A stretch of DNA of 64,000 nucleotides from Streptomyces sp. NBC_01723 (GTDB lineage: Bacteria; Actinomycetota; Actinomycetes; Streptomycetales; Streptomycetaceae): the NCBI RefSeq assembly GCF_036246005.1, contig NZ_CP109171.1, positions 7,056,001 to 7,120,000 of the forward strand, written 5' to 3'. This document shows, piece by piece, positions 1 to 64,000 of the stretch (within the stretch, counting starts at the first letter, position 1; the number at the start of each line of letters is the position of its first letter). A program made the translations under genes and the position numbers. The notes under the pieces are model-generated. The model was not told the DNA's origin. It saw only the letters and a list, made by a program, of their open reading frames with translations, and made no database searches.

Positions 1-378
1 CACCACGTGGCCGCCGTCCTGGGACTGGCCACCTCCGCCTCGGTCAAGGCGTCCAGCCCGCTCAGGGATCTGGGGTTCGACTCACTGACCGCGGTCACCC
101 TGCGCAACCGTCTCAAGGCGGCCACCGCGTTGACGCTGCCGGTGACTCTCGTCTTCGATCACCCCACGCCGAGCAGCCTCGCCCGGTTCCTGCACGGCGA
201 ACTGGTACCGGACTCCGCACCCCGGGCCGCCGTCGTCGAACGACAGGTGCCCGGTCTGCTGGATGCCGTAGCGGCCGAGGGAACTCCTCAGACGGCGTCC
301 CTCGACGACCTGGACGGAGCAAGCCTGCTGCGACTGGCCGCCCAGCAGTCATCCCCGCGATCTGGAGGAGACAAGTGA
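1..378 (+). CDS. Type I polyketide synthase, C-terminal ACP end (5' cut by window)
   Basis: The frame is open from base 1, so this is the tail of a larger protein. It holds an acyl carrier protein domain with the 4'-phosphopantetheine attachment motif GFDSLTAV (Ser encoded near position 83), followed by the usual helix and the VFDHPTPSSLARFL segment. The last ~50 residues are acidic and helical (LLDAVAAEGTPQ, LDDLDGASLLRLA), which fits a C-terminal docking domain. Its stop overlaps the next start by 4 bases (GTGA at 375), so the two are translationally coupled. Function: carries the growing polyketide chain and passes it to the next ketosynthase. Confidence 0.93.
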   Translation, partial: HHVAAVLGLATSASVKASSPLRDLGFDSLTAVTLRNRLKAATALTLPVTLVFDHPTPSSLARFLHGELVPDSAPRAAVVERQVPGLLDAVAAEGTPQTASLDDLDGASLLRLAAQQSSPRSGGDK

Positions 379-2795
379 CGAACGATTCCGTCGAGCCGTA
401 TGTCGAAGCGCTGCGCAGCGCACTGAAGGAAGTGCAGGCACTGCGGCAGCAGAACCATCGGCTGGCGGCCGTGCTGACCGAACCCGTAGCGATCATCGGC
501 ATGGCGTGTCATTACCCCGGCGACGCGGACTCCCCAGACGCGCTCTGGCAGCTGCTGCTCGACGAGACGGACGCGATCTCCTCGTTCCCCCACGACCGGG
601 GCTGGGATCTGGACACGCTCTTCGACCCAGACCCGCACCACCACGGCACCTCCTACACCCGTCAAGGAGGCTTCCTGAGCCGGGCCGACCAGTTCGACGC
701 CTCCTTCTTCGGGATCAGCGACCTGGAGGCGTTGTCCATGGACCCCCAGCAACGGCTTCTGCTCGAAACCGCCTGGGAGGGCGTCGAGGACGCCCGGATC
801 GACCCAACGACCCTGCGCGAGACCAATACCGGTGTCTTCATCGGCAGCAACGCCCAGGAGTACCCCACGCTCGCCACCGAGCGCCTCGGTGATGTCGAGG
901 GCATGGTCATCACCGGCAGCGCCACGAGCATCATGTCCGGCCGTATCGCCTACCACCTCGGTCTGACCGGCCCGGCACTCACCGTGGACACCGCGTGCTC
1001 CTCATCGCTGGTGGCTCTGCACCAGGCCGCCCGATCACTGCGCACACAGGAGTGTGACCTGGCTCTGGTCGGTGGCGCCACGGTGATGTCGACGCCGACA
1101 GCGTTCATTGAGTTCTCCCGCCAGCAGGCGCTGGCGCCCGACGGGCGCTGCAAACCGTTTGCGGCCGCGTCCGACGGAACCGGCTTCGCCGAGGGAGTCG
1201 GGATCGTGGTGGTGGAGCGGCTGTCCGACGCGGTGAGTCGCGGACGCCGGATACACGCGGTGATCAGAGGCAGCGCGGTGAACGCAGACGGAACGTCGAA
1301 CGGACTGACCGCACCCAGTGGTGCCGCGCAGCAGAGGGTGATTCGCCGGGCGCTCGCCGACGCGCGGATCAGCGCCGCGGATGTCGATGTCGTGGAGGCG
1401 CACGGCACCGGAACCGAACTCGGCGACTCCGTCGAAGCCGCCGCGCTCCTGGCCACGTACGGCCAGGAGCGCCAGGCCCACGAGCCGCTCCTTTTGGGCA
1501 CACTGAAACCCAACATCGGTCACACACAGGCATCCTCCGGCATCGCCAGTGTGATCAAGGTTGCGCAGGCGATGAAGGCGGGAGTGCTGCCGAAGACGCT
1601 GCACATCGATCGGCCGCACCCCGCAGTGGACTGGGCCGGCGGACACGTCGAGCTGATCGACAGAACCAGGAAGTGGCCGGAGATCGAACACCCAAGGCGT
1701 GCGGGCATCACCGCGTTGGGCATGAGCGGCACCAATGCTCACGTGATCCTGGAACAGCACCCGTCCACAGAACCGGACCGCGCACCCGGGCGCACGCCGC
1801 CGGTGCTGCCGTGGCCGGTCTCCGGACACTCGGCGGCCGCACTGGGCGCCCAGGCCCGGCGGCTGGCCGAACACCTCGACGCCCGTCCCGCCCCACACCC
1901 CACGGACCTCGCGTGGTCACTGGCGCACACCCGCGCGGCACACACCCACCGGGCCGTGGTGGTCGGGAGCGGCCTAGACGACCTGCGCGCGGGCCTGGCG
2001 GCCGTCGCTGATGCTCAGCCCAACGTGTCCGTGGTGACCGGTCAGCCCGTCGCGGGCGGAGTCGGCCTTGTTTTCACCGGTCCCGGGAGCGCCTTCGCCA
2101 GTATGGGCCGAGAGCTCTACGACGCCTGTCCGGCCTACGCCACGGCCATGGACGAGATCTGTTCGCACCTGGGCGCCGAGACCGGGACCTCAGTGCGGGC
2201 CGCGGTGTTGGGAGACCGCGCACCGCAGCCGCCGGGGTGGGCACCGCTGGTGGAGCTGACCTTCGGTATCTCCTACTACCGGCTGCTGAGCTCGTGGGGC
2301 CTGCGGCCGTCCCTGGTATCCGGGCGAGGAGCGAGCCGCGTCACGGCCGCAAACGTGGCCGGCCTGCTGTGTCTGCCGGATGCCGTACGCCTGGCCAAAG
2401 CCGTGGGAAGCGGTTCCCGGAGTGAGGTCCAGCAGGTACTGGACGGGCTGTCCTTCACCAAACTGGAAACTCCGGTCCCCTACGCCCACGCCGAGCTGTG
2501 CACCGCCGAGTTCTGGTTCGGTACGGACACACCCCCGCCGGACCTCTGGAAGCAGCGGGACGTGGCCACCGTCGTCGAATGTGGCCCCGCGTCGGTGGAG
2601 GCCGGACCCGGCGTCACCGTACTGCGCGCGCCCGGGCCCGAGTCGATGACGGCCATCACGCTCCTGGCTCAACTGTTCTGCCGAGGCGTGGAGATCGACT
2701 GGGAGGCGGTGTTCCACGAGGCCGAGCCCGGCACCGTCGATCTGCCCACCTACGCCTTCCAGCGCGAACGCCACTGGCTCGCGGAATCACGCTGA
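375..2795 (+). CDS. Type I PKS protein: docking helix, KS, degenerate AT, no ACP
   Basis: 806 residues. Residues ~5-32 form a coiled-coil N-terminal docking helix. A complete ketosynthase follows (about 36-460) with VDTACSSS (active Cys ~208), EAHGTGT and KPNIGH. The acyltransferase (~565-745) begins with LVFTGPGSAFASMGRELY, but where GHSxG is expected it reads GRGAS, so the catalytic Ser is Gly (~652). The stretch between that point and the PYAHAE motif is far shorter than normal. The protein ends at the post-AT linker motif LPTYAFQRERHWL with no ACP or thioesterase. It could be a chain-handling KS, a partner of a trans-acting AT, or a decaying module. The KS looks active; the AT should not be. 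Confidence 0.9.
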   Translation: MTNDSVEPYVEALRSALKEVQALRQQNHRLAAVLTEPVAIIGMACHYPGDADSPDALWQLLLDETDAISSFPHDRGWDLDTLFDPDPHHHGTSYTRQGGFLSRADQFDASFFGISDLEALSMDPQQRLLLETAWEGVEDARIDPTTLRETNTGVFIGSNAQEYPTLATERLGDVEGMVITGSATSIMSGRIAYHLGLTGPALTVDTACSSSLVALHQAARSLRTQECDLALVGGATVMSTPTAFIEFSRQQALAPDGRCKPFAAASDGTGFAEGVGIVVVERLSDAVSRGRRIHAVIRGSAVNADGTSNGLTAPSGAAQQRVIRRALADARISAADVDVVEAHGTGTELGDSVEAAALLATYGQERQAHEPLLLGTLKPNIGHTQASSGIASVIKVAQAMKAGVLPKTLHIDRPHPAVDWAGGHVELIDRTRKWPEIEHPRRAGITALGMSGTNAHVILEQHPSTEPDRAPGRTPPVLPWPVSGHSAAALGAQARRLAEHLDARPAPHPTDLAWSLAHTRAAHTHRAVVVGSGLDDLRAGLAAVADAQPNVSVVTGQPVAGGVGLVFTGPGSAFASMGRELYDACPAYATAMDEICSHLGAETGTSVRAAVLGDRAPQPPGWAPLVELTFGISYYRLLSSWGLRPSLVSGRGASRVTAANVAGLLCLPDAVRLAKAVGSGSRSEVQQVLDGLSFTKLETPVPYAHAELCTAEFWFGTDTPPPDLWKQRDVATVVECGPASVEAGPGVTVLRAPGPESMTAITLLAQLFCRGVEIDWEAVFHEAEPGTVDLPTYAFQRERHWLAESR

Positions 2796-2838
2796 CCCCT
2801 CCCATTGAACGGAACGCCCCCTTGCGAAAGGCGAAACG

Positions 2839-4185
2839 ATGACGACTCTGTCGGAGACAGTACTGAGCGGCGGCACACCGGAGGAGATCGAACGTGCCGA
2901 CATCCCGCGGGAATACCTCGCCGCCCACCTCGATGTAGCGGACACGGACATGTTCCGCGGCATGCGGGACAAGGACGTCCGCAAGTCGCTGCGCGTCGGC
3001 CATGTGCCGACACCAGAGCTGGCTCCGGACGAGGTTCTCGTCGCGGTGATGGCCAGCTCGATCAACTACAACACCGTCTGGGCGGCGATGTTCGAACCCA
3101 TCCCGACGTTCCGGTTCCTCAAGCAGTTCGCCCGCCAGGGCGGCTGGGCGACCCGGCACGACCAGCCCTACCACGTGCTCGGCTCCGACGCCTCCGGGGT
3201 GATCGTACGCAAGGGTTCCGGAGTGCGCCGATGGAACATCGGTGACCATGTTGTCGTCCATCCGGTGCAGGTCGATGACCAGGAGCCAGCGACACACGAC
3301 GATGCCATGCTCGGTCAGGAACAGCGGGCCTGGGGCTTCGAGACGAACTTCGGCGCCTTGGCCGAGTACTCGGTGGTCCGCGCCAGTCAGTTGCTGCCGA
3401 AGCCGGCCCATCTGACCTGGGAGGAAGCCGCGTCCAATCCGCTGTGCGCGGGTACCGCCTACCGTATGCTCGTCGGGGACCATGGAGCCCGGCTCAAGCA
3501 GGGGGACGTCGTCCTGGTATGGGGTGCAGCCGGAGGGCTGGGCGGATACGCCGTGCAGTTCGCCCGCAACGGCGGTGCCGTTCCAGTCGGTGTGGTCGGT
3601 TCGCCGGAGAAGGCCGAGGCGGTACGTCGGCTGGGCTGTGACATCGTCATCCAGCGCAGTGAGATCGGGCTAGACGGCGACCCGTCCGACGACCCTGCTC
3701 AGGTCATCGCCATAGGAAAGAGGCTGGGCACGATCATCCGCGAGCGCACCGGCCGGGACCCGAACATCGTGTTCGAACACGTCGGACGTGCCACCTTCGG
3801 TATCTCACTGTTCGTCGCCGCACGCGGCGGAACAGTCATCACCTGCGGGTCGAGTACGGGCTACCAACACGTCTATGACAATCGGTATCTGTGGATGCGG
3901 CTCAAGCGAGTCATCGGCAGCCATGCGGCGAACCTGCAGGAGCAGTCGGAATGCGGGCAGTTGATCAGCTCGGGACGGATCGTCTCGACGATGTCCCAGG
4001 TCTTTCCCCTGAGCGAAACCGGCGAAGCCGCACGGTTGGTGCAGGAGAACGGGCACATCGGCAAGGTCGCCGTGCTCTGCCAGGCACCGAGCGCCGGCCT
4101 CGGCGTCACCGACCAGCGCTTGCGGAGCGAGATCGGCGCCGAGCGACTGGCTCCGCTGGTGGATTTCGTGGGTGACACGCAGTGA
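2839..4185 (+). CDS. ccr: Crotonyl-CoA carboxylase/reductase
   Basis: 448 residues, full length for the CCR family. It starts at ATG 2839 after an AAAGG-type ribosome site. The family-specific N-terminus (PREYLAAHLDVADTDMF), the SSINYNTVWAAMFEP substrate loop, the GSDASGVIV and WNIGDHVVVHP segments, and the nucleotide-binding WGAAGGLGGYAVQFA are all present. CCRs reductively carboxylate 2-enoyl-CoAs with NADPH and CO2 to give ethylmalonyl- or other alkylmalonyl-CoA extender units. The gene lies 43 bases after the PKS gene on the same strand, so it probably supplies an unusual extender unit to that pathway. Confidence 0.95.
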   Translation: MTTLSETVLSGGTPEEIERADIPREYLAAHLDVADTDMFRGMRDKDVRKSLRVGHVPTPELAPDEVLVAVMASSINYNTVWAAMFEPIPTFRFLKQFARQGGWATRHDQPYHVLGSDASGVIVRKGSGVRRWNIGDHVVVHPVQVDDQEPATHDDAMLGQEQRAWGFETNFGALAEYSVVRASQLLPKPAHLTWEEAASNPLCAGTAYRMLVGDHGARLKQGDVVLVWGAAGGLGGYAVQFARNGGAVPVGVVGSPEKAEAVRRLGCDIVIQRSEIGLDGDPSDDPAQVIAIGKRLGTIIRERTGRDPNIVFEHVGRATFGISLFVAARGGTVITCGSSTGYQHVYDNRYLWMRLKRVIGSHAANLQEQSECGQLISSGRIVSTMSQVFPLSETGEAARLVQENGHIGKVAVLCQAPSAGLGVTDQRLRSEIGAERLAPLVDFVGDTQ

Positions 4186-4440
4186 CGCGGCCCGGGTGAG
4201 CGCGGCAACAGGTCGGCGCCGGATGGACGTGACCGGGGCTGGTCGAGGGATCGGCTGACACTTCACCGAGCAGCCGCTGGAGCGCGGAGCCGGGAAAGTC
4301 CACGCGGCCGCTCGCCCCCCCCGGGGAGTCAACCGGTATGCGCTCTCCGCGGTCCCGGCCCCGGTCCCGAGGTCCCGCTGAATGTCCTCGCCCCGTCACG
4401 CCGACCCACCCGTAAGACATGTCACCCAGGAGACCAAGAC

Positions 4441-5000
4441 GCGCGTGCCATACAGTTCGACCGCTTCGGCCCGCCCGAGGTGCTGCGCGTCAACGACGTG
4501 CCCCCACCCTGGCCGGGGCCGGGAGAGGTCCTTGTCGAGGTGCACGCCGCAATCGTGGACGCCGGCGAGACCGTCTTCAGGGCGGGCAAGATGCGCCGGG
4601 TGATCCGCACCCGCTTCCCTCGCGGTTTGGGCAGTGACGTCGCCGGCCAGGTCACGGCCGTGGGCAGCGGCGTACGCGCCTGGAACGTCGGAGATGCGGT
4701 GTTGGGACTCATGCCGCACCTCAGCTCCGGGGCTCTTGCCGACTACCTCGCCGTGCCCGCACAATGGCTTGCCCGTGCCCCGAAGAACCTGAGTCCGATC
4801 GAGGCCGCCGCCCTGCCCGCGTCGGGCACCACCGCGATGACCGCCCTCACCGACAGGGCGCGGCTCCGGCCCGGGGAACAACTCCTGGTCCGGGCTACCG
4901 GCGGCGTCGGCAGCGTTGCCGTGCAGCTGGGCAAGGGGCTCGGCGCGCATGTCACAGCCCCGGCCGGTGCCCGCAACCTCGATTGGATCATCCCGGCTCG
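4441..5000 (+). pseudogene. Truncated medium-chain NAD(P)H:quinone oxidoreductase
   Basis: The frame AIQFDRFGPPEVLRVNDV ... GEVLVEVHAA ... GLGSDVAGQVTAVGSGV ... ATGGVGSVAVQLGKGLGAHV is a typical zinc-independent medium-chain reductase N-terminal half plus the start of its NADPH-binding fold. A good ribosome site (AGGAGA, 4428-4433) sits 7 bases before codon 4441, but that codon is GCG rather than ATG/GTG, so the normal start appears lost; the first usable start in frame is GTG 4480. Similarity stops around GARNLDW (~4985), and the frame then runs through unrelated sequence to 5226. Called a pseudogene: no start codon and no C-terminal half. Confidence 0.7.
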
Positions 5001-5348
5001 CCCCCGACGAGGACAAGCTGGTCCTGCTCCGGTCGATGACATCAGGACACCGTCCATCGGCCTGTTAGCCAGGTCAGCGATCGGCGGAGCCTGCTACCGG
5101 GAGTTCATCGGGCGCGATCCCGAGCGCGCTCCACGGCTGATCACGGCCAACGCGAGTCCGCTTCAGGCCCATTGCGTCAACCGGATGGCATCACGATGCC
5201 GCTGCCCGACATGGCTCACCTGGTGACCGGGACCGCTGAGTCGTTCGTCTGCACCGACTTGATCAACGGACAGGAGCAGGACGCGGCCAAGACCGAGGCG
5301 GCCGTCACCGCGCTGCCGCTCGGAGCATCGTGGCCGGAAGATCCCTGA
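5001..5348 (+). pseudogene. Mosaic gene debris with a coding-like C-terminal tail
   Basis: After the broken oxidoreductase, coding-like pieces appear in different frames. One begins LAPDEDKLVLLRS near 5000, another reads YREFIGRDPERAPRL near 5095-5135, and a third runs from about 5184 to a stop at 5346-5348, starting DGITMPLPDMAHLVTGTAES. The last piece has good codon bias and looks like the C-terminus of a real ~100+ residue protein whose frame has been broken upstream. I do not recognise the family. Confidence 0.4.
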
Positions 5349-5413
5349 CGCGTCTGCGAATGCGATCCAATGATCGCAGTACTTGATGAAAAAATGTTGC
5401 ATAGGAGTTTCTG

Positions 5414-6916
5414 ATGTCGAAAGACGTGCACGGACCCAGGGTGACTGTCGAAGGCGGCACCGTGGAAGGCCGTTTGCGTGAAGGTGTCGTTTCCTTCCTG
5501 GGAGTCCCGTACGCCGCGCCACCTTTTGGGGCGAACAAGATGCGGCCCCCGCAGCCGGTGGTTCCGTGGCAGGGCTTCCGCGACGCGGATCGCATGGGGC
5601 CGACAGTGCCGAAGGGGGACTACCCGCCTGCCATCCGGCGGCTCTTCCCCGAGGTGGAGATCGAGGGGGAGGAGTGCCTCAATCTCAACGTATGGACGCC
5701 CGACCCGGAGGTAAGCGGCCTTCCAGCGCTGGTGTGGATCCACGGAGGCTCGTTCGCCAACGGCTCCAATTCCGTGGCGGCGTACGACGGGTCGGCCTTC
5801 GCGCGTAGCGGCGTGGTCTGCGTGACGATCAACTACCGGCTCGCCGCGGAGGGTTTCCTCTTCCTCGGCGACAGTCTGGCTAACCTCGGCCTGCAGGACC
5901 AGGTGGCCGCGCTGGAATGGGTGCGGGACAACATCGCTGCCTTCGGTGGTGATCCCGGGAACGTGACGGTCGCGGGGGAGTCTGCCGGTGCGATGAGCGT
6001 GGCCACCCTGCTGGCGATGCCGTGCGCGGCCGGGTTGTTCGTCCGCGCCATCACGCAGTCCGGCGCCGCCGCCCACACGCTCACCGCCGAGCAGGGGCTG
6101 GTGGTCGGCAGCCTGCTGGCCGAAGTACTCGAAGTGCCGGCCACCAGGGTCGCCATCGCAGCCATTCCGCAAGACCGGCTCAGGCATGCCGCTTCCGAGG
6201 TGGTCACGGAGGTCCAGCTCGGGAGCGCGCCCGACAAGTGGGGAAGTCTGGGCCTGAGAGGGCTGCCGTTCGCGCCGGTGGTCGACGGCACCGTCTTGCC
6301 GGTTCATCCGCTGGAAGCCGCTCGCGTCGGGGCCGGAGTCCCGGTTCCGCTGCTGACAGGCTGGACCCGCGACGAGAATCGCTTGGGCCTCGTGGCCATG
6401 AACATGCTGGACGTGATAGAGGAATCCACCTTGCTCGCCGAGGCGACGGGCTACGGGCTCGGGCCGGAAGGGGTGGCGATCTACCGCGCCGCGCGCCCCG
6501 GTGCGACCCCTGGCGACCTGCTCGCGGCGATCGGCACCGACTGGTCCTACGCTCTTCCGGCCCTCCAGTACGCCGAAGCCCGCATCGCCGGGGGTGCCGG
6601 GCCCACCTGGGTGTACCGCTTCGACCATCTGGAGCCCGCCGACAACCACGGCTTCGGGTCGTGCCACGCGACGGAGGTGCCGTTCGTCTTCCGGACTGAG
6701 AACCACGACAGCGTACGAGCCCTCATCGGAGACCACCCCTCGCCGACGACAGCCGCCACAGCACACGAGGCGTGGGTGTCCTTCGCGCGGAAGGGCACGC
6801 CCGGCTGGGAGCCCTATGACCTGACCCGTCGCACCATGGCTCTGATCGGGGAGAAAATTCGCGTGGTCGACGATGCCGCCCCCGACGAGCGTCACGCCTG
6901 GGGCGGCATCCTCTAG
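5414..6916 (+). CDS. Carboxylesterase type B
   Basis: 500 residues, normal length for the type B (acetylcholinesterase-like) carboxylesterase family. ATG 5414 follows TAGGAG with good spacing. Visible features are FLGVPYAAPPFG near the N-terminus, EECLNLNVWTP, the oxyanion-hole motif WIHGGSF (~109-114), the nucleophile elbow GESAGAMS (Ser ~190), TRDENRL and the catalytic-His region GSCHATEVPFVF. There is no signal peptide, so it is probably cytoplasmic. It hydrolyses carboxylic esters; the substrate cannot be read from sequence. An IS630 sits exactly at its stop codon but leaves the reading frame and the TAG unchanged. Confidence 0.93.
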   Translation: MSKDVHGPRVTVEGGTVEGRLREGVVSFLGVPYAAPPFGANKMRPPQPVVPWQGFRDADRMGPTVPKGDYPPAIRRLFPEVEIEGEECLNLNVWTPDPEVSGLPALVWIHGGSFANGSNSVAAYDGSAFARSGVVCVTINYRLAAEGFLFLGDSLANLGLQDQVAALEWVRDNIAAFGGDPGNVTVAGESAGAMSVATLLAMPCAAGLFVRAITQSGAAAHTLTAEQGLVVGSLLAEVLEVPATRVAIAAIPQDRLRHAASEVVTEVQLGSAPDKWGSLGLRGLPFAPVVDGTVLPVHPLEAARVGAGVPVPLLTGWTRDENRLGLVAMNMLDVIEESTLLAEATGYGLGPEGVAIYRAARPGATPGDLLAAIGTDWSYALPALQYAEARIAGGAGPTWVYRFDHLEPADNHGFGSCHATEVPFVFRTENHDSVRALIGDHPSPTTAATAHEAWVSFARKGTPGWEPYDLTRRTMALIGEKIRVVDDAAPDERHAWGGIL

Positions 6917-8004
6917 TCTTCTGAGTCGGGAATTCTGTTCAGATAGTTGGCGAGGCGTTCGAGGATCTCGTCCGCGGTCTTGGTCCAGACGTAGGGCCTG
7001 GGATCGGTGTTCCATGCGGCGGTCCAGGTCCGGATGTCCTTCTCCAGGGCCTGGACGCTTCTGTGGACGCCTCGCCGTATCTGCTTGCTCGTCAGCTCGG
7101 CGAACCACCGTTCGACCAGGTTGAGCCAGGACGAGCCGGTAGGCGTGAAGTGCAGGTGGAAGCGGGGGTGAGTCAGCAGCCAGGTCTTGATGGCCGGGGT
7201 CTTGTGGGTGGCGTAGTTGTCCAGCACCAGGTGCACGTCCAGGTCTGCCGGTATCGCCTGGTCGAGTTTGATCAGGAACTTCTTGAACTCCTCGGCACGG
7301 TGCCGGCGGTGCAGGGAGCCGATCACCTTGCCGGTGGCCACCTCGAGAGCGGCGAACAATGTGGTGGTGCCCGCGCGCACGTAGTCGTGGGTGAGGCGCT
7401 GCGGGACGCCGGGCATCATCGGCAGCACCGGCTGGGAGCGGTCAAGGGCCTGGATCTGCGACTTCTCGTCGACGCAGAACACCAGGGCCTTCTCGGGCGG
7501 GTCCAGATAGAGGCCGACGACCTCGTGGACCTTGTCGACGAAGTACGGGTCCGTGGACAGCTTGAAGGTCTCGGTGCGGTGCGGCTGCAGGCCGAAGGCC
7601 CGCCAGATCCGTGACACGGTCGACTGCGACAGGCCCATCTCCTTCGCCATCGCCCGCGTCGACCAGTGCGTGGCGTTCTTCGGCGTCGACTCGAGCGTCC
7701 GCTTCACCACCGCAGCGACCTGCTCGTCGGTGACCGTCCGGGGGCCGCCCGGGCGCGGCATGTCACCCAGCCCGGCGATCCGGTGCCCGACGAACCGCTT
7801 CCGCCAGCGGCCCACCGCATGCGGCGTGGAGCCCAACTGCGCGGCCACGTCTTTGTTCGACGCGCCTGTCGCGCAGGCCAGGATGATCCGACACCGCAAA
7901 GCCCACGCCTGCGGGGTGGAACGGCGCCGCACCCATCCCTCCAGCGCAGCCCGTTCCGCATCCGACAGGATCAACTCGGCCTTCGGCCGCCCAGTACGCG
8001 CCAC
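6913..8004 (-). CDS. IS630-family transposase
   Basis: 363 residues with an N-terminal helix-turn-helix half (NKDVAAQLGSTPHAVGRWRK and a second HTH around LSQSTVSRIW) and a C-terminal DDE domain. The acidic triad is visible as FCVDEKSQ, LVLDNYATHK and SSWLNLVERWFAE. It looks complete and active. The TA of its TAG stop codon is the target-site duplication and the G is host DNA (6913), so where translation ends depends on the insertion site. It overlaps the convergent esterase by 4 bases. Confidence 0.96.
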   Translation of the reverse strand: MARTGRPKAELILSDAERAALEGWVRRRSTPQAWALRCRIILACATGASNKDVAAQLGSTPHAVGRWRKRFVGHRIAGLGDMPRPGGPRTVTDEQVAAVVKRTLESTPKNATHWSTRAMAKEMGLSQSTVSRIWRAFGLQPHRTETFKLSTDPYFVDKVHEVVGLYLDPPEKALVFCVDEKSQIQALDRSQPVLPMMPGVPQRLTHDYVRAGTTTLFAALEVATGKVIGSLHRRHRAEEFKKFLIKLDQAIPADLDVHLVLDNYATHKTPAIKTWLLTHPRFHLHFTPTGSSWLNLVERWFAELTSKQIRRGVHRSVQALEKDIRTWTAAWNTDPRPYVWTKTADEILERLANYLNRIPDSED

Positions 8005-8048
8005 CAGGCAACCCTACACAACTGAACAGAATTCCTGACTCAGAAGAC
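6916..8048. mobile_element. IS630-family insertion sequence, intact, TA target duplication
   Basis: Ends are near-perfect inverted repeats of about 28 bases (left GTCTTCTGAGTCGGGAATTC, right end the complement with one mismatch). The TA dinucleotide at 6914-6915 is repeated at 8049-8050, which is the IS630/Tc1-type target duplication. The element is 1,133 bp with one transposase gene on the minus strand. It is inserted at the TAG stop of the carboxylesterase. The pre-insertion sequence also reads TAG, so the host gene keeps its length. Confidence 0.95.
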
Positions 8049-8050
8049 TA

Positions 8051-8268
8051 GCGGGACGTCCTGGTCACTGCGGCACAAGCGGCCGCGCACGAAGCAGCAG
8101 ACATGCCGTGAACGCTTTCGGAGAGGGGACTGAGGCCAGGCATCCGCCTGATGCCTCGTGCTCTCACTCGTAGATCCGTTCGTCCGAGCCTCAGGACACG
8201 AGGAACTCGCCGTCGCGGAGTACCTATCCGCGCGACCTCATAGTAATTGTCTGTTGTACCGTGCAGGC
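8051..8268. other. Gap between IS630 and the thioesterase gene
   Basis: No gene seen. A small hairpin (AGGCAT/ATGCCT, about 8138-8155) could help terminate transcription from the esterase side. Upstream of the thioesterase start there is an AT-richer patch (TAGTAATTGT, 8241-8250) that could belong to its promoter. Confidence 0.4.
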
Positions 8269-9135
8269 ATGCTAGAGGAAGCTTCCGTGCACGCGGTCCG
8301 GGCCAGGATCGGCGACAGCGAGTTCGACCGCGACACCGCCGTCACCCGGCGACAGCCCGGTGTCTACGACACCGAGCTGTCCGCCGGGTGGACGATCATC
8401 AACGCCGTCAACGGCGGCTATCTCCTCGCCGTCCTGGGCCGCGCGCTCGCGGACGCCCTGCCGCACCCGGACCCGTTCACGATCTCCGCGCACTATCTGA
8501 CGGCGTCGCAGCCGGGTCCGGCGGTGGTGCGCACCGATGTCGTACGCACCGGTCGCACCCTGTCCACCGGCCAGGCGTCCCTATTTCAGTACGACGGCGA
8601 GGGCCGCGAGATCGAGCGGATCCGCGTACTCGCCTCGTACGGGGACCTCGACGGGCTGCCCGACGACGTCCGTACGACCGCGCAGCCGCCCGCGATCCCG
8701 CCGATCGACCAGTGCTTCGGCGCTGCGGACAGTCCCGGCGGCGCCCCAGTCCCCGGCAACTCGGCCATCACCGACCGGCTGATGCTCAAGCTCGACCCGC
8801 ACACGCTCGGCTGGGCCCTCGGCTCGCCGTCGGGCAAGGGGGAGATGCGGGCCTGGTTCGGCCTCGCCGACGGCCGTGCCGCGGACCCGCTCTCGCTGCT
8901 CCTCGCGGTGGATGCGCTGCCGCCCACCGCCTTCGAGATCGGTCTGTCCGGCTGGGTCCCCACCGTCGAACTGACCGTGCACGTGCGCGCCCGCCCGGCG
9001 CCGGGTCCCCTCCGGATCGCCATCACCACCCGCAACCTCGCCGGCGGCTTCCTGGAGGAGGACGCCGAGGTCTGGGACAGCAGGGACCGCCTGGTCGCCC
9101 AGTCCCGCCAACTGGACCGCGTACGCCTGGGTTGA
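8269..9135 (+). CDS. Thioesterase-family (double hotdog, TesB-like) protein
   Basis: 288 residues from ATG 8269; an upstream in-frame start at 8158 is possible, but the family-like sequence begins here (LEEASVHAVRARIGDSEFDRDT). The N-terminal hotdog has GWTIINAVNGGYLLAVLGRAL and ISAHYLTASQPGPAVVRTDVVRTGRTLSTGQAS; the second has the WVPTVELTVHVRARPAPGPL strand pattern. This is the arrangement of acyl-CoA thioesterase II-like proteins, which hydrolyse acyl-CoA thioesters. No clear Shine-Dalgarno lies before ATG 8269, so the message may be leaderless or start elsewhere. It stands alone. Confidence 0.8.
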   Translation: MLEEASVHAVRARIGDSEFDRDTAVTRRQPGVYDTELSAGWTIINAVNGGYLLAVLGRALADALPHPDPFTISAHYLTASQPGPAVVRTDVVRTGRTLSTGQASLFQYDGEGREIERIRVLASYGDLDGLPDDVRTTAQPPAIPPIDQCFGAADSPGGAPVPGNSAITDRLMLKLDPHTLGWALGSPSGKGEMRAWFGLADGRAADPLSLLLAVDALPPTAFEIGLSGWVPTVELTVHVRARPAPGPLRIAITTRNLAGGFLEEDAEVWDSRDRLVAQSRQLDRVRLG

Positions 9136-9159
9136 GTGAGGACTGCGCCCCGTTCGCTC

Positions 9160-9331
9160 CCGCGCCCACAGCGCGCTTCCACGGACGGGACGCAAGCTCG
9201 GCCTGGTGCCGTTCGTGCCACAACGGGCCGAGCTCTGCGACCAGGTCAGCGATCACGTTGGCCAGCAGGCCCGTGATTCTCCGGTCGCTGATGATCGCTG
9301 CACGAGGTGCGTTCCCCTCGTTACTGTAGTG
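9160..9331 (-). pseudogene. Transposase N-terminal fragment beside the Tn3 left end
   Basis: On the minus strand a frame ending in RAVGAGA (through ISDRRITGLLANVIADL and AELGPLWHERHQAELA) resembles the N-terminal region of Streptomyces IS5-group transposases. It stops dead at the left terminal repeat of the Tn3-family transposon (9332), with no continuation on the other side of that transposon. Treated as an IS remnant cut by rearrangement. Confidence 0.5.
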
Positions 9332-9381
9332 GGCCCGGTTCTCGTATAGCTGCCGCCAGATGGCGAGTAACACTGAGTAAC
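9332..9381 (+). repeat. Left terminal inverted repeat of the Tn3-family transposon
   Basis: 50 bases beginning GGCCCGGTTCTCGTATAGCT and ending AACACTGAGTAAC. It matches the complement of 19980-20029 at 49 of 50 positions (A here, G there, in CCAGATGG). It is longer than the classical 38-bp Tn3 repeat. Confidence 0.93.
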
Positions 9382-9473
9382 CCTTTGGCAACGGATTGGA
9401 TCTAACCGCTTCGCTTCTACCGGCAGGTCGCCACGCTATGGCGATCATCCGATTCGGAGCGAGGAGTGCGCGG

Positions 9474-12400
9474 GTGCGGCAGGACTGGGAGCCGGAGGAC
9501 CTCATCGAGGTCTGGACGCTGCTCGAAGACGACATGAAGCGGCTGCGGAACAAGTCCGGGGCGAATCGGCTGGGCTTCGCGGTGCTGCTGAAGTTCTTCG
9601 AGGTGGAGGCCCGCTTTCCGGAGACCGAGCGTGAAGTCCCGGCTGCCGCGGTGGGTTACGTGGCCCAGCAGGTGAAGGTGTCGGCGGACCAGTGGGCGGC
9701 GTACGACTGGCAGGGCGACCGGATCAAGCGGCACCGCAAGGAGATCCGCAAAGCCTTCGGGTTCCGGGCGGGCACGGAGGAGGACCAGGAGCGGCTGGCC
9801 GAGTGGCTGACGGCCGAGCTGTGCGGGGTGGAACTGTCGCGTGACCGGCTGGTGGAGGCGGTGCTGGCCCGCTGCCGCAACGACTTCGTTGAGCCGCCGG
9901 CTCCGGCCAAGGTGCGGCGCCTGGAGGGCAAGGCGGTCAGGGACTTCGATGCGCGGTTCTGCCGTACCACCGTGGACCGGCTGTCCCACGCGACCCGCTC
10001 GCGGCTGGAGGACCTGGTCGCGGGCCGGGAAGACGGCGAGGAGACGGTTGAGGACCAGGCGGTGGCCGGGGGCGGCCGGTCGTTCTCCACCGAACTCAAG
10101 GCCGACCCGGGAGCTCCGGGGCTGGAGAGTTTGTTCGCGGAGGTGGACAAGCTCCAGCGGGTGCGGAAACTGGAGCTTCCGGCCGATCTGTTCGCGGATG
10201 TGTCGGAGAAGCAGGTGGACGCCTGGCGGGCGCGGGCGGCGAAGGAGTACCCGGCGAACCTGGAGCGGATGAAGCCGCCGATGCGTCTGACTCTGCTGGC
10301 CGCTCTGTGCCATGTGCGGCACACCGAGATCACCGACTCGCTGGTGGAGCTGTTCATCCAGCTGGTGCTGAAGATCAACACTCGGGCGGAGAAGAAGGTA
10401 GACAAGGAGATGACCGGCGAGCTGAAGAAGGTGCGGGGCAAGGAGGCGATGATGCTGCGGGTCGCCGAGGCGGCCTTGTCCGAGCCGTCGGGCTCGGTCC
10501 GCAAGGTGATCTACCCGGTGGTCGGCGGGGAGAAGACGTTGAAGGCACTTGCCGCGGAGGCTGCGGCGAACGAGGCCAAGTACAAGGCGCGTATCCGCAC
10601 CGTGCTGCGCTCGGCGTACTCGGCGCACTGGCGGCGGATGCTCACCCCGTTGTTGAAGGCGTTGACGCTCAAGTGCAACAACACCGCCTACCGGCCGGTG
10701 ATGGACGCCATCGACCTGCTCCAGCGCTACCTGGAGCAGCCGCTGAAGGAGGGCGCGTTCTTCGACGCGGCGGAGTCCGTACCGCTGGAGGGTGTGGTGC
10801 CCGATCAGTGGCGGGCCGCGGTGGTGGACGACAAGGGCCGTGTCGAGCGCATCCCCTACGAGCTGTGCGTGCTGGTGTCCCTGCGCGAGGCGTTGCGGCG
10901 CCGGGAGATATGGGTGGTGGGGGCGAACCGGTGGCGCAACCCGGAGGACGACCTGCCGCAGGATTTCGAGGACAACCGGGACGTGCACTACGACGCGATC
11001 CAAAAGCCCCAGGACCCGGCGAAGTTCATCGCGGAGTTGCAGAGGACGCACCGCGAGGCCCTGGACCGGTTCGAGGCCGCGCTGGCCGGCGACACCACGG
11101 GCGGGGTGGCGATCGTGAAGAAGAACGGCGAGGGATGGGTCAAGGTCTCGCCGCGGCCCAAGCAGGAGGAACCGGAGAGCTTGGTCGCGGTGAAGGGGGA
11201 GATCGAACGGCGTTGGGGCACCATCGATCTGCTGGACATCTTGAAGTACGCGGAGTTCGACACCGACTTCATCGCCGAGTTCACCACGGTGGCCACCCGC
11301 GAGAACCTGTCCCGGGAAGTGCTCCGGAGAAGGCTGCTCTTGGTCCTGTTCGGACTGGGCACGAACATGGGGATCAAGCGTGTCGCGGCGACGGGCAAGC
11401 ACGGTGAGTCGGAGGCGACGCTGCGCCGGGTGCGGCACCTGTTCGTGAACCGGGCCAACATGCGCGCGGCCCTGGTGAAGCTGGTCAACGCCACCTTCGC
11501 GGCCCGCGACGAGATGTGGTGGGGCACCGGGACGGCGTGCGCCTCCGACAGCCGCAAGTTCGGCGCGTGGTCGTCCAACTTCATGACGGAGTGGCACCAG
11601 CGCTATCGGGGCCCGGGGGTCATGATCTATTGGCACGTGGAACGAAAATCGGTGTGCATCTACAGCCAGCTGAAGTTCTGTTCGGCCTCCGAGGTCGCCT
11701 CGATGATCGAGGGCGTGCTGCGGCACTGCACCGACATGGAGGTCGACCGGCAGTACACCGACACCCATGGCGCCTCCATCGTCGGGTTCGCCTTCGCGCA
11801 CATGCTCGACTTCAAGCTGATGCCGAGGCTGAGGAACATCGGACGGGCGAGGCTGTACCGGCCGGCCGCGGGCGAGGACAGGAACTGGCCGCACCTGGCC
11901 CCGGTGCTCTCCACCCGCACCATCGACTGGGACCTCATCGCCCAGCAGTACGACCAGATCGTGAAGTACACCACCGCCCTGCGGCTGGGCACCGCTGAGG
12001 CCGAGCAGGTCCTGCGCCGCCTTACCAAGGGCGGCCCCAAGCACCCGACCTACCAGGCGATCGAGGAGCTGGGGCGCGTGGTGCGCACGGCGTTCATCTG
12101 TGACTATCTGTCGGATGTGGAGATGCGCAAGGAGATCGGCGAGGGCTTGCAGGTGGTGGAGAACTGGAACTCGGCGAACTACGACCTGTTCTACGGCAAG
12201 GACGGCGACCTGACGGGTGCGGACAAGGAGAGCCAGGAGGTCTCGATGCTCGCCCTGCACCTTTTGCAGAGCAGTCTCGTGCATGTGAATACGTTGCTTG
12301 TACAGCAGGTTTTGGCCGACCCGAAGTGGGCGGACACGCTCACCGAGGCGGACCGGCGGGGGCTGTCACCGCTGTTCTGGACCCACGTGAACCCGTACGG

Positions 12401-12512
12401 CCGGTTCGAACTGGATATGAGCAGCCGCCTTGACCTGGACCTTGCGGCCACTGGGGCCACGGTGCCCGGCCCGCGCAGTCCACAAGACGAGCCGGTCGGC
12501 ACTCCGAGCTGA
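9474..12512 (+). CDS. tnpA: Tn3-family transposase
   Basis: About 1,012 residues, full length for the family. GTG 9474 is preferred because GGAG lies 7 bases upstream and the protein then starts [20 protein letters not shown] as relatives do; ATG 9438 is an alternative. The N-terminal third is the DNA-binding region and the C-terminal ~400 residues the Tn3 DDE domain. Acidic motifs include [32 protein letters not shown] and the later [15 protein letters not shown]. It catalyses cointegrate formation at the terminal repeats. There are no frameshifts, so it is probably active. Confidence 0.95.
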
Positions 12513-12520
12513 GCCGGCAA

Positions 12521-12556
12521 GGACGGAGGTAGCCCCCTTTCGGGCTGCCCCCGTCC
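12521..12556 (+). terminator. Rho-independent-like hairpin after tnpA
   Basis: A 15-bp stem (GGACGGAGGTAGCCC pairing with GGGCTGCCCCCGTCC, two G-T wobbles) with a short CCTTTC loop begins 9 bases after the transposase stop. There is no strong T-run, as is usual in Streptomyces. Confidence 0.75.
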
Positions 12557-12917
12557 GGTGCGTCCCGGGGTCCGGGGTCCGGACCAGGAAACCGGTGTTG
12601 CTGTCAACAGATTTGACAGGCCGTGGTCCGGGCCGCGCCACCAGGACGGATGCGTGCCGGCCGTAGCGCCGTACGCGATGGATGTGACGAACAGCAGACG
12701 AGCGGGGCATCCTGAGCGGCATGGACTTTCAGCTGGTCGAGCGCGCCGGTTGCGTTCCAGTAGTCACTGACCACCGGGGAGATCGGGGCACGGGGATGTA
12801 CAAAAACGGCTTCCGCGTGGCCCTGCCGGGGCGGGAGTGAGCCGGGGCTGGACGGCGATCGGCCCGGCGGCGCAGGGGGCTGACAGCCTCTGCCGGGGTA
12901 TCGCCAGTCATCCCGCG
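12557..12917. other. Spacer between tnpA and the exporter operon
   Basis: No recognised gene. It holds a perfect short palindrome TGTCAACAGATTTGACA (about 12601-12617) that could be an operator. There is also a 39-codon frame at 12721-12840 (starts MDFQLVERAGCVPVV) with no clear ribosome site, left uncalled. Confidence 0.4.
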
Positions 12918-13274
12918 TCAGGATTCATCTCCTTGGCGCCCCCTTTCCTTGGAGACGGGGTTGTACTTGAGGCACTTGGTCACGGCGTCCGGCGGTAGCA
13001 CGGAACCCATGGCGAGGCCGCCCTGGGTTTCATCGACCTTGACGCCCTGGGCTCCGTTCTGGTTCAGGCAGTCCGCGTACTTGCGCATGGACTCGAGCCA
13101 GCCGTCCGGCAGGTCGGGCGTCTGCCCGTTTCCGGCCTGCATCCCTCCGGAGGGATGTTCCTGCGGTGTCGGCCGGTCGTCGGGACTCTTGGAGTCGCCC
13201 GAACCGCTGGCGCAGGCGGTCAGGGCGAGGGCGAAGACCAGAGCGGGCGCTGCCAGCAGCGCGCGTGTGTTCAT
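12918..13274 (-). CDS. Small secreted lipoprotein of the exporter operon
   Basis: 118 residues. The N-terminus is a lipoprotein signal ([20 protein letters not shown] then Cys; lipobox LTAC), followed by a polar Ser/Gly/Pro-rich linker. A short domain follows with ESMRKYADCLNQNG and DAVTKCLKY, a Tyr-x-x-Cys pattern seen in small extracytoplasmic partners of actinobacterial ABC exporters. It is the last gene of the operon and its ATG overlaps the ATPase stop by 4 bases (ATGA). Probably membrane-anchored outside the cell; its exact role is unknown. Confidence 0.8.
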   Translation of the reverse strand: MNTRALLAAPALVFALALTACASGSGDSKSPDDRPTPQEHPSGGMQAGNGQTPDLPDGWLESMRKYADCLNQNGAQGVKVDETQGGLAMGSVLPPDAVTKCLKYNPVSKERGRQGDES

Positions 13275-13978
13275 CGGGTGTTCACCTGTTCCGTGAGCTT
13301 GCCCTTGCGCAGGTTGAGAATGCGGTCGGACTGAACAGCCAGCTGCTGGGAGTGAGTGACGACGACCACGCACTTGCCCTGCTCATGAGCGAGTTCGCGG
13401 AAGGTGTCGATGATGCCCTGGGCGGTGTCCTCGTCGAGATTTCCGGTGGGTTCGTCGGCGAAGAGAATGTCGACGTCGCAGGCGAGGGTGCGGGCGATGG
13501 CGACGCGCTGCTGCTGGCCGCCGGAGAGCTGCAGCACGTTACGGGTAGCCATCGCCTTGTCGAGACCGATCTTCTCCAGCAGGTGCAAGGCGCGGGCCTT
13601 GCGGCTTCCGGTCGCGGGTTTGGCACCGGTGATCTCCATCGCGCAGGTGACGTTCTGGAGGGCGGTCATGTAGGTGAGGAGGTTGTACTGCTGGAAGATC
13701 GTGGCGGCGTGCCTGTTGCGGTAGCGGCCGAGACCCAGCTTGGTGAGGTCCTGGCCGTCGAAGCTGATCGTGCCGTGGGTGGGGGTGTCGAGGCCGCTGG
13801 CGAGGCTGAGCAGGGTGGTCTTGCCGCTGCCCGAGGGGCCCAGGATGGTGTAGAAAGTGCCGCGTTCGAAGACGTAGTCGATGCTCTTGAGGACCGTGGT
13901 CCTGCGGCGCTGGCCGGAATAGGTGTGGCTGACGCCGGCGAGGTGCAGGACGGGCGGGGTGGTGGCGGCGGTGGTCAT
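13271..13978 (-). CDS. ABC transporter ATP-binding protein (MacB/LolD type)
   Basis: 235 residues with every ATPase motif: Walker A GPSGSGKT (47-54), Q-loop IFQQYNLL, signature LSGGQQQR (151-158), Walker B ILFADEPT (171-178) and the H-loop His ~209. The sequence type ([31 protein letters not shown]) belongs to ATPases that pair with FtsX-fold permeases for export or mechanotransmission. It lies between the permease gene (6-base gap) and the lipoprotein gene (4-base overlap), so it is the energy subunit of this complex. Confidence 0.96.
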
Positions 13979-13984
13979 GGCGGG

Positions 13985-15364
13985 TCACTTGCCCTTCGTG
14001 AGGATGGTGCGGGGGCTCAGGCGCAGCACGGCGCCGGCGGGGATGGCGGTGGCAAGGAGGCCGATGCCGAGGCCGACACCGCCGACGGTGGCGAGGTCCG
14101 CCGGGTCGAGTGCCACGGTGATCTTGCCGATGGGGTCGGCGTTCTCGACGGGCTTGTCGTTCGGGTCGATGCCCTCGCCGAGGCCGGTGCTGCCGGGAGG
14201 CGGGGCCTGCCAAGAGTCGATCTTGTGCTCGGCGGCGGTGGCTTCCTTGCCGAGCAGCGCCTGGCCGGCGCTCTGGGTCAGGTTCGGAGCGAACAGGGAA
14301 CTCAGGCCGATGGCTACGGCGGCGACGACGACGATCTCCAGGGCCTGTTGGGCGATGAGCTTGCTCTTCTTCTCGCCCATGGCCAGCAGGACGCCGTACT
14401 CCTTGCAGCGCTGCTTGACGGCGAGGTTGACCAGGAGGGCTAGGACGGCTGCGCCGGCGATGCCCATGAGCCACATGGCGACGGTGGCGGTGGAGCGGAT
14501 GCTCTTGAGCGGGCCTGTCATCTGCTGGATGGCCTTGTCGTTGGCGTCCAGTTTGAAGCCCTTGAGCGCCGAGCCGGCGATGTGCTTCGCCTCCTTCTTG
14601 AACGCGCTCTGCACGTCGGCGTCCTGGAGGAGGAAGGTTGCGTGGCCTACCTGCGGTGATCCGTTGCCTTCGGAGTTGAGGGCGGACATGCCGCCCACCG
14701 TTCCGTACAGCATGTTGGCCGGGTTGATGCCGTATTCGGCGTCGGGTTCGGTGGTGGGGCGCGGGTCGCGGTAGATGCCGGTCACGGTGAAGTCGGCCGT
14801 GGTCTTTTCGTCGTTGCCGGTCAGGGTGATCTTGTCGCCGGCCGTGAGGCCGTTCTTCTTGGCCAGGCGCTCCTCGATCAGGAGTTGCTTTTTGTCCTTG
14901 TCGGCGGCTGTGAGGTGCTTACCGGACAGGAGGGTGAACTTGCCGCTGCGGAAGTCGGGCAGCAGCGTGGAGTCGAGCACGCCCATGCCCACGGTTCCGC
15001 CGGGGCCCATGGGGTCGGCCGGGCCTCCCTCGACCAGCTTGTACTTGCCCTTGACGATGGCGCGGTCCCACATCGAGTAGGTGTACTTCTGCACCTGGGG
15101 CAGAGCCCCGAGCTTGTCGACGGTCGCCGCGTCGATGCGCGGGGCCTGCAGGCCGCCGCCACTGCCCCGTTGGCTGGTGTCCATGTCGAGGTTGACCTCG
15201 GCGCCCACGGAGAGCTTGGCGTTCTGCTCGGCCTGGGCCGTCGCGTCGTTGATCAGGACCCCGGCCAGCACCATCACGGAGATGACGAGGAAGGTGGCGA
15301 GGGTGATCAGGGTGCGGCCCTTGCGGGCCCACAGGCTGAGCCCTGCGCGTTTGACGAAATTCAT
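13985..15364 (-). CDS. FtsX/MacB-type ABC transporter permease
   Basis: 459 residues. A first membrane segment (~17-39, RTLITLATFLVISVMVLAGVL) is followed by a ~260-residue extracytoplasmic domain (LSVGAEVNLDMD to about PLKSIRSTA) and three C-terminal membrane segments (WLMGIAGAAVLALLVNLAVK, IVVVAAVAIGLSSLF, VGGVGLGIGLLATAIPAGAVL), the MacB/FtsX layout. The cytoplasmic loop KQRCKEYGVLLAMGEKKSKL is the usual ATPase-coupling segment. It is a close paralogue of the next permease (both begin MNFVKRAG), suggesting a heterodimer. Confidence 0.92.
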   Translation of the reverse strand: MNFVKRAGLSLWARKGRTLITLATFLVISVMVLAGVLINDATAQAEQNAKLSVGAEVNLDMDTSQRGSGGGLQAPRIDAATVDKLGALPQVQKYTYSMWDRAIVKGKYKLVEGGPADPMGPGGTVGMGVLDSTLLPDFRSGKFTLLSGKHLTAADKDKKQLLIEERLAKKNGLTAGDKITLTGNDEKTTADFTVTGIYRDPRPTTEPDAEYGINPANMLYGTVGGMSALNSEGNGSPQVGHATFLLQDADVQSAFKKEAKHIAGSALKGFKLDANDKAIQQMTGPLKSIRSTATVAMWLMGIAGAAVLALLVNLAVKQRCKEYGVLLAMGEKKSKLIAQQALEIVVVAAVAIGLSSLFAPNLTQSAGQALLGKEATAAEHKIDSWQAPPPGSTGLGEGIDPNDKPVENADPIGKITVALDPADLATVGGVGLGIGLLATAIPAGAVLRLSPRTILTKGK

Positions 15365-15450
15365 GGGGATTGGCTCTCTCGGTCCGGGCCATGGGATGGC
15401 TGTTCGGGAGTTGGTGACCAGTTGCGCGGTGGTGGGCCGACTAGTCGGTG

Positions 15451-16716
15451 TCAGCGAGGAATGGAGCGGGGGTGCAGGCGCAGGATCCCGATTCCCGGGA
15501 TGACGGTGGAGACCAGGGAGATCCCGAGCCCGATGCCGGCGACCTTGCCGACAGTGGTCGGCTCGACCCGCACCGTGGGCGGAGCGATCTCGGCATCTTG
15601 TGCCCCGGCCGCCGCGACCGGCTTGCCGTTGTGGCCGCCCAGGAGCGCGTCACCCGCGGCCTGTCCGGCGAGCGAGCCCGCCAGGGCAGCGAGCGCGACG
15701 GCGGGCAGGGCCACGGCCGCCACCTCCACGGCGTGCTGACCGATGAGCTTCCACTTCTTCTCGCCCATCGAAAGCAGCACCCCGAGCTCGGGGCGCCGCT
15801 CGCGGATCTGCAGCACCACGATGAGACCGAGGATCAGCGCACCGGCCAGGGCGATCACCCAGATGATCAGTCCCGCGAACGTGCCGACCTGCTGGATGGG
15901 TCGGACCTGGTCCCGATACGCCTTGTCATTGACGCGGAAGTCGAAACTGCCCTTGCCGAGGAGCCGCTCGGCCTCGGCGTGCAGCTGCTCGGCCTGCCCC
16001 GGTGATCCGATCTTGAACACCGTCTCGCTGACCGTCGCGGTACCGGTACCGAGCTCCTGCGCGATGCCCACCGGTACGTACAGTGCGTTGCCGGGCAGTT
16101 CATGCGGCGGCTTCCACGCCGTCGGATCCTGCGTCGGGTCCTGGAAGACACCGACGACCTCCAGGGCCACCGTGCGCTTGCCGTCCGCGGAGCGCACCCG
16201 GACGGTGTCGCCGACCTTGAGGTGGTTCTTGTCGGCCAGGCGCTGCTCGATCACTGCGACGCTGCGGCCTGCGTCCTTGGGGGTGATGCCGCGGCCCGCC
16301 GTGATTCTCGTCGAGCCGTAGGAGAAGGGCAGCAGCATGCCCGAGTCACGGACGCCGTTAACGGCCAGAGGACCCGGATCCTCGCTCCCGGCACTGTTGC
16401 CGCCCGGCCTTGGTGCGTCCGACGTCAGCGGCGTGAAGCCACGCGCCCCGGCCCGCATCGGAAGCTCCGGGTTGTAGCGGTGCACCAGGTCGAAGGTGCC
16501 GAGCCGGTCAGCCAGGGCCGGGGTGAGGTTCTTCTTCTTGACGGTCACGTCGACGCCGATGGTGCGCTGCGCGTCGGCTTCCTGGCGGGCGGCGGCGGCC
16601 TGCAGCAGGAAACCGCCGAGGAGCAGGGTGCAGATGACGACGAAGATCGCCAGCAGGGCGGCGGTCTTTGACTTTCTGGCACCAAGGCTCATCCCGGCGC
16701 GCTTGACGAAGTTCAT
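15451..16716 (-). CDS. FtsX/MacB-type ABC transporter permease (second subunit)
   Basis: 421 residues from ATG 16716, which gives the MNFVKRAGMSLGARKSKT start shared with its paralogue. One N-terminal membrane segment, a large external domain, and three C-terminal segments (LIIWVIALAGALILGLIVVLQ, VAAVALPAVALAALAGSLAG, VAGIGLGISLVSTVIPGIGIL) with the coupling loop RERRPELGVLLSMGEKKWKL. It is the first gene of the four-gene operon. The start lies 25 bases from an operator-like repeat (16742-16775) shared with the divergent regulator gene. Confidence 0.92.
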   Translation of the reverse strand: MNFVKRAGMSLGARKSKTAALLAIFVVICTLLLGGFLLQAAAARQEADAQRTIGVDVTVKKKNLTPALADRLGTFDLVHRYNPELPMRAGARGFTPLTSDAPRPGGNSAGSEDPGPLAVNGVRDSGMLLPFSYGSTRITAGRGITPKDAGRSVAVIEQRLADKNHLKVGDTVRVRSADGKRTVALEVVGVFQDPTQDPTAWKPPHELPGNALYVPVGIAQELGTGTATVSETVFKIGSPGQAEQLHAEAERLLGKGSFDFRVNDKAYRDQVRPIQQVGTFAGLIIWVIALAGALILGLIVVLQIRERRPELGVLLSMGEKKWKLIGQHAVEVAAVALPAVALAALAGSLAGQAAGDALLGGHNGKPVAAAGAQDAEIAPPTVRVEPTTVGKVAGIGLGISLVSTVIPGIGILRLHPRSIPR

Positions 16717-16741
16717 GCCGAAGACCCAAGCAGCCTGCCGT

Positions 16742-16775
16742 TTGCAGCAGGATAAGCGTGTTACAGCGGCATAAG
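16742..16775 (-). promoter_or_regulatory. Operator-like direct repeat upstream of the exporter operon
   Basis: Two copies of one motif, TTGCAGCAGGATAAG (16742-16756) and TTACAGCGGCATAAG (16761-16775), lie 19 bases apart and end 25 bases before the first exporter start codon. A third copy in the opposite orientation lies the same distance from the response-regulator start. Direct repeats are the usual form of OmpR-family regulator sites, so these are likely targets of the transposon's own regulator. Confidence 0.65.
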
Positions 16776-16885
16776 GGCCCGCCTGGCCCTGATCTTGGCT
16801 GTCGAGGGCGCCGACTTCGACCCGGCCGTCTTCACCGGCTGCCTCGGTACAGCGCCGGCCGGCTCGGAGCACGCCGCCCCGCGCC

Positions 16886-16900
16886 CTTATCCGGCTGCAA
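16886..16900 (+). promoter_or_regulatory. Matching operator-like motif upstream of the response regulator
   Basis: CTTATCCGGCTGCAA is the complement of the exporter-side motif at 14 of 15 positions. It ends 24 bases before ATG 16925, mirroring the spacing on the exporter side. This suggests that one factor controls both divergent units. Confidence 0.65.
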
Positions 16901-16924
16901 TCGTGATCTTGGTTTCTTGGGGGT

Positions 16925-17587
16925 ATGAGAGTTCTGGTAGCCGAGGACCACCATGTCCTCGCCCGCACCATCGCCACCGGCCTGCGCCGACAGGCGATGG
17001 CCGTCGACATCGCCGCCACCGGTGATCAGGCCGAGCGAATGTGTCTGCTCACCGCCTACGACGTGCTGATCCTCGACCGCGACCTGCCGGTCATGACCGG
17101 CGACGAGGTGTGCATGCGGCTGCGGGAACTCCAGGACCCTCCGCGGATCCTGATGCTGACCGCCGCCGGCGAGCTCACGGACAAGATCCACGGCCTCACC
17201 GCGCTCGGCGCCGACGACTACCTGCCCAAGCCCTTCGACTTCACCGAGCTCGTCGCCCGCGTACGGGCCCTGAGCCGTCGCGCACCAAAGCCGCCGCCCA
17301 CCGTGCTGCGCTTCGGGAGCATCACCCTGGACGAGACACGGCACGAAGTATCCGTGGACGGCCGCCCGCTGGAACTCACACCGAAGGAGTTCGCGGTCCT
17401 GCACCTGCTGCTTGCGGCCGGCGGCGCGCCGGTGCCGCACGACGAGCTCGTCCGCACCGTCTGGGACGAGCACCTCGACCCACGCACCAGCGCGGTCCGC
17501 GCCACCGTCAGCAGGTTGCGCGGCAAACTCGGCGACCCCGGCCTGATTGCCGCCGACAATGGAGAGGGATACCGGCTGTGCGAATGA
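16925..17587 (+). CDS. OmpR-family response regulator
   Basis: 220 residues. Receiver domain 1-115: MRVLVAEDHH, phospho-acceptor Asp51 in DVLILDRDLPVMTG, MLTAAG, and the invariant Lys in YLPKPFDF. Winged-helix domain 125-220: LDETRHEVSVDGRPLELTPKEFAVL, the recognition helix TSAVRATVSRLRGKL and the wing DNGEGYRL. It is phosphorylated by the kinase encoded just downstream (ATGA overlap) and probably activates the divergent exporter genes. GTATG at the start has no strong ribosome site, so translation may be leaderless or weak. Confidence 0.95.
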   Translation: MRVLVAEDHHVLARTIATGLRRQAMAVDIAATGDQAERMCLLTAYDVLILDRDLPVMTGDEVCMRLRELQDPPRILMLTAAGELTDKIHGLTALGADDYLPKPFDFTELVARVRALSRRAPKPPPTVLRFGSITLDETRHEVSVDGRPLELTPKEFAVLHLLLAAGGAPVPHDELVRTVWDEHLDPRTSAVRATVSRLRGKLGDPGLIAADNGEGYRLCE

Positions 17588-18768
17588 AGCTCCGGGCACT
17601 GCTGAGCCGGCTGCCATTCCGCGCCCGCCTGGCAGCGGCCATCTCCGGACTCTTTTTGCTGGCCGGCATCGCCCTGCTCGCCTTCGTGGTGCTGCTCGCA
17701 CGCTACGGAACGGCCCAGCAGGTCCAGGGAATGTCAATCACGTACGGGGACGTGCCGAGCAGCGCTGCGACACCCTTCGAGCCTGCACGCCCCAGTCAGC
17801 CGGATCTCAAGCCTCCGGCCCCGAGCGACGTCGCCATGATCCAGAAGATCGACCAGACCGTGCAGGCCGTCCAGGACACCGCGCTGCGCCAGATGGTGCT
17901 CTGGTCCGCCGTCGGACTGCTGATCACCGCGCTCCTCACCGGGCTGCTCGGCTGGTGGCTCGCGGGTCGGGCACTGCGTCCCGTCGCCTTCATGACCGAA
18001 GCCGCCCGCCGCATCAGCGACCAGAACCTGCATCAGCGCCTGGCGCTCGTCGGCCCCGACGACGAACTCCACCGCCTCGCCGACACCTTCGACACCATGC
18101 TCGACCGGCTCGAGAAGTCCTTCGAGAGCCAACGCCGCTTCGTCGCCAACGCATCCCACGAACTCAAGACACCGCTCGCCGCCCAGCGCACCACCCTCCA
18201 GGTCGGCCTCGCCGACCCCCTCCCCGAGAGCCTCGCCGACGTCCGCGAGGACCTGCTCACCACCAACCGCGAAGCCGAACAGCTCATCGACGCGCTCCTG
18301 CTGCTCGCCCGCAGCGACCGCGGCCTGGAAGAGACCGAGAGCGTGGACCTCACGGTCACCGCCCGGCTCGTGACCGCCGAGCTCACCCCGCAGGCATCGG
18401 CCCACGGCGTGCACATCGACCTCAGCGCCGACACCCCACTGGTCGTTCGCGGCGATCCTGTCCTGCTGCGCCACCTGCTGACGAACCTGATCCACAACGC
18501 CGTCCAGTACAACCACCCCGGCGGCCACGTCCGCGTACGACTCGAAGCCCTCACCGTGACGGTGACCAACACCGGCCCCCACGTGCCCGCCGAACGGATC
18601 CCGGACCTCTTCGAGCCCTTCCGACGCCTCGACGCGGACCGCACCGCCACTACCGGCCACGGCCTGGGACTGTCCATCGCCGCGTCCATCGTCGACGCCC
18701 ACAACGGCACGCTGACGGCGCAACCCGGCGCCGATGGAGGGCTCGCCCTCACCTTGCGCTTCCCCTGA
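17584..18768 (+). CDS. Sensor histidine kinase
   Basis: 394 residues. TM1 ~17-39, a short external loop of ~65 residues rich in Pro/Ser (likely ligand region), TM2 ~105-127, HAMP (~128-180), dimerisation/His box VANASHELKTPLAA (His192), N-box LLTNLIHNAVQYN, then a G-box TTGHGLGLSIAASIV. It is a complete kinase. The small sensing loop and the adjacent MacB-type exporter are the pattern of systems that respond to envelope-active peptides or antibiotics. That inference comes from context, not from a bound ligand seen here. Confidence 0.95.
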   Translation: MKLRALLSRLPFRARLAAAISGLFLLAGIALLAFVVLLARYGTAQQVQGMSITYGDVPSSAATPFEPARPSQPDLKPPAPSDVAMIQKIDQTVQAVQDTALRQMVLWSAVGLLITALLTGLLGWWLAGRALRPVAFMTEAARRISDQNLHQRLALVGPDDELHRLADTFDTMLDRLEKSFESQRRFVANASHELKTPLAAQRTTLQVGLADPLPESLADVREDLLTTNREAEQLIDALLLLARSDRGLEETESVDLTVTARLVTAELTPQASAHGVHIDLSADTPLVVRGDPVLLRHLLTNLIHNAVQYNHPGGHVRVRLEALTVTVTNTGPHVPAERIPDLFEPFRRLDADRTATTGHGLGLSIAASIVDAHNGTLTAQPGADGGLALTLRFP

Positions 18769-19002
18769 GCGCCTGCGATGGCAGAAGCACCAGCGCCGCA
18801 TCTCGCAGGTGATCTTCCGCAGAGATAGGCAAGGGCCAGAGCTGCACGCGCAGCCACTGTCACAAATGGTCCTTTGCCCGAGCAAGATCAAATAGAGCCG
18901 CGCGGAGATCACCGAGAACCGGATCGGTTCGCAGAAGCCGTTCTCGCTCAAGAGTGCTCGGAGGGCAGTTCTGCGACTTGAGCTGTGCGAAAATCTGGGG
19001 TC
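18769..19002. promoter_or_regulatory. Candidate res (resolution) site upstream of the resolvase
   Basis: This 234-bp non-coding gap just upstream of the resolvase gene is where Tn3-family res sites lie. It holds several dyads: AACCGGATCGGTT (perfect, ~18917-18929), GAGAAC...GTTCTC spanning about 18914-18945, and TTCTGCGACTTGAGCTGTGC near 18969-18988. Subsites cannot be assigned by eye. Confidence 0.5.
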
Positions 19003-19980
19003 ATGACGGGCCCTCAAGAGCCTTCCTCCACCACCGCGTCGGAAGCCGATCTCGTCGAACGCCATCCGTGCCCGAAGTGCAAGGCAGCCCCCGGGTCTCC
19101 GTGCCGCTCGCGCTCCGGCGCGGTCGCATCCGCGTACCACACCGGCCGCTTCACCAAGGTGCCCAAGCTCAACAAGGAACTGCGGGTGCAGACGCCGGCC
19201 GACCGCGGGCCCGGCCAGCCGTGGCGGCCCGGCAAACCGGTCCCCGCGGCCATCGACCCCAACCTGCCGAGCGCGGACATCCGCGTCGGCTACGCCCGTT
19301 GCTCGACGCTCGGGCAGGAACTCGACTCGCAGCTGGACGCGCTCGCCAAGCACGGCATCCCTCGGGAGAAGATCTTCAGCGAGAAGATCAGCACCCGGAT
19401 CAAGGTCCGCCCCCAGTTCGAACAGGCGCTGAAGACCGCCTGGGAGATCAAGGCGCACGCCCCGCACTGCCGGGTCCTGTTCACGGTGTACGAGATGAAG
19501 CGTCTCGGACGCGACGCCGCGGAGCTCACCGCGCTGGCCGACCACCTCACCGAGCACGGCCTGGTGCTGGAGATGCTCGCCGGACCGCTGCCCGGCATCT
19601 ACGACCCCACCGGGCCGGGCAAGCTTCTCTTCGGGTTCTTCGCGGCCATGGCCGAGACCGAGCGGGAGAACATCCGCGAATCGACGCTGGAGGGGCTCGA
19701 CACCGCGGCCCGCAAGGGCAAGTACGGCGGCCGGCCCCCGGTCATCACCGACGACATGCTCCACACCGTGCTCCGCCGCAAGGCGCTCGGCGAGTCCGTC
19801 GAACAGATCCAGCCCGACCTGATCATCCCCACAGGCAAGCGCAAGGGCCTGGCTCCCAGCGTCGCCAGCATCTACCGGGCCCTCGCCGAACACGAGAAGC
19901 GTGAGGCATACCCCGAAGCCATCGAGGCGGCCCGCGACGACTTCGCCGCTCTTCAGCAGCGCGACCACCGCCCCGTGTAG
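19003..19980 (+). CDS. tnpR: Serine resolvase with an N-terminal Cys/His extension
   Basis: 325 residues from ATG 19003 (GTG 18985 is an alternative). The catalytic domain starts at ~93 with VGYARCSTLGQELDSQ (nucleophile Ser ~101) and continues with VYEMKRLGRDAAEL and MAETERENIRESTLEGL, ending in a C-terminal HTH-like region (VASIYRALAEHEK). Ahead of it are ~90 residues with a CPKCx7C...H pattern (Cys23, Cys26, Cys34, His46), a likely metal-binding module not found in classical TnpR. It resolves cointegrates at res. The TAG stop abuts the right terminal repeat. Confidence 0.92.
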   Translation: MTGPQEPSSTTASEADLVERHPCPKCKAAPGSPCRSRSGAVASAYHTGRFTKVPKLNKELRVQTPADRGPGQPWRPGKPVPAAIDPNLPSADIRVGYARCSTLGQELDSQLDALAKHGIPREKIFSEKISTRIKVRPQFEQALKTAWEIKAHAPHCRVLFTVYEMKRLGRDAAELTALADHLTEHGLVLEMLAGPLPGIYDPTGPGKLLFGFFAAMAETERENIRESTLEGLDTAARKGKYGGRPPVITDDMLHTVLRRKALGESVEQIQPDLIIPTGKRKGLAPSVASIYRALAEHEKREAYPEAIEAARDDFAALQQRDHRPV

Positions 19981-20029
19981 TTACTCAGTGTTACTCGCCA
20001 CCTGGCGGCAGCTATACGAGAACCGGGCC
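19980..20029 (-). repeat. Right terminal inverted repeat of the Tn3-family transposon
   Basis: Complement of 9332-9381 with one mismatch. It begins at the last base of the resolvase stop codon and ends at the junction with a truncated ISL3 transposase. Confidence 0.93.
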
Positions 20030-21134
20030 TTGTTGCGCATCGCTCTGCCCACCAGGCAGGTGCCGCGCGTGATCGGGGTCGACGACTTCGCCCTGCGCCG
20101 GCGCCACCGCTATGCCACCGTGGTGATCGACGCCGAAACCCACGAGCGGATCGACGTTCTTGCCGACCGCACGGCCGACAACCTGGAGGTGTGGCTGCGC
20201 GAGCATCCGGGCGTCGAGATCGTGTGCCGGAATGGCTCGGCGACGTATGCCGAGGCCATCCGCCGTGCGCTGCCTGATGCGGTACAGGTTGGCGACCGCT
20301 GGCATTTATGGAAGAACCTGTGTGAAGCGGCCCTGAGCGAAGTAAGAGCCCACAGCACCTGCTGGGCCACCGTACTGGACGCACCCCCTCCATGACGGGC
20401 CCCGCGCACAGACCACCCTGGAACGGTGGCACCAGGTTCACGCTCTGCTCGACCAGGGTGTGGGCCTGCTCGAATGCGCCCGCCGCCTGCAACTGGCCCT
20501 GAACACCGTCACACGCTACGCCCGCGCCGACCAGCCCGAGCGCATGCTCCGCGTCCCCAAATACCGTGCCAGCCTCGTCGACCCCCACCGCGAACACCTT
20601 CGCAAACGCCGCGCCGGGGACCCCGCCGTTCCCGTCCCGCACCTCTTCGAAGAGATCAAATCCCTCGGTCTCACCGGCTGCCTCAACCTCCTGCACAAGT
20701 ACATCAACCAAGGCCGCGCCGATGCCGACCGCAGCCATATCTCCGCACGGCGACTCGCCCGGATGCTGCTCACCAGACCCGACAACCTCAAAGCTGAGCA
20801 ACGACAGCTGCTGGACCGCCTCACCGCGGCCTGCCCCGAAATGACTCAACTGGCAGTGTCCATCCCAGCTTTCGCCCAGCTCCCGAAGCCTCAGCCAGCA
20901 AATGTCGACGCGCTCGAACTCTGGATCACCCAGATCCGCGCAGCCGATCTGCCACACCTGCACACCTTCACCCAGGGGCTGGAGCGAGACCTCGACGCTG
21001 TGATCGCCGCGTTCACGCTCCGCTACAGCAACGGACCCACCGAGGGCGTGAACACGAAGACCAAGCGCATCGCACGCCAGATGCACGGGCGAGCAGGCTT
21101 CAATCTCCTCCGCCACCGCATCCTCCTCGGATAG
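20030..21134 (+). pseudogene. ISL3-family transposase, 5'-truncated and frameshifted
   Basis: From the transposon edge the frame reads LLRIALPTRQVPRVIGVDDFALRRR..., the middle of an ISL3 DDE domain (first Asp in VIGVDD, second in VQVGDRWHLWKN). It meets a stop near 20395. The remainder continues in another frame from about 20400 (LERWHQVHALL) through NGPTEGVNTKTKRI (catalytic Glu) and RHRILLG to a stop at 21134. The N-terminal zinc-finger/HTH third is missing and does not appear on the left side of the Tn3 transposon. Not functional. Confidence 0.88.
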
Positions 21135-21149
21135 AACCACTCTGCGTCA

Positions 21150-21500
21150 CCACCGAAGGTGAGACAGGACCGTTAGATTTACACTCCCGATCGAGGCCGC
21201 CCGCACCGTCTGCCACGAGATGACTGTCCTGACCGACCTCATCCACCACGTCGCCGTGCTGCTGAATCCCACCGACGGCAATGCCACCCTGCTGAGTACC
21301 TGGATCACCTCGGCCCGGGCCGAGGACCTGCCCCACCTGCATGCCTTCATCCGTGGCCTCGAGAAGGACCGAGCCGCAGTCGACGCCGCCCTCACCCTGC
21401 CGCACCGAAGGCGTCAACAACAAAACCAAGCTGATCAAGCGCCAGATATACGGCCCCGCGAGCTTCCCTCACCTCCCCCACCGCATCCTCGCGGGCTGAC
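21150..21500 (+). pseudogene. Second ISL3-type 3' remnant
   Basis: A degenerate copy of the ISL3 C-terminal region: LSTWITSARAEDLPHLHAF and IRGLEKDRAAVDAALTL (21290-21400), then in another frame TEGVNNKTKLIKRQIYG and HRILAG up to ~21500. The sequences after the two ISL3 stops are also alike (both end near GATTTACA), so these are two related elements in tandem, both decayed. Confidence 0.7.
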
Positions 21501-21635
21501 GACACCCTCCGTCACCACCGACTACGGAACAGACCCGAACGATTTACAGACCCGTCCTGGCCGTTCGCGGTCGCGCGGGAACAAGGCCGATGGGCGCGCG
21601 GGTCCGTTCGCGGCCCGTGCGTTCCTCATGTTCGG

Positions 21636-22382
21636 TCAGCCGGTGCTGCTCACTAGTGATTCCAGAGCGCTGATGAGGGCGTCGGCCACGAGGGCCGGGT
21701 CAGTCAACAGTGTCATGTGGTTGCCCGGGATGGCCACGGGCTCGACGCCGAGCCGAGCCGCGAACTCGGCGCCGGGCCGGGCCAGGGCGTTGTCGTCCGC
21801 GCACTGCACATACGCCGCGTCCAGTCCGATCTTCGTGACCGGGGGCACGTCGAGGCTGTCCGTCATGTAACCACCCGGCTGCGGCAGCAGCAGCTGGCTG
21901 ACGAGGTTCTGGAGGGGGGCGGGGTCGCCGGGCATGAGCACGCCTTGGACCGCGTCGAGGCCGACGGGGACGGTGCTGTCAGGAGTCGCTGCGATCGCCT
22001 GCCGGAGCATCGCGGCGTACTGCTCGTTCTCCTTGATCATCGGCGTGCCCTGCTCGGGAACCACGGCGGCGAAGTAGATCACCTTCGCCACGCGGCCCGC
22101 GAGCTGGTGGGCTGCGCCGGTGACCGGGTATCCGCCCCAGCTGTGGCCGACCAGGACAACATCGGTGAGGTCGCGGCTCTCGACTTCGCTCACTACGTGC
22201 TCGACCGCGTCGGCCAGTCGGAGTCCGGCCGGCGAGCCGTCGTAGGCAAGCCCGGGCATGCTCAGCGCCAGAGTCGGGTAGCCGCGCTCGGTGAGTTGGC
22301 GAGCCACCGGGTGCCAGCTCCAGCCTCCCAGCCATGCGCCGGGAACAAGGACGAAGGTGTGCGTGGGCTTGCTGGCAGTCAA
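21636..22382 (-). CDS. Alpha/beta-hydrolase fold protein
   Basis: 248 residues. HTFVLVPGAWLGGWSWHPVARQL at the N-terminus carries the oxyanion strand, the nucleophile elbow is VLVGHSWGGYPV (Ser ~81), the acid is likely in YVQCADDNAL, and the catalytic His is in PGNHMTLLTDP. No signal peptide. It resembles plant-esterase/salicylate-esterase-like hydrolases of actinomycetes that cleave small esters. A LuxR-type regulator gene lies upstream on the same strand, with a 17-bp palindrome between them. Confidence 0.9.
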   Translation of the reverse strand: MTASKPTHTFVLVPGAWLGGWSWHPVARQLTERGYPTLALSMPGLAYDGSPAGLRLADAVEHVVSEVESRDLTDVVLVGHSWGGYPVTGAAHQLAGRVAKVIYFAAVVPEQGTPMIKENEQYAAMLRQAIAATPDSTVPVGLDAVQGVLMPGDPAPLQNLVSQLLLPQPGGYMTDSLDVPPVTKIGLDAAYVQCADDNALARPGAEFAARLGVEPVAIPGNHMTLLTDPALVADALISALESLVSSTG

Positions 22383-22513
22383 GTCAGACTCTCTATCTCT
22401 TACGATCGGCGCCCTGGGCAGTCAACGGCGTGCGCTATCCGAGGCGCTCCGGTGTCGATGGGGATGGTGCACTCGTTTCACCGCAAATTAGGGTCCGGTT
22501 GGGTTATCGAGCG

Positions 22514-22530
22514 TCACCCGATCCGGGTGA
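22514..22530. promoter_or_regulatory. Perfect 17-bp palindrome between hydrolase and regulator genes
   Basis: TCACCCGATCCGGGTGA (7-3-7) is a perfect dyad, with weaker flanking symmetry (TTATC...GATAA). It lies 34 bases after the LuxR-type regulator stop and ~130 bases before the hydrolase start, both on the minus strand. It could be a terminator for the regulator or an operator for the hydrolase; there is no T-run. Confidence 0.55.
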
Positions 22531-22564
22531 TAACGCGTCGACGCTCGCCGTCGGATACGTCTTC

Positions 22565-25225
22565 TCAGGTAGCGCCGGGCGCAAGCAGGCGAAGGGCACG
22601 AGCTCGGGCGACGGCCTCGGCGCGGCGGTGCGCGCCGAGTTTGGCGTACAAGTGGCGCACGTGCACTTTGACGGTGTTGGGCGAGACACCCAGCTGGGCG
22701 GCTATTTCCGGCGTGGTCAGGTTCGTCGGCAGGTAGCGCAGTACCCGCAGCTCGCTTCGGCTCAGCGGCTCGGCGAGCGGCCACGGCGCGGCCGTCGTCG
22801 GCTGCATCGCGGGCTGGTGACCGGCGAGCAGGCCGAGGATCTCGGCGATCAGGGCGGCGTGCGTGGTGCGGTGCGCGGGAAGGCTCTCCAGCAGATCCGG
22901 TACCGGGTGCAGCAGGAACCACAGCAGCACTCCGTCGGGTTCGGCCAGGTCCAGCGCGCGTTCCAGGGCTGCCGCGGCGGCGCGGGGATCGCCGAGCGCG
23001 GTACGGGCGATCGCCTCCAGCAGGAACGCCTGGGCCAGCCAGCCCGGCCAGGGAAGCTGCGCGGAGCCGCCGAGCACCGGCGCGAGCGCGGCGACCGCCG
23101 CCCGAGGGGCGTTTTGGGCGAGCCGCAGGGTTGCCAGGCCCAGACGCATCTGCCCGCCGTCGCGGTCCTGCCCGGAGAGACCGGCCAGGATTTGCTCGGC
23201 GCGATCAATCTCACCGAGACGGACAAGGGTCTGCACGAGGAAGGACCGGTTCCCGTGGACCATCAGGTTCGGTTCGGTCAGGCGCTCGGCTATCTGGTCG
23301 GCGGCTTGGAAGGCGGCCAGCGCGTCTGCATCCCGGCCGCGTGCCAGCGCCAGGACTCCGCGCAGGGAGCGGATGGCCAGCGTGTCTGCGGGCTCGGTCT
23401 CCGCCCGCAGAGTGCGCTCGGCCTGCTCCATCCAGGGTTCGGCCTCCTCCGGCCGTCCCTGCCAGGCCAGGATGGTCCCGACACTCGTACTCGCCAGGCC
23501 GAAGGCCGGCGCCTCGGTCCAGCCGTGCCGCTCGGCCAGCTCGGCCGCCTGCCTGCTGTGCTCCAGTGCCAATGGGGCCGATCGGAAGAACTCGAGAGCC
23601 GCCTGGTAGACAAGGCCGTTGAACTCCAGGTAGGATCGCCCGATCCGGCGCGCGAGCACGACGCCCTGCTCCAAGTGCCGCGCGGCCTCCGGAAACTTGG
23701 CCATCCAGAACTCGTTGCTGCCCAGGCTGTTCAGCGCCAGCGCGCGCAATTCCTCGCCCAGGCCGGGCTGCGTCGTCTCGGCCGCCTCCGCCGCGTCCTG
23801 CAGCCGCTGCGCCTGCTCGGTCACCGCTGCCAAGCTTCCCTGCCAGCGGGCGATCAGCAGTCGGACGATCCCCACCAGCAGCTGAGCCTGCTCCCGCCGA
23901 CCCTCCGACGCCAGTGCCCGCTCCGCCAGGCGCAGGTACCTCTCCGCCGCTGCCGGCGACCCACAGGCCAGCTCGTCGGCCGCGGCTACCGCCGCCACCT
24001 CCGCGTCCGCCATCCGGAATTCGGTGGGGAAGCCGGCGAGAAGCCCATGGATGACGGCAGTCTTCCCGTCCAGATACAGGCTGGGCCACTGGTTGGCGAG
24101 CAGCCTGGCAGCCATCCCCCAGTCCCGTGCCGCCTGGGCGTGCCGAATCGCCTCCACCGCCATGCCCCGGCCTGCCAGCCAGTCGGCGGCGGACCGGTGC
24201 AGTGCGGCGACCTCGCCGGGGCGGGTGCGCCGCAGTTGTAGCCGCAGCAGGTCCGCGAACATCTGGTGGTAGCGGAACCAGGTCCGCGAGGTGTCCAGCG
24301 AGACTACGAACGCGTTAGCGGCCTCCAAGTCCTGCAGCACCCGTTCTCCGTCCTCGCCTGCGGTCAGCAGGTTCGCGAGCTCGCCGTTGACCTGTTCCAG
24401 GATGCTGGTACGCAGCAACAGCTCCCGCACCTGCTCGCTCTGCCGATCCAGCACCTCGGCCAACAGGTATTCGGCAACCGTCCGCTCACCGCCGGAGAAC
24501 TCGGCCACCAGCCGGTGGTCCGGATCTGCGTGCCTCGCCAGGGACAGTGCGGCCAGCCGCAGCCCCGCTGCCCAGCCCTCGGTCCGCTCGTGCAGCACTG
24601 CAACCGCAGGCCCGGGCAGCGCTAGCCCCGCCGCTGTGAACAGCTCCTCGGATTCGGCCAGGGTGAACCGCAGATCAGGATCGCGGATCTCGGCCAGCTC
24701 GCCTTCCAGCCGCAATTGATGCAGGCCCAGGGGCACGTCGTACCGCGTGGCCAGGACGAAACGCAGCTGAGGCGACGCGCGCATGATGAACAGCTGCAAC
24801 TGTTGCAGTGCCTCCGGGTCCAGGTCGTGCACGTCGTCGATGACCATGTATGTCCGGTCCTGCAAAGGGGCCAGGTCCGCGAGCAGCCGCTCCACGATCG
24901 TCCACCCGTCCAGGCCCGGAGCCACCGTGAGGGTTCCGACCAGCACCGAGCCCGCCGTAGTCCGGCGCAGCGCATTCACGACTCCGAGCCAAAAGCGCTG
25001 CGAATCCCGCTCATCGCGCCCCACCGGCACCCATGCCGCGCATTCGGCCAGGCCGGCCTCGGACAGCCACGATCGCAGCAGCATGGTTTTGCCGCTCCCC
25101 GGCGACGCCGACACCGTCGTCACCCGGGCCGCCCCTCCCAGCCCTCGGAAAAGCGCCGGGCGGGCAATCACACCTCCGGCACCGGTAACCGCCGTGTATG
25201 CAGCACCTGTCTCGCTGGATTTCAC
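22565..25225 (-). CDS. LuxR-family ATPase regulator (LAL, MalT-like)
   Basis: 886 residues from GTG 25225; the open frame extends upstream to 25390, but the extra 55 residues look non-coding. The N-terminal STAND-type ATPase has Walker A SASPGSGKT (~39-47) and Walker B TYMVIDDVHDLD. A long helical TPR-like middle follows (repeats such as ALASEGRREQAQLLVGIVRLL), then a C-terminal LuxR HTH with LSRSELRVLRYLPTNLTTPEIA and QLGVSPNTVKVHVRHLYAKL. LALs are large activators switched by ATP and a ligand, often of secondary-metabolite or catabolic genes. The adjacent hydrolase is the nearest possible target. Confidence 0.93.
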   Translation of the reverse strand: MKSSETGAAYTAVTGAGGVIARPALFRGLGGAARVTTVSASPGSGKTMLLRSWLSEAGLAECAAWVPVGRDERDSQRFWLGVVNALRRTTAGSVLVGTLTVAPGLDGWTIVERLLADLAPLQDRTYMVIDDVHDLDPEALQQLQLFIMRASPQLRFVLATRYDVPLGLHQLRLEGELAEIRDPDLRFTLAESEELFTAAGLALPGPAVAVLHERTEGWAAGLRLAALSLARHADPDHRLVAEFSGGERTVAEYLLAEVLDRQSEQVRELLLRTSILEQVNGELANLLTAGEDGERVLQDLEAANAFVVSLDTSRTWFRYHQMFADLLRLQLRRTRPGEVAALHRSAADWLAGRGMAVEAIRHAQAARDWGMAARLLANQWPSLYLDGKTAVIHGLLAGFPTEFRMADAEVAAVAAADELACGSPAAAERYLRLAERALASEGRREQAQLLVGIVRLLIARWQGSLAAVTEQAQRLQDAAEAAETTQPGLGEELRALALNSLGSNEFWMAKFPEAARHLEQGVVLARRIGRSYLEFNGLVYQAALEFFRSAPLALEHSRQAAELAERHGWTEAPAFGLASTSVGTILAWQGRPEEAEPWMEQAERTLRAETEPADTLAIRSLRGVLALARGRDADALAAFQAADQIAERLTEPNLMVHGNRSFLVQTLVRLGEIDRAEQILAGLSGQDRDGGQMRLGLATLRLAQNAPRAAVAALAPVLGGSAQLPWPGWLAQAFLLEAIARTALGDPRAAAAALERALDLAEPDGVLLWFLLHPVPDLLESLPAHRTTHAALIAEILGLLAGHQPAMQPTTAAPWPLAEPLSRSELRVLRYLPTNLTTPEIAAQLGVSPNTVKVHVRHLYAKLGAHRRAEAVARARALRLLAPGAT

Positions 25226-25447
25226 AGCGTCGATCTTTCCATGACCCTGCGCTGTGCCCCGGGTCAGTAGGTGAGACGGTGGCTGCAGGTCACAGTCAGT
25301 AGCATCTGCCGATGCCGCGGTCTTGGTTGTCGACGAGACCAGCGACGCGAAGAAGGGCACCCGCATGGTGGGAGTCCAGCGCAAGTACACCCGAACCGTT
25401 GGTCGGACAGTATGTGACCGTCCGAGGCTGGTACATGCCGGTCTCGG

Positions 25448-25661
25448 CTACGCGTCCAGCGACGTCATGACGTGCTTGATCCGCGTGTAGTCCTCGAATC
25501 CGTACGCCGACAGGTCCTTGCCGTAGCCGGACTTCTTGAAGCCGCCGTGCGGCATCTCCGCGACCAGCGGGATGTGCGTGTTGATCCACACGCACCCGAA
25601 GTCCAGCTTCCGGGACATCCGCATGGTCCGGCCGTGGTCCTTCGTCCACACCGAGGAGGCC
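25448..25661 (-). pseudogene. Aldehyde dehydrogenase, C-terminal part (split by IS3)
   Basis: The frame ASSVWTKDHGRTMRMSRKL... WINTHIPLVAEMPHGGFKKSG ... DYTRIKHVMTSLDA is the last ~70 residues of an NAD-dependent aldehyde dehydrogenase. Joined across the IS3 (25662-26962) to the minus-strand frame ending NGVDYALA, it rebuilds a seamless protein. It has no start of its own. Confidence 0.9.
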
Positions 25662-25690
25662 GGGCCTTGACCCCGAATCCTGGACACGGG

Positions 25691-26594
25691 CTATGCGGCT
25701 GGTGTCAGCGTAGTTGGTGTGGGCTGGAGGGTGTTCTCGAAGGCGATCGGTGATCGTTGTCCGAGGCAGGAGTGTCGGCGTCGGGTGTTGTAGCGGTGGA
25801 GCCATCGGAAGGCGTCGAGTCGGGCCTCGCGCTCGGTTGGCCAGCTCTTTCGCTCTTGCAGGGTCTCGCGTTTGAAGGTCGCGTTGAAGGACTCGGCGAG
25901 TGCGTTGTCCGCGCTGGACCCGACCGCGCTCATGCTTTGTCGGACCCCTGCTGATCTGCAGGCTTCGGCAAAAATTCTGCTGGTGTACTGGGCTCCGTGG
26001 TCGGTGTGCATGATCGATCCGGCGAGGCTGCCGCGGGTGTGGACGGCCGCGACCAGGGCGTCGGTGACCAGATCCGTGCGCATGTGGTCGGCGATGGCCC
26101 AGCCGGCCAGCCGTCGCGATGCGAGGTCGATGACGGTCGCCAGGTAGCAGAACTTCCCGCCCTCGATGGGCAGGTAGGTGATGTCGCCGACGTACTTCGT
26201 GTTCGGAGCCTGGGCGGTGAAGTCGCGGCCGATCAGGTCCAGCGCCCTTGGCCGCTGCCGGGTCGGGGACGGTGGTGCGGTGACGGCGGCGCAACCGGAT
26301 CCCTTTGATTCCGGACGCCCGCATGATCCTTGCGACGCGTTTGTGGTTGACCGTCTCACCGTGCTCCTCGCGGAGCTCGGCGGTGATCCTCGGCGCTCCG
26401 TAGGTGCCGTCCGATTCCTGATGGACCGCCCGTATCCGGACGGCCAGCTTCGCGTCGGCCGCCTGCCGGGCGGCCCGGTCCGCAGCCGTCCGGCGCCAGT
26501 AGTAGAAACTGGAGCGGGCGACGCCGAGGATGCTGCAGAGCCGCTTCACGCCGTGGCGGCGCTGGAGGTCGGCGACACACTGGAAGCGGTTCAC
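25691..26594 (-). pseudogene. IS3-family transposase OrfB, frameshifted
   Basis: The first part (MNRFQCVADLQRRHGVKRLC, SSFYYWRR, GAPRITAELREEHG) is the OrfB HTH_21 region. At about 26250 an extra G in the run after GCCAAG moves the frame. The rve/DDE domain then continues in the second frame with YVGDITYLPIE, MHTDHGAQYTS and NALAESFNATFKRE (triad D-D-E). This break is separate from the programmed OrfA/OrfB slip, so the element probably cannot move itself. Confidence 0.85.
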
Positions 26595-26896
26595 CAGCGC
26601 GTCTCCCCGGCGAAATACTTCGCCGCCTTCCGCAGGATCTCGCGTTCCTCCTCCAGCTCACGGACCTTCTTCCGCAGAGCCGCGTTCTCCGCCTCCAGCG
26701 GGGTCGGGGGCTGGGCCGGTTCCGGCGTCCTGCGTCCCCGGGGCCGGCCCACCCCGGCCGCCCGGACCCAGTTCCGCAGCGTCTCCGGGTTGATCCCCAG
26801 GTCGGCGGCGACCGACCTGATCGTCGCCTCCGGCCGCGACTCGTACAGCGCGACCGCGTCCGCCTTGAACTCCGGCGGATAGTTCTTCATGACCAC
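26591..26896 (-). CDS. IS3-family OrfA (HTH protein)
   Basis: 101 residues. The N-terminal HTH_Tnp_1 domain reads YPPEFKADAVALYESRPEATI and SVAADLGINPETLRNWVRAAG. A C-terminal leucine-zipper-like coil follows (LEAENAALRKKVRELEEERE), with ILRKAAKYFAGE at the end, where OrfA/OrfB slippage normally occurs. It overlaps orfB by 4 bases. Intact. Confidence 0.92.
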   Translation of the reverse strand: MVMKNYPPEFKADAVALYESRPEATIRSVAADLGINPETLRNWVRAAGVGRPRGRRTPEPAQPPTPLEAENAALRKKVRELEEEREILRKAAKYFAGETRW

Positions 26897-26962
26897 GAGA
26901 TGTCCGTCCTCAGATCCTCAGGATCCAGTGTCTCGTGTGTCCAACATCAGGGGTCAAGGCCC

Positions 26963-28188
26963 GCCAGCGCGTAGTCGACGCCGTTGGCCCACTCCACGGC
27001 CTGGTCCTCATCCCGGAAGGACTGCACCGTGATGACCGGGCCGAAGACCTCCTGCTGGATGATCTCGTCGTTCTGCCTCAGGCCGGAGACGACGGTGGGG
27101 GCGTAGAAGTACCCCGTCTCGCCCACCTGGTGGCCGCCCGCCTCGACCTTGGCGTGCGCGGGCAGCCGCTCGATGAATCCGGCGACCTGCTTGAGCTGGC
27201 TGGGGTTGTTCAGCGGCCCGTACAGCACGTCCTCGTCGTCGGGGTGCCCGGTTTTTGTCTCGGCGGCGGCCTTGGCGAGCGCGGCCACGAACTCGTCGTG
27301 GATCGACTCCTGGACGAGGACGCGCGTGGCGGCCGTGCAGTCCTGCCCGGCGTTGAAGTACCCGGCGACCGAGATGTCCTCGACGGCCTTGGGGATGTCG
27401 GTGTCCTCGAAGACGACGACGGGTGCCTTGCCGCCGAGTTCCAGGTGGACCCGCTTGACGTCCTTGGCGGCGGACTCGGCGACCGACATGCCGGCCCGCA
27501 CGGAGCCGGTGATGGAGGCCATCGCCGGGGTCTCGTGCTCGACCATCAGGCGGCCGGTGTCGCGGTCGCCGCAGACGACATTGAAGACGCCCTTGGGGAC
27601 GATCGAGCCGATGATGTCGGCCATCAGGGCCGTGGAGGCGGGGGTGGTGTCCGAGGGCTTGAGGACGACCGTGTTGCCCGCGGCGAGCGCCGGGGCGAAC
27701 TTCCACACGGCCATCATCATCGGGTAGTTCCACGGCGCGACCTGCGCGCAGACTCCGATCGGCTCGCGGCGCACGAAGGAGGTCAGACCCTCCATGTACT
27801 CGCCGGCGCCGCGGCCTTCGAGCATCCGCGCCGCGCCCGCGAAGAAGCGGATCTGGTCGACCATCGGCGGGATCTCCTCGGAGCGGGTCAGCCCGATCGG
27901 CTTGCCCGTGTTCTCCACCTCGGCCGCGATCAGTTCCTCGGCCCGCTCCTCGAACGCGTCCGCGATCTTCAGCAGGGCCTTCTGCCGCTCGGCCGGGACC
28001 AGGTCCCGCCAGGCCGGGAAGGCGGCCGCGGCGGCCGCCATGGCGGCGTCGACGTCCGCCTGCCCGGACAGGGGGGCGGTCGCGTACGCCGCACCGGTCA
28101 CGGGGTTGACCACCGCGGTGGTCCGTCCGTCGGCGGCGTCCCGGAACTCACCGTCGATGTAATTGCGCAGGATTTTGGTCCTGGTCAT
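26963..28188 (-). pseudogene. Aldehyde dehydrogenase, N-terminal ~410 residues (split by IS3)
   Basis: From ATG 28188: TKILRNYIDGEFRDAADGRT, APWNYPMMMAVWKFAPALAAGN, the cofactor loop SITGSVRAG, the general-base Glu in LELGGKAPVVV, the nucleophile Cys in YFNAGQDCTAATR and the QEVFGPVITVQSF motif. It resembles gamma-aminobutyraldehyde/betaine-aldehyde dehydrogenases, which oxidise omega-amino aldehydes with NAD. The frame runs into the IS3 after NGVDYALA and stops within it, losing the last ~70 residues. Confidence 0.92.
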
Positions 28189-28429
28189 TGTGCTGGCCCT
28201 TCTCAAGCTCTGCTCTTGGTTGCTGTATGCCGAGTAGTAGCGCTGTGCCAGTGGCACCGAGGTCGGCCTTCACCGAGACCCAGAGCGCAGCGCGGGCACC
28301 GACACCCATGAATTCTCCGAGTTCTGATCGCAGCGCGAGCTGGCCACCACCCGGTGTGACACTGAAGTGGTGACCGGCGATGAGGCACGTAGACGCACTC
28401 AGCAGCCTATGGAGGAGGGTCCCTCATGC
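28189..28429. other. Region upstream of the split aldehyde dehydrogenase
   Basis: No gene recognised; presumably holds the dehydrogenase promoter. I see no clear promoter boxes or repeats. Confidence 0.3.
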
Positions 28430-28598
28430 CGCTCTCCCGTTCAGCGCGCGTCGGGCTGCGCATTGCCGTTGAGGGACGAGCATGATCCGTGGCCGCTCGC
28501 CGAGAGCGGCCCCCCACACCTACCTGGCCTTTCTTGGACTCGCCGCCACCCTGAGCTCCTGCAAGCGACTCGTCCGCCTCGCCACATAGGACCCTGTC
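28430..28598 (+). pseudogene. IS5-family 3' remnant
   Basis: The short frame ARVGLRIAVEG near 28450 and YLAFLGLAATLSSCKRLVRLAT with a stop at ~28588 match, in order, two segments of the OrfB C-terminus of the IS5 element at 41447-42311 (KRIGVRIARKG and YLAFLGLAAALCCYKRL). The end TAGGACCCTGTC resembles that element's terminal repeat. Most of the element is deleted. Confidence 0.7.
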
Positions 28599-28601
28599 TT
28601 A

Positions 28602-29485
28602 TTGGCTCTAACAAAAGCTGCTGATCATGAGGCTGTCGGCCTCTCTGCTCGTATGTCTGGGCATGGGAAACCGTCAGTCGCGGCCGTGGATCGTGTCGGA
28701 TGAACTGTGGACGCTGGTCGAGCCGTTGTTGCCGAAGCCGGGTCCGAAGAAGGCCGAGGGCAGACCGCGGGTGCCGGACCGCCAGGCCCTGTGCGGGATC
28801 CTCTTCGTCCTGCACACCGGTATCCAGTGGGAGTACCTGCCCCAGGAACTCGGCTTCGGCTCGGGCATGACCTGCTGGCGGCGCCTGGCGGCCTGGAACG
28901 AGGCCGGCGTCTGGGACCAGCTCCACCAGCTGCTGCTGAACGAGCTGCGGTCGAAGAACCAGCTGGACTGGGAACGGGCGGTGATCGACTCCTCGCACGT
29001 GCGGGCCGCCCGACGGGGCCCAAAGCGGGCCGAGCCCGGCCGGCCGCGCACGCCCGGGCAGCAAGCACCACCTCATCGTCGACGGCCAGGGCATCCCGCT
29101 CGCGGTGTCCCTGACCGGCGGCAACCGCAACGACGTCACCCAACTCGAGCCGCTGCTCGACAAGATTCCCGCCGTCGCGGGCCAGGTCGGCAGACCCCGC
29201 CGACGCCCCGACGCACTCCTGGCCGACCGCGGCTACGACCACGACAAATACCGCCGCCTGCTCTGGCAGCGAGGGATCCGCCCCGTGATCGCGAAGAGAG
29301 GCGAGCCGCACGGCACTGGCCTGGGCACCTTCCGCTACGTCGTCGAGCGAACGATCGCCTGGCTCCACGGCTTCCGCCGCCTGCGCATCCGCTGGGAACG
29401 ACGCGACGACATCCACGAGGCCTTCCTCGGCCTCGCCGTCTGCCTGATCACCCACCGCCACGTCCGACGCCTTTGTTAGGACCTC
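28602..29485. mobile_element. IS5-family (IS427-like) element, copy 1
   Basis: Ends are GGCTCTAACAAAAG and the complement of CCTTTGTTAGGACC, imperfect inverted repeats. TTA flanks both sides (28599-28601 and 29486-29488), a typical IS427-group target duplication. A second, nearly identical copy in the same orientation starts at 63398. Confidence 0.9.
28663..29479 (+). CDS. IS5-family transposase in two frames (OrfA/OrfB)
   Basis: Frame 1 from ATG 28663 (MGNRQSRPWIVSDELWTLVEPL, GIQWEYLPQELGFGSGMTCWRRL, ERAVIDSSHVRAARRGPK) gives the N-terminal domain and first Asp. From about 29060 the protein continues in another frame (GSKHHLIVDGQGIPLAVSLTG, ALLADRGYDHDKYR, FRYVVERTIAWLHGFRRLRI) with the second Asp and the Glu, ending at 29479. 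The break lies at CGCCCGGGCAGC and is identical in copy 2, so it is either the normal frameshift signal of this element or an old shared mutation. Confidence 0.85.
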
Positions 29486-29488
29486 TTA

Positions 29489-30632
29489 CTGAGGATTTCG
29501 GGTTGTCGTCGGGTAGTGACGGCTGATGGCCCCTGCGGTATGCCGTTGGTGTGAGGTATCCGGAGGGTGGGGGCTTGACCGCTGAGCGGCGGGCCTTTCG
29601 TGAGGGGATCCGGCTTCAGGCCGGCGAGAGGTTCGCGGCGGGCGAGAAGACGGCGGCGATCGCGAAGGATCTGCGGGTGAGTGTGCGGTCGGTGGAGCGC
29701 TGGCGTCGTGCCTGGCGCGAGGGCGGCATGGAGGCCCTGCGCTCGGCGGGTCCGGCGAACTCCCCGACCGTCACAGACGCCCAGTTCGCCGTGCTCGAGG
29801 AAGAACTCGGCAAGGGGCCGGCCGTACACGGCTTCGAAGACGAACGCTGGACCCTGACACGGGTGCAGACGGTGATCCGCCGGCGTCTGCGGGTGAGCCT
29901 GTCGGTGGCGACGGTGTGGCGGCTGCTGAAACGGCACGGTTGGTCCTGGCAGGCACCCGCCCGCAGAGCACTCGAGCGCGACGAGCATGCGGTGGAGCTG
30001 TGGAAGAGGGAGGTGTGGCCGCAGGTAAAAGACTCGCGGCGGCGTCCGGTGCCTGGATCGTCTTCGAGGACGAGGCCGGCTTCTCGATGACCCCGCCCCG
30101 TGCCCACACCTGGGGCCGACGCGGACACACCCCCGTCATCCGCGTCCGCGGCAGGTCCCGCCGCCGGACTTCCATCGCCGCACTGTGCTGCTACAAACCC
30201 GGCGAGAAGAGCCGCCTCATCCACCGGCCCCGCGCTCACCTCCGCCTCAAGGGCGCACGCAAAAGCCTCTCCTGGCAGGACTACCGCGACCTCCTGGTCC
30301 GCGCACACCTCCAGCTCGACGGCCCGATCGTGGTGGTCTGGGACAACCTCAACACCCACCTGGCCACCGGGCTGAAGCAGTACGAGGCCGACCACGACTG
30401 GCTCACCACCGTCCGCCTCCCGCCCTACGCACCCGACCTCAATCCCGTCGAGGCCGTCTGGTCGCTGGTACGCAGGGCGATGGCCAACACCGCCTTCGAC
30501 ACATCCGCCGACCTCGACCGCACCCTTCGCCGCGAGTTACGCAGGATCCAGCTCCGACCCCACCTGGTCGACGGCTGCCTGACCGCCACAGGTCTGGCCA
30601 TCACCCCACCGACCCCGCCCTGAAAACCTCAG
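29489..30632. mobile_element. IS630-family element abutting the IS5 copy
   Basis: The inverted ends begin CTGAGG(A/T)TTTC. TA at 29487-29488 and at 30633-30634 is the target duplication. The left TA is part of the TTA duplicated by the neighbouring IS5 element, so the two insertions share a boundary. Confidence 0.9.
29551..30623 (+). CDS. IS630-family transposase, two frames joined by a -1 slip
   Basis: The first frame (to 30090) is the HTH half: LTAERRAFREGIRLQAGERFA, SVRSVERWRRAWREGG, SVATVWRLLKRHGWSW. The second (to 30623) is the DDE half: AWIVFEDEAGFSM, IVVVWDNLNTHLATG and YAPDLNPVEAVWSLVRR. They join by a -1 shift at GTAAAAGAC (A-run 30027-30030), the kind of run used for programmed frameshifting in IS630 elements. 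All three catalytic residues are present, so it may be active. Confidence 0.88.
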
Positions 30633-30633
30633 T

Positions 30634-31700
30634 AGTACTCCAGGAGCGGTTCGTGTTCTGAGGTGCGTTTTCGGTAGTGGCAGCGGCGGGCGACGGCCTG
30701 GCGGTGTCTTCTCCAGGTCGACCACTTCAGTGCGTGGGTGACGGGGGCGCGGTTGGCTCGTGGGTAGGGCAGGAGAGTGTCCAGGAGTCGCCGGATTTCT
30801 GCCACGGTGAGCGGGACGAGGGCTGATCCGTTTCTGCAGCCCCCTTTGCGGCCTGGCCGCCGGCCCGGGGTCGTGCTGCGAGTGCGGTCAGAACGGCATG
30901 GGCGAGCATGGCCAGGTGATGTGCCGATACCAGCCGAGATAGCGGCGGACCTCGTACTCGTCCTGGCCGCATTCGTTCTTCGCGGCCTGGAAGCACTCCT
31001 CGATCGCCCAGCGGGAGCCGGCCACCTGGGCCAGTTCAGTGATCTCAACACTCACCGGGGCGTAGGCCAGGTAGTAGGCCACCTCTTCAGGGTCGGACAG
31101 GCTGCGGCGGGCCATCACCCAGCGGTGATGGGTCGGCGGGTCGGGGTCGAAGATGATGTTGGCGGGCAGCTTGGCCCCGGCCCAGTCGTAGATCCGCGGA
31201 CCCTTTGCCCCGTCACCGCAGGACAGTTGCTGCCAGGCATCACCAGGTGCTTCGTCGATGAGCTGGTCGATGCGCCAGATGCCCGCAAGGGACTTGATCT
31301 GCTGCGACTTGGGCACTGCCACCACATAGCCGATGTCGAGTTGCTCGAGCAGGCGGCGGAAGTGCCAGTCCTGCCCGTAGGCCTCATCCGCAGTGACCCA
31401 CGTGGCGGGCAAGCCGGTGGCCAGGCAGCGGCGGACGATGTTGCGGGCCATCTCTCCCTTGGTCGCGAAGCCGCGTTCGTCGGGGATCTTCGCCGCCCGG
31501 CAGCGGTCGCGGTCGGAGGTCCAGGCTTTGGGCAGGTAGAGCTCCCGGTCGACCAGGGTCCGGCCCGAGCGGGTGGCGTAGGCGGCGAACACCCCGATCT
31601 GGCAGTTGTCGATCTTTCCCGAGGTGCCGGTGTACTGCCGGCCAACCCCGGCCGAGGCGGTCCCCTTCTTGATGAAGCCGGTGTCGTCGATGATCAGCAC
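30634..31700 (-). pseudogene. IS701-family transposase, truncated and frameshifted
   Basis: The minus-strand frame starts at VLIIDDTGFIKKGTASAGVG and continues through YTGTSGKIDNCQIGVFAAYA, TWVTADEAYGQDWHFRRLLE and RWAIEECFQAAKNECGQDEYE (DDE-type residues). It then breaks twice: LAMLAHAVLTALAARPRAG and LVPLTVAEIRRLLDTLLPYP occur in other frames before the stop near 30630. The N-terminal ~100 residues are missing, cut at ~31700 against an IS21 fragment. Confidence 0.88.
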
Positions 31701-32400
31701 TCCGCCTGGTCGAGCGCCAGGTCCTGATCGTCCGCGACCACGTCCTGGCCGGGCGGGCCTTCTCCTGCGTCGAGGAGATGGACGCCGCGTTCACGGCCTG
31801 GGTGCCCAAGCGCCGGGCTCAGGTCCACACAACCCACCCCGAAGTGATCGGACATCGCGCCGCCCGGGATCACGCGGCTCTCAAAACGCTGCCGCCGGCC
31901 CCGTATCTGGTCGCCGAACGGCACCTGCGGCCGGTCGGCAAGGACTGTCTGGTCGCCTTCGCGGGCAACCTCTACTCGGTGCCCGCCCGCAAGGTCCGCC
32001 CCCGCCAACTCGTCGAGATCCGAGCCACGAAGTCCCAGGTCACGCTGCACTCCACCGCTCCGGACGACCGCGGCGAAACTCTGCTGGCCATGCATGAGCG
32101 GGCCGTCGGCCGTGGAGTGCGTGTCGTGGAGGAAGCGCACTGGGACGGGCTGCCCACCGGCAAAAGCCGCCGGACAACCACCGGCGAGGTCCCTGTCCAA
32201 CCGCGTCACAACCGTCCCTCGGGTGAGGAGGCCGGACCGTTGCAGGCCCTGCTGAACCGGGCCGAGGCCGCCTGCGTCGAGGTCGGCCGCAGGCCGTTGT
32301 CGGTCTATGACGAGCTGGCCGGGACCCGCCCCTTCACCACCGGACACGTCGCTGCGGTACGGACGCCGAACACTCACGCCTCATCCAACGACCGTCAACA
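31698..32400 (+). pseudogene. IS21-family IstA transposase, C-terminal fragment
   Basis: The plus-strand frame reads VERQVLIVRDHVLAGRAFSC..., AFTAWVPKRRAQVH, ARDHAALKTLPPAPYLVAER, VGKDCLVAFAGNLYSVPARK and RQLVEIRATKSQVTLHS. This is the C-terminal Mu-transposase-like domain of IstA. The N-terminal HTH and catalytic core are gone, as is IstB. The frame dissolves after TRPFTTGHVAAV near 32360. Confidence 0.85.
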
Positions 32401-33039
32401 GCACCAGTCACAAAACCATCCCAGAACACCAACTACCTGGATCAGATGCCCTCAAGTGGCGGTTCGTAAGGCGATGTTCGTTTCGTTTCCGGCTGAGGTT
32501 GGAGCAGCGCACACGGACCCGGCGGCTGACCGCGCGGGCAAGCCAAGTCCGCCGGGAACAGGTGGGCAGGGGCGGCCGGCGAATCGGTGGCGGCCGTCGC
32601 GACTGGGGCCACCTCGGTCAGTACCGGCACGCTGTCCAGCCCTCGGTCGTCCATGGGGCAGAGCACGCGTGTGACATCGGCGAGGCCGTCGCATGGGCCC
32701 CGGGGCCGGTTGATCGCCCAGCCGTCCGAGGACCGGCTTGGGTGGCAGGGCTGCGGGGGGCGGCCGTAGACCTCCAGAATTTGCGGCAGCTCGCCGCTCT
32801 CCTCCTCGCCTTGGGGCCATCCGCAGCCGGGCCGAGGTTGCTGCGCCTTCACGCCGAACCTGGTGGCGGCGGAGACCCCCTCCAGGGCGGATGTGGCGTC
32901 AGCGGTATCACCTCCCCGGCGCCAGTGCGCTCCACAAGGGGGGATCGCCAGGCCGTGGCTACCTTCGAAGACACACGTTAGAAACGAGGCAGAACATGCC
33001 GCTTGGCGCGGCAAACCTTTCCAGGCTGGAGGACATCGC
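32401..33039. other. No convincing gene (between the IS21 remnant and a gene fragment)
   Basis: About 640 bases. Long open frames exist on both strands, but none shows a recognisable motif, a ribosome site or a protein-like composition; they look like GC-rich open frames. The left part may be further IS debris. Confidence 0.4.
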
Positions 33040-33177
33040 ATGACAGAGACGGCGGAAGCGTTGGTCGCGAAGGCACGTGCGGCAAGGCCGGTGCTGGCCG
33101 CACATGCGGAGGAGTTGTTGAGCGTACGAAGGCATTCGATCAGGAGAAACGTGCAGCTTCCCCCATGGGGGTGGTGA
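33040..33177 (+). pseudogene. N-terminal fragment, possibly acyl-CoA dehydrogenase/flavin hydroxylase-like
   Basis: ATG 33040 follows a strong GGAGG at 6-7 bases. The product begins MTETAEALVAKARAARPVLA and continues HAEELLSVRRHSI, then stops after 45 residues. The opening resembles the first helix of group D flavin monooxygenases and acyl-CoA dehydrogenases (repeated Ala-Arg with AHAEE), but the rest is missing. A truncated gene start, family uncertain. Confidence 0.4.
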
Positions 33178-33268
33178 CCGGCAGATCGCACATGCCGCTC
33201 CACCCGTACCCCGAACGCCACCTCGGGTCGGCCATGCCATTGATAAGCCCACAGTTGATGGAAAGTCG

Positions 33269-36200
33269 GTGAAGTCGGTGTCATTGACACCTGTAACCAA
33301 CGGCTCGGTCTCCCCCGCGATCTTGGCTACCGTGCGCGACCACGCCACCGGTCTGCCGCGGGCTGTCACCGCCGTGATGGAGGGGTACGCCAACCGCCCC
33401 GCCCTAGGTGAGCGGGCCCGCGAGTCGGTGACCGACGCGGCGACCGGCCGGACCGAACTGCGGTTGCTGCAGCATTACACAACCGTCAGTTACGCCGAGC
33501 TGTGGGAGCGGGCCGGCGCGGTCGCGGCCGAGTGGGCAGCGGACGCAGAACGACCGGTGCGCGAAGGTGACTTCGTCGCCGTCTACGGGTTCACCAGCGT
33601 CGACTACACGGTGCTCGACCTGGCCTGTCTGCGAGCCGGCGCGGTCTCGGTGCCGCTCCCATACAGCCCCTCGCTGGGCAAGTTGAAGCCAATCGTCGCG
33701 GAGTCCGCGCCACGCATTCTCGCAACCAGCATCGAATCCATCGACACAGCCGTCGAGTTGGCACTCTCCGCGCCATTGCGGCCACGCCTTGTCGTGTTCG
33801 ACTTCCACCCGGAGGCGGACGAGGAGCGGGAGCGGCTTGAGGCCGCCCGGGTGCGGCTAGCGGACGCCGGGGACACGGCCGTCGAGGCGCTGAGCGCCGT
33901 CGTCGCGCGCGGCCGGACCCTGCCGACGCCGGTCACGCCCGAGGCTGCGGAGGGCAACCCGACACGGCTACTGACCTACACTTCCGGCAGCACGGGCGCA
34001 CCCAAGGGCGCGATCTACACGGACAGCATGGTCCAGAGCCTGTGGGCGGGCTGGTTCGCGCCGAAGGGCGACGCGTCGCCGGTCACCATGGGCTACTTGC
34101 CAATGAGCCACATCGCGGGGCGAGCGTCGCTGTACATGACGCTGGTCCAGGGCGGCACGGTGTACTTCACAGGCCTCAGCGACATGTCGACGCTGTTCGA
34201 CGACATGCGCGAGGCCCGTCCGACTCAACTGCTGCTGGTGCCGCGGATCTGCGACATGCTCCTCCAGGAGTACCAGAGCCGATCGACGCGCAGGGCCGGG
34301 GAGTTTGCGGACCCCGACGCGCTCGACAAGGCCGTCAAGTCGGAGCTGCGGGAGGAGTTCGTCGGCGGCCGGGTGCGCGACGTCCTCTGCGGCAGCGCAC
34401 CGATCGCGGGAGAGCTGAAGCGGTTCTTGGAGTCCTGCCTGGAGCTGTCGCTTCGGGACGTCTTCGGCTCGACCGAGACGGGCCCTATCCTGATCGACGG
34501 GCAGGTCGAGCGGCCCCCGGTCATCGAGTACAAACTGGCCGACGTCCCCGAACTCGGCTACTACATCTCGGACGTGCCGCATCCGCGCGGTGAACTCCTG
34601 ATCCGCGCAGAGACGATCACCCCCGGCTACTACAAGCGGCCGGACGTGACAGCTTCGGTCTTTGACGCGGACGGTTTTTACCACACCGGCGACATCATGG
34701 CCGAGACCGCCCCGGACCAGTTGGTCTACCTCGACCGCCGCAACAACGTACTCAAACTGGCCCAGGGGGAGTTCGTCACCGTCTCCCACCTGGAGACCAC
34801 CTTCGCCGCCAGCCCCCTGATCCGGCAGATCTACGTCCACGGCAACAGCGAGCGCGCGTATCTCCTAGCGGTCATCGTCCCCACCGAGGACGCCCTCGCG
34901 CAGGCCGGTGGTGTCAGGGAGCTCAAGCCTCTGCTTGCCGCATCCCTCCAAGAGATCGCCCAGTACGCCGAGTTGGAGCCGTACGAGATCCCGCGCGACT
35001 TCCTCGTCGAGACCGAGCCCTTCAGCACGGCGAACGGACTCCTCTCCGAGGTCCGCAAGAACCTGCGCCCCAGTCTTAAGGACCGTTATGGTCATCAACT
35101 GGATTCCCTGTACGAGGAGTTGGTGAGTGGCCGGGAGGAGGCACTGTGCGCGCTGGGTGCGGCGGGCCCCGATCAGCCGGTGTTCGAGGCGATCCGTGCA
35201 GCGGCGAGCGCGCTGCTCGGCTGCCCCGCCTCCGAGCTGCGGCCCACCGCACGCTTCACCGATCTCGGCGTCGACTCGCTGTCGGCGTTGTCCTTCTCGC
35301 AACTGCTGTGGGACGCCTTCGCCGTGGAGGTGCCGGTCGGCGTGTTGCTCAGCGCGGGCAACAACCTCCAGGCGGTCGCGGACCACATCGAGGCGGCCCG
35401 TGCCGGCACCGCCGGGCGCCCGTCGTCCGCGTCGGTGCACGGCGCGGATGCCACCGAGGTGCGCGCGGACGAGCTGACGCTGGAGAAGTTCCTCGACGTC
35501 ACGACCCTGGGCAATGCCCGCCCCGCTTCCGGCGTCGTCCCGCACACCGTGTTGCTGACCGGCGCTAACGGCTACCTCGGCCGGTTCATGTGCCTGGACT
35601 GGCTGGAGCGCCTGTCGGCAACCGGCGGTCGACTGATCTGCCTGATACGAGGCCGCGACGACGCCGACGCCCGCCGTCGGCTAGACGCCGCACTCGACAG
35701 CGGTGACCAGCAGCTTCTCTCCCGTTATCAGGAGTTGGCGGATAGACATCTTGAGGTGCTGGCCGGCGACATCAGCGAGGAGCGGCTCGGGCTCGACGAG
35801 GACACCTGGAAGCGGCTCGCCATGGACGTCGACGCCATCTTCCACCCCGCGGCGCTCGTCAACCACGTCCTGCCCTACGAGCATCTCTTCGGCCCGAACG
35901 TCGTCGGTACCGCCGAACTGATCCGACTGGCCCTGACCGGCAAGGTCAAGCCGTTCACCTACCTCTCCACGGTCGCCGTGGCAGGCGGTCTCGATCCGGC
36001 CCGGCTCGACGAGAGCGCCGACATCCGCGAGGCGAGCGCCGCCCGCGCGCTGACCGACGGAGACGTATCCGGGTACGCCACCAGTAAGTGGGCCGGCGAG
36101 GTACTGCTACGCCGCGCGCACGAGGAACATGGACTCCCCGTCACCGTTCTGCGCTCCGACATGATCCTGGCCCATCGCAGGCACGCAGGCCAGTTGAACG

Positions 36201-36730
36201 TCCCCGACATGTTCACGCGGCTGCTGTTCAGCATCCTCACCACGGGGATTGCGCCGGCGTCGTTCTACCGCCCTGATGCCGACGGCGAGCGGGTGCGGGC
36301 CCACTACGACGGGCTGCCGGGTGACTTCGTCGCTGAGGCCGTCAACACGCTCGGCGGCGCGGGTGCCACCGGTTACCGGACGTACAACGTGGTCAACCCG
36401 CACGACGACGGTGTCTCGCTGGACACCTTCGTGGACTGGCTCATCACAGCCGGGCACCCGGTCAGTCGTATTGCCGACTACGACGAGTGGTTCGCCCGCT
36501 TCGAGACGGCCCTGCGGGCCCTGCCGGAGGCACGACGGCAGTACTCGCTGCTGCCATTGCTGCACACCGTCCGTCGGCCCGGCGAGCCGTTGAACGGTTC
36601 GACGATCCCGGCGGTGCGGTTCACGGAGGCGGTGCGGAAAGCAGGGCTCGCGGATGGGAAAATCCCCCAAGTGGAAGCGCAGTTGATCGAAAAGTACGCG
36701 GCGGACCTGCGGTTGCTCGAACTGATCTGA
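33269..36730 (+). CDS. car: Carboxylic acid reductase (adenylation-PCP-reductase)
   Basis: 1,153 residues, full length. Adenylation domain ~1-640: LLTYTSGSTGAPKGA (P-loop), DVFGSTETGPILIDG, YHTGDIMAE, and LYLDRRNNVLKL-like hinge YLDRRNNVLKLAQGEF. Carrier domain ~650-730 with FTDLGVDSLSALS (phosphopantetheine Ser ~670). Reductase domain ~755-1153 with LLTGANGYLGRFM (NADPH fold) and YATSKWAGEVLLRRA (Tyr-x3-Lys). The enzyme reduces carboxylic acids to aldehydes using ATP and NADPH and needs a phosphopantetheinyl transferase, which is not encoded nearby. GTG 33269 follows GGAAAG. It is flanked by debris on both sides but is itself intact. Confidence 0.95.
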   Translation: MKSVSLTPVTNGSVSPAILATVRDHATGLPRAVTAVMEGYANRPALGERARESVTDAATGRTELRLLQHYTTVSYAELWERAGAVAAEWAADAERPVREGDFVAVYGFTSVDYTVLDLACLRAGAVSVPLPYSPSLGKLKPIVAESAPRILATSIESIDTAVELALSAPLRPRLVVFDFHPEADEERERLEAARVRLADAGDTAVEALSAVVARGRTLPTPVTPEAAEGNPTRLLTYTSGSTGAPKGAIYTDSMVQSLWAGWFAPKGDASPVTMGYLPMSHIAGRASLYMTLVQGGTVYFTGLSDMSTLFDDMREARPTQLLLVPRICDMLLQEYQSRSTRRAGEFADPDALDKAVKSELREEFVGGRVRDVLCGSAPIAGELKRFLESCLELSLRDVFGSTETGPILIDGQVERPPVIEYKLADVPELGYYISDVPHPRGELLIRAETITPGYYKRPDVTASVFDADGFYHTGDIMAETAPDQLVYLDRRNNVLKLAQGEFVTVSHLETTFAASPLIRQIYVHGNSERAYLLAVIVPTEDALAQAGGVRELKPLLAASLQEIAQYAELEPYEIPRDFLVETEPFSTANGLLSEVRKNLRPSLKDRYGHQLDSLYEELVSGREEALCALGAAGPDQPVFEAIRAAASALLGCPASELRPTARFTDLGVDSLSALSFSQLLWDAFAVEVPVGVLLSAGNNLQAVADHIEAARAGTAGRPSSASVHGADATEVRADELTLEKFLDVTTLGNARPASGVVPHTVLLTGANGYLGRFMCLDWLERLSATGGRLICLIRGRDDADARRRLDAALDSGDQQLLSRYQELADRHLEVLAGDISEERLGLDEDTWKRLAMDVDAIFHPAALVNHVLPYEHLFGPNVVGTAELIRLALTGKVKPFTYLSTVAVAGGLDPARLDESADIREASAARALTDGDVSGYATSKWAGEVLLRRAHEEHGLPVTVLRSDMILAHRRHAGQLNVPDMFTRLLFSILTTGIAPASFYRPDADGERVRAHYDGLPGDFVAEAVNTLGGAGATGYRTYNVVNPHDDGVSLDTFVDWLITAGHPVSRIADYDEWFARFETALRALPEARRQYSLLPLLHTVRRPGEPLNGSTIPAVRFTEAVRKAGLADGKIPQVEAQLIEKYAADLRLLELI

Positions 36731-36742
36731 CACGCGCGGGGG

Positions 36743-36871
36743 TTATTGGTAGTCGGGGGCCAGGACCAGCAGCGCACCGTGCAGCTCGGCGAGGAGCGGT
36801 TGCCATCCGGCGCCGCCGGTGCACGTCCAAGCTGGGATCTGCCGATCGCGGGAGAGGCGCTGGTCGCTCAT
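36743..36871 (-). pseudogene. Truncated small protein
   Basis: 42 residues, MSDQRLSRDRQIPAWTCTGG then AGWQPLLAELHGALLVLAPDYQ and a stop. The segment after Gly-Ala-Gly-Trp resembles the start of a conserved actinobacterial/phage small-protein family that normally runs on past Pro-Asp-Tyr, so this looks cut short. Function unknown. Confidence 0.4.
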
Positions 36872-36914
36872 GGCCCCATCGTGGTCCTGAACCGTTCCGG
36901 GTTCGGTAGAGACT

Positions 36915-37858
36915 TCAGATTGTGGTTGTGACCTGGGGTTCCGCGGTCGCGAGGTAGTAGTTGGTCTCGTATTCGACTGGTGGGATGTGTCCGATCTCAC
37001 CGTGGAGTCGGCGGTGGCAGAACCAGTCGATCCACTCGGCAGTGGCGAGTTCGACCTGGGAAAGCGTCTTCCATGGATGTCGGGGTTTGATCAGCTCGGT
37101 CTTGAACAGGCCGATCGTGCTCTCCATGAGGGCGTTGTCGTAGGCGTCGCCGACCGAGCCGATCGAGGCCGCGATGCCGGCGGCGTCCAGGTGCTCGGCG
37201 AGTCGGAAACTCGTGTATTGCGACCCGGCATCGGAGTGATGTATCAACTCACCCCCGTTGATGAGGCTGTTCGTCGCGGTCGCGTTGCCACAGGGCCATG
37301 TCCAGGGCGTCCAGGACGAGCTGTGTCTCCTTCGACAGGGCGGCGGACCAGCCGACGATCCGGCGGGAGAAGGTGTCCACGACGAACGCGACGTAGACGA
37401 CTCCCGACCAGGTGCTGACGTGGGTGAAGTCGGCAACCCAGCAGCGGTTCGGGGCCGGCGCGACGAAGTTGCGGTCCAGCAGGTCTGGCGCCCGCTCAAC
37501 GGAGCTGCCCGCCATCGTGGTGACGACCTTCTTCCCGCGCACGGCGCCGGTGACGCCGAGCTCGCGCATGAGGCGTTCAACGGTGCACCGGGCCACGATA
37601 TGGCCCTGGCGGTGCAGCTCACGCCAGACCTTCCTGGCCCCGTAAACACGGTAGTTGGACTCGACGATCTGCCGGATGAGCGGCTTCAGCTCGGCGTCGC
37701 GGACGGTGCGGGCCGACGGGGCCTGGAGTCGTTTGTGGTGGGCGTAATAGGTGGAGGGGGCAATCTTGCAGTCGTGCACGGTGAGCACGTGGCAGATCGG
37801 CTCGACACCGCCGAAGCGGGCCCGGTGCTCGTCGATGAACGTCACGAGCGTGTGTGGC
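36915..37858 (-). pseudogene. IS3-family OrfB, separated from OrfA and frameshifted
   Basis: The first part reads FIDEHRARFGGVEPICHVLT, STYYAHHKR, YRVYGARKVWRELHRQG and RCWVADFTHVSTWSG (first Asp). Near 37255 the frame changes, and HHSDAGSQYTSFRLAEHLDA and NALMESTIGLFKTELIKPR (second Asp and Glu) continue in another frame to 36915. It lost its OrfA link through the IS110 insertion and also carries an internal frameshift. Confidence 0.88.
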
Positions 37859-37872
37859 CGGTCGAGCTCGGC

Positions 37873-39232
37873 GATGCTCCTATGTCAAGCAGCCAGGCTG
37901 GTGGGCGTTGGGGATTGTGGATTGAGGGGTTGGTCGAGGTCGGCTTGGTCGGCGAGCAAGGCGCGGTAGACGCGGTCGGAGATGCGACGCCGCAGCAGAC
38001 GGAGGGCCTCTGTCTTGGTCTTGCCAACGGTGAGTTGCTTGGCGAAGTAGGTGGCGCCTTCACCGTCACCTCGCACTTGAGTCACAGCGATCACGTGGAG
38101 AGCGTGATTGACAGTGCGATTGCCGCCCCGGTTGAGCCGGACGCGGACTTTGTTGCCTGACCAGACGGGGATCGGGGCAGTGCCGTTGAACCGGGCGAAG
38201 GCGGCCTTGGAGACGAACCGAGTGGCGTCGGCGGCCTCGCCGATGATGACCGCGGCGCCCAGAACGCCGCAGCCGGGGATCGCCAGCAGATGCGGTGCGC
38301 GGGCGGTGACCAGACGACGGATCTGACTCTCCAGCGCGTTGATACGTTCCGAGAGACGACGGCAGTCCGCGACCAGTTCGGTGGCGATGGCCGCGAGTGT
38401 CCCGCGGTGCTGGATCAGAGCTCGGGCCAGCTGTTCCAGGACGCACAGGCGGCGCAGGCCACGAGAGGCGACGGCCAGCTCGGGGTCGAGCTCGTGCAGG
38501 AACCAGCGCAGCTTGTTGCCGATCGCCGTGCGCTGAGCGACCAGGGTGCGCCGGTGGTCGACCAGCAGTTTGATGTCCCGGCTCGGCCCGTCCAGGCACG
38601 CCTTGGGCAGGTCCGGCTCGCGCAGAGCGACCCGGGCCACAGCCTCGGCGTCGATCGGGTCGGACTTCCCGCGCTCCCTGGCCGAGCGTCGCGCGCCGGC
38701 CATCAGCCGGGTGTGCACCCGTACCACCGTGTGTCCGCTGTTGAGCAGGTCGGCCTCGAACCGGCGGGTCAAGTGGCGGCAGTCCTCGACTGCTACCAGC
38801 ACCGGACCGAAGCCGTGCAGCCAGGCCAGCGCCTTGAGATGGCCGGCGGGTCGGGCAGTGACGGTCAGTTCCGCCAGCCGCTTTCCGAGCGGATCGACCG
38901 CCACCAGCGTGTGCGTGTTCTTGTGTCCGTCTATCCCGATGACGATCAACGTGCCTCCCTGCGACGATGCCCGACGCGAACGGATCGTCCGGCGCCGGGG
39001 GCACGCCTCAATCGGGCCAGCGGCACGCTCCTATCAAGCCACATCGCACCGGACAGCCTGCGACCGACGGGCGGCACATCGCTGACAAGCCACCGCCTCG
39101 CGGGGCAGCGAAGAAGCGAGTCAGCCCACCGATCGACAGGATCCTGCCACCAGAGAGCGGCACATCAAGGACCAACCACCAAGGGCGGTTTCGGCCCGTG
39201 CCACCCGCCGATCGTCAACAGCCTGACATTGA
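37873..39232. mobile_element. IS110-family element inside the IS3 orfA-orfB junction
   Basis: Comparing the two halves of the host IS3 (orfA ends ...ASFFA, the orfB side begins AELDRPHTLV) places the IS110 at about 37873-39232. There is no obvious target duplication, as is normal for this family. One intact transposase gene. Confidence 0.8.
37885..38949 (-). CDS. IS110-family transposase (DEDD recombinase)
   Basis: 354 residues. The N-terminal RuvC-like DEDD domain has MIVIGIDGHKNTHTLVAVD (first Asp), VLVAVEDC (Glu) and KSDPIDAEAVARVAL (Asp pair). The C-terminal transposase_20 domain has LLAIPGCGVLGAAVIIGEA, FARFNGTAPIPVWSGNK and LNRGGNRTVNHALHVIA, which contains the Ser-type region. Complete. 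Members of this family are guided by a bridge RNA transcribed from an element end; the non-coding right end (38950-39232) is where one would look. Confidence 0.94.
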   Translation of the reverse strand: MIVIGIDGHKNTHTLVAVDPLGKRLAELTVTARPAGHLKALAWLHGFGPVLVAVEDCRHLTRRFEADLLNSGHTVVRVHTRLMAGARRSARERGKSDPIDAEAVARVALREPDLPKACLDGPSRDIKLLVDHRRTLVAQRTAIGNKLRWFLHELDPELAVASRGLRRLCVLEQLARALIQHRGTLAAIATELVADCRRLSERINALESQIRRLVTARAPHLLAIPGCGVLGAAVIIGEAADATRFVSKAAFARFNGTAPIPVWSGNKVRVRLNRGGNRTVNHALHVIAVTQVRGDGEGATYFAKQLTVGKTKTEALRLLRRRISDRVYRALLADQADLDQPLNPQSPTPTSLAA

Positions 39233-39523
39233 CGCGAAGAAACTCGCCGCAGCCTTCAAGATGTCGTTCGCCCGCTTCAGCTCGGCGATCTCCTTCTTCA
39301 TCGCCTTGATCTGCGCGGACTCCTCCGTGGTCGTACCCGGACGCTTCCCGGAGTCGACCTCATCGCGCTTCACCCAGTTCCGCAGGGTCTCGGCCGAACC
39401 GATCCCGAGTTTCTGGGCAACCGCCCTCAGCGCGGCCGACTCGTTCGGATAGTCACCACGGACCTCGGCGATACGGACCGCTCGTTTGCGCAGCTCAACG
39501 GGATAGGAGGAGGGACGTGCCAT
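39215..39523 (-). CDS. IS3-family OrfA with C-terminus altered by IS110
   Basis: HTH protein MARPSSYPVELRKRAVRIAE, ALRAVAQKLGIGSAETLRNW, with the coil IKAMKKEIAELKRANDILKA. The last residues (SMSGC) come from the inserted IS110 instead of the usual AELDRP, so the link to OrfB is lost. Confidence 0.9.
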   Translation of the reverse strand: MARPSSYPVELRKRAVRIAEVRGDYPNESAALRAVAQKLGIGSAETLRNWVKRDEVDSGKRPGTTTEESAQIKAMKKEIAELKRANDILKAAASFFASMSGC

Positions 39524-39573
39524 GACTCGATCCTTTCACGGAATCGAGTCTCTACCGAACCCGGAACGGTTCA

Positions 39574-39779
39574 AACTCCGCTCGAAAGCATGACAGTTCA
39601 GCGAACGCAATCCGCGGGACACCGTGGTGCAGCAGACTCATCGCAACGGCCTTCGTACTGGTCAAGTGCATCTGTGACGGAACACAGGATCAGACGAAAG
39701 CCACTCTCACGTCCGGTGCACAACCGAAACGCTCAGCAAGTTCGAGGTCACGTTCGACCGCAGACGTTAAACGCCAAGC
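39574..39779. other. Short unique segment between IS3 and IS1380
   Basis: About 200 bases with no gene, repeat or recognisable signal. Confidence 0.3.
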
Positions 39780-39905
39780 TTAGCCTCGCGCTTTCGCGAG
39801 GTGGGCTGTCCAAGAGATGATCAGAAACACGGAAAGTGCCCTTGACCTGCAACGATAGGACTTGCTGAGGGTCCTGTTGGCTGCAAGGAAAAGAGCACTT
39901 TCCAG

Positions 39906-41282
39906 GTGAGAGAGCCTATCTCGTCGTACCCGCGTGTCCGTGTCCAGGGAGACGGTCGGCAGGTGGTCTCGCAGGCCGGTGCGGTCCTGCTGCTGGAGAC
40001 GGTCCGCAAGACGGGCCTTGACCAGGCGATATCCGCAGCCCTGGCGCCCTGGCGGAAGCCGCGGGCCGTCCACGATCCCGGGAAGATCCTCCTGGACCTC
40101 GCGCTGGCAGTCGCGATGGGCGGGGACTGCCTGGCGGATATCGGCATGCTGCGGGCCGAGCCGGCCGTGTTCGGGCCGGTCGCCTCCGACCCGACGGTCT
40201 CCCGCCTCATCGACACCCTCGCAGCCTCCGGGGAGAAGGCCCTGCGGGCCATCCGTTCCGCGCGGGCTGAAGTCCGTCAACGTGCCTGGCGGTTGGCCGG
40301 ACGGGCAGCGCCTGATGCGGGCGGGGCGGTGACCGTCGACCTCGACGGGGTGCTGGTGATCGCGCACTCGGACAAGGAGGACGCCGCACCCACCTGGAAG
40401 CGGACCTACGGCCATCACCCGCTGATGGGCTTCGTCGACCACGGACCGGGCGGCACGGGGGAACCGGTCGCGGCCCTGCTCAGACCAGGAAACGCGGGCT
40501 CGAACACCGCGTCCGACCACGTCACCGCCGCCCAACTGGCGCTGGCCCAGCTGCCGAAGAAGTACCGGCGTGGGCGCCGGACCCTGATCCGCACTGACTC
40601 CGCGGGCGGCACTCACGACTTCGTCGCATGGCTCGCCCAGCGGGGACGGTGGCTGTCCTACTCGGTCGGCATGGTGATCACCGACGCGATCCACCAGCAC
40701 GTGCTGAAGGTTCCGGCCTCGGCCTGGACGGCGGCCATCGAGACCGGCGGCGAGATCCGCGACGGCGCCTGGGTCGCTGAACTCACCGGCGACGTTCTGG
40801 ACGGCTGGCCCAAGGACATGCGGCTGATCGTCAGGAAGGAACGACCGCACCCCGGGGCCCAGTTGAGGCTCACGGACGCGGACGGCATGCGGCTGACCTG
40901 TTTCGCCACCAACACCTCGGGCCGGCCGATCGCCGAGCTCGAGCTCCGTCACCGGCTGCGGGCCCGGGCCGAGGACCGCATCCGGGCCGCCCGGGCCACC
41001 GGCCTGCGGAATCTTCCTCTGCACCGCACGGCCCAGAACCGGATCTGGCTGGAGATCGTGCAGATCGCTCTCGACCTGCTGGCCTGGATGCCGATGCTCG
41101 CCCTGACCGGCAAGGCCCGTCTCTGGGAACCTCGCCGCCTGCGGCTCCGCCTGTTCACCACGGCCGGACAGCTCGTGACCACCGGCCGTCGGCAAATCCT
41201 CCGCCTGGCCCAGCACTGGCCCTGGACCAGTCACATCACTGCCGCCCTCGAACGGCTCGCACTCCTGCCGAACCCGGGATGA
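39906..41282 (+). CDS. IS1380-family transposase
   Basis: 458 residues, full length. PRVRVQGDGRQVVSQAGAVLLL, DPGKILLDLALAVAMGGDC, SDPTVSRLIDTLA, the first catalytic Asp in VTVDLDGVLVIAHS, HPLMGFVDHGPGGTGEPVAALLRPGNAGS, the second Asp in LIRTDSAGGTHDFVAW, and the C-terminal Glu region LHRTAQNRIWLEIVQIALDLL. All expected blocks are in one frame, so it is probably active. The upstream stretch 39784-39905 holds the element's left end and promoter region. Confidence 0.94.
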   Translation: MREPISSYPRVRVQGDGRQVVSQAGAVLLLETVRKTGLDQAISAALAPWRKPRAVHDPGKILLDLALAVAMGGDCLADIGMLRAEPAVFGPVASDPTVSRLIDTLAASGEKALRAIRSARAEVRQRAWRLAGRAAPDAGGAVTVDLDGVLVIAHSDKEDAAPTWKRTYGHHPLMGFVDHGPGGTGEPVAALLRPGNAGSNTASDHVTAAQLALAQLPKKYRRGRRTLIRTDSAGGTHDFVAWLAQRGRWLSYSVGMVITDAIHQHVLKVPASAWTAAIETGGEIRDGAWVAELTGDVLDGWPKDMRLIVRKERPHPGAQLRLTDADGMRLTCFATNTSGRPIAELELRHRLRARAEDRIRAARATGLRNLPLHRTAQNRIWLEIVQIALDLLAWMPMLALTGKARLWEPRRLRLRLFTTAGQLVTTGRRQILRLAQHWPWTSHITAALERLALLPNPG

Positions 41283-41401
41283 GCAGCGGATTCATCCGCC
41301 CCTACGAGAGAACCCTCCGGCCGGAGCAGTGGAACCCGGCGTCCATCCGAGACGACACTCGGGCCCTCAACCTGCCCAGCCTCAGCCCACAGCACGAAAA
41401 C

Positions 41402-41426
41402 GGTCCACCGACTCCGTCGGCGGACC
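41402..41426 (+). terminator. Hairpin downstream of the IS1380 transposase
   Basis: A 10-bp stem (GGTCCACCGA with TCGGCGGACC, one mismatch) around CTCCG, ~120 bases after the stop and inside the IS1380 right end. It may act as a terminator; there is no T-run. Confidence 0.45.
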
Positions 41427-41446
41427 GTCACGCAAGATCGAGGTTA

Positions 41447-42311
41447 GACCGTGTCCTACATGGTCAGTTGGTCGTTGGGCTGCGTATGGGGCGGGGTACG
41501 TGGAGTTGGATTGTTCCGGACGGCTTGTGGGAGATCGCCAGGCCGTTGATCCCGGAGGTCCGGGTTCGGCCGCAGGGCGGCGGGAAGCAGAACACGCCTG
41601 ATGAGACGCTGTTCGCAGCGATCATCTATGTGCTGGTCAGTGGATGTGCCTGGCGGGCTCTGCCGCCGTGTTTCGGGATATCGAAGTCGACCGCACACCG
41701 CAGGTTCATGATCTGGTCGAGGGCCGGCGTGTGGGGGCGCTTGCATGAAGCCGTCGTTCACCGGCTCGATGACGCGGGCCTTGTCGATGTCTCCCGTGTG
41801 GTCCTCGACTCGGCTCATGTGCGCGCTAAAAAGGGGCGAACACACAGGTCCGAGCCCCGTGGACCGAGGCAAGCCGGGTTCCAAGATGCACATCCTGTCG
41901 GACGCGAACGGACTGCCCCTGGTCGTCGGCGTCTCGGCCGCCAACGTCCACGACAGCCAAAGCCTGAAGCCCATGGTGGCGGGTCACCAAACGAAACACG
42001 ACCCCTATCGCGGCCGCCACTTCAAACCCCAACGCCTCCATGCCGACAAGGCCTACGACATCCCTGAACTGCGGAAATGGCTCCGCGGCAAGCGGATCGG
42101 AGTGCGTATCGCCCGCAAGGGCATCGAGTCCAGCGAACGATTGGGTCGGCGCCGATGGGTGATCGAACGGACCATCTCCTGGCTGTCCGGCTACCGCAGA
42201 CTCAGCCCTCGCTACGAACGGAAACCCCGCAACTACCTGGCCTTTCTCGGCCTCGCCGCAGCACTGTGCTGCTACAAACGACTCCTCAAACTGACCATGT
42301 AGGACACGGTC
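41447..42311. mobile_element. IS5-family element with perfect terminal repeats
   Basis: Perfect ~22-bp inverted repeats (left begins AGACCGTGTCCTACATGG; right ends CCATGTAGGACACGGTCT). No clear target duplication. Its left end was later used as the insertion point of the IS1380. Confidence 0.85.
41486..42302 (+). CDS. IS5-family transposase in two frames
   Basis: Frame 1 from ATG 41486: WIVPDGLWEIARPLIPEVRV, CAWRALPPCFGISKSTAHRRF, VVLDSAHVRAKKG (first Asp). The frame changes at an A-run, GCTAAAAAGGGG (41825-41836), and continues GEHTGPSPVDRGKPGSKMHI, LHADKAYDIPELRKWLRGKR (second Asp), RRWVIERTISWLSGYRRLS (Glu) and YLAFLGLAAALCCYKRLLKL, ending at 42302. Either programmed frameshifting at the run or a mutation in it; the domains are otherwise complete. 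Confidence 0.85.
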
Positions 42312-42330
42312 TGTGAACCGCAGGGGGGTG

Positions 42331-43194
42331 TCAGTCGTCCACCGCGCGGACGTCTTCCTCTCGTACGGGTCGCGTTTCTGCGGCCCAAGACGCGAGCAGC
42401 GTGAACCGGTCCGCGCTTTCCGGGTGCGTGTCGGTGGGGTGGTAGATGACGAGCATCTGGTCGCCGGTGTCGTCGACGGCGAGCTTGGAGAGGTTTAGCA
42501 CCATCGGACCGACCTGCGGGTGATCGATGCGGACGGGACCGCCCCGGGCCGGCCGCACATCGTGGCGGGCCCACGCCTGCCGAAACGCTTCGCTTGCCAG
42601 TGACAGTTCTCCGATGAGCTGCACGGCCCGTGGATCGTCGAGATCAGCTCCGACGCGTTTGCGGAACATCGCGACCATGTCGTTTCGATCGAAGTGTATT
42701 CGGTCATCCGCGTCGAGGAATGCAGCACGCAGCAGGTTCTCACCGGGTCGGAGCTCCGGCGAGAGGACGTGCGCCAGCGGATTGCTCGCGAGCACGTCCA
42801 TGTAGCGCCCCGCGACAAACGCGGGCATCTCTATCGAGCGGACGAGCTCCAGGATGCGGGGGATGACTGTCTCGCGGCGGGGTGCGCGACGCCGACGTGG
42901 CGCCGTGGCGCTCAGTTTGAGGAGATGCTCGGCGGAGGGTTCGTCGAGTTGCAGCACGCGTGCGATGGCTTCGAGCACCTGCACCGAGGGATTCCTGTTG
43001 CGCCCCTGCTCGAGCCGGAGGTAGTAGTCCGAGCTGATGCCGGCGAGCAGGGCGACTTCTTCGCGGCGCAGCCCCGGCACTCGACGTCGTTCATCCTCAG
43101 GCAGACCGACAGTCTCCGGGGCCACCAGGCCCCGTCGAGCGCGCAAGTAGTCGCCGAGCCTGTTCTCGCGCCCTGAGTCTGCCGCGTTCGTCAC
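42331..43194 (-). CDS. XRE-family transcriptional regulator with MmyB-like C-terminus
   Basis: 287 residues from GTG 43194. The N-terminal HTH is in RLGDYLRARRGLVAPETVGL, VPGLRREEVALLAGISSDYY and LRLEQGRNRNPSVQVLEAIA. The C-terminal domain (MPAFVAGRYMDVLASNPLAH ... WARHDVRPARGGPVRIDHP) is the ligand-binding MmyB type. Such proteins commonly repress a divergent oxidoreductase gene, and a short-chain dehydrogenase begins 168 bases away on the other strand. It probably regulates that gene and itself. Confidence 0.94.
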   Translation of the reverse strand: MTNAADSGRENRLGDYLRARRGLVAPETVGLPEDERRRVPGLRREEVALLAGISSDYYLRLEQGRNRNPSVQVLEAIARVLQLDEPSAEHLLKLSATAPRRRRAPRRETVIPRILELVRSIEMPAFVAGRYMDVLASNPLAHVLSPELRPGENLLRAAFLDADDRIHFDRNDMVAMFRKRVGADLDDPRAVQLIGELSLASEAFRQAWARHDVRPARGGPVRIDHPQVGPMVLNLSKLAVDDTGDQMLVIYHPTDTHPESADRFTLLASWAAETRPVREEDVRAVDD

Positions 43195-43362
43195 ACTCGT
43201 TGACAATAGTTCCTGCGGACTGACGTTGCCTGGTCCTGCCACTCCCAGGATCGAGGTGGCCTTCTCCGTCGGCCAGGAGGGCCGCACGGTTGTCACAGAG
43301 CGCGACGCGCACTGGCACGAGCGCTCGTTCGTCATCACCACGTCAGCCAAAGGAGGGTACTC

Positions 43363-44118
43363 GTGCCTACGAACCGTATTGCTCTGATCACCGGAGCCAA
43401 CCAAGGCATGGGCAAGCAGGTCGCAAAGGAGCTGGTCTTCGATGGGGTGACCGTGTTTGTCGGATCCCGCGACCTTGCCCGTGGCGAGAAGGCAGCCGCA
43501 GAGATCGGTGAGGGCGCCGTCGCGCTCCAGCTCGACGTGACCGACACGGCGTCGATCGCCTCGGCCGCCGAACGGATCCGCGACGAGACCGGCCGACTTG
43601 ACCTCCTCATCAACAACGCCGCCATCTCCACTACCCGCACCGATGTGCGTGATCTGTCCGAGCTCCGGGCAATGTCGAAAACTAGCACCGTCCCCCTCGA
43701 TGAGGTGCGGGCTGTGTGGGAGGTGAACGTCTTCGGTCCCCTGGCGGTATTCCAAGCCATGCTGCCGCTGCTTCGCGAATCACCTGATGCGCGCGTCGTG
43801 AACGTCACGAGCGCACTCGGTTCGCTGACAACCATGGCTGGCCCGGACTTCCCGTACCGCTCCACATTCGAACCCGTCTACGCCGCGTCGAAGACGGCGC
43901 TCAACGCCGTGACGCTGGCGATGATGATCGAACTGGAGGACACCGACGTCAAAGTCAACCTCGTCTCACCAGGGTTCGCCAACACCGCACTGGTCAACTT
44001 CGAGGGCATAGAGTCGGTCGAGGAGGCCGCCCGCGAGATCGTACGCGTCGCCCGGCTCGGAGCCGACGGACCCACCGGCACCTTCACGCTCTGGGAAGGC
44101 GTGGACCTCCCGTGGTGA
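43363..44118 (+). CDS. Short-chain dehydrogenase/reductase
   Basis: 251 residues. GTG 43363 follows AGGAGG at 6 bases. Cofactor motif TGANQGMG, DVTD (adenine site), NNAA, catalytic Ser in NVTSALGSL, and YAASK (Tyr-x3-Lys) are all present, followed by VNLVSPGFANTALVNF. A classical NAD(P)-dependent SDR, 251 residues being normal. Divergent from an XRE/MmyB regulator that probably controls it. Substrate unknown. Confidence 0.95.
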   Translation: MPTNRIALITGANQGMGKQVAKELVFDGVTVFVGSRDLARGEKAAAEIGEGAVALQLDVTDTASIASAAERIRDETGRLDLLINNAAISTTRTDVRDLSELRAMSKTSTVPLDEVRAVWEVNVFGPLAVFQAMLPLLRESPDARVVNVTSALGSLTTMAGPDFPYRSTFEPVYAASKTALNAVTLAMMIELEDTDVKVNLVSPGFANTALVNFEGIESVEEAAREIVRVARLGADGPTGTFTLWEGVDLPW

Positions 44119-44214
44119 CCCACGTCGGAATGGGCAGTCAGCGTCGGACGACTCACAAACGACACCACCGCCGGCGATCCGGTGCCTCCCCCCGACGCGC
44201 TGATCGATCACCGC

Positions 44215-44523
44215 TCAGTCGAGTTCCGCGAGCTTGGCGATGTCGACGTCAGTGCGGTTGCCATGGATCTTGACGGTGGCGGGTTCGGCCTCGATGCGGC
44301 TGAACTCGTCCTCGGTGAGGTCGACGTCCGCGGCGCCGGTCACGACTTCCGGGAACGCGGGTGCCATCTGGGTGCCGCGGCGTGAGCGCAGCATCACCTG
44401 GCCGCCGTCGATGCAGAGGCCAGCGCGGAATCCGTCCCACTTCGGTTCCGCAGCGGACCGCGGCGGCAGGACGGGGCTGCGCACCGTTTCGGTGAGCATC
44501 GGCTCCGGCAGGGTCCACGTCAT
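44215..44523 (-). pseudogene. ATP-dependent DNA ligase N-terminus joined to an unrelated tail
   Basis: From ATG 44523 the product starts MTWTLPEPMLTETVRSPVLP and contains the ligase nucleotidyl-transfer motif AAEPKWDGFRAGL (Lys-x-Asp-Gly), then MLRSRRGTQMAPAFPEV. These are the first ~60 residues of an actinobacterial ATP-dependent DNA ligase of the LigC type. After Thr-Gly-Ala-Ala-Asp the sequence changes to TEDEFSRIEAEPATVKIHGN and ends, far short of the ~350 residues expected. A deletion fusion, not a ligase. Confidence 0.7.
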
Positions 44524-44659
44524 GGTGGAGGTCTTCCACCCGAGGGCTTGACGGTGTGCGTGTGGTCGGCCAGGTGGTCGTGCCCGGCCACCGGTCTGGG
44601 CATCCCGAGCACCAGACCTGACCACCCTGGTCAGACGCTTGGGTAGTGCGCTGAGCGGC

Positions 44660-44869
44660 TCAGCTGTGCGGGCGGGTGTTGGTGAAGCGGACGGCAGGTC
44701 CCCAGTGCTTCTGTTCGGGGGCGAGGTACCACTGGCACAGGGGCAGGCCGCCGCTGCCGTATCGGTGGGTGGGGCGCTGGCAGCCGGCGCATGCTTCGAC
44801 GTAGCTGCTGGAGGTGGTGAAGGTGGAGGGGTCGGGTTCGCTGATCGGGGGTGGGGGAGTGCTGGTCAT
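44660..44869 (-). CDS. Small hypothetical protein with Cys motifs
   Basis: 69 residues from ATG 44869: a Pro/Ser-rich N-terminus (TSTPPPPISEPDPSTFTTSS), then ACAGCQRPTHRYGSGGLPLC, a CxxC...C pattern that could bind a metal. The same frame is open further upstream into a coiled-coil fragment, so the exact start is uncertain. Function unknown. Confidence 0.45.
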   Translation of the reverse strand: MTSTPPPPISEPDPSTFTTSSSYVEACAGCQRPTHRYGSGGLPLCQWYLAPEQKHWGPAVRFTNTRPHS

Positions 44870-45115
44870 CGTTGGGTGTCCGTTCTGGGTGATCAGTAAG
44901 TGAATCACCGCGAACACAGCATGAAAGGACAGAAAGTGCCGTCGCCCGGTCAGCGCGCCGCGGCGGTACTGCTCGAGGCCGATCGTCCGAAGCTTGAGAA
45001 CCTCCTCGGCATCCGCCAAGTCTGCCCGCACCCGCTTCAGTTCGGCTTCGAGCTCATCCACCCGCACGGCAGCGGCCTTCCGCCGCGTTTCCAGGACCGC
45101 ACGCATCGACGGCAT
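44870..45115 (-). pseudogene. Coiled-coil small ORF fragment
   Basis: From ATG 45115: MPSMRAVLETRRKAAAVRVD, ELEAELKRVRADLADAEEVL, LKLRTIGLEQY, a strongly helical, heptad-like segment found as a small conserved Streptomyces ORF often near transposases. After about 55 residues the family-like part ends and the frame runs on into the next small ORF without a stop. Probably a truncated gene. Confidence 0.4.
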
Positions 45116-45224
45116 CCGCCACCCCCACCGACTCGATCAGCAACGAGTCGAGGCTCCCGCCACAGCCGCAATCTCATGCCTGACCAGCGGAATCTGCACA
45201 CGGCATTCGGAAAGAGAACGGCCT

Positions 45225-45971
45225 CTAAGCGCCCCAGGGAACGCGGGCGAGGACGAGCCCTCGGACTTCCACCGCTTTCCCGACCGACGTCAGGTGCTTG
45301 CCTACGGTGTGGAACTGGGCTCCGGTGGTGAAGACGTCGTCGACGAGCAGGATGCGTTTGCCCTCGACGCTCTGCCGGAGCTTGAGGGCCGTGGCGTGCT
45401 CTTTGGCGGCCTCCATTTTCGCCTGCCAGCCTGAGCCGGCCGACTTCTTCGTCTCGTGGTTCTTCACCAGCACAGGACTGGCAGGGTCCGCGAACGGCCA
45501 GCGGCCGAGCGTGTCCTCGGCGTAAGCAGCCTGCATCATCGTTTCGATGTGCTGGAGCGGTGCCCGGTCCGGTGCCGAGGGATTGCCCACGATGAGGTCG
45601 ATGTCCGCCATCTCGTCGGAGTGGGCGTTCAGCCAGCCGACGATGAGGCGTCCGAAGATCGTCCCCCATCCGACGGAACCGGGCTTCTGGCCGTACTTGT
45701 ACTCCCAGATGGTCTGTTTCAGCGGCGGCGCGTGAAGGGCAACGGCATCGACGCGAGTGAAGCAGCGGACGGCCGGTTCCCACTGGCAGATGATGTTCCC
45801 GCAGCTCGCCGTGGGTGAGGCGAGAGTCTGTCCACACACCTCACAGTGGGGTTTGACCGTCCGGGCAGCACAGGCCGCACAGAGGGCGGGTGTTCCGTTG
45901 CCCTTGTAGGCGCACAGGCGACACTGGGGGAAGCCGAGCGGCTTCGGCAGGTCAGATGATGCGTTGGTCAC
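45225..45971 (-). CDS. ComF-like phosphoribosyltransferase with zinc ribbon
   Basis: 248 residues from GTG 45971, which overlaps the stop of the upstream dprA-like gene by 4 bases. The N-terminus has paired Cys motifs (CRLCAYKG, LCAACAA, HCEVCGQT). The C-terminal domain carries the PRPP-binding motif RILLVDDVFTTGAQFHT and a preceding KNHETKKSAGSGWQAKM region. ComF proteins act in competence; PRTases of this type also occur with DprA/SLOG proteins in predicted nucleotide-based conflict systems (known from comparative genomics of such families). Here the pair forms a compact two-gene operon, well away from any other competence gene. Confidence 0.88.
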   Translation of the reverse strand: MTNASSDLPKPLGFPQCRLCAYKGNGTPALCAACAARTVKPHCEVCGQTLASPTASCGNIICQWEPAVRCFTRVDAVALHAPPLKQTIWEYKYGQKPGSVGWGTIFGRLIVGWLNAHSDEMADIDLIVGNPSAPDRAPLQHIETMMQAAYAEDTLGRWPFADPASPVLVKNHETKKSAGSGWQAKMEAAKEHATALKLRQSVEGKRILLVDDVFTTGAQFHTVGKHLTSVGKAVEVRGLVLARVPWGA

Positions 45972-46927
45972 AGGCCCGCCAGGGCGAGCTGGAGGCGCTG
46001 CTGCGCGGCCTGCTGCACTCGCTTGGCGCTGCCGAGGCGCGAGACGACGTCGTCGAGCTCTGAGACCTCGACGGCCTTCCCTTCCGCCACCATCTTGGCC
46101 GCCCACGGTTCACTCGTCGCCAGCGACTTGATCAGGAAGACGTGTTTGCCGTGCTCGTGGGCGATGCGGGCCTGCATCTTGGCGCCCGACGTTGAGGAGG
46201 CTTCGATGACAATGCTGCCCATCGTCGAGCCGCTCGTGACGACGTTGCGACGCGGGAACGTCCAGGTGGCCGGCGTCGAGGTGGGCCAGAACTGGGACAG
46301 CAGCGCTCCGCCCTCGTCGACGATCCTGGCGGCCAGGCCCTTGTTCTGGGCGGGGTAGATCTTCGCCGCGATGCCCGTTCCCATCACCGCGAGCGTACGG
46401 CCTCCGGCTTCGAGCGTGGCCGTGTGGGCGGCGGTGTCGATCCCCTTCGCGAGACCGCTGAAAATCACCACGTCCTCGTCGACCAGGAGCCGCGCCATGC
46501 GAGCGGCCCGGCGCATCCCGTCCTCGCTCGCGTTGCGCGTGCCGACGATGGCGGCCGAACGGGCATCCCGCTCTTCGAGGTCGCCGAGGTGGAACAGGAA
46601 GGGGGGCAGGTTTGGCACGAGACGCAGGTTCGCCGGATAGTCCGGATCGAGCACGGTCACGAGCCGCGCGCCGGCCTTCTCGGCGGCCTCCAGCTCAGTG
46701 GTCACCCGTGCGCGGGCGTCGTCGATCGTCGGGAGGGCCTCCCGTAGGAGTGCGAGGTTCTTGCGCGCGACGGTCGAGTCTTCGGGGATGTCGCCTCCGA
46801 GGACGACCTGGAGCGCCTCGGGTGACTGGCAGGTCCGGGCGATGAGGTTCCAGTCGACGGATTTGTTTCCGGCGCGCAGCGCGCAGATCGCCAGCAGATC
46901 CTTCTGCTGTGGCGTTATGGCGGTCAT
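45968..46927 (-). CDS. DprA/Smf-like Rossmann-fold protein
   Basis: 319 residues; ATG 46927 follows AAGGA. An N-terminal helical region leads to the DprA core: YPANLRLVPNLPPFLFHLGD, AAIVGTRNASEDGMRRAARM, VVIFSGLAKGIDTAAHTATL, TLAVMGTGIAAKIYPAQNK, FPRRNVVTSGSTMGSIVIEA and SGAKMQARIAHEHGKHVFLI. DprA loads RecA on incoming single-stranded DNA, and related SLOG-fold proteins bind nucleotides. It lacks the C-terminal winged helix seen in many DprAs. It is translationally coupled to the ComF-like PRTase and divergent from a small ORF. Confidence 0.9.
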   Translation of the reverse strand: MTAITPQQKDLLAICALRAGNKSVDWNLIARTCQSPEALQVVLGGDIPEDSTVARKNLALLREALPTIDDARARVTTELEAAEKAGARLVTVLDPDYPANLRLVPNLPPFLFHLGDLEERDARSAAIVGTRNASEDGMRRAARMARLLVDEDVVIFSGLAKGIDTAAHTATLEAGGRTLAVMGTGIAAKIYPAQNKGLAARIVDEGGALLSQFWPTSTPATWTFPRRNVVTSGSTMGSIVIEASSTSGAKMQARIAHEHGKHVFLIKSLATSEPWAAKMVAEGKAVEVSELDDVVSRLGSAKRVQQAAQQRLQLALAGL

Positions 46928-47210
46928 TTTCGTGTCCTTCTACTCACGGCCCCGGATGTTCGAAGGGTGGTGCTCTGTTTCTTTGGGCCGTTTCCCATCA
47001 TGGCGTACGCCGGATCGGGTCCGCACGGGGGTGTACGCGAGCGCCCGGGTGAATCCGCTTCGATCACGGACTGTGACGCTGCGTGTACCCTCAATCGGGT
47101 GGTCCAGGGCCTCGTGGAGAACCAGTGCTTCGCTGCCGCGGTTCTCACCGGTATGAGTGACGAAGGCATCATCACCATCGTGAGTCGGTACGCCCGTGAA
47201 GGAACTGGCA

Positions 47211-47345
47211 GTGAAATGGGAGGACTCGGAGAAGATCCGGGTCGAGCTACCCGACCGCTACAAGGCTCTGGTCGACTCCGGCCGCGGCCTCGGGATGAGC
47301 CAGGGTGAGTGCTTCGGCTTCGGTCTCGACGACATCGACTACTGA
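47211..47345 (+). CDS. Small acidic ORF, stop codon replaced by IS630 insertion
   Basis: 44 codons from GTG 47211 (AAGGA 7 bases upstream; GTG 47196 is an alternative). The product starts MKWEDSEKIRVELPDRYKAL and ends GECFGFGLDDIDY. The last Tyr codon and the TGA are formed by the IS630 end: before insertion the sequence read GAC-TAA, so the protein gained one Tyr. It is divergent from the DprA/ComF pair. Unrecognised. Confidence 0.5.
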   Translation: MKWEDSEKIRVELPDRYKALVDSGRGLGMSQGECFGFGLDDIDY

Positions 47346-48501
47346 GTTTTTCGTTAGTTCTGTGGTGATTGGGGCTTCGGTAGTGTGAGCATGATGGTGT
47401 GTCTTCCAAGCCGCAGGATGCTGTTGCTGATGTCGCCGTTCTGCCGCTGACGCGGCCGCAGTTGGCCGAGGCCCGTCGCATGCGCGCGGCCGAGTTGTTC
47501 GAGCACAGACGTCCTTCATCCGAGGTTGCCCGGGCAGTGGGGATGCACCCCGAGAGTGTGCGCCGGTGGAAACGCCTATGGGAGCAGGGCGGGGCTGAGG
47601 CATTGCGGCGGCGCCCGTCCACCGGTCGGCCGCCGCCCAAGCTGGACGACGCCCAGGTCGAAGCGGTTCGCACTGCGCTGGAGCAAGGCGCTCAGGCGCA
47701 CGGGTTCGAGGTGGATCTGTGGACGCTGGAACGGGTCGGCGTGGTGGTTGAGCGGGGGACCGGGGTGACGTTGGCCCGGGCCTCGGTATGGCGTCTGCTG
47801 ACCGGGCGGCTGGGATGGAGTCTGCAACGGCCCAGGCGCCAGGCCGTCGAACGGGACGAGTATGAGATCGCCCGATGGGTCGCCCACGAGTGGCCGCGCA
47901 TCAAAAAGGGGCGGTGAAGAAACGTGCCTGGATCGTGTTCCTCGGCGAATCAGGCGTATCGCTGCTGCCCGAGGTGCGTCGCACCTACGCACCCCGCGGC
48001 CGCACTCCGCTCTTACGGCACCGGCTGAACTGGAAGCGAGCCGGGATGGCCGCCGCGCTGGGCTACCACGCCGCCGACCCCGAACGCGGCCCGCGGCTGT
48101 GCTTCCACCTCAAGCCGGGCAGCTACGACACCACTTCCCTGATCGAGGTGTTGGAACAGATCAAGACCTTCTACGCCGGTGAGCCGGTGGTGTTGGTATG
48201 GGACGAACTGTCCGCCCACTGGAGCCGGGGCATGCGGGCCTGGGTGGCCGAGCAGGACTGGCTCACCCTCGAGCGGCTGCCGGCCTATGCCCCCGAACTC
48301 AACCCGGTTGAACTGCTGTGGTCGGCCATCAAGACCCGCGAGCTGGCCAACCTCGCCGGCGACCACCTCGCCGATGTCGCTGACGCAGCCGAACGCGGCA
48401 TCCACCGAATCTGCTCCAGCGAGCAACTCCCATGGTCCTTCCTCACCCACACCGGCCTGACCATTCATTCCAAAACACCACAAAACTAACGAAAAGCTCA
48501 G
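47342..48501. mobile_element. IS630-family element with long inverted repeats
   Basis: The ends share about 26 bases (CTGAG(T/C)TTTTCGTTAGTT...GTGGTG) with two mismatches. TA at 47340-47341 and 48502-48503 is the target duplication. It is inserted at the last codons of a small ORF. Confidence 0.92.
47399..48489 (+). pseudogene. IS630-family transposase with mutated first catalytic Asp
   Basis: The first frame (to 47917) is the HTH half: LTRPQLAEARRMRAAELFEH, SEVARAVGMHPESVRRWKRL, TLARASVWRLLTGRLGWSLQ. The second (to 48489) is the DDE half. They join at an A-run, ATCAAAAAGGGG (47900-47911). In the second half AWIVFLGESGVSLLPEVRR has Gly where this family has Asp (FLDESG; codon GGC, 47944-47946). 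The second Asp (VLVWDELSAHWSRG) and the Glu (YAPELNPVELLWSAIK) remain. Probably catalytically dead. Confidence 0.85.
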
Positions 48502-48503
48502 TA

Positions 48504-49540
48504 AGTAAAGTCGAGCGACAGCAAGGCGGCGCTGGAGACTCCGGTTGCCACGTTCGCCATGGTGGCTGTTGGAGCCAGGTGTCGAGCGCACGCCCATCCC
48601 TTGGGTTTCTTGTTGATAATCTTCGGCGCCACAGTCGTTGTGACGAGTGGCGATGGAGAAAAGACCACGCCACGGCAAGACAAGCACCGCAAAGGGGACC
48701 CCGCATCCGGACAGCATCCCGCATATCTGGCAAATACCGTCCCGGGCCGGTGAATTCACCACCAGTGAGCAGGGAGCCCCATCACGCCGCAGCGAGCTTT
48801 TCTGGCCGTCTGGCGGAACCGCAACCGTTCATCTCGCACTCCCGGTGCGCCTTGCGCTGCACCCGAGACGGTGGAGGCGCCCAGGGGCCGTCCAACGGCT
48901 TGGCGGCGCGGGAGCGGCGGTGGTGTGGCCCACTCGGCGTCGTCCAACTCGGTCGCGCGGAGGAATTCGGCGAACTTGCCCGGCGTCTCGAGGGTGACGA
49001 CCGCTCCGTGGCAGATGTGGCCCGGTGGTCGGCCATGCTGTGGTCGGGTACGAGGTTGGTGGGTGATCTGCCGTCACCTGAACGGATGGGGCTGGGTCCC
49101 AGCTTGTCGTCGCTCGGCTGAACGCCGTGAGCAAGGACTGCTCGATGCGAGGGTCTGTCCAACGTCAAGTCCATGGAACAGGACCTCGCCGCGCCTGCGA
49201 ACTGCAGGGCGGACTCCAGTGGGACTCCAGCGGGAAGCGACCTACGAGGGGCGGGTCGCCGAGTCCAGCGGCGGTGGTCACGATCGGCTATCCGGGCAGG
49301 GTCATCGCCGACGTGCGCCGCGTGCCTCGAAGGCCGGCCACGGCTACCCAAGCCCGCCCGGTGGCCAGTTCGAAGAAGCTCAGCCATCGACTCACATGCC
49401 ACAACGGTGAACCGCTCAGAAGTGGGACACGTTGACAAGGGTGGTCCCCCGCGGCCGAAGAGCCGAAGGGGCGGGTGAAACTCTCGACGAGCAATGCGAC
49501 AGCGGAAGCATTATTTATTGGACAGTTTCATTGAGGAGCA
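48504..49540. other. No convincing gene downstream of IS630
   Basis: About 1 kb. Several long frames exist on both strands, but none shows a family motif or a good start. One plus-strand stretch around 48940-49120 (EEFGELARRLEGDDRSVADV) is protein-like and may be a gene remnant. From ~49500 the base composition becomes more AT-rich, leading into the next gene. Confidence 0.4.
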
Positions 49541-49547
49541 AAATGCC

Positions 49548-50315
49548 ATGGACGCGCAACTCCGAACGCCCGTGGACGATAATAGTGGGCGCGGGAATGG
49601 CCGGCCGACGACGTCGCGAAATCGATCAGCGAGCATTTTGGATACAGGGTGAATCGGAGCCTTTTCATCGGGTCCATCGAATTCATGGGCAATGCTCGGT
49701 TTCGCGCCGCAGGATGAAACCGTGGGCCGAGTAATAAATTTTCCGATCGGGCAGTACGTGCGCGGGTTGTCGGCAAGTGTGGGTGAGGATGATCTGTCCC
49801 GGCCGGAGAGGGATGCTCTGTGGCGAGCCGAAATGAGATTCGCTCAGGGCATAGATGCCATTTATCTGTACGATCCCAGTGGGCGGCCTGGACTCGAGGG
49901 AGAACCACAATACTTTGATTTCGGCACACCAGGGCAGGATCTAGACGAACACCAGGTTTCCATAGTAGACGCGTATGACCAAGGCGCCAACAGGCCCGAT
50001 ACGCCGCCCCTGCCTGAATATCCAGCTTCAGGCCCGGCCGCTCACAATGATCAACTCCCAGCCTATGCCCGCGAGCGTCAGCAGGACCCGCAATGTCATA
50101 CACCGTGGCAAGCTCTCGAACTGCCGCCCCCATATTCCCCGCCCCCAACATCCCTCAGCACCCGCTCAACCCGCAAACGTCGACATAGCCAGCGCTGCTT
50201 CCGCTGGACGGGAACAGCGGGACACAGCCAACGAACAAGCACCGCTCGGTCAGCACGAATAGAGTCCCGCAATGCTGCCGCACCGCCCGCGCCTCAACAC
50301 ACAAAACCGCAGTAA
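49548..50315 (+). pseudogene. Pro/Tyr-motif protein with an in-frame TGA
   Basis: One frame has ATG 49548 (MDAQLRTPVDDNSGRGNGRP) close to GAGGAG, but a TGA at 49650-49652 stops it after 34 residues. The same frame then reopens and, from ATG 49692 (MLGFAPQDETVGRVINFPIG), runs 207 residues to 50315: LWRAEMRFAQGIDAIYLYDP, then a proline-rich tail with repeated Pro-x-Tyr motifs (PPLPEYP, DQLPAYA, ELPPPYSPPP). The coding GC is lower than that of its neighbours, suggesting foreign origin. I do not recognise the family. Either a nonsense mutation broke a 255-residue protein or the shorter frame is the gene. Confidence 0.5.
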
Positions 50316-50448
50316 AAGAAACGGACGGCGGTCACGCTAGTTCGGCACACTCCCTGCCCATGGGTCGGAACCGGCCCATGACTTGCTCAGCGCTCGGCTG
50401 TCGTTCATGTCGTTCCGCTGCTGGCTGAGCAGAGCTCGTTTAACACTC
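50316..50448. other. Gap upstream of the MFS remnant
   Basis: No gene. A short repeat pair CCCATGGGTCGG/ACCGGCCCATG (about 50359-50381) is the only structure seen. Confidence 0.3.
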
Positions 50449-50538
50449 ATGGTGCACGTCTCCTCCGTCGCCTACTGGTGCTCGGCGGGTGTCCTGCTGC
50501 TCGCCGCCCTGGTGGCGGGTCTGGGCGCGATCGTCTGA
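50449..50538 (+). pseudogene. C-terminal remnant of an MFS transporter
   Basis: A 29-codon frame, MVHVSSVAYWCSAGVLLLAA then LVAGLGAIV, is one hydrophobic helix matching the last membrane segment of EmrB/QacA-type drug transporters. Nothing upstream continues it. Confidence 0.45.
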
Positions 50539-50684
50539 ATGGGTGCGCAAGTGGTCACTAAAGAGAAGGTACTCGCGTTGACATCATCATCGCGGTGGCC
50601 GACATTAAGTCCCGATAACCCGAGGCGCCGTGACGTTGGACGTGGCTCGGACCGGGCCCTATATCGCCTAATGGGAGCACTCGT

Positions 50685-52190
50685 ATGTGTATGACTTGGG
50701 ATGAGTACCGGGAGCACGATGCTGTCGGGCTGGCCGAGCTGGTGAAGTCTGGGGCGGTGAGCCCGATTGAACTGCTTGAGGCGGCGATTGCGCGTGCCGA
50801 CGCCGTCGAACCGACGATCAACGCGATCCGCCACCGACTCGACGACGATGCCCGTGCCCGCGCTCGCAGCCCGCTGTCCGGGCCGTTCGGCGGCGTCCCA
50901 TTCCTGATCAAAGACTTGGGTCAGCACCTCGCCGGGGTTCCGACGGGCAGTGGAAATCGATCGCTGGCACGCTTCCAGCGCCCGGAGACGTCCACGGTGG
51001 TACAGCGTTGGCTCGATGCCGGTCTGGTCGTGTTCGGCCGGACAACGACCCCCGAATTCGGCGCCCGCGCGATAACCGAGCCGGTCGCGGGGGGCCCGAC
51101 TCGCAACCCCTGGGACCCGTCGCGGACGCCTGGTGGCAGCTCCGGCGGGTCCGCGGCGGCCATCGCGGCCGGAGTCGTCCCGGTCGCAGGCGGGAACGAC
51201 GGCGGGGGCTCCATCCGGATCCCGGCTGCAGCCTGCGGGCTGTTCGGACTCAAGCCGGGGCGGGGCGTCGTACCGTCCGGGCCGGAGGCCGACGAGGTCT
51301 TCCACGGCGCCGCCGTGCAGGGCGTGCTGTCGCGCACAGTCCGTGACTCCGCCGCGATGCTCGACGTGCTGGCCGGCTCCGCACCGGAGGACCCGTACCG
51401 GGTGGCACTGCCGGTGCGTCCTTACGCCGAGGCCGTCGTCGTCGACCCGCGCCCGCTGCGGATCGGGCTGAGCACGGTGTCCCCGCTTGGCGGACCGGTT
51501 GATCCACAGGCCGCCGCCGCGGTTCGGGACGCGGGGGAGCTGCTCACCGGACTCGGACACGTCGTGGAGGAATCAGCCCCGGCCATCGACGGCCAGCGCC
51601 TGGCCACCGACTTCCTCACGGCCTGGTTCGCGATGGTCGCCGCCGAGGTCACGGCCGCACGGGAGTTCACCGGCTGCGCCGAGAGCGACTTCGAGATCGA
51701 GACCCGGATAATGGCTGCGATCGGCCGGAGCCTTCCGGCGCCGGAGTATCTGGCCACGCAGTCCCGCTGGCACCAGCACACCCGGGCACTGGCCGCGTTC
51801 CACGAGCGCTACGACATGCTGCTCACCCCGACCACCGCCCGGCCGGCGGGGCCGATCGGCGAGTTCGATCTCGCCTTGCCGGTCCGGCTCGCCGCACGGG
51901 GGCTGCTGGCTGCCCGGATCGGCGGTGTGCTGGGCCGGATGAACCTCGTCGAGAAACTGGCCGTCGCGAACCTCGAGCCCGCGCCCTTCACTCAGCTGGC
52001 GAACGTGACCGGGCGCCCGGCGTCGTCGGTGCCGCTCTCTCGGACGTCAGGTGGGCTGCCGCTCGGCATCCAGTTCGTCGGGCGCCCGGGTTCGGAACCC
52101 GACCTGCTGGCACTGGCCGCGCAGTTGGAGCGGGCGCGGCCGTGGGCGCATCTCTGGCCGTCGTTGCCCGATTCATCGTCCGCTGCCTGA
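50685..52190 (+). CDS. Amidase (amidase-signature family)
   Basis: 501 residues; ATG 50685 follows GGGAG. The catalytic Lys is in PFLIKDL, the signature GGSSGGSAAAIAAGVVPVAG holds the cis-Ser and nucleophile Ser (GGNDGGGSIRIPAAACGLFG), and GLKPGRG follows, all in the expected order. C-terminal LANVTGRPASSVPLS and GLPLGIQFVGRPGSE are typical. It hydrolyses amide bonds; members range from nitrile-derived amides to 6-aminohexanoate oligomers, and the substrate is not evident. It stands alone between IS remnants. Confidence 0.95.
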   Translation: MCMTWDEYREHDAVGLAELVKSGAVSPIELLEAAIARADAVEPTINAIRHRLDDDARARARSPLSGPFGGVPFLIKDLGQHLAGVPTGSGNRSLARFQRPETSTVVQRWLDAGLVVFGRTTTPEFGARAITEPVAGGPTRNPWDPSRTPGGSSGGSAAAIAAGVVPVAGGNDGGGSIRIPAAACGLFGLKPGRGVVPSGPEADEVFHGAAVQGVLSRTVRDSAAMLDVLAGSAPEDPYRVALPVRPYAEAVVVDPRPLRIGLSTVSPLGGPVDPQAAAAVRDAGELLTGLGHVVEESAPAIDGQRLATDFLTAWFAMVAAEVTAAREFTGCAESDFEIETRIMAAIGRSLPAPEYLATQSRWHQHTRALAAFHERYDMLLTPTTARPAGPIGEFDLALPVRLAARGLLAARIGGVLGRMNLVEKLAVANLEPAPFTQLANVTGRPASSVPLSRTSGGLPLGIQFVGRPGSEPDLLALAAQLERARPWAHLWPSLPDSSSAA

Positions 52191-52252
52191 CGTCTCTGAG
52201 GACAATGGCACGTATGACTACTGTATTCTCACGCATTGAGCCTCTTCCAACC

Positions 52253-53009
52253 TCACGCCGAGGCGTGTTGAAGGACGAGGACGGCTTGGACGATCGCGGT
52301 GATGCGGTTGGTGCTGCACCGGAGCTTTCGTAGGAGGCGCCAGCTCTTGAGGGCGGCCATGGCCTGCTCGCAGAGCCAGCGGATCTTGGCGTGTGTGCTG
52401 TTGTGTCGGCGCTGCCACCGCTTGAGGCGGCGGCTGCGGAAGGGTACTCGGATGGAACCACCCGCACCTTGGTACGCCTTGTCGGCCCAGCATTTGAGGC
52501 CGGCGTCGGTGAGCGCGTCGACGATGCCGTGGGTACGGGCGGCGGTCAGGTCGTGGGTCGATCCGGGCAGGGCGGGTGAGGCCCACAGCAAAAACGCCCG
52601 AAGGGATCGGTGAGGACTTGGACGTTCATGCCGTGACGTTTGTGTTTACCCGAGTAATACGGGGTGTCGGCGGCGATCCGGTCGATCGGCAGCAGGGTGC
52701 CGTCCAGGATCACGAACGCCTTGGTCCGGGCGATGTCCATTGCCTCGGCCAGGGTGGGTGCGAGGGCGGCCAGCACATCGACGGCCTCGCGTATGTGCGG
52801 CACACGGTTGCGACGCCGATACCGAACCCGGCGGCGAGCTGGGCGTAGGTGTCACCACATCACAGATGGGCCGGGGCGAGGAGAGCCTGACGGTTGGCGG
52901 TCAGCCGACGCCATCGGGTCCCGATCTCTCCTCGCCGGGCAGCGAGTCGTCCCGTCAGGCACCGCAAGGTGCGGCTGGACAGGTCGACCGACGACGGGTA
53001 GACAAGCAC
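52253..53009 (-). pseudogene. IS5-group (DDE_Tnp_4) transposase, several frameshifts
   Basis: Reading the minus strand from GTG 53009 across three frames rebuilds one protein: VDLSSRTLRCLTGRLAARRG, GTRWRRLTANRQALLAPAHL (stop), GDTYAQLAAGFGIGVATVCR, then AMDIARTKAFVILDGTLLPI (first Asp), YYSGKHKRHGMNVQVL, and LPGSTHDLTAARTHGIVDAL, CWADKAYQGAGGSI (second Asp) to the stop at 52253. At least one nonsense and two frameshift changes. Inactive. Confidence 0.85.
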
Positions 53010-53105
53010 GCGAAGCTCCTGGTGGCTGCGGTCGATGTTGGCCGAGAACCCGTCTACCAGGCGCTTTATTGTTTCACCGAACTGTCCAACACACGGCCAG
53101 CACCG

Positions 53106-53492
53106 TCAGGCTGGATAAGGCTGAGTGCCCGGCTTGTATAGAAGATCCTCGTAGTCGCAAACGGGGACCGCCAGGTAACCGGCCTCCCGGATCGCTTCCA
53201 GAACTGTTGCAGTGTCTGACACGACGGCAGTTGATGAGGCGTCGGGACGAGGTTGGCACACAAGGAGCGAGTGCCAGTCCAGGAACTCCACGTGAGCGCC
53301 AGTGCCTTCGTGCCCGTTATGCTCCCACTCCACCTCGACGCATTCGTACGAGATCGCGCGATCTGGTCCAAGCGACACGTTCAGTGCCGCTGCCACCCGC
53401 TCCATCAACCGATCACGACTGGGAGCGGCGACGTAGATCTGGCACTCAAGGTCTGCGTTCGTTCCGGCCGGCCCAAACGTACTGTCCTCCAT
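53106..53492 (-). CDS. Conserved-looking hypothetical protein
   Basis: 128 residues: DLECQIYVAAPSRDRLMERV, AAALNVSLGPDRAISYECVE, VEWEHNGHEGTGAHVEFLDW, then AIREAGYLAVPVCDYEDLLY. The pattern (a beta-alpha start and a C-terminal AVxxCDYED motif) occurs in small actinobacterial proteins of unknown role, some of them predicted immunity-like. No partner toxin is seen here. Start ATG 53492. Confidence 0.65.
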   Translation of the reverse strand: MEDSTFGPAGTNADLECQIYVAAPSRDRLMERVAAALNVSLGPDRAISYECVEVEWEHNGHEGTGAHVEFLDWHSLLVCQPRPDASSTAVVSDTATVLEAIREAGYLAVPVCDYEDLLYKPGTQPYPA

Positions 53493-53496
53493 AAGA

Positions 53497-54180
53497 GGTC
53501 GTTTTCGCCCGATGTTTCATCCCGTAATCGGTTGTTTCATGGTCTTCGTCGGGTCGCGCCAGGAGATGGTGTTCTCGCCGGTGAGGCGGCGGGCCATGAG
53601 GTCGGTCATGGCGATGTGGATCACGGCTTCGGAGCGGCTGGAAGGGTTTCGTAGTCACGCGCGAGGCGGCGGTGGAGCATGAGCCAGCCGTACGTCCGCT
53701 CGACCGCCCACCGTTTCGGAATCGGGGTGAAACCCCTGTTCCCGGGCTTGCGAGCGGTGATTTCCATGTCGATGCCGAGGGTCGCGGCGTGCTCGACGAG
53801 GTGCTGACGGTAGCCGCCGTCGGCCCAGACCTTGCGGATCCCGGGGTGGTCGGCGGTGACCTGATCCAGGAGCCGGGCGCCGGCGATGGAGTCCTGCACT
53901 CTCGCCGCGGTGACCAGCACGGCGAGGAGAAGGCCGAGCGTGTCGGTGACGATGCTCCGCTTCCTGCCAACGATCTTCTTGCCCGCGTCGATGCCCTGAC
54001 CGGAGGCCGGGACGCTGGTCGAGGTCTTCACGCTCTGGGCGTCGATCACGCACGCTGAAGGCTCGCCTTCCCGCCCTTCCTTCTCCCGCAGCAGCTGCCG
54101 AAGCAAACCGTTGAGCTGGGCGAACACACCCTCGTCCGCCCACTTGGCGAAGCAGGCCGCGCTGACTGCCGCCTCCGATG
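53497..54180 (-). pseudogene. IS5-family transposase remnant A
   Basis: Minus strand: YFAKWADEGVF-type start reads CFAKWADEGVFAQLNGLLRQ, then SACVIDAQSVKTSTSVPASG (first Asp), IRKVWADGGYRQHLVEHAAT (second Asp), RWAVERTYGWLMLHRRLARD (Glu). The frame shifts near 53650, and the C-terminal AMTDLMARRLTGENTISW is in another frame, ending near the terminal sequence at ~53497-53525. The 5' end is lost at ~54180. A related remnant in the opposite orientation lies at 55951-56275. Confidence 0.85.
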
Positions 54181-54256
54181 CCCTCCCGCGACACGACGTA
54201 CGTGCCGCACCCCTTGGGAGCAACACACACCACTCAACACCAAGCTGGAGTTCTTC

Positions 54257-55093
54257 ATGCCGCACCTCTCCATGCGCCGGTCCATAACCTCAGACGGTGC
54301 CGTCGGTACTGACCGACTGAACGATCTGCAGCAGGTCGCTCTTCGCCACGGAGTCCCCGTCGAGGACGTGCTGTTGATCGCCGTCAACCTGTACGGGATC
54401 ACTTCTGACCACGACCGTCACCGGGCCCGGGTCAACCTCCGCCTCGTACGCCGCCCCGACACTGCCTGGCAGATCATCGTCCCGCTGAACCAGCCGGCCA
54501 GCCCGTTCCGGCTGCGTGGCGACGACTTATCGCTGAACGGCGCGGTGGTCGCGCACGTCGAGCGCATTGATGCCGACGAGGCAGTTGGAGGCTACTTCCG
54601 CAACGGTGGCCGGGAAGCCCTGATCGTCGGCACCGACCGCCTCACCGCCCTCCCTGACCCCAGGCACCGCGCGACTGCCCCGCTGTCCGGGGACGGCGCC
54701 GGAGCCGTGGCGCTGCGCTGCGGCAGCGCCGACGGGTCCGGGGCACTCGGGCCGGTGGTGCTGGGCAGCGACAGCAACGGCGCCGACCTGATCCGCGCCT
54801 CCCGGCCCGGCGCCCTGCACCTGGACCGAACTGCCGTCATCCGGCATTCCATCGACCGCGTGTCCACCGTCTCCCACCAGACCTCCACGGCCGCGGGAAG
54901 GCGCCAGCTCGGCAGCCCCGAGGGCCGCTGGCTCGGCAACATCGCCGGGGTCGGCTACACCGGCGCCGCGTCGATCCCTGCTCCTGGCCCAAGCCGCCGC
55001 CGACGGCCGCCTGAGCCCGGCCCCCGCGCCCTGCTCACCGCGTTCGGCGCCGGACTGACCTATGCCTCCCTGCTGCCATCAAGCCCGGAGTAG
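54257..55093 (+). pseudogene. Chimeric frame ending in a ketosynthase III-like fragment
   Basis: 278 codons. The C-terminal half resembles FabH-type 3-oxoacyl-ACP synthase III: REALIVGTDRLTALPDPRHR, ATAPLSGDGAGAV, and at the end LLTAFGAGLTYASLLPSSPE. The IPLLLAQAAADGRLSP segment is present only in another frame (near 54978-55015). The active-Cys region is absent. The first ~115 residues (LNDLQQVALRHGVPVEDVLL and on) are of another type that I cannot name. A deletion fusion bracketed by two inverted IS5 remnants. Confidence 0.6.
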
Positions 55094-55950
55094 GCCCTTG
55101 ATACCGCCGACGGCCATCTGAGGCACACCACCGCTTCCGGCCCGCTGAGTTGGGCACTGCCTGACTGCTGAGTGGCGGTGTGACCAGTACATCAAGGTCA
55201 ATCGGGAAGAGGGCGAAGAGGCTAGGTAGACTCTCAGACGTACCTGCCCGGCGGGAACGCACCCGGCCGGCGGACGCCCTGGGACGCGTCTGCCCGAGAC
55301 CCAGCTGCGGCGACTGATAAGGGCTCAATAGTGGCGGTGGCTGCCCAGCAACGAATGCCTCTTGCGCAGCACAATCTCGTCGCCCATCCCTCCACAGAGG
55401 TGACGGGGCCTTGGGCACGACGAGCCAGCAGTACCTCTCGTCAGCCCTTCGTGCACAACTTCTGCATCTCCAGGACGACAAGCCAATCGAACACAAATAC
55501 GCTCTTCAGCTGTTCATTCGAACATAGAGTGCGGTCGAAAATCTGACTTTGCACGGATAACCGTCTTGTCACTTCGACGAGTTGCGCGGCGCTTTACCTT
55601 CGATTTGGCACCGCATCCGCGGAGCCCGCCCCAGAGGACGGTTGCCCCCGCCCTCCAGGGTGCGACCAGATCAAGAGGTGTATCCGCATGCTCAATTCGC
55701 ATCGCCAAGGGGTCAGTTCCGACCCCTCCGGGCGTCTGCACCGTATCAGTTCGGCCATCAAAGAATGGGCCCTTCCCGACATTGCCGCACTCGGCCGAGT
55801 GACATGCTCGGTTGCACTGGTCACGCTCGGGACCACAGGGGTCAGTCTGTCCGCTGATCCGCAGCCTGGGCCACTATTCGTTGCGGTGACCGTCCAACTG
55901 CACTGCTGCCTGACGCGGCTCCCCGCCCGCCTCCACTTTCCGAAGCGGGC
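55094..55950. other. No convincing gene
   Basis: About 850 bases between the ketosynthase remnant and an IS5 remnant. There are open frames (for example from ATG 55688) but no motif, ribosome site or coherent codon bias. The middle (55450-55560) is more AT-rich than its surroundings. Confidence 0.4.
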
Positions 55951-56275
55951 GGAACTCCATTGCACCTCGTCGAGCACGCGGCCGCCCTCCACATCGACAT
56001 GGAAATCACCGGACACGAGCCCGGGACCAGGGGCTTCACCCCGATCCCAAAGCGGTGGGCGGTGGAACGAACCTACGGCTGGCCCATGCTCCACCGGCGC
56101 CTCGCCCGCGACTACGAGCCCCTTCCAGCCCGCTCCGAGGCCATGGTCCACCTCGCCATGACCGACCTCATGGCCCGCCGCCTCACCGGCGAGAACACCA
56201 TCTCCTGAAACGCGACCCGACACTGCAGACCAACCACCAGATTCCGGGATGAAACAACGGGAGAAAACGACCTTT
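55951..56275 (+). pseudogene. IS5-family transposase remnant B (3' end)
   Basis: Plus-strand frame LHLVEHAAALHIDMEITGHE, FTPIPKRWAVERTYGWPMLH, RRLARDYEPLPARSEAMVHL, then ARRLTGENTIS and a stop at ~56208, followed by an end sequence (GGATGAAACAACGGGAGAAA) shared with remnant A. It is ~85% identical to remnant A by eye. Everything 5' of the second catalytic Asp is missing. Confidence 0.85.
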
Positions 56276-56391
56276 TAGGGCTTGACCTGTATAAACGCCC
56301 TCTCGGACCCCAAAGGTCCAGAACCGGCTCACAGTGCAAGCGCCACGGACAAGGGAGGGGTGGTTGTCTGTGTTCTGGAGGCGGGGCAGGC

Positions 56392-57852
56392 TCAGCGCCT
56401 CTGTCTCTTGGCCGGTTGAGGCGCCGTCGGGTACCCGAAAGCCAGCGGTGCCGCTTGGGAGGGGCCCGGCTGGTGACCGGCCTGGGGACTGGAGAACTGA
56501 CCGGAACCGGCCGCGGACACCAGATATCTCCCCACTGGGTTCTGCGCCTCGTCCGAGGCAGGCAGAACTCCCGGCAGCGGCACAGCGGCCCCGCTCCAAG
56601 ACTGTGCAGCCCCCGCACCGGGCAGCCCCAGCCCGGGCTGCACACCGCCAGCAACCACACCGGACAAGAAGTCCCGCTGCCGCGGTACCGCCGGGTCGAT
56701 GTAGTAACCCGCCCTGTTCGGCCGTGGCTTCAGGGGGATCTGCGCATCCGCCAGCACCTTCCCCTCCGCTTCACTGACCACCCTCGCAGGGTCGAGGAGA
56801 TGATGCATCCGTTGCCGGGCTGCTTTCTCCCACTCGGGCGCGTCCTTCCTGGCTGTCGTGGGGAGGTGGCCGAGGGGGACCTGGGCGGGGTGTTCCGGCT
56901 CGCGGGTCAGGCCGTACAGCCGTGCGATCCCCGTGGCGTTGCTGACATGCGCAGCCGCCCTGGTGTCGTCACTGTGCCGCGGCACCCCCGGGTCGATGTG
57001 GTAACCCCCCTGCGGCCGTGGCTTCAGGGGAATCTGCGCATCCGCCAGCACCTTCCCCTCCGCTTCACTGACCACCTTGGCAGGGTCGAGGAGGTTATGC
57101 ATCCGCTTCCGGGCTGCTTTCTCCCACGCGGGCGCGTCCTTCCTGGTCCGCTTGGGGAGGTGGCCGCGGGGGACCTGGGCGGGGTGTTCCGGCTCGCGGG
57201 TCAGGCCGTACAGCCGTGCAATCCCCGTGGCGTGGCTGACATGCGCAGCCGCCCTGGTGTCGTCACCGTGCCGCGCTACCGCCGGGTCGATGTGGTAACC
57301 CGCTCCCTGCGGCCGTGGCTTCAGGGGGATCTGCGCATCCGCCAGCACCATCCTCTCCGCTTCACTGGCCACCCTCGCAGGGTCGAGGAGATCATGCATC
57401 CGCTGCTGGGCTGCTTTCTCCCACGCGGGCGCGTCCTTCCTCCGCATGGGGAGGTGGCCGAGGGGGGCCTGGGCGGGGTATTCCGGCTCGCGGGTCAGGC
57501 CGTACAGCCGTGCGATCCCCGTGGCGTTGCTGACATGCGCAGCCGCCCTGGTGTCCTCACTGTGCCGCGCTACCGCCCGGTCGATGTGGTAACCCGCCCT
57601 GTTCGGCCGTGGCTTCAGGGGGATCTGCGCATCCGCCAGCACCATCCCCTCCGCTTCACTGACCACATTCTCGGGTTTGAGGAGATTATGCATCCGCTTC
57701 CGGGCTGCTTTCTCCCACGCGGGCGCGTCCTTCCTGGTCCGCTTGGGGAGGTGGCCGCGGGGGACCTGGGCGGGGTGCTCCGGCTCGCCGCTCAGGCCGT
57801 ACAACCGGGCCATCCCCAGAGCGTGCCCTTGAAGGGGAGCCTGCTGATCCAT
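56392..57852 (-). CDS. Unrecognised protein of four ~98-residue tandem repeats
   Basis: 486 residues; ATG 57852 follows a strong GGAGG at 6 bases (an upstream ATG 57864 is less likely). Residues 13-~394 are four tandem units of 98-99 residues, each running GIARLYGLTREPEHPAQVP, GHLP, RKDAPAWEKAARKRMHNLLD, PAKVVSEAEGKVLADAQIPL, KPRP, GYHIDPAV and DTRAAAHVSNAT; the fourth is truncated at its end. The last ~90 residues are Gly/Ala/Pro/Gln-rich, ending PQPAKRQRR, a basic tail. No signal peptide or membrane segment. The units are ~85-95% identical, so duplication was recent or is maintained. The opposite strand is also open, but this strand has the ribosome site and protein-like composition. Confidence 0.65.
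   Translation of the reverse strand: MDQQAPLQGHALGMARLYGLSGEPEHPAQVPRGHLPKRTRKDAPAWEKAARKRMHNLLKPENVVSEAEGMVLADAQIPLKPRPNRAGYHIDRAVARHSEDTRAAAHVSNATGIARLYGLTREPEYPAQAPLGHLPMRRKDAPAWEKAAQQRMHDLLDPARVASEAERMVLADAQIPLKPRPQGAGYHIDPAVARHGDDTRAAAHVSHATGIARLYGLTREPEHPAQVPRGHLPKRTRKDAPAWEKAARKRMHNLLDPAKVVSEAEGKVLADAQIPLKPRPQGGYHIDPGVPRHSDDTRAAAHVSNATGIARLYGLTREPEHPAQVPLGHLPTTARKDAPEWEKAARQRMHHLLDPARVVSEAEGKVLADAQIPLKPRPNRAGYYIDPAVPRQRDFLSGVVAGGVQPGLGLPGAGAAQSWSGAAVPLPGVLPASDEAQNPVGRYLVSAAGSGQFSSPQAGHQPGPSQAAPLAFGYPTAPQPAKRQRR
56671..56931 (-). repeat. Tandem repeat unit 4, partial (residues 308-394)
   Basis: Begins GIARLYGLTREPEHPAQVPL. It diverges after YYIDPAVPRQRD, where the Gly/Ala/Pro-rich tail starts. 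Confidence 0.75.
56932..57225 (-). repeat. Tandem repeat unit 3 (residues 210-307)
   Basis: 98 residues; its GHLPKRTRKDAPAWEKAARK segment is identical to unit 1. One codon shorter at KPRPQGGYHIDPG. Confidence 0.8.
57226..57519 (-). repeat. Tandem repeat unit 2 (residues 112-209)
   Basis: 98 residues, beginning GIARLYGLTREPEYPAQAPL; one codon shorter than unit 1 near LPMRRKDAPAWEKAAQQRMH. Confidence 0.8.
57520..57816 (-). repeat. Tandem repeat unit 1 (residues 13-111)
   Basis: First unit, 99 residues, beginning GMARLYGLSGEPEHPAQVPR. It has the most substitutions (Met for Ile, KPEN for DPAK), as is common for outer units of an array. Confidence 0.8.
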
Positions 57853-57976
57853 GACATCCTCCATACGCAAACCGCCGACAACACCCCCCTCAACGCAGCA
57901 CACCGCCCAACGGTTCAACACTCGCCTGCCCTAAGAGTGTCCCGTAACTGCTGGTCACGGGTGAGATGATCTTGGT

Positions 57977-58744
57977 GTGGTTGGTGTGATCACGGCGTCA
58001 GAGCCGTCTTGGATACGTCCGTTCACCGGGCTGAGCCCGCACTCCTTCGGCAAGTTGGTGACCGCGGTGCAGCGCGAGAGCTCAGCCGAACCACGGACGG
58101 GTCGTCCGTGGGGCCTGTCGCTTGAAGACCGTATTCTCCTGGTCGCGGCCTACTGGCGAACCACCTTGACCATGCGCCAACTGGCCCTGCTGTTCGGGGT
58201 TTCGAAGTCGGCGACCGACCGGATCATCGACCACATCGGCCCTCTGCTGGCCTTGCCGCCCCGACGCCGGTTCGCGAGGGGCACGGTGCTGATCGTGGAC
58301 GGGACGTTGGTGCCCACCCGAGACCATGCGGTGGCCGAGCAGTCGAAGAACTATCGGTACTCCACCAATCACCAAGTGGTAATCGATGCCGACACCCGCC
58401 TGGTCGTTGTGGTCGGTCGGCCGCTGCCGGGCAACCGGAACGACTGCAAGGCGTGGGAGGAATCGGGGGCCAAGGCAGCGGTCGGCCGGACGACCGTGAT
58501 AGCTGATGGCGGCTATCCAGGGACCGGATTGATCATGCCTCACCGCCGCACCCAGGGCGAGGAACTACCCGGCTGGAAGCGGGAGCACAACCGCTCACAC
58601 AAGCAGGTCCGTGCGCGAGTGGAGCACGTCTTTGCCCGGATGAAGACCTGGAAAATCCTCCGCGACTGCAGGCTCAAGGGCGACGGTGTCCACCACGCCG
58701 TGCGCGGCATCGCCCGGCTGCACAATCTCAACCTTGCTGAATAG
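57977..58744 (+). CDS. IS5-group (DDE_Tnp_4) transposase, intact
   Basis: 255 residues from GTG 57977. HTH region ILLVAAYWRTTLTMRQLALL and FGVSKSATDRIIDHIGPLLA. DDE domain GTVLIVDGTLVPTRDHAVAE (first Asp), NYRYSTNHQVVIDADTRLVV, TVIADGGYPGTGLIMPHRR (second Asp) and RARVEHVFARMKTWKILRDC (Glu). In one frame and complete. Terminal repeats could not be identified with confidence. Confidence 0.92.
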   Translation: MVGVITASEPSWIRPFTGLSPHSFGKLVTAVQRESSAEPRTGRPWGLSLEDRILLVAAYWRTTLTMRQLALLFGVSKSATDRIIDHIGPLLALPPRRRFARGTVLIVDGTLVPTRDHAVAEQSKNYRYSTNHQVVIDADTRLVVVVGRPLPGNRNDCKAWEESGAKAAVGRTTVIADGGYPGTGLIMPHRRTQGEELPGWKREHNRSHKQVRARVEHVFARMKTWKILRDCRLKGDGVHHAVRGIARLHNLNLAE

Positions 58745-58771
58745 GGCCATGGCCGAACTCAGGCAGGTCCC

Positions 58772-59419
58772 TCACCCGCGTCCGCCAGCGGGATGCGGCG
58801 TGTGCCGCGGCCACTGCCCGCCCACCTGTTCCACCACAGCGGCCCGGAACGCTTCCAAAAGGACGCACCCTGGATACGTCCCAAACGCTCCGTACTTCCA
58901 GCGGTAGTAGCACGACCAGTAGCTCACCACGCGCCGCTCCGTGCGGGCGAAGAAGGCCGGATTCCGAGCGATGAACTCCCCGTAGAGTCGGCGCTGGGCC
59001 GAGCCTGGGATGGCGAGTCCTGGAAGACCCCGGCCGATCGCCTCGATGATCTCCAGCACGTATTCGCCGGCCAACTGCACCACGAACGGCACTACCCACG
59101 GCTCGCCCGACGCCACAATCTGCTCAAGGTGCCGCTGACGGACCTGGCCATCACTGTGCCGGGAGTACAGGCAGTGCAAAATTACCTGCTGAGTCCCGGC
59201 CAGGGGTGGCCGCTCCGAATCGGCGCTCGGCTCCTCGTTGTAGATGCGCGACGGGATGGCGACGGTCTCGCCCTGCACCTCGACCTCGAATGGCATCGTC
59301 GGTGCGAGCCTGGCCTCCGGCATGACCGCCAGGACGCTCTGCACGTCACCGGAAAGACGGGTCGGAAACGCTGCCTCCAGAGCATAGGCGACGTTCGACG
59401 GATCCCGAGGCAGCTGCAC
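58772..59419 (-). CDS. Hypothetical protein
   Basis: 215 residues from GTG 59419. Segments: MQLPRDPSNVAYALEAAFPT, FEVEVQGETVAIPSRIYNEE, QVILHCLYSRHSDGQVRQRH, PWVVPFVVQLAGEYVLEIIE, RRLYGEFIARNPAFFARTER and SYWSCYYRWKYGAFGTYPGC. Soluble and well-formed with good codon bias, so real. It begins with no clear ribosome site. The helical middle and the Arg/Tyr/Trp-rich end suggest a regulatory or HEAT-like helical protein, but I do not recognise it. Confidence 0.65.
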   Translation of the reverse strand: MQLPRDPSNVAYALEAAFPTRLSGDVQSVLAVMPEARLAPTMPFEVEVQGETVAIPSRIYNEEPSADSERPPLAGTQQVILHCLYSRHSDGQVRQRHLEQIVASGEPWVVPFVVQLAGEYVLEIIEAIGRGLPGLAIPGSAQRRLYGEFIARNPAFFARTERRVVSYWSCYYRWKYGAFGTYPGCVLLEAFRAAVVEQVGGQWPRHTPHPAGGRG

Positions 59420-59513
59420 AGCAGGAGGATAGGCGCCGAACCTCTCGGTCTCGCAACCGCCCGCCTCAACGTTGCGGGACAGCCTTTAGCTACTAGCACG
59501 TGATCTCGCCGCC

Positions 59514-60559
59514 GTGATCAAACACTTCCGGCAGTACACGGGAGCCAGCCAGACGACCGTGGGCAGCCCTCTTCCTCGTGCACGCACGTCTCGTCCGATC
59601 CGCTGTTGCCAGCGGCCGGCGCCATGACCTGGGCACCGGCCGCCAGCGCCGACCTCCTCGGCCTCCGCCGCTCCCGCCGAGACCCCGGCCCCGGACGCGG
59701 GCAGCGTCGAGATCACAACCCAGGACACAGCCGGAGACGCCCTGCCCAGTGCCGCGTTCCGGCTGCTCGACTCGGCCGACCAGAAAGCCGGACGCCAACA
59801 GAGCGACGCCCGAGGGAAGGTGGTCTTTCCCGACCTTGGGCCCGGCATCTACCGGCTCAAGCAGACGGCCTCCGGCAGCCCGCTCCATGAGGTCGTCACC
59901 GATCAGGACTTCATCGTCACCCCGGGCGCGACCACCCGGCTGACGATCACCGACCGTTCAAGGCGGTCAAGGTCCTCCTGCAGGCCGAGGACGACAAGAC
60001 CGGAAAGTTCCTGCCCGGCGCGACCGTGAACATCGGCACCGGCACTTCCACGCTGCTCACCCTGACCACCGGAGCCAATGGCACGGCCACCGGAGAGCTG
60101 CCCATGTCGAGCCGGAAGGCCCAGTTCTGGGCCAAGCAGATCAAGCCCCCGCCGGCTACGACTTGTACAAGCCGACCAGCACGTTCGCTGCGGGCCCGGG
60201 TGCCCCGGTCACCGTCACCAACACCAACACTGCGCCGATCCGACGCCCAGCCCCTCACAGAAGCTCACGCACCAGCCCCCGACGCGCCACCCGGACCGAG
60301 CACGCCGAGCAAGGGACACGGCGAATCCACTCCCGCCGCTGAGGGCAGCGGCTCTACGGTGGCCGATCCCTTCCCCGACGGCACCGGGACGCCGGTCGGC
60401 GACACCACGTCCAAATTGCCAACGGGCACCCTCGCCCGCACCGGCGCCATACCGGGGCTGATCGGAGGTGCGGTAGTGCTGATCGCGGTAGGCGGAGCCG
60501 CCCTCGCCGTGACACGCCGCAGGGCCACGATCAAGTCCACCGACGACATCGAGAGCTGA
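59514..60559 (+). pseudogene. Surface protein with SpaA-like fold and LAxTG sorting signal, frameshifted
   Basis: Pieces in several frames rebuild one protein. A start GTG 59514 (IKHFRQYTGASQTTVGS) leads to a degraded signal region. Then VEITTQDTAGDALPSAAFRL, VVFPDLGPGIYRLKQTASGS and FIVTPGATTRLTIT form a SpaA/prealbumin-like domain, followed by KVLLQAEDDKTGKFLPGATV, GYDLYKPTSTFAAGPGA and a Pro/Thr-rich stalk. The C-terminus LARTGAIPGLIGGAVVLIAV plus RRR is a class E sortase (LAxTG) wall-sorting signal. At least four frame breaks (near 59560, 59955, 60150 and 60235), so it is not expressed as one protein. Confidence 0.75.
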
Positions 60560-60574
60560 CCCACCTGCCCGACG

Positions 60575-60617
60575 CCGCGAAGCCCCTGGAGTGCACAGCA
60601 CTCCAGGGGCTTCGCGG
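60575..60617. terminator. Strong bidirectional hairpin
   Basis: A perfect 19-bp stem (CCGCGAAGCCCCTGGAGTG with its complement) around the 5-base loop CACAG, 15 bases after the surface-protein stop. It also lies downstream of the convergent FAD gene, so it can end transcription from both sides. Confidence 0.9.
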
Positions 60618-60790
60618 GGTTCCTGGCGCAGCCGGGCGTCAGGGGCCGAGAGCGTGGCAGGAGTCGTTCGCTCATCCGAGTGCCTTCGGCTGCTCCTGCA
60701 GTCAGGCCGGCGGCGGGTTGATCAGGGTGGACCTCCGCGTCGACCGACCGTGCGGCAGCTGCCCACGACCGCGCCAAGCCCGGATCGCGT

Positions 60791-61960
60791 CTACGCCGAA
60801 GCCGAAGTCCAGATTGCGTCGACGGCCTTGTCCCGCACGTCGATGAACTCGGCGAGCCCTCCAAGCGGGTCCGGGTGGTGGGCCAGGTGGTGCGCCAGCA
60901 AGGAGGCCTGCTCGACAGCCGACCATACGCCCTGGCCATGGATCGGATTGAAACAGGCAACCGAGTCCCCGATATCGAGGAGCCTGGCGGGAAGCCCTCG
61001 CTCCGGCGTCACCCTCCGTACGCTCTGGGCGTAGTGGAAATTCACCGTCTCGCCGACGGCGTTGCCTTCCACCGCCTCCTGGAAGACGACCGGGAGTTCC
61101 GCACAGATGTCCCGTACGTCCCGATGCGAGATTCTCACCCCGCTGTATTTCCCGATCACGACGACCTGCCACAGACTGTCTTCCACGGCGTAGGCGGCCA
61201 CGGCTTCCAACGCCCCGTTCTTTCCGGGAAAAACGAGCCCATCGGACCTCTTGGGCGGGTACGGACGTCCGGTGGGGAACTGGTCTAGGGCACAGGTAAT
61301 GTCCGGTACTCCCGTCCGGCCGAACAACGCAGTCGTGTAGTCGATCCCCACCGGAACGCGCTCTGTGTCAAAAACGCCGAGGCCTGCTTCCTCCAGCCAA
61401 GCCGCCATACGGCTTCCCTTTCCCATGGAGTCCACCACGAGATCGACGGCGAGGGACCGCTGGTCAGCCCAGCCGTGGTAGGTGCGAGGACGATAGGTCA
61501 CGGCCTGGACGGCGCCGTCCAGGCACTTGATTCCCGAGACCTGAGCCTGCAGCGTGCGGACGTTCGCGAGGCATGCGACACGGCGCCGCAGTTCGTTCTC
61601 CAGTAGAGGTCGGGTTGCCATGAGCATCGTCACCGCGGGGAAATCAACCGGTGACCCTTCTGTGAAGAGGTAGTGATGGCCCGGCGGTGCCGACAGCGCG
61701 CCGAGGTCGAGCACGTCGTCAGCGAACCCCGGGAACCAGCCGTCGAGCGGCCGCAGCGCCTGGGGCTGCACAAAGTGTCCGTGCTGGCCGTGCGGAACGG
61801 ATGGGCGGGACTCCGCCGCACTTGGGGGCGCGTCACGCTCCAGCACTACGACCTGCCCGGCGTGATCCGATAGGACACGAGCGGCAAGCAGGCCGGCCAG
61901 GCTTCCGCCGAGGATGCATACAGTTCCCAGAGGGCTTCGCGCCCTCCTGACGTGCGTCAT
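60791..61960 (-). CDS. FAD-dependent oxidoreductase/monooxygenase-like protein
   Basis: 389 residues from ATG 61960. N-terminal FAD-binding motif VCILGGSLAGLLAARVLSDH, VVVLERDAPP, SVPHGQHGHFVQPQALRPLD, and the second FAD motif LLDIGDSVACFNPIHGQGVW. This is the class of group A flavin monooxygenases and geranylgeranyl-reductase-like enzymes. It ends at AVDAIWTSASA, somewhat shorter than typical relatives, so the last C-terminal part may be lost. Substrate unknown. No neighbours suggest a pathway. Confidence 0.85.
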   Translation of the reverse strand: MTHVRRARSPLGTVCILGGSLAGLLAARVLSDHAGQVVVLERDAPPSAAESRPSVPHGQHGHFVQPQALRPLDGWFPGFADDVLDLGALSAPPGHHYLFTEGSPVDFPAVTMLMATRPLLENELRRRVACLANVRTLQAQVSGIKCLDGAVQAVTYRPRTYHGWADQRSLAVDLVVDSMGKGSRMAAWLEEAGLGVFDTERVPVGIDYTTALFGRTGVPDITCALDQFPTGRPYPPKRSDGLVFPGKNGALEAVAAYAVEDSLWQVVVIGKYSGVRISHRDVRDICAELPVVFQEAVEGNAVGETVNFHYAQSVRRVTPERGLPARLLDIGDSVACFNPIHGQGVWSAVEQASLLAHHLAHHPDPLGGLAEFIDVRDKAVDAIWTSASA

Positions 61961-62370
61961 GCTCCAGCCAATCACGCTGACTATCGAATATGAAGGCACC
62001 GAACGCCGAGAAGAGACCCTTTCCTTCAAGATCCTGGCCTTATGGCGCGATTCGGTCCGCACATCACGGCCGTCGACCCCCCGATTCGGTGACCTACGTC
62101 ATTGTAACGGGCGTTCAATCTATGGCGTCGCGAGTTTCAGGAACTCGTCGCGCAGAGCCCGCCTTGGTCTCTGCCTGGCGGGCTCGGAGCTGAGCGCCCT
62201 GCTTCGCCCGATCGTGGCCGTTCTGAAGAAGGCCAGTCTCTGTCAGGTAGGTGTAACGTTTTACGCCAGAGGATGGTTCAACGGTGGTGGACCAGGCGGG
62301 CGGCAGTCAGAGGGATGACGGTCCCTGCCGGATGGGTGTCAGCATGGGCGATCAGCGGCTCATGGTTACT
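61961..62370. other. No gene upstream of the FAD gene
   Basis: About 400 bases with no supported coding region. The first part should contain the FAD-gene promoter. An AT-richer patch, ATCGAATATGAAGG (about 61982-61996), lies just upstream of that start on the minus strand. Confidence 0.35.
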
Positions 62371-62713
62371 TGAACCGCTCCGGGATCGGTGGAGGCTCTA
62401 TGCGTTGGCTCCAGCCGCCGGTTGGGGCTGGTGTTGAGCGTAGTAGTTGGTCTGGTGCTCGTGGGGCGGGATGTCTCTGATCGCTGTGTGGAGGCGCTGG
62501 TTGTTGAACCAGTCGACCCATTCCGCAGTGGCGAGTTCGACGTCGGCAAGGCTGTGCCAGGGCCGACGGGGCTTGATCAACTCCGTCTTGTAGAGGCCGA
62601 TCTGGGATTCCATGAGCGCGTTGTCCAGGGCGTTGCCGACGGTGCCGATCGAGGCGTCGATGCCGGCGTCGAGGAGGTGGGCGGTGAAGGCGATCGAGGT
62701 GTACTGGGTGAGT
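62371..62713 (-). pseudogene. IS3-family OrfB C-terminal remnant
   Basis: Minus-strand frame QYTSIAFTAHLLDAGIDASI, NALDNALMESQIGLYKTELI (Glu), HSLADVELATAEWVDWFNNQ and HEHQTNYYAQ, then a stop at 62398. The terminal repeat TGAACCGCTCCGGGATCGG starts at 62371 and resembles that of the IS3 at 36888. The 5' two-thirds is missing, cut at the IS30 fragment. Confidence 0.85.
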
Positions 62714-63397
62714 TCAACCGGTCGATGCAACACCGGGTTGTTGAAGTGAGCGTAGTTGCTCTTCGAAGACTTCGGCGGGGGTCTTCCAGCCGAGGGTCTT
62801 GCGGGGCCGGTTGTTGAGTGCGTATGCGACGGCTTCGGGGTCTTCGGCGGACCACCGGGACAGGTCTGTGTCTTTCGGGAAATACTGTCGCAGCAGCCCG
62901 TTGGTGTTCTCGTTCGCCGGTCGCTGCCAGGGCGAGTGTGGGTCAGCGAAGAACACCCTGGTCCCGCTCTCCATGGCGAACTGGGCGTGGCCGGAGGGCT
63001 CCTTCCCGCGGTCCCAGGTGAGGGTCTTGCGTAGTTGCTCGGGCACCTTGGTCATCGCTTCCGTCAGCGCCGCGTTCATCGCCGTGGCCCCGTATCCGCC
63101 GAGCGATGGTCCGTTCTTGACGTACGGTTTCTCGCCCCAGCCGTCCAGCCGTGGGAGATGGACCAGGAGCGTGGACCTGCTGCTGCGCTCGACGAGCGTG
63201 CCGATCGCGGACCTACCCGTCCCGATGATCAGGTCACCCTGCCCAATGGCCTGGGACAGCACGGTCGTCGGCCTCGGCCGGGCGCTCGCTGAGAACGACG
63301 TCAGCAGTGACGTGGCCCTGCGGCTTGTTCCGGGACCGCGCCCTTGGCGCCCGCAGTGCACGGCCCGTGCGCAAGCACGTGACCAGCTCGCGCTTAA
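62714..63397 (-). pseudogene. IS30-family transposase remnant, frameshifted
   Basis: Minus strand: an N-part in one frame (KPQGHVTADVVLSERPAEAD, DRAVPGHWAG) and the catalytic part in the next (GDLIIGTGRSAIGTLVERSS, LTWDRGKEPSGHAQFAM, FADPHSPWQRPANENTNGLL, RQYFPKDTDLS), ending LNNRPRKTLGWKTPAEVFEE and a stop at 62714. A one-base insertion near 63240 turns the usual WEGD into a frameshift. The 5' end is cut by the IS5 insertion at 63398. Confidence 0.88.
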
Positions 63398-64000
63398 TTG
63401 GCTCTAACAAAAGCTGCTGATCATGAGGCTGTCGGCCTCTCTGCTCGTATGTCTGGGCATGGGAAACCGTCAGTCGCGGCCGTGGATCGTGTCGGATGAA
63501 CTGTGGACGCTGGTCGAGCCGTTGTTGCCGAAGCCGGGTCCGAAGAAGGCCGAGGGCAGACCGCGGGTGCCGGACCGCCAGGCCCTGTGCGGGATCCTCT
63601 TCGTCCTGCACACCGGTATCCAGTGGGAGTACCTGCCCCAGGAACTCGGCTTCGGCTCGGGCATGACCTGCTGGCGGCGCCTGGCGGCCTGGAACGAGGC
63701 CGGCGTCTGGGACCAGCTCCACCAGCTGCTGCTGAACGAGCTGCGGTCGAAGGACCGGCTGGACTGGGAGCGGGCGGTGATCGACTCCTCGCACGTGCGG
63801 GCCGCCCAACGGGGCCCAAAGCGGACCGAGCCCGGCCGGCCGCGCACGCCCGGGCAGCAAGCACCACCTCATCGTCGACGGCCAGGGCATCCCGCTCGCG
63901 GTGTCCCTGACCGGCGGCAACCGCAACGACGTCACCCAACTCGAGCCGCTGCTCGACAAGATTCCCGCCGTCGCGGGCCAGGTCGGCAGACCCCGCCGAC
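63398..64000 (+). mobile_element. IS5-family (IS427-like) element, copy 2 (cut by window end)
   Basis: Begins TTGGCTCTAACAAAAGC with TAA immediately before it and matches 28602-29204 at all but five positions, in the same orientation. The transposase OrfA starts at ATG 63459 (MGNRQSRPWIVSDELW) and the window ends within OrfB. It is inserted into an IS30 remnant. Confidence 0.93.

Follow-up and report, generated by a model that had tools for sequence, protein, structure and literature searches.

The 64,000 nucleotides analysed (the window) contain a Tn3-family unit transposon, apparently of Streptomyces, which spans 9332-20029 (10,698 bp). We consider it probable that this Tn3-group platform captured a sensor-exporter module of the type described at the rapamycin cluster, that the module is self-contained and autoregulated, and that the target duplication of this copy was lost to an adjacent deletion. 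In the element, the cargo is bracketed by tnpA on one side and, on the other, by a serine resolvase gene with a presumed res site. The features were as follows.

9153..9317, minus strand: transposase remnant of 165 bp, by eye presumably of IS5 type, in the flank outside the element
9332..9381, plus strand: left terminal inverted repeat, 50 bp (repeat comparison)
9438..12512, plus strand: tnpA, Tn3-family transposase of 1024 aa (NCBIfam and Pfam profiles)
12918..13274, minus strand: small lipoprotein of 118 aa encoded by the final gene of the exporter operon, with an LTAC lipobox by eye
13271..13978, minus strand: ABC ATPase of 235 aa in the RapX position (PF00005)
13985..15364, minus strand: FtsX-type permease 2 of 459 aa, OrfW relative (PF02687)
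15451..16716, minus strand: FtsX/MacB-PCD permease 1 of 421 aa in the OrfV position (PF02687 and PF12704)
16750..16775, minus strand: conserved box with a 19-bp direct repeat, candidate response-regulator operator, 34-59 bp before the exporter operon
16886..16902, plus strand: lone box of related sequence ahead of the response regulator gene (sequence conservation)
16925..17587, plus strand: OmpR-type response regulator of 220 aa in the RapR position (PF00072 and PF00486)
17584..18768, plus strand: sensor histidine kinase of 394 aa, RapS relative (profile and hydrophobicity)
18856..19002, plus strand: block found ahead of tnpR in other copies too, presumed to be the res site and to mark the right-hand limit of the cargo slot (alignment)
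18985..19980, plus strand: tnpR, serine resolvase with an N-terminal zinc-finger domain (PF00239 and PF24623)
19980..20029, minus strand: right terminal inverted repeat, 50 bp (repeat comparison)
20030..21171, plus strand: transposase gene that we take to be of ISL3 type, cut by the transposon end and missing its 5' third, in the flank outside the element

The first-pass annotation had described 50-bp inverted repeats enclosing a full tnpA and a serine resolvase gene, and repeat comparison and profile matches bore this out. The two repeats are 98% complementary (49/50), and the exact 20-bp end pattern occurs at one place per strand in the strain's own genome, these places being the two element ends. 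The tnpA gene passed the NCBIfam model transpos_Tn3 (NF033527) with 797.6 bits against a cut-off of 500; its product matched PF01526 across the full profile and had the TnpA of Tn4430 as a relative in the PDB (E 6e-61), and we presume this copy to be active. The tnpR start may be 19003 instead of 18985. The block before tnpR was conserved across 15 aligned sequences (window included) and absent from two of eight compared copies (L047 and L199); its role as a res site is presumed.

We then searched for the ends with a degenerate version of their first 20 bp and found them in 53 of 392 genus genomes, with no match for the backwards control. Two facing ends within 25 kb were present in only 13 of these 53 genomes. 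A looser pattern allowing up to three mismatches was discarded as unspecific, since in one genome it hit 51 places and its backwards control 19. Perfect 5-bp duplications accompanied 15 of the 20 independent end pairs, the window's pair being counted among the misses; this figure derives from 14 of 19 distinct pairs (16 of 21 rows, since L195 and L208 repeat L054 and L098), to which L295 and G038 add two duplications (16 of 21), with the pair L204/L205, identical in its ends and in more than 500 bp of flank on each side, counted once. Each complete copy that we looked at has different genes in the slot between tnpA and res/tnpR, by eye VOC/SulP/MerR (L198), TetR genes (L199), an MBL fold (L200), methyltransferase/CDF (L201), oxidoreductases (L206), MFS (L047) and SDR/MarR (L295); tnpA is broken in several copies. 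The same ends with other contents and 5-bp duplications indicate that the platform is mobile in other genomes, as had been proposed. The proposal holds less far for the copy in the window, which lacks a duplication. No second element with this cargo was found among the matches listed for 361 scored genomes (31 more were unscored; in nearly all, a single candidate was scored). The plasmid collection and 140 loci covering up to 8 kb around the ends likewise yielded none. Within the data searched, the pairing of this transposon with this cargo is known from the window alone. Because the duplication is lost here and no second platform with the cargo was seen, we only infer that the cargo moves by transposition. 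In Streptomyces sp. AC512_CC834, module and transposon lie about 130 kb apart on the same 143-kb contig, whose ends share no exact overlap of 16-400 bp, and we rejected them as one element. We found no established name for the transposon group with 50-bp ends, and no Streptomyces element of this kind appeared among the entries listed in a literature search, in which TnXax1 of Xanthomonas does appear.

Open frames and domains agreed with the earlier reading of the cargo as a complete two-component system divergent from a four-gene MacB/FtsX-type ABC operon with a lipoprotein; tnpA, the resolvase gene and all cargo genes are intact open frames. The kinase has hydrophobic regions at about 20-38 and 100-127, flanking a short extracytoplasmic part (~65 aa). 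The nearest PDB chains to the ATPase were LolD, MacB, YbbA and BceA, and a sequence search for a solved relative of permease 1 gave none at E 0.1. Nine database relatives of the lipoprotein were found; an orthologue is present in L055, and only traces or nothing beside other modules. The two-component system was not assigned to a metal or Van type, since the best NCBIfam models (heavy-metal subfamilies, VanR-O and VanS-O) scored below their cut-offs.

Permease 2 shares 83% identity with OrfW from both S. hygroscopicus and S. rapamycinicus, and the kinase shares 79% with an S. rapamycinicus kinase, which lies on a contig as long as that carrying OrfW. By sequence, the pump and sensor thus appear closely related to genes bordering the rapamycin cluster, for which one report gives the gene order rapS-rapR-orfV-orfW-rapX and a proposed role in export (PMC12298158). 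The cargo matches this gene set and reported order, with sequence identity measured for OrfW and the kinase only (PMC12298158). These relatives suggest the export of a natural product, or the regulation of such export, rather than a peptide system of the BceRS/BceAB type. The same report cites earlier work describing rapR and rapS as negative regulators of rapamycin production (PMC12298158), an effect that an export-only role does not predict.

In a further step, the region before the exporter operon was investigated. The box there comprises 24 bp with 19-bp direct repeats. Exact matches to it, using a pattern built from the same modules that it then finds, occurred in 16 of 25 module-bearing genomes (missing in nine) versus none of 27 genomes without the module. 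All 18 exact sites sit just before permease 1 of a module, and the strain's own genome has two, one per module copy. The exporter module would therefore be autoregulated through this candidate box, on the assumption that the regulator binds it. We infer regulator binding, inducer and substrate of the module as follows. The kinase would sense envelope stress or a compound, either itself or by way of the exporter. Once phosphorylated, the regulator would bind the direct-repeat box before the exporter operon, as well as the lone box ahead of its own gene, and would switch on the LolD/MacB-like FtsX exporter, which may remove a hydrophobic or envelope-active molecule. By analogy, the role in inducible resistance or secretion suggested by the first-pass annotation is plausible.

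The ends in the window are genuine, whereas sister modules in relatives occur without them: tnpA, tnpR and ends were lacking at all 10 sister loci examined (stretches of 12-19.5 kb), one of which is in the strain's own chromosome. Because the sister modules lack transposon parts, the cargo seems to be a rapS-rapR-orfV-orfW-rapX-type module that was captured, together with a lipoprotein gene, from a Streptomyces chromosome. The own chromosomal copy (C1:385111-390562) carries the same kind of box, as a duplication of it into the transposon would predict. However, the two copies share only 79% DNA identity, no lipoprotein gene was found beside the chromosomal one, and in a permease-2 tree (123 rows, quick method, SH-aLRT only) the transposon copy stood next to P0001, to which it is 94% identical, and the chromosomal copy next to P0091, on opposite sides of a branch supported at 97. 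A recent duplication was dropped on the basis of this tree, and an origin from the strain's own copy is very improbable. Permease 2 had no match at E 1e-40 in the plasmid collection. As to function, the module might instead maintain the envelope or handle lipoproteins or peptides, in the manner of Vex or LolCDE, and its two-component system would then report on the state of the envelope. LolD, MacB and YbbA as nearest chains of the ATPase, the MacB_PCD domain in permease 1, the lipoprotein gene within the operon and the occurrence of relatives in many species are consistent with this. Unlike a housekeeping system, however, the module is sporadic: among 41 relatives, counting the strain's own genome, 13 have a permease-2 match of any kind, and in 11 of them identity reaches at least 57%. 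Moreover, one version travels with the rapamycin cluster; we regard an envelope role as possible but doubtful.

The element lacks a 5-bp duplication, with TAGTG on its left and TTGTT on its right. The surroundings had been called decayed, and this held for both immediate flanks, the part that was checked, which are insertion sequence remnants. We propose that an adjacent deletion after insertion accounts for the missing duplication: the element would first have inserted into the ISL3-type element, and a deletion at the left transposon end would then have taken away part of the latter. Recombination between two different copies, each contributing one end, would likewise leave two unrelated insertion sequence pieces as flanks, as observed. 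Against it, the genome contains a single end pair, and the search for the lost section of ISL3 elsewhere in that genome gave no more than a 69% paralogue and 53 bp matching its terminus, so that we judge recombination rather unlikely. The single pair of ends and the missing ISL3 part fit a deletion better; lost copies are also conceivable.

With a capture and an adjacent deletion as the preferred reading, a module that the literature describes as an accessory of the rapamycin cluster is now tied to a transposon platform, and in this Streptomyces Tn3 group a slot for cargo can be recognised between tnpA and res/tnpR. More tentatively, the RapSR-type module could be a portable single-locus regulon, its own exporter being the sensor's only genomic target, that moves, as a preassembled cassette for inducible export or self-protection, among chromosomes, natural-product clusters and a Tn3 platform whose cargo is exchanged. 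The transposon copy might plug into the resident copy, since both carry the same kind of proposed operator. The box was found only at the module in the genomes searched, and inducer and target are therefore directly testable.

Among known systems, Tn1546 is a Tn3-family element with vanRS-vanHAX, a cargo that includes a two-component system of its own and remodels cell wall precursors. Both elements thus carry a two-component system, and the one in the window adds an ABC exporter. BceRS-BceAB similarly places a two-component system beside an FtsX-type ABC transporter, but has one large BceB permease and a kinase without an extracytoplasmic domain; two permeases of 421 and 459 aa and a kinase with a ~65-aa extracytoplasmic part place the cargo outside that group. 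MacB combines ATPase and permease in one chain, and the cargo, which encodes them in separate genes, is not a MacB. The rapamycin set adjoins a polyketide cluster, whereas the set in the window forms the cargo of a transposon, where a lipoprotein gene accompanies it but biosynthetic genes do not. Tn4556 of Streptomyces fradiae is described as a class II element of 6,625 bp with 38-bp ends, 5-bp duplications, a TnpR given as PF00589 on the opposite strand, and methyltransferase and isoprenyl diphosphate transferase cargo (PMC6403206). By this description the window element is not of the Tn4556 type, having 50-bp ends, a PF00239 zinc-finger resolvase on the tnpA strand and a sensor-exporter cargo. 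The two share an arrangement with tnpA at one end, cargo in the middle and the resolvase gene towards the other end (PMC6403206).

The 10,698-bp Tn3-family element at 9332-20029 is most likely a mobile platform (ends, tnpA and tnpR) with a self-contained, putatively inducible exporter as cargo. The 50-bp inverted repeats described in the first-pass annotation, matching at 49 of 50 positions, were recovered at 9332-9381 and 19980-20029, and enclose the following features:

9438-12512, tnpA
12918-16716, minus strand, exporter operon (lipoprotein-ATPase-permease-permease)
16925-18768, response regulator and histidine kinase, divergent from the exporter operon
18985-19980, tnpR

Every frame in the element is open, in agreement with the earlier description of the cargo genes as intact. 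By eye, Walker, signature and H-loop motifs can be made out in the ATPase, an H-box in the kinase and a phospho-acceptor region in the regulator. In the resolvase (18985-19980), a phage-type zinc-finger domain (PF24623) precedes the serine recombinase domain, to our knowledge an unusual order, which was also seen by eye in resolvases of other platform copies.

The first 20 bp of the element end, written as a degenerate pattern, served to investigate the distribution of the platform. The pattern was found in 53 of 392 genus genomes, own genome included (52 of 380 of good quality), and the backwards control pattern in none of the 392. Facing end pairs no more than 25 kb apart were present in 13 of the 53 (14 pairs); in the other 40, ends were single or far apart. 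A scan of a public genome collection matched at least 120 stretches, and the 80 listed come mostly from Streptomyces; other actinobacteria supply some, and there are outliers, one Pseudomonas contig among them. Relatives of the ends and of the cargo are mostly from Streptomyces. Perfect 5-bp duplications flanked 16 of 21 end-pair rows among the fetched loci, or 14 of 19 distinct pairs, since L195 repeats L054 and L208 repeats L098; the five without one are the window, L113, L206 and L135, which accounts for two overlapping rows. Adding the pairs of L295 (GAGAC) and G038 (GACGG) gives 16 of 21. L204 and L205 are identical, including more than 500 bp of flank on each side (the limit of the fetched sequence), and therefore count as one insertion, for a total of 15 of 20 independent pairs. 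The expected duplications around the same ends at other sites were thus observed, the window copy being a miss, and show that other genomes harbor a mobile platform. The identical 13,783-bp copy of L204 and L205 lies in G179 on both the chromosome (L204, C1) and a 245-kb replicon (L205, C2); its tnpA is split by an insertion with tyrosine-recombinase-like genes (by eye). L054 (in G344), L096 and L062 are very short elements (0.7-1.4 kb) that retain both ends, flanked by perfect 5-bp duplications, and lack a full tnpA; they are internally deleted and possibly non-autonomous derivatives.

Eight other copies were aligned to the window element, which shows the cargo slot between tnpA and tnpR. Homology on the tnpA side ends at 12,434-12,500 in seven of them; in L199, with its shortened tnpA, it ends at 11,502. 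It resumes on the tnpR side at 18,853-18,861 in five (L198, L200, L201, L204 and L206) and at 18,993 in L295; the tnpR block is absent from L047 and L199, the latter carrying a different, distant resolvase (34% identity). The restart coincides with a block ahead of tnpR, conserved across 15 aligned sequences (window included), that is presumably the res site. The genes in between, named from their translations, vary from copy to copy.

The module also occurs outside the transposon. Among matches listed in a whole-element search (392 genus genomes sought, 361 scored, nearly all on one candidate each), only the own genome has a whole element. In G011, G160, G132 and G087 the cargo alone matches, over about 5.5 kb and with 83-88% DNA identity. 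Ten of 20 fetched stretches (L038-L045, L055 and L056) contain the module; in L045, which lies at the edge of a contig, just the side with the ATPase and permease 2 is present. The first-pass annotation had held module genes at the same locus without ends in relatives to tell against a transposon; all ten stretches lack tnpA, tnpR and repeats (likewise in a second search at E 1e-5 without identity filter), but the window ends themselves match at 49 of 50 positions. The own genome (8.85 Mb, two contigs; the window is C1:7056001-7120000) has a second, 79% identical module copy at C1:385111-390562 (L002, L003, L038), which is among these ten. Of 41 relatives, counting the own genome, 13 have a match to permease 2 (the OrfW relative), and in 11 of these the identity is 57% or higher. 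In a permease-2 tree (123 rows, quick method, SH-aLRT support), the transposon copy groups with cluster P0001 (94%), and a branch with support 97 separates it from the chromosomal copy, which lies beside P0091. The lipoprotein has nine database relatives and an L055 orthologue at 50%; beside other modules, traces or none were seen by eye. From these comparisons the cargo looks captured. A 142,934-bp contig of Streptomyces sp. AC512_CC834 (L294/L295) carries a RapSR-type module and a 5.8-kb complete platform copy with duplication GAGAC and SDR and MarR-type genes (by eye); the two do not share an element.

The window copy lacks a 5-bp duplication (left flank TAGTG, right flank TTGTT). On the right it abuts an ISL3-type transposase gene cut at the junction: an 83%-identical gene of G013 (414 codons) extends about 430 bp beyond it, and the match in the own genome begins 2 bp before it. 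The missing upstream part was found nowhere else in that genome except for a 69% paralogue and a 53-bp terminus match. On the left, a 165-bp IS5-type remnant stops 14 bp short of the repeat. Adjacent deletions are a known behavior of replicative transposons, and we propose that one from the left end of the element would have removed part of the ISL3-type element, which would explain both the absent duplication and the cut gene. Recombination between element copies could also leave flanks without a duplication, but we consider it rather unlikely here. Nearby, a transposase gene (6913-8004; IS630-like by eye) shows signs of recent activity: the own chromosome has seven more matches to it, with identities of 92-99%, and one of these is partial.

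Aligning the permease 1-regulator spacer of 18 loci (window included) revealed a candidate operator ahead of the exporter, CTTATGCCGCTGTAACACG-CTTATCC, a direct repeat of 19 bp period with one extra unit in G021, and one related single box ahead of the response regulator. A search of 52 genomes for the pattern TTANNCNGNNGTNACRNSYTTATC found it in 16 of the 25 that have the module and in none of the other 27 (26 of these gave no permease-2 match; G277 lay outside that search), the backwards control giving none. As the pattern derives from the same modules, its presence there is by construction, and the information lies in its absence elsewhere. The nine module genomes without an exact match have sequence variants or contig breaks. 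All 18 sites lie, by position, directly ahead of permease 1 of a module; two are in the own genome, one per module copy, and the two copies may cross-regulate each other.

The OrfW proteins of S. hygroscopicus and S. rapamycinicus each share 83% identity with permease 2, and the kinase is 79% identical to those of S. rapamycinicus, S. iranensis and strain OE57; the S. rapamycinicus kinase is encoded on a contig equal in length (12,700,734) to the one with OrfW. In PMC7105598, a table row ties a change in RapS to higher rapamycin yield. The module occurs in many further species, so rapamycin is not necessarily the substrate here.

The open-licence literature searched for cargo-carrying Tn3 transposons of Streptomyces yielded only Tn4556, and none with such cargo. 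Tn4556 shares the layout tnpA-cargo-resolvase with the window element and differs in end length and resolvase type. Tn1546 offers a precedent for Tn3 transposon cargo that includes a two-component system of its own.
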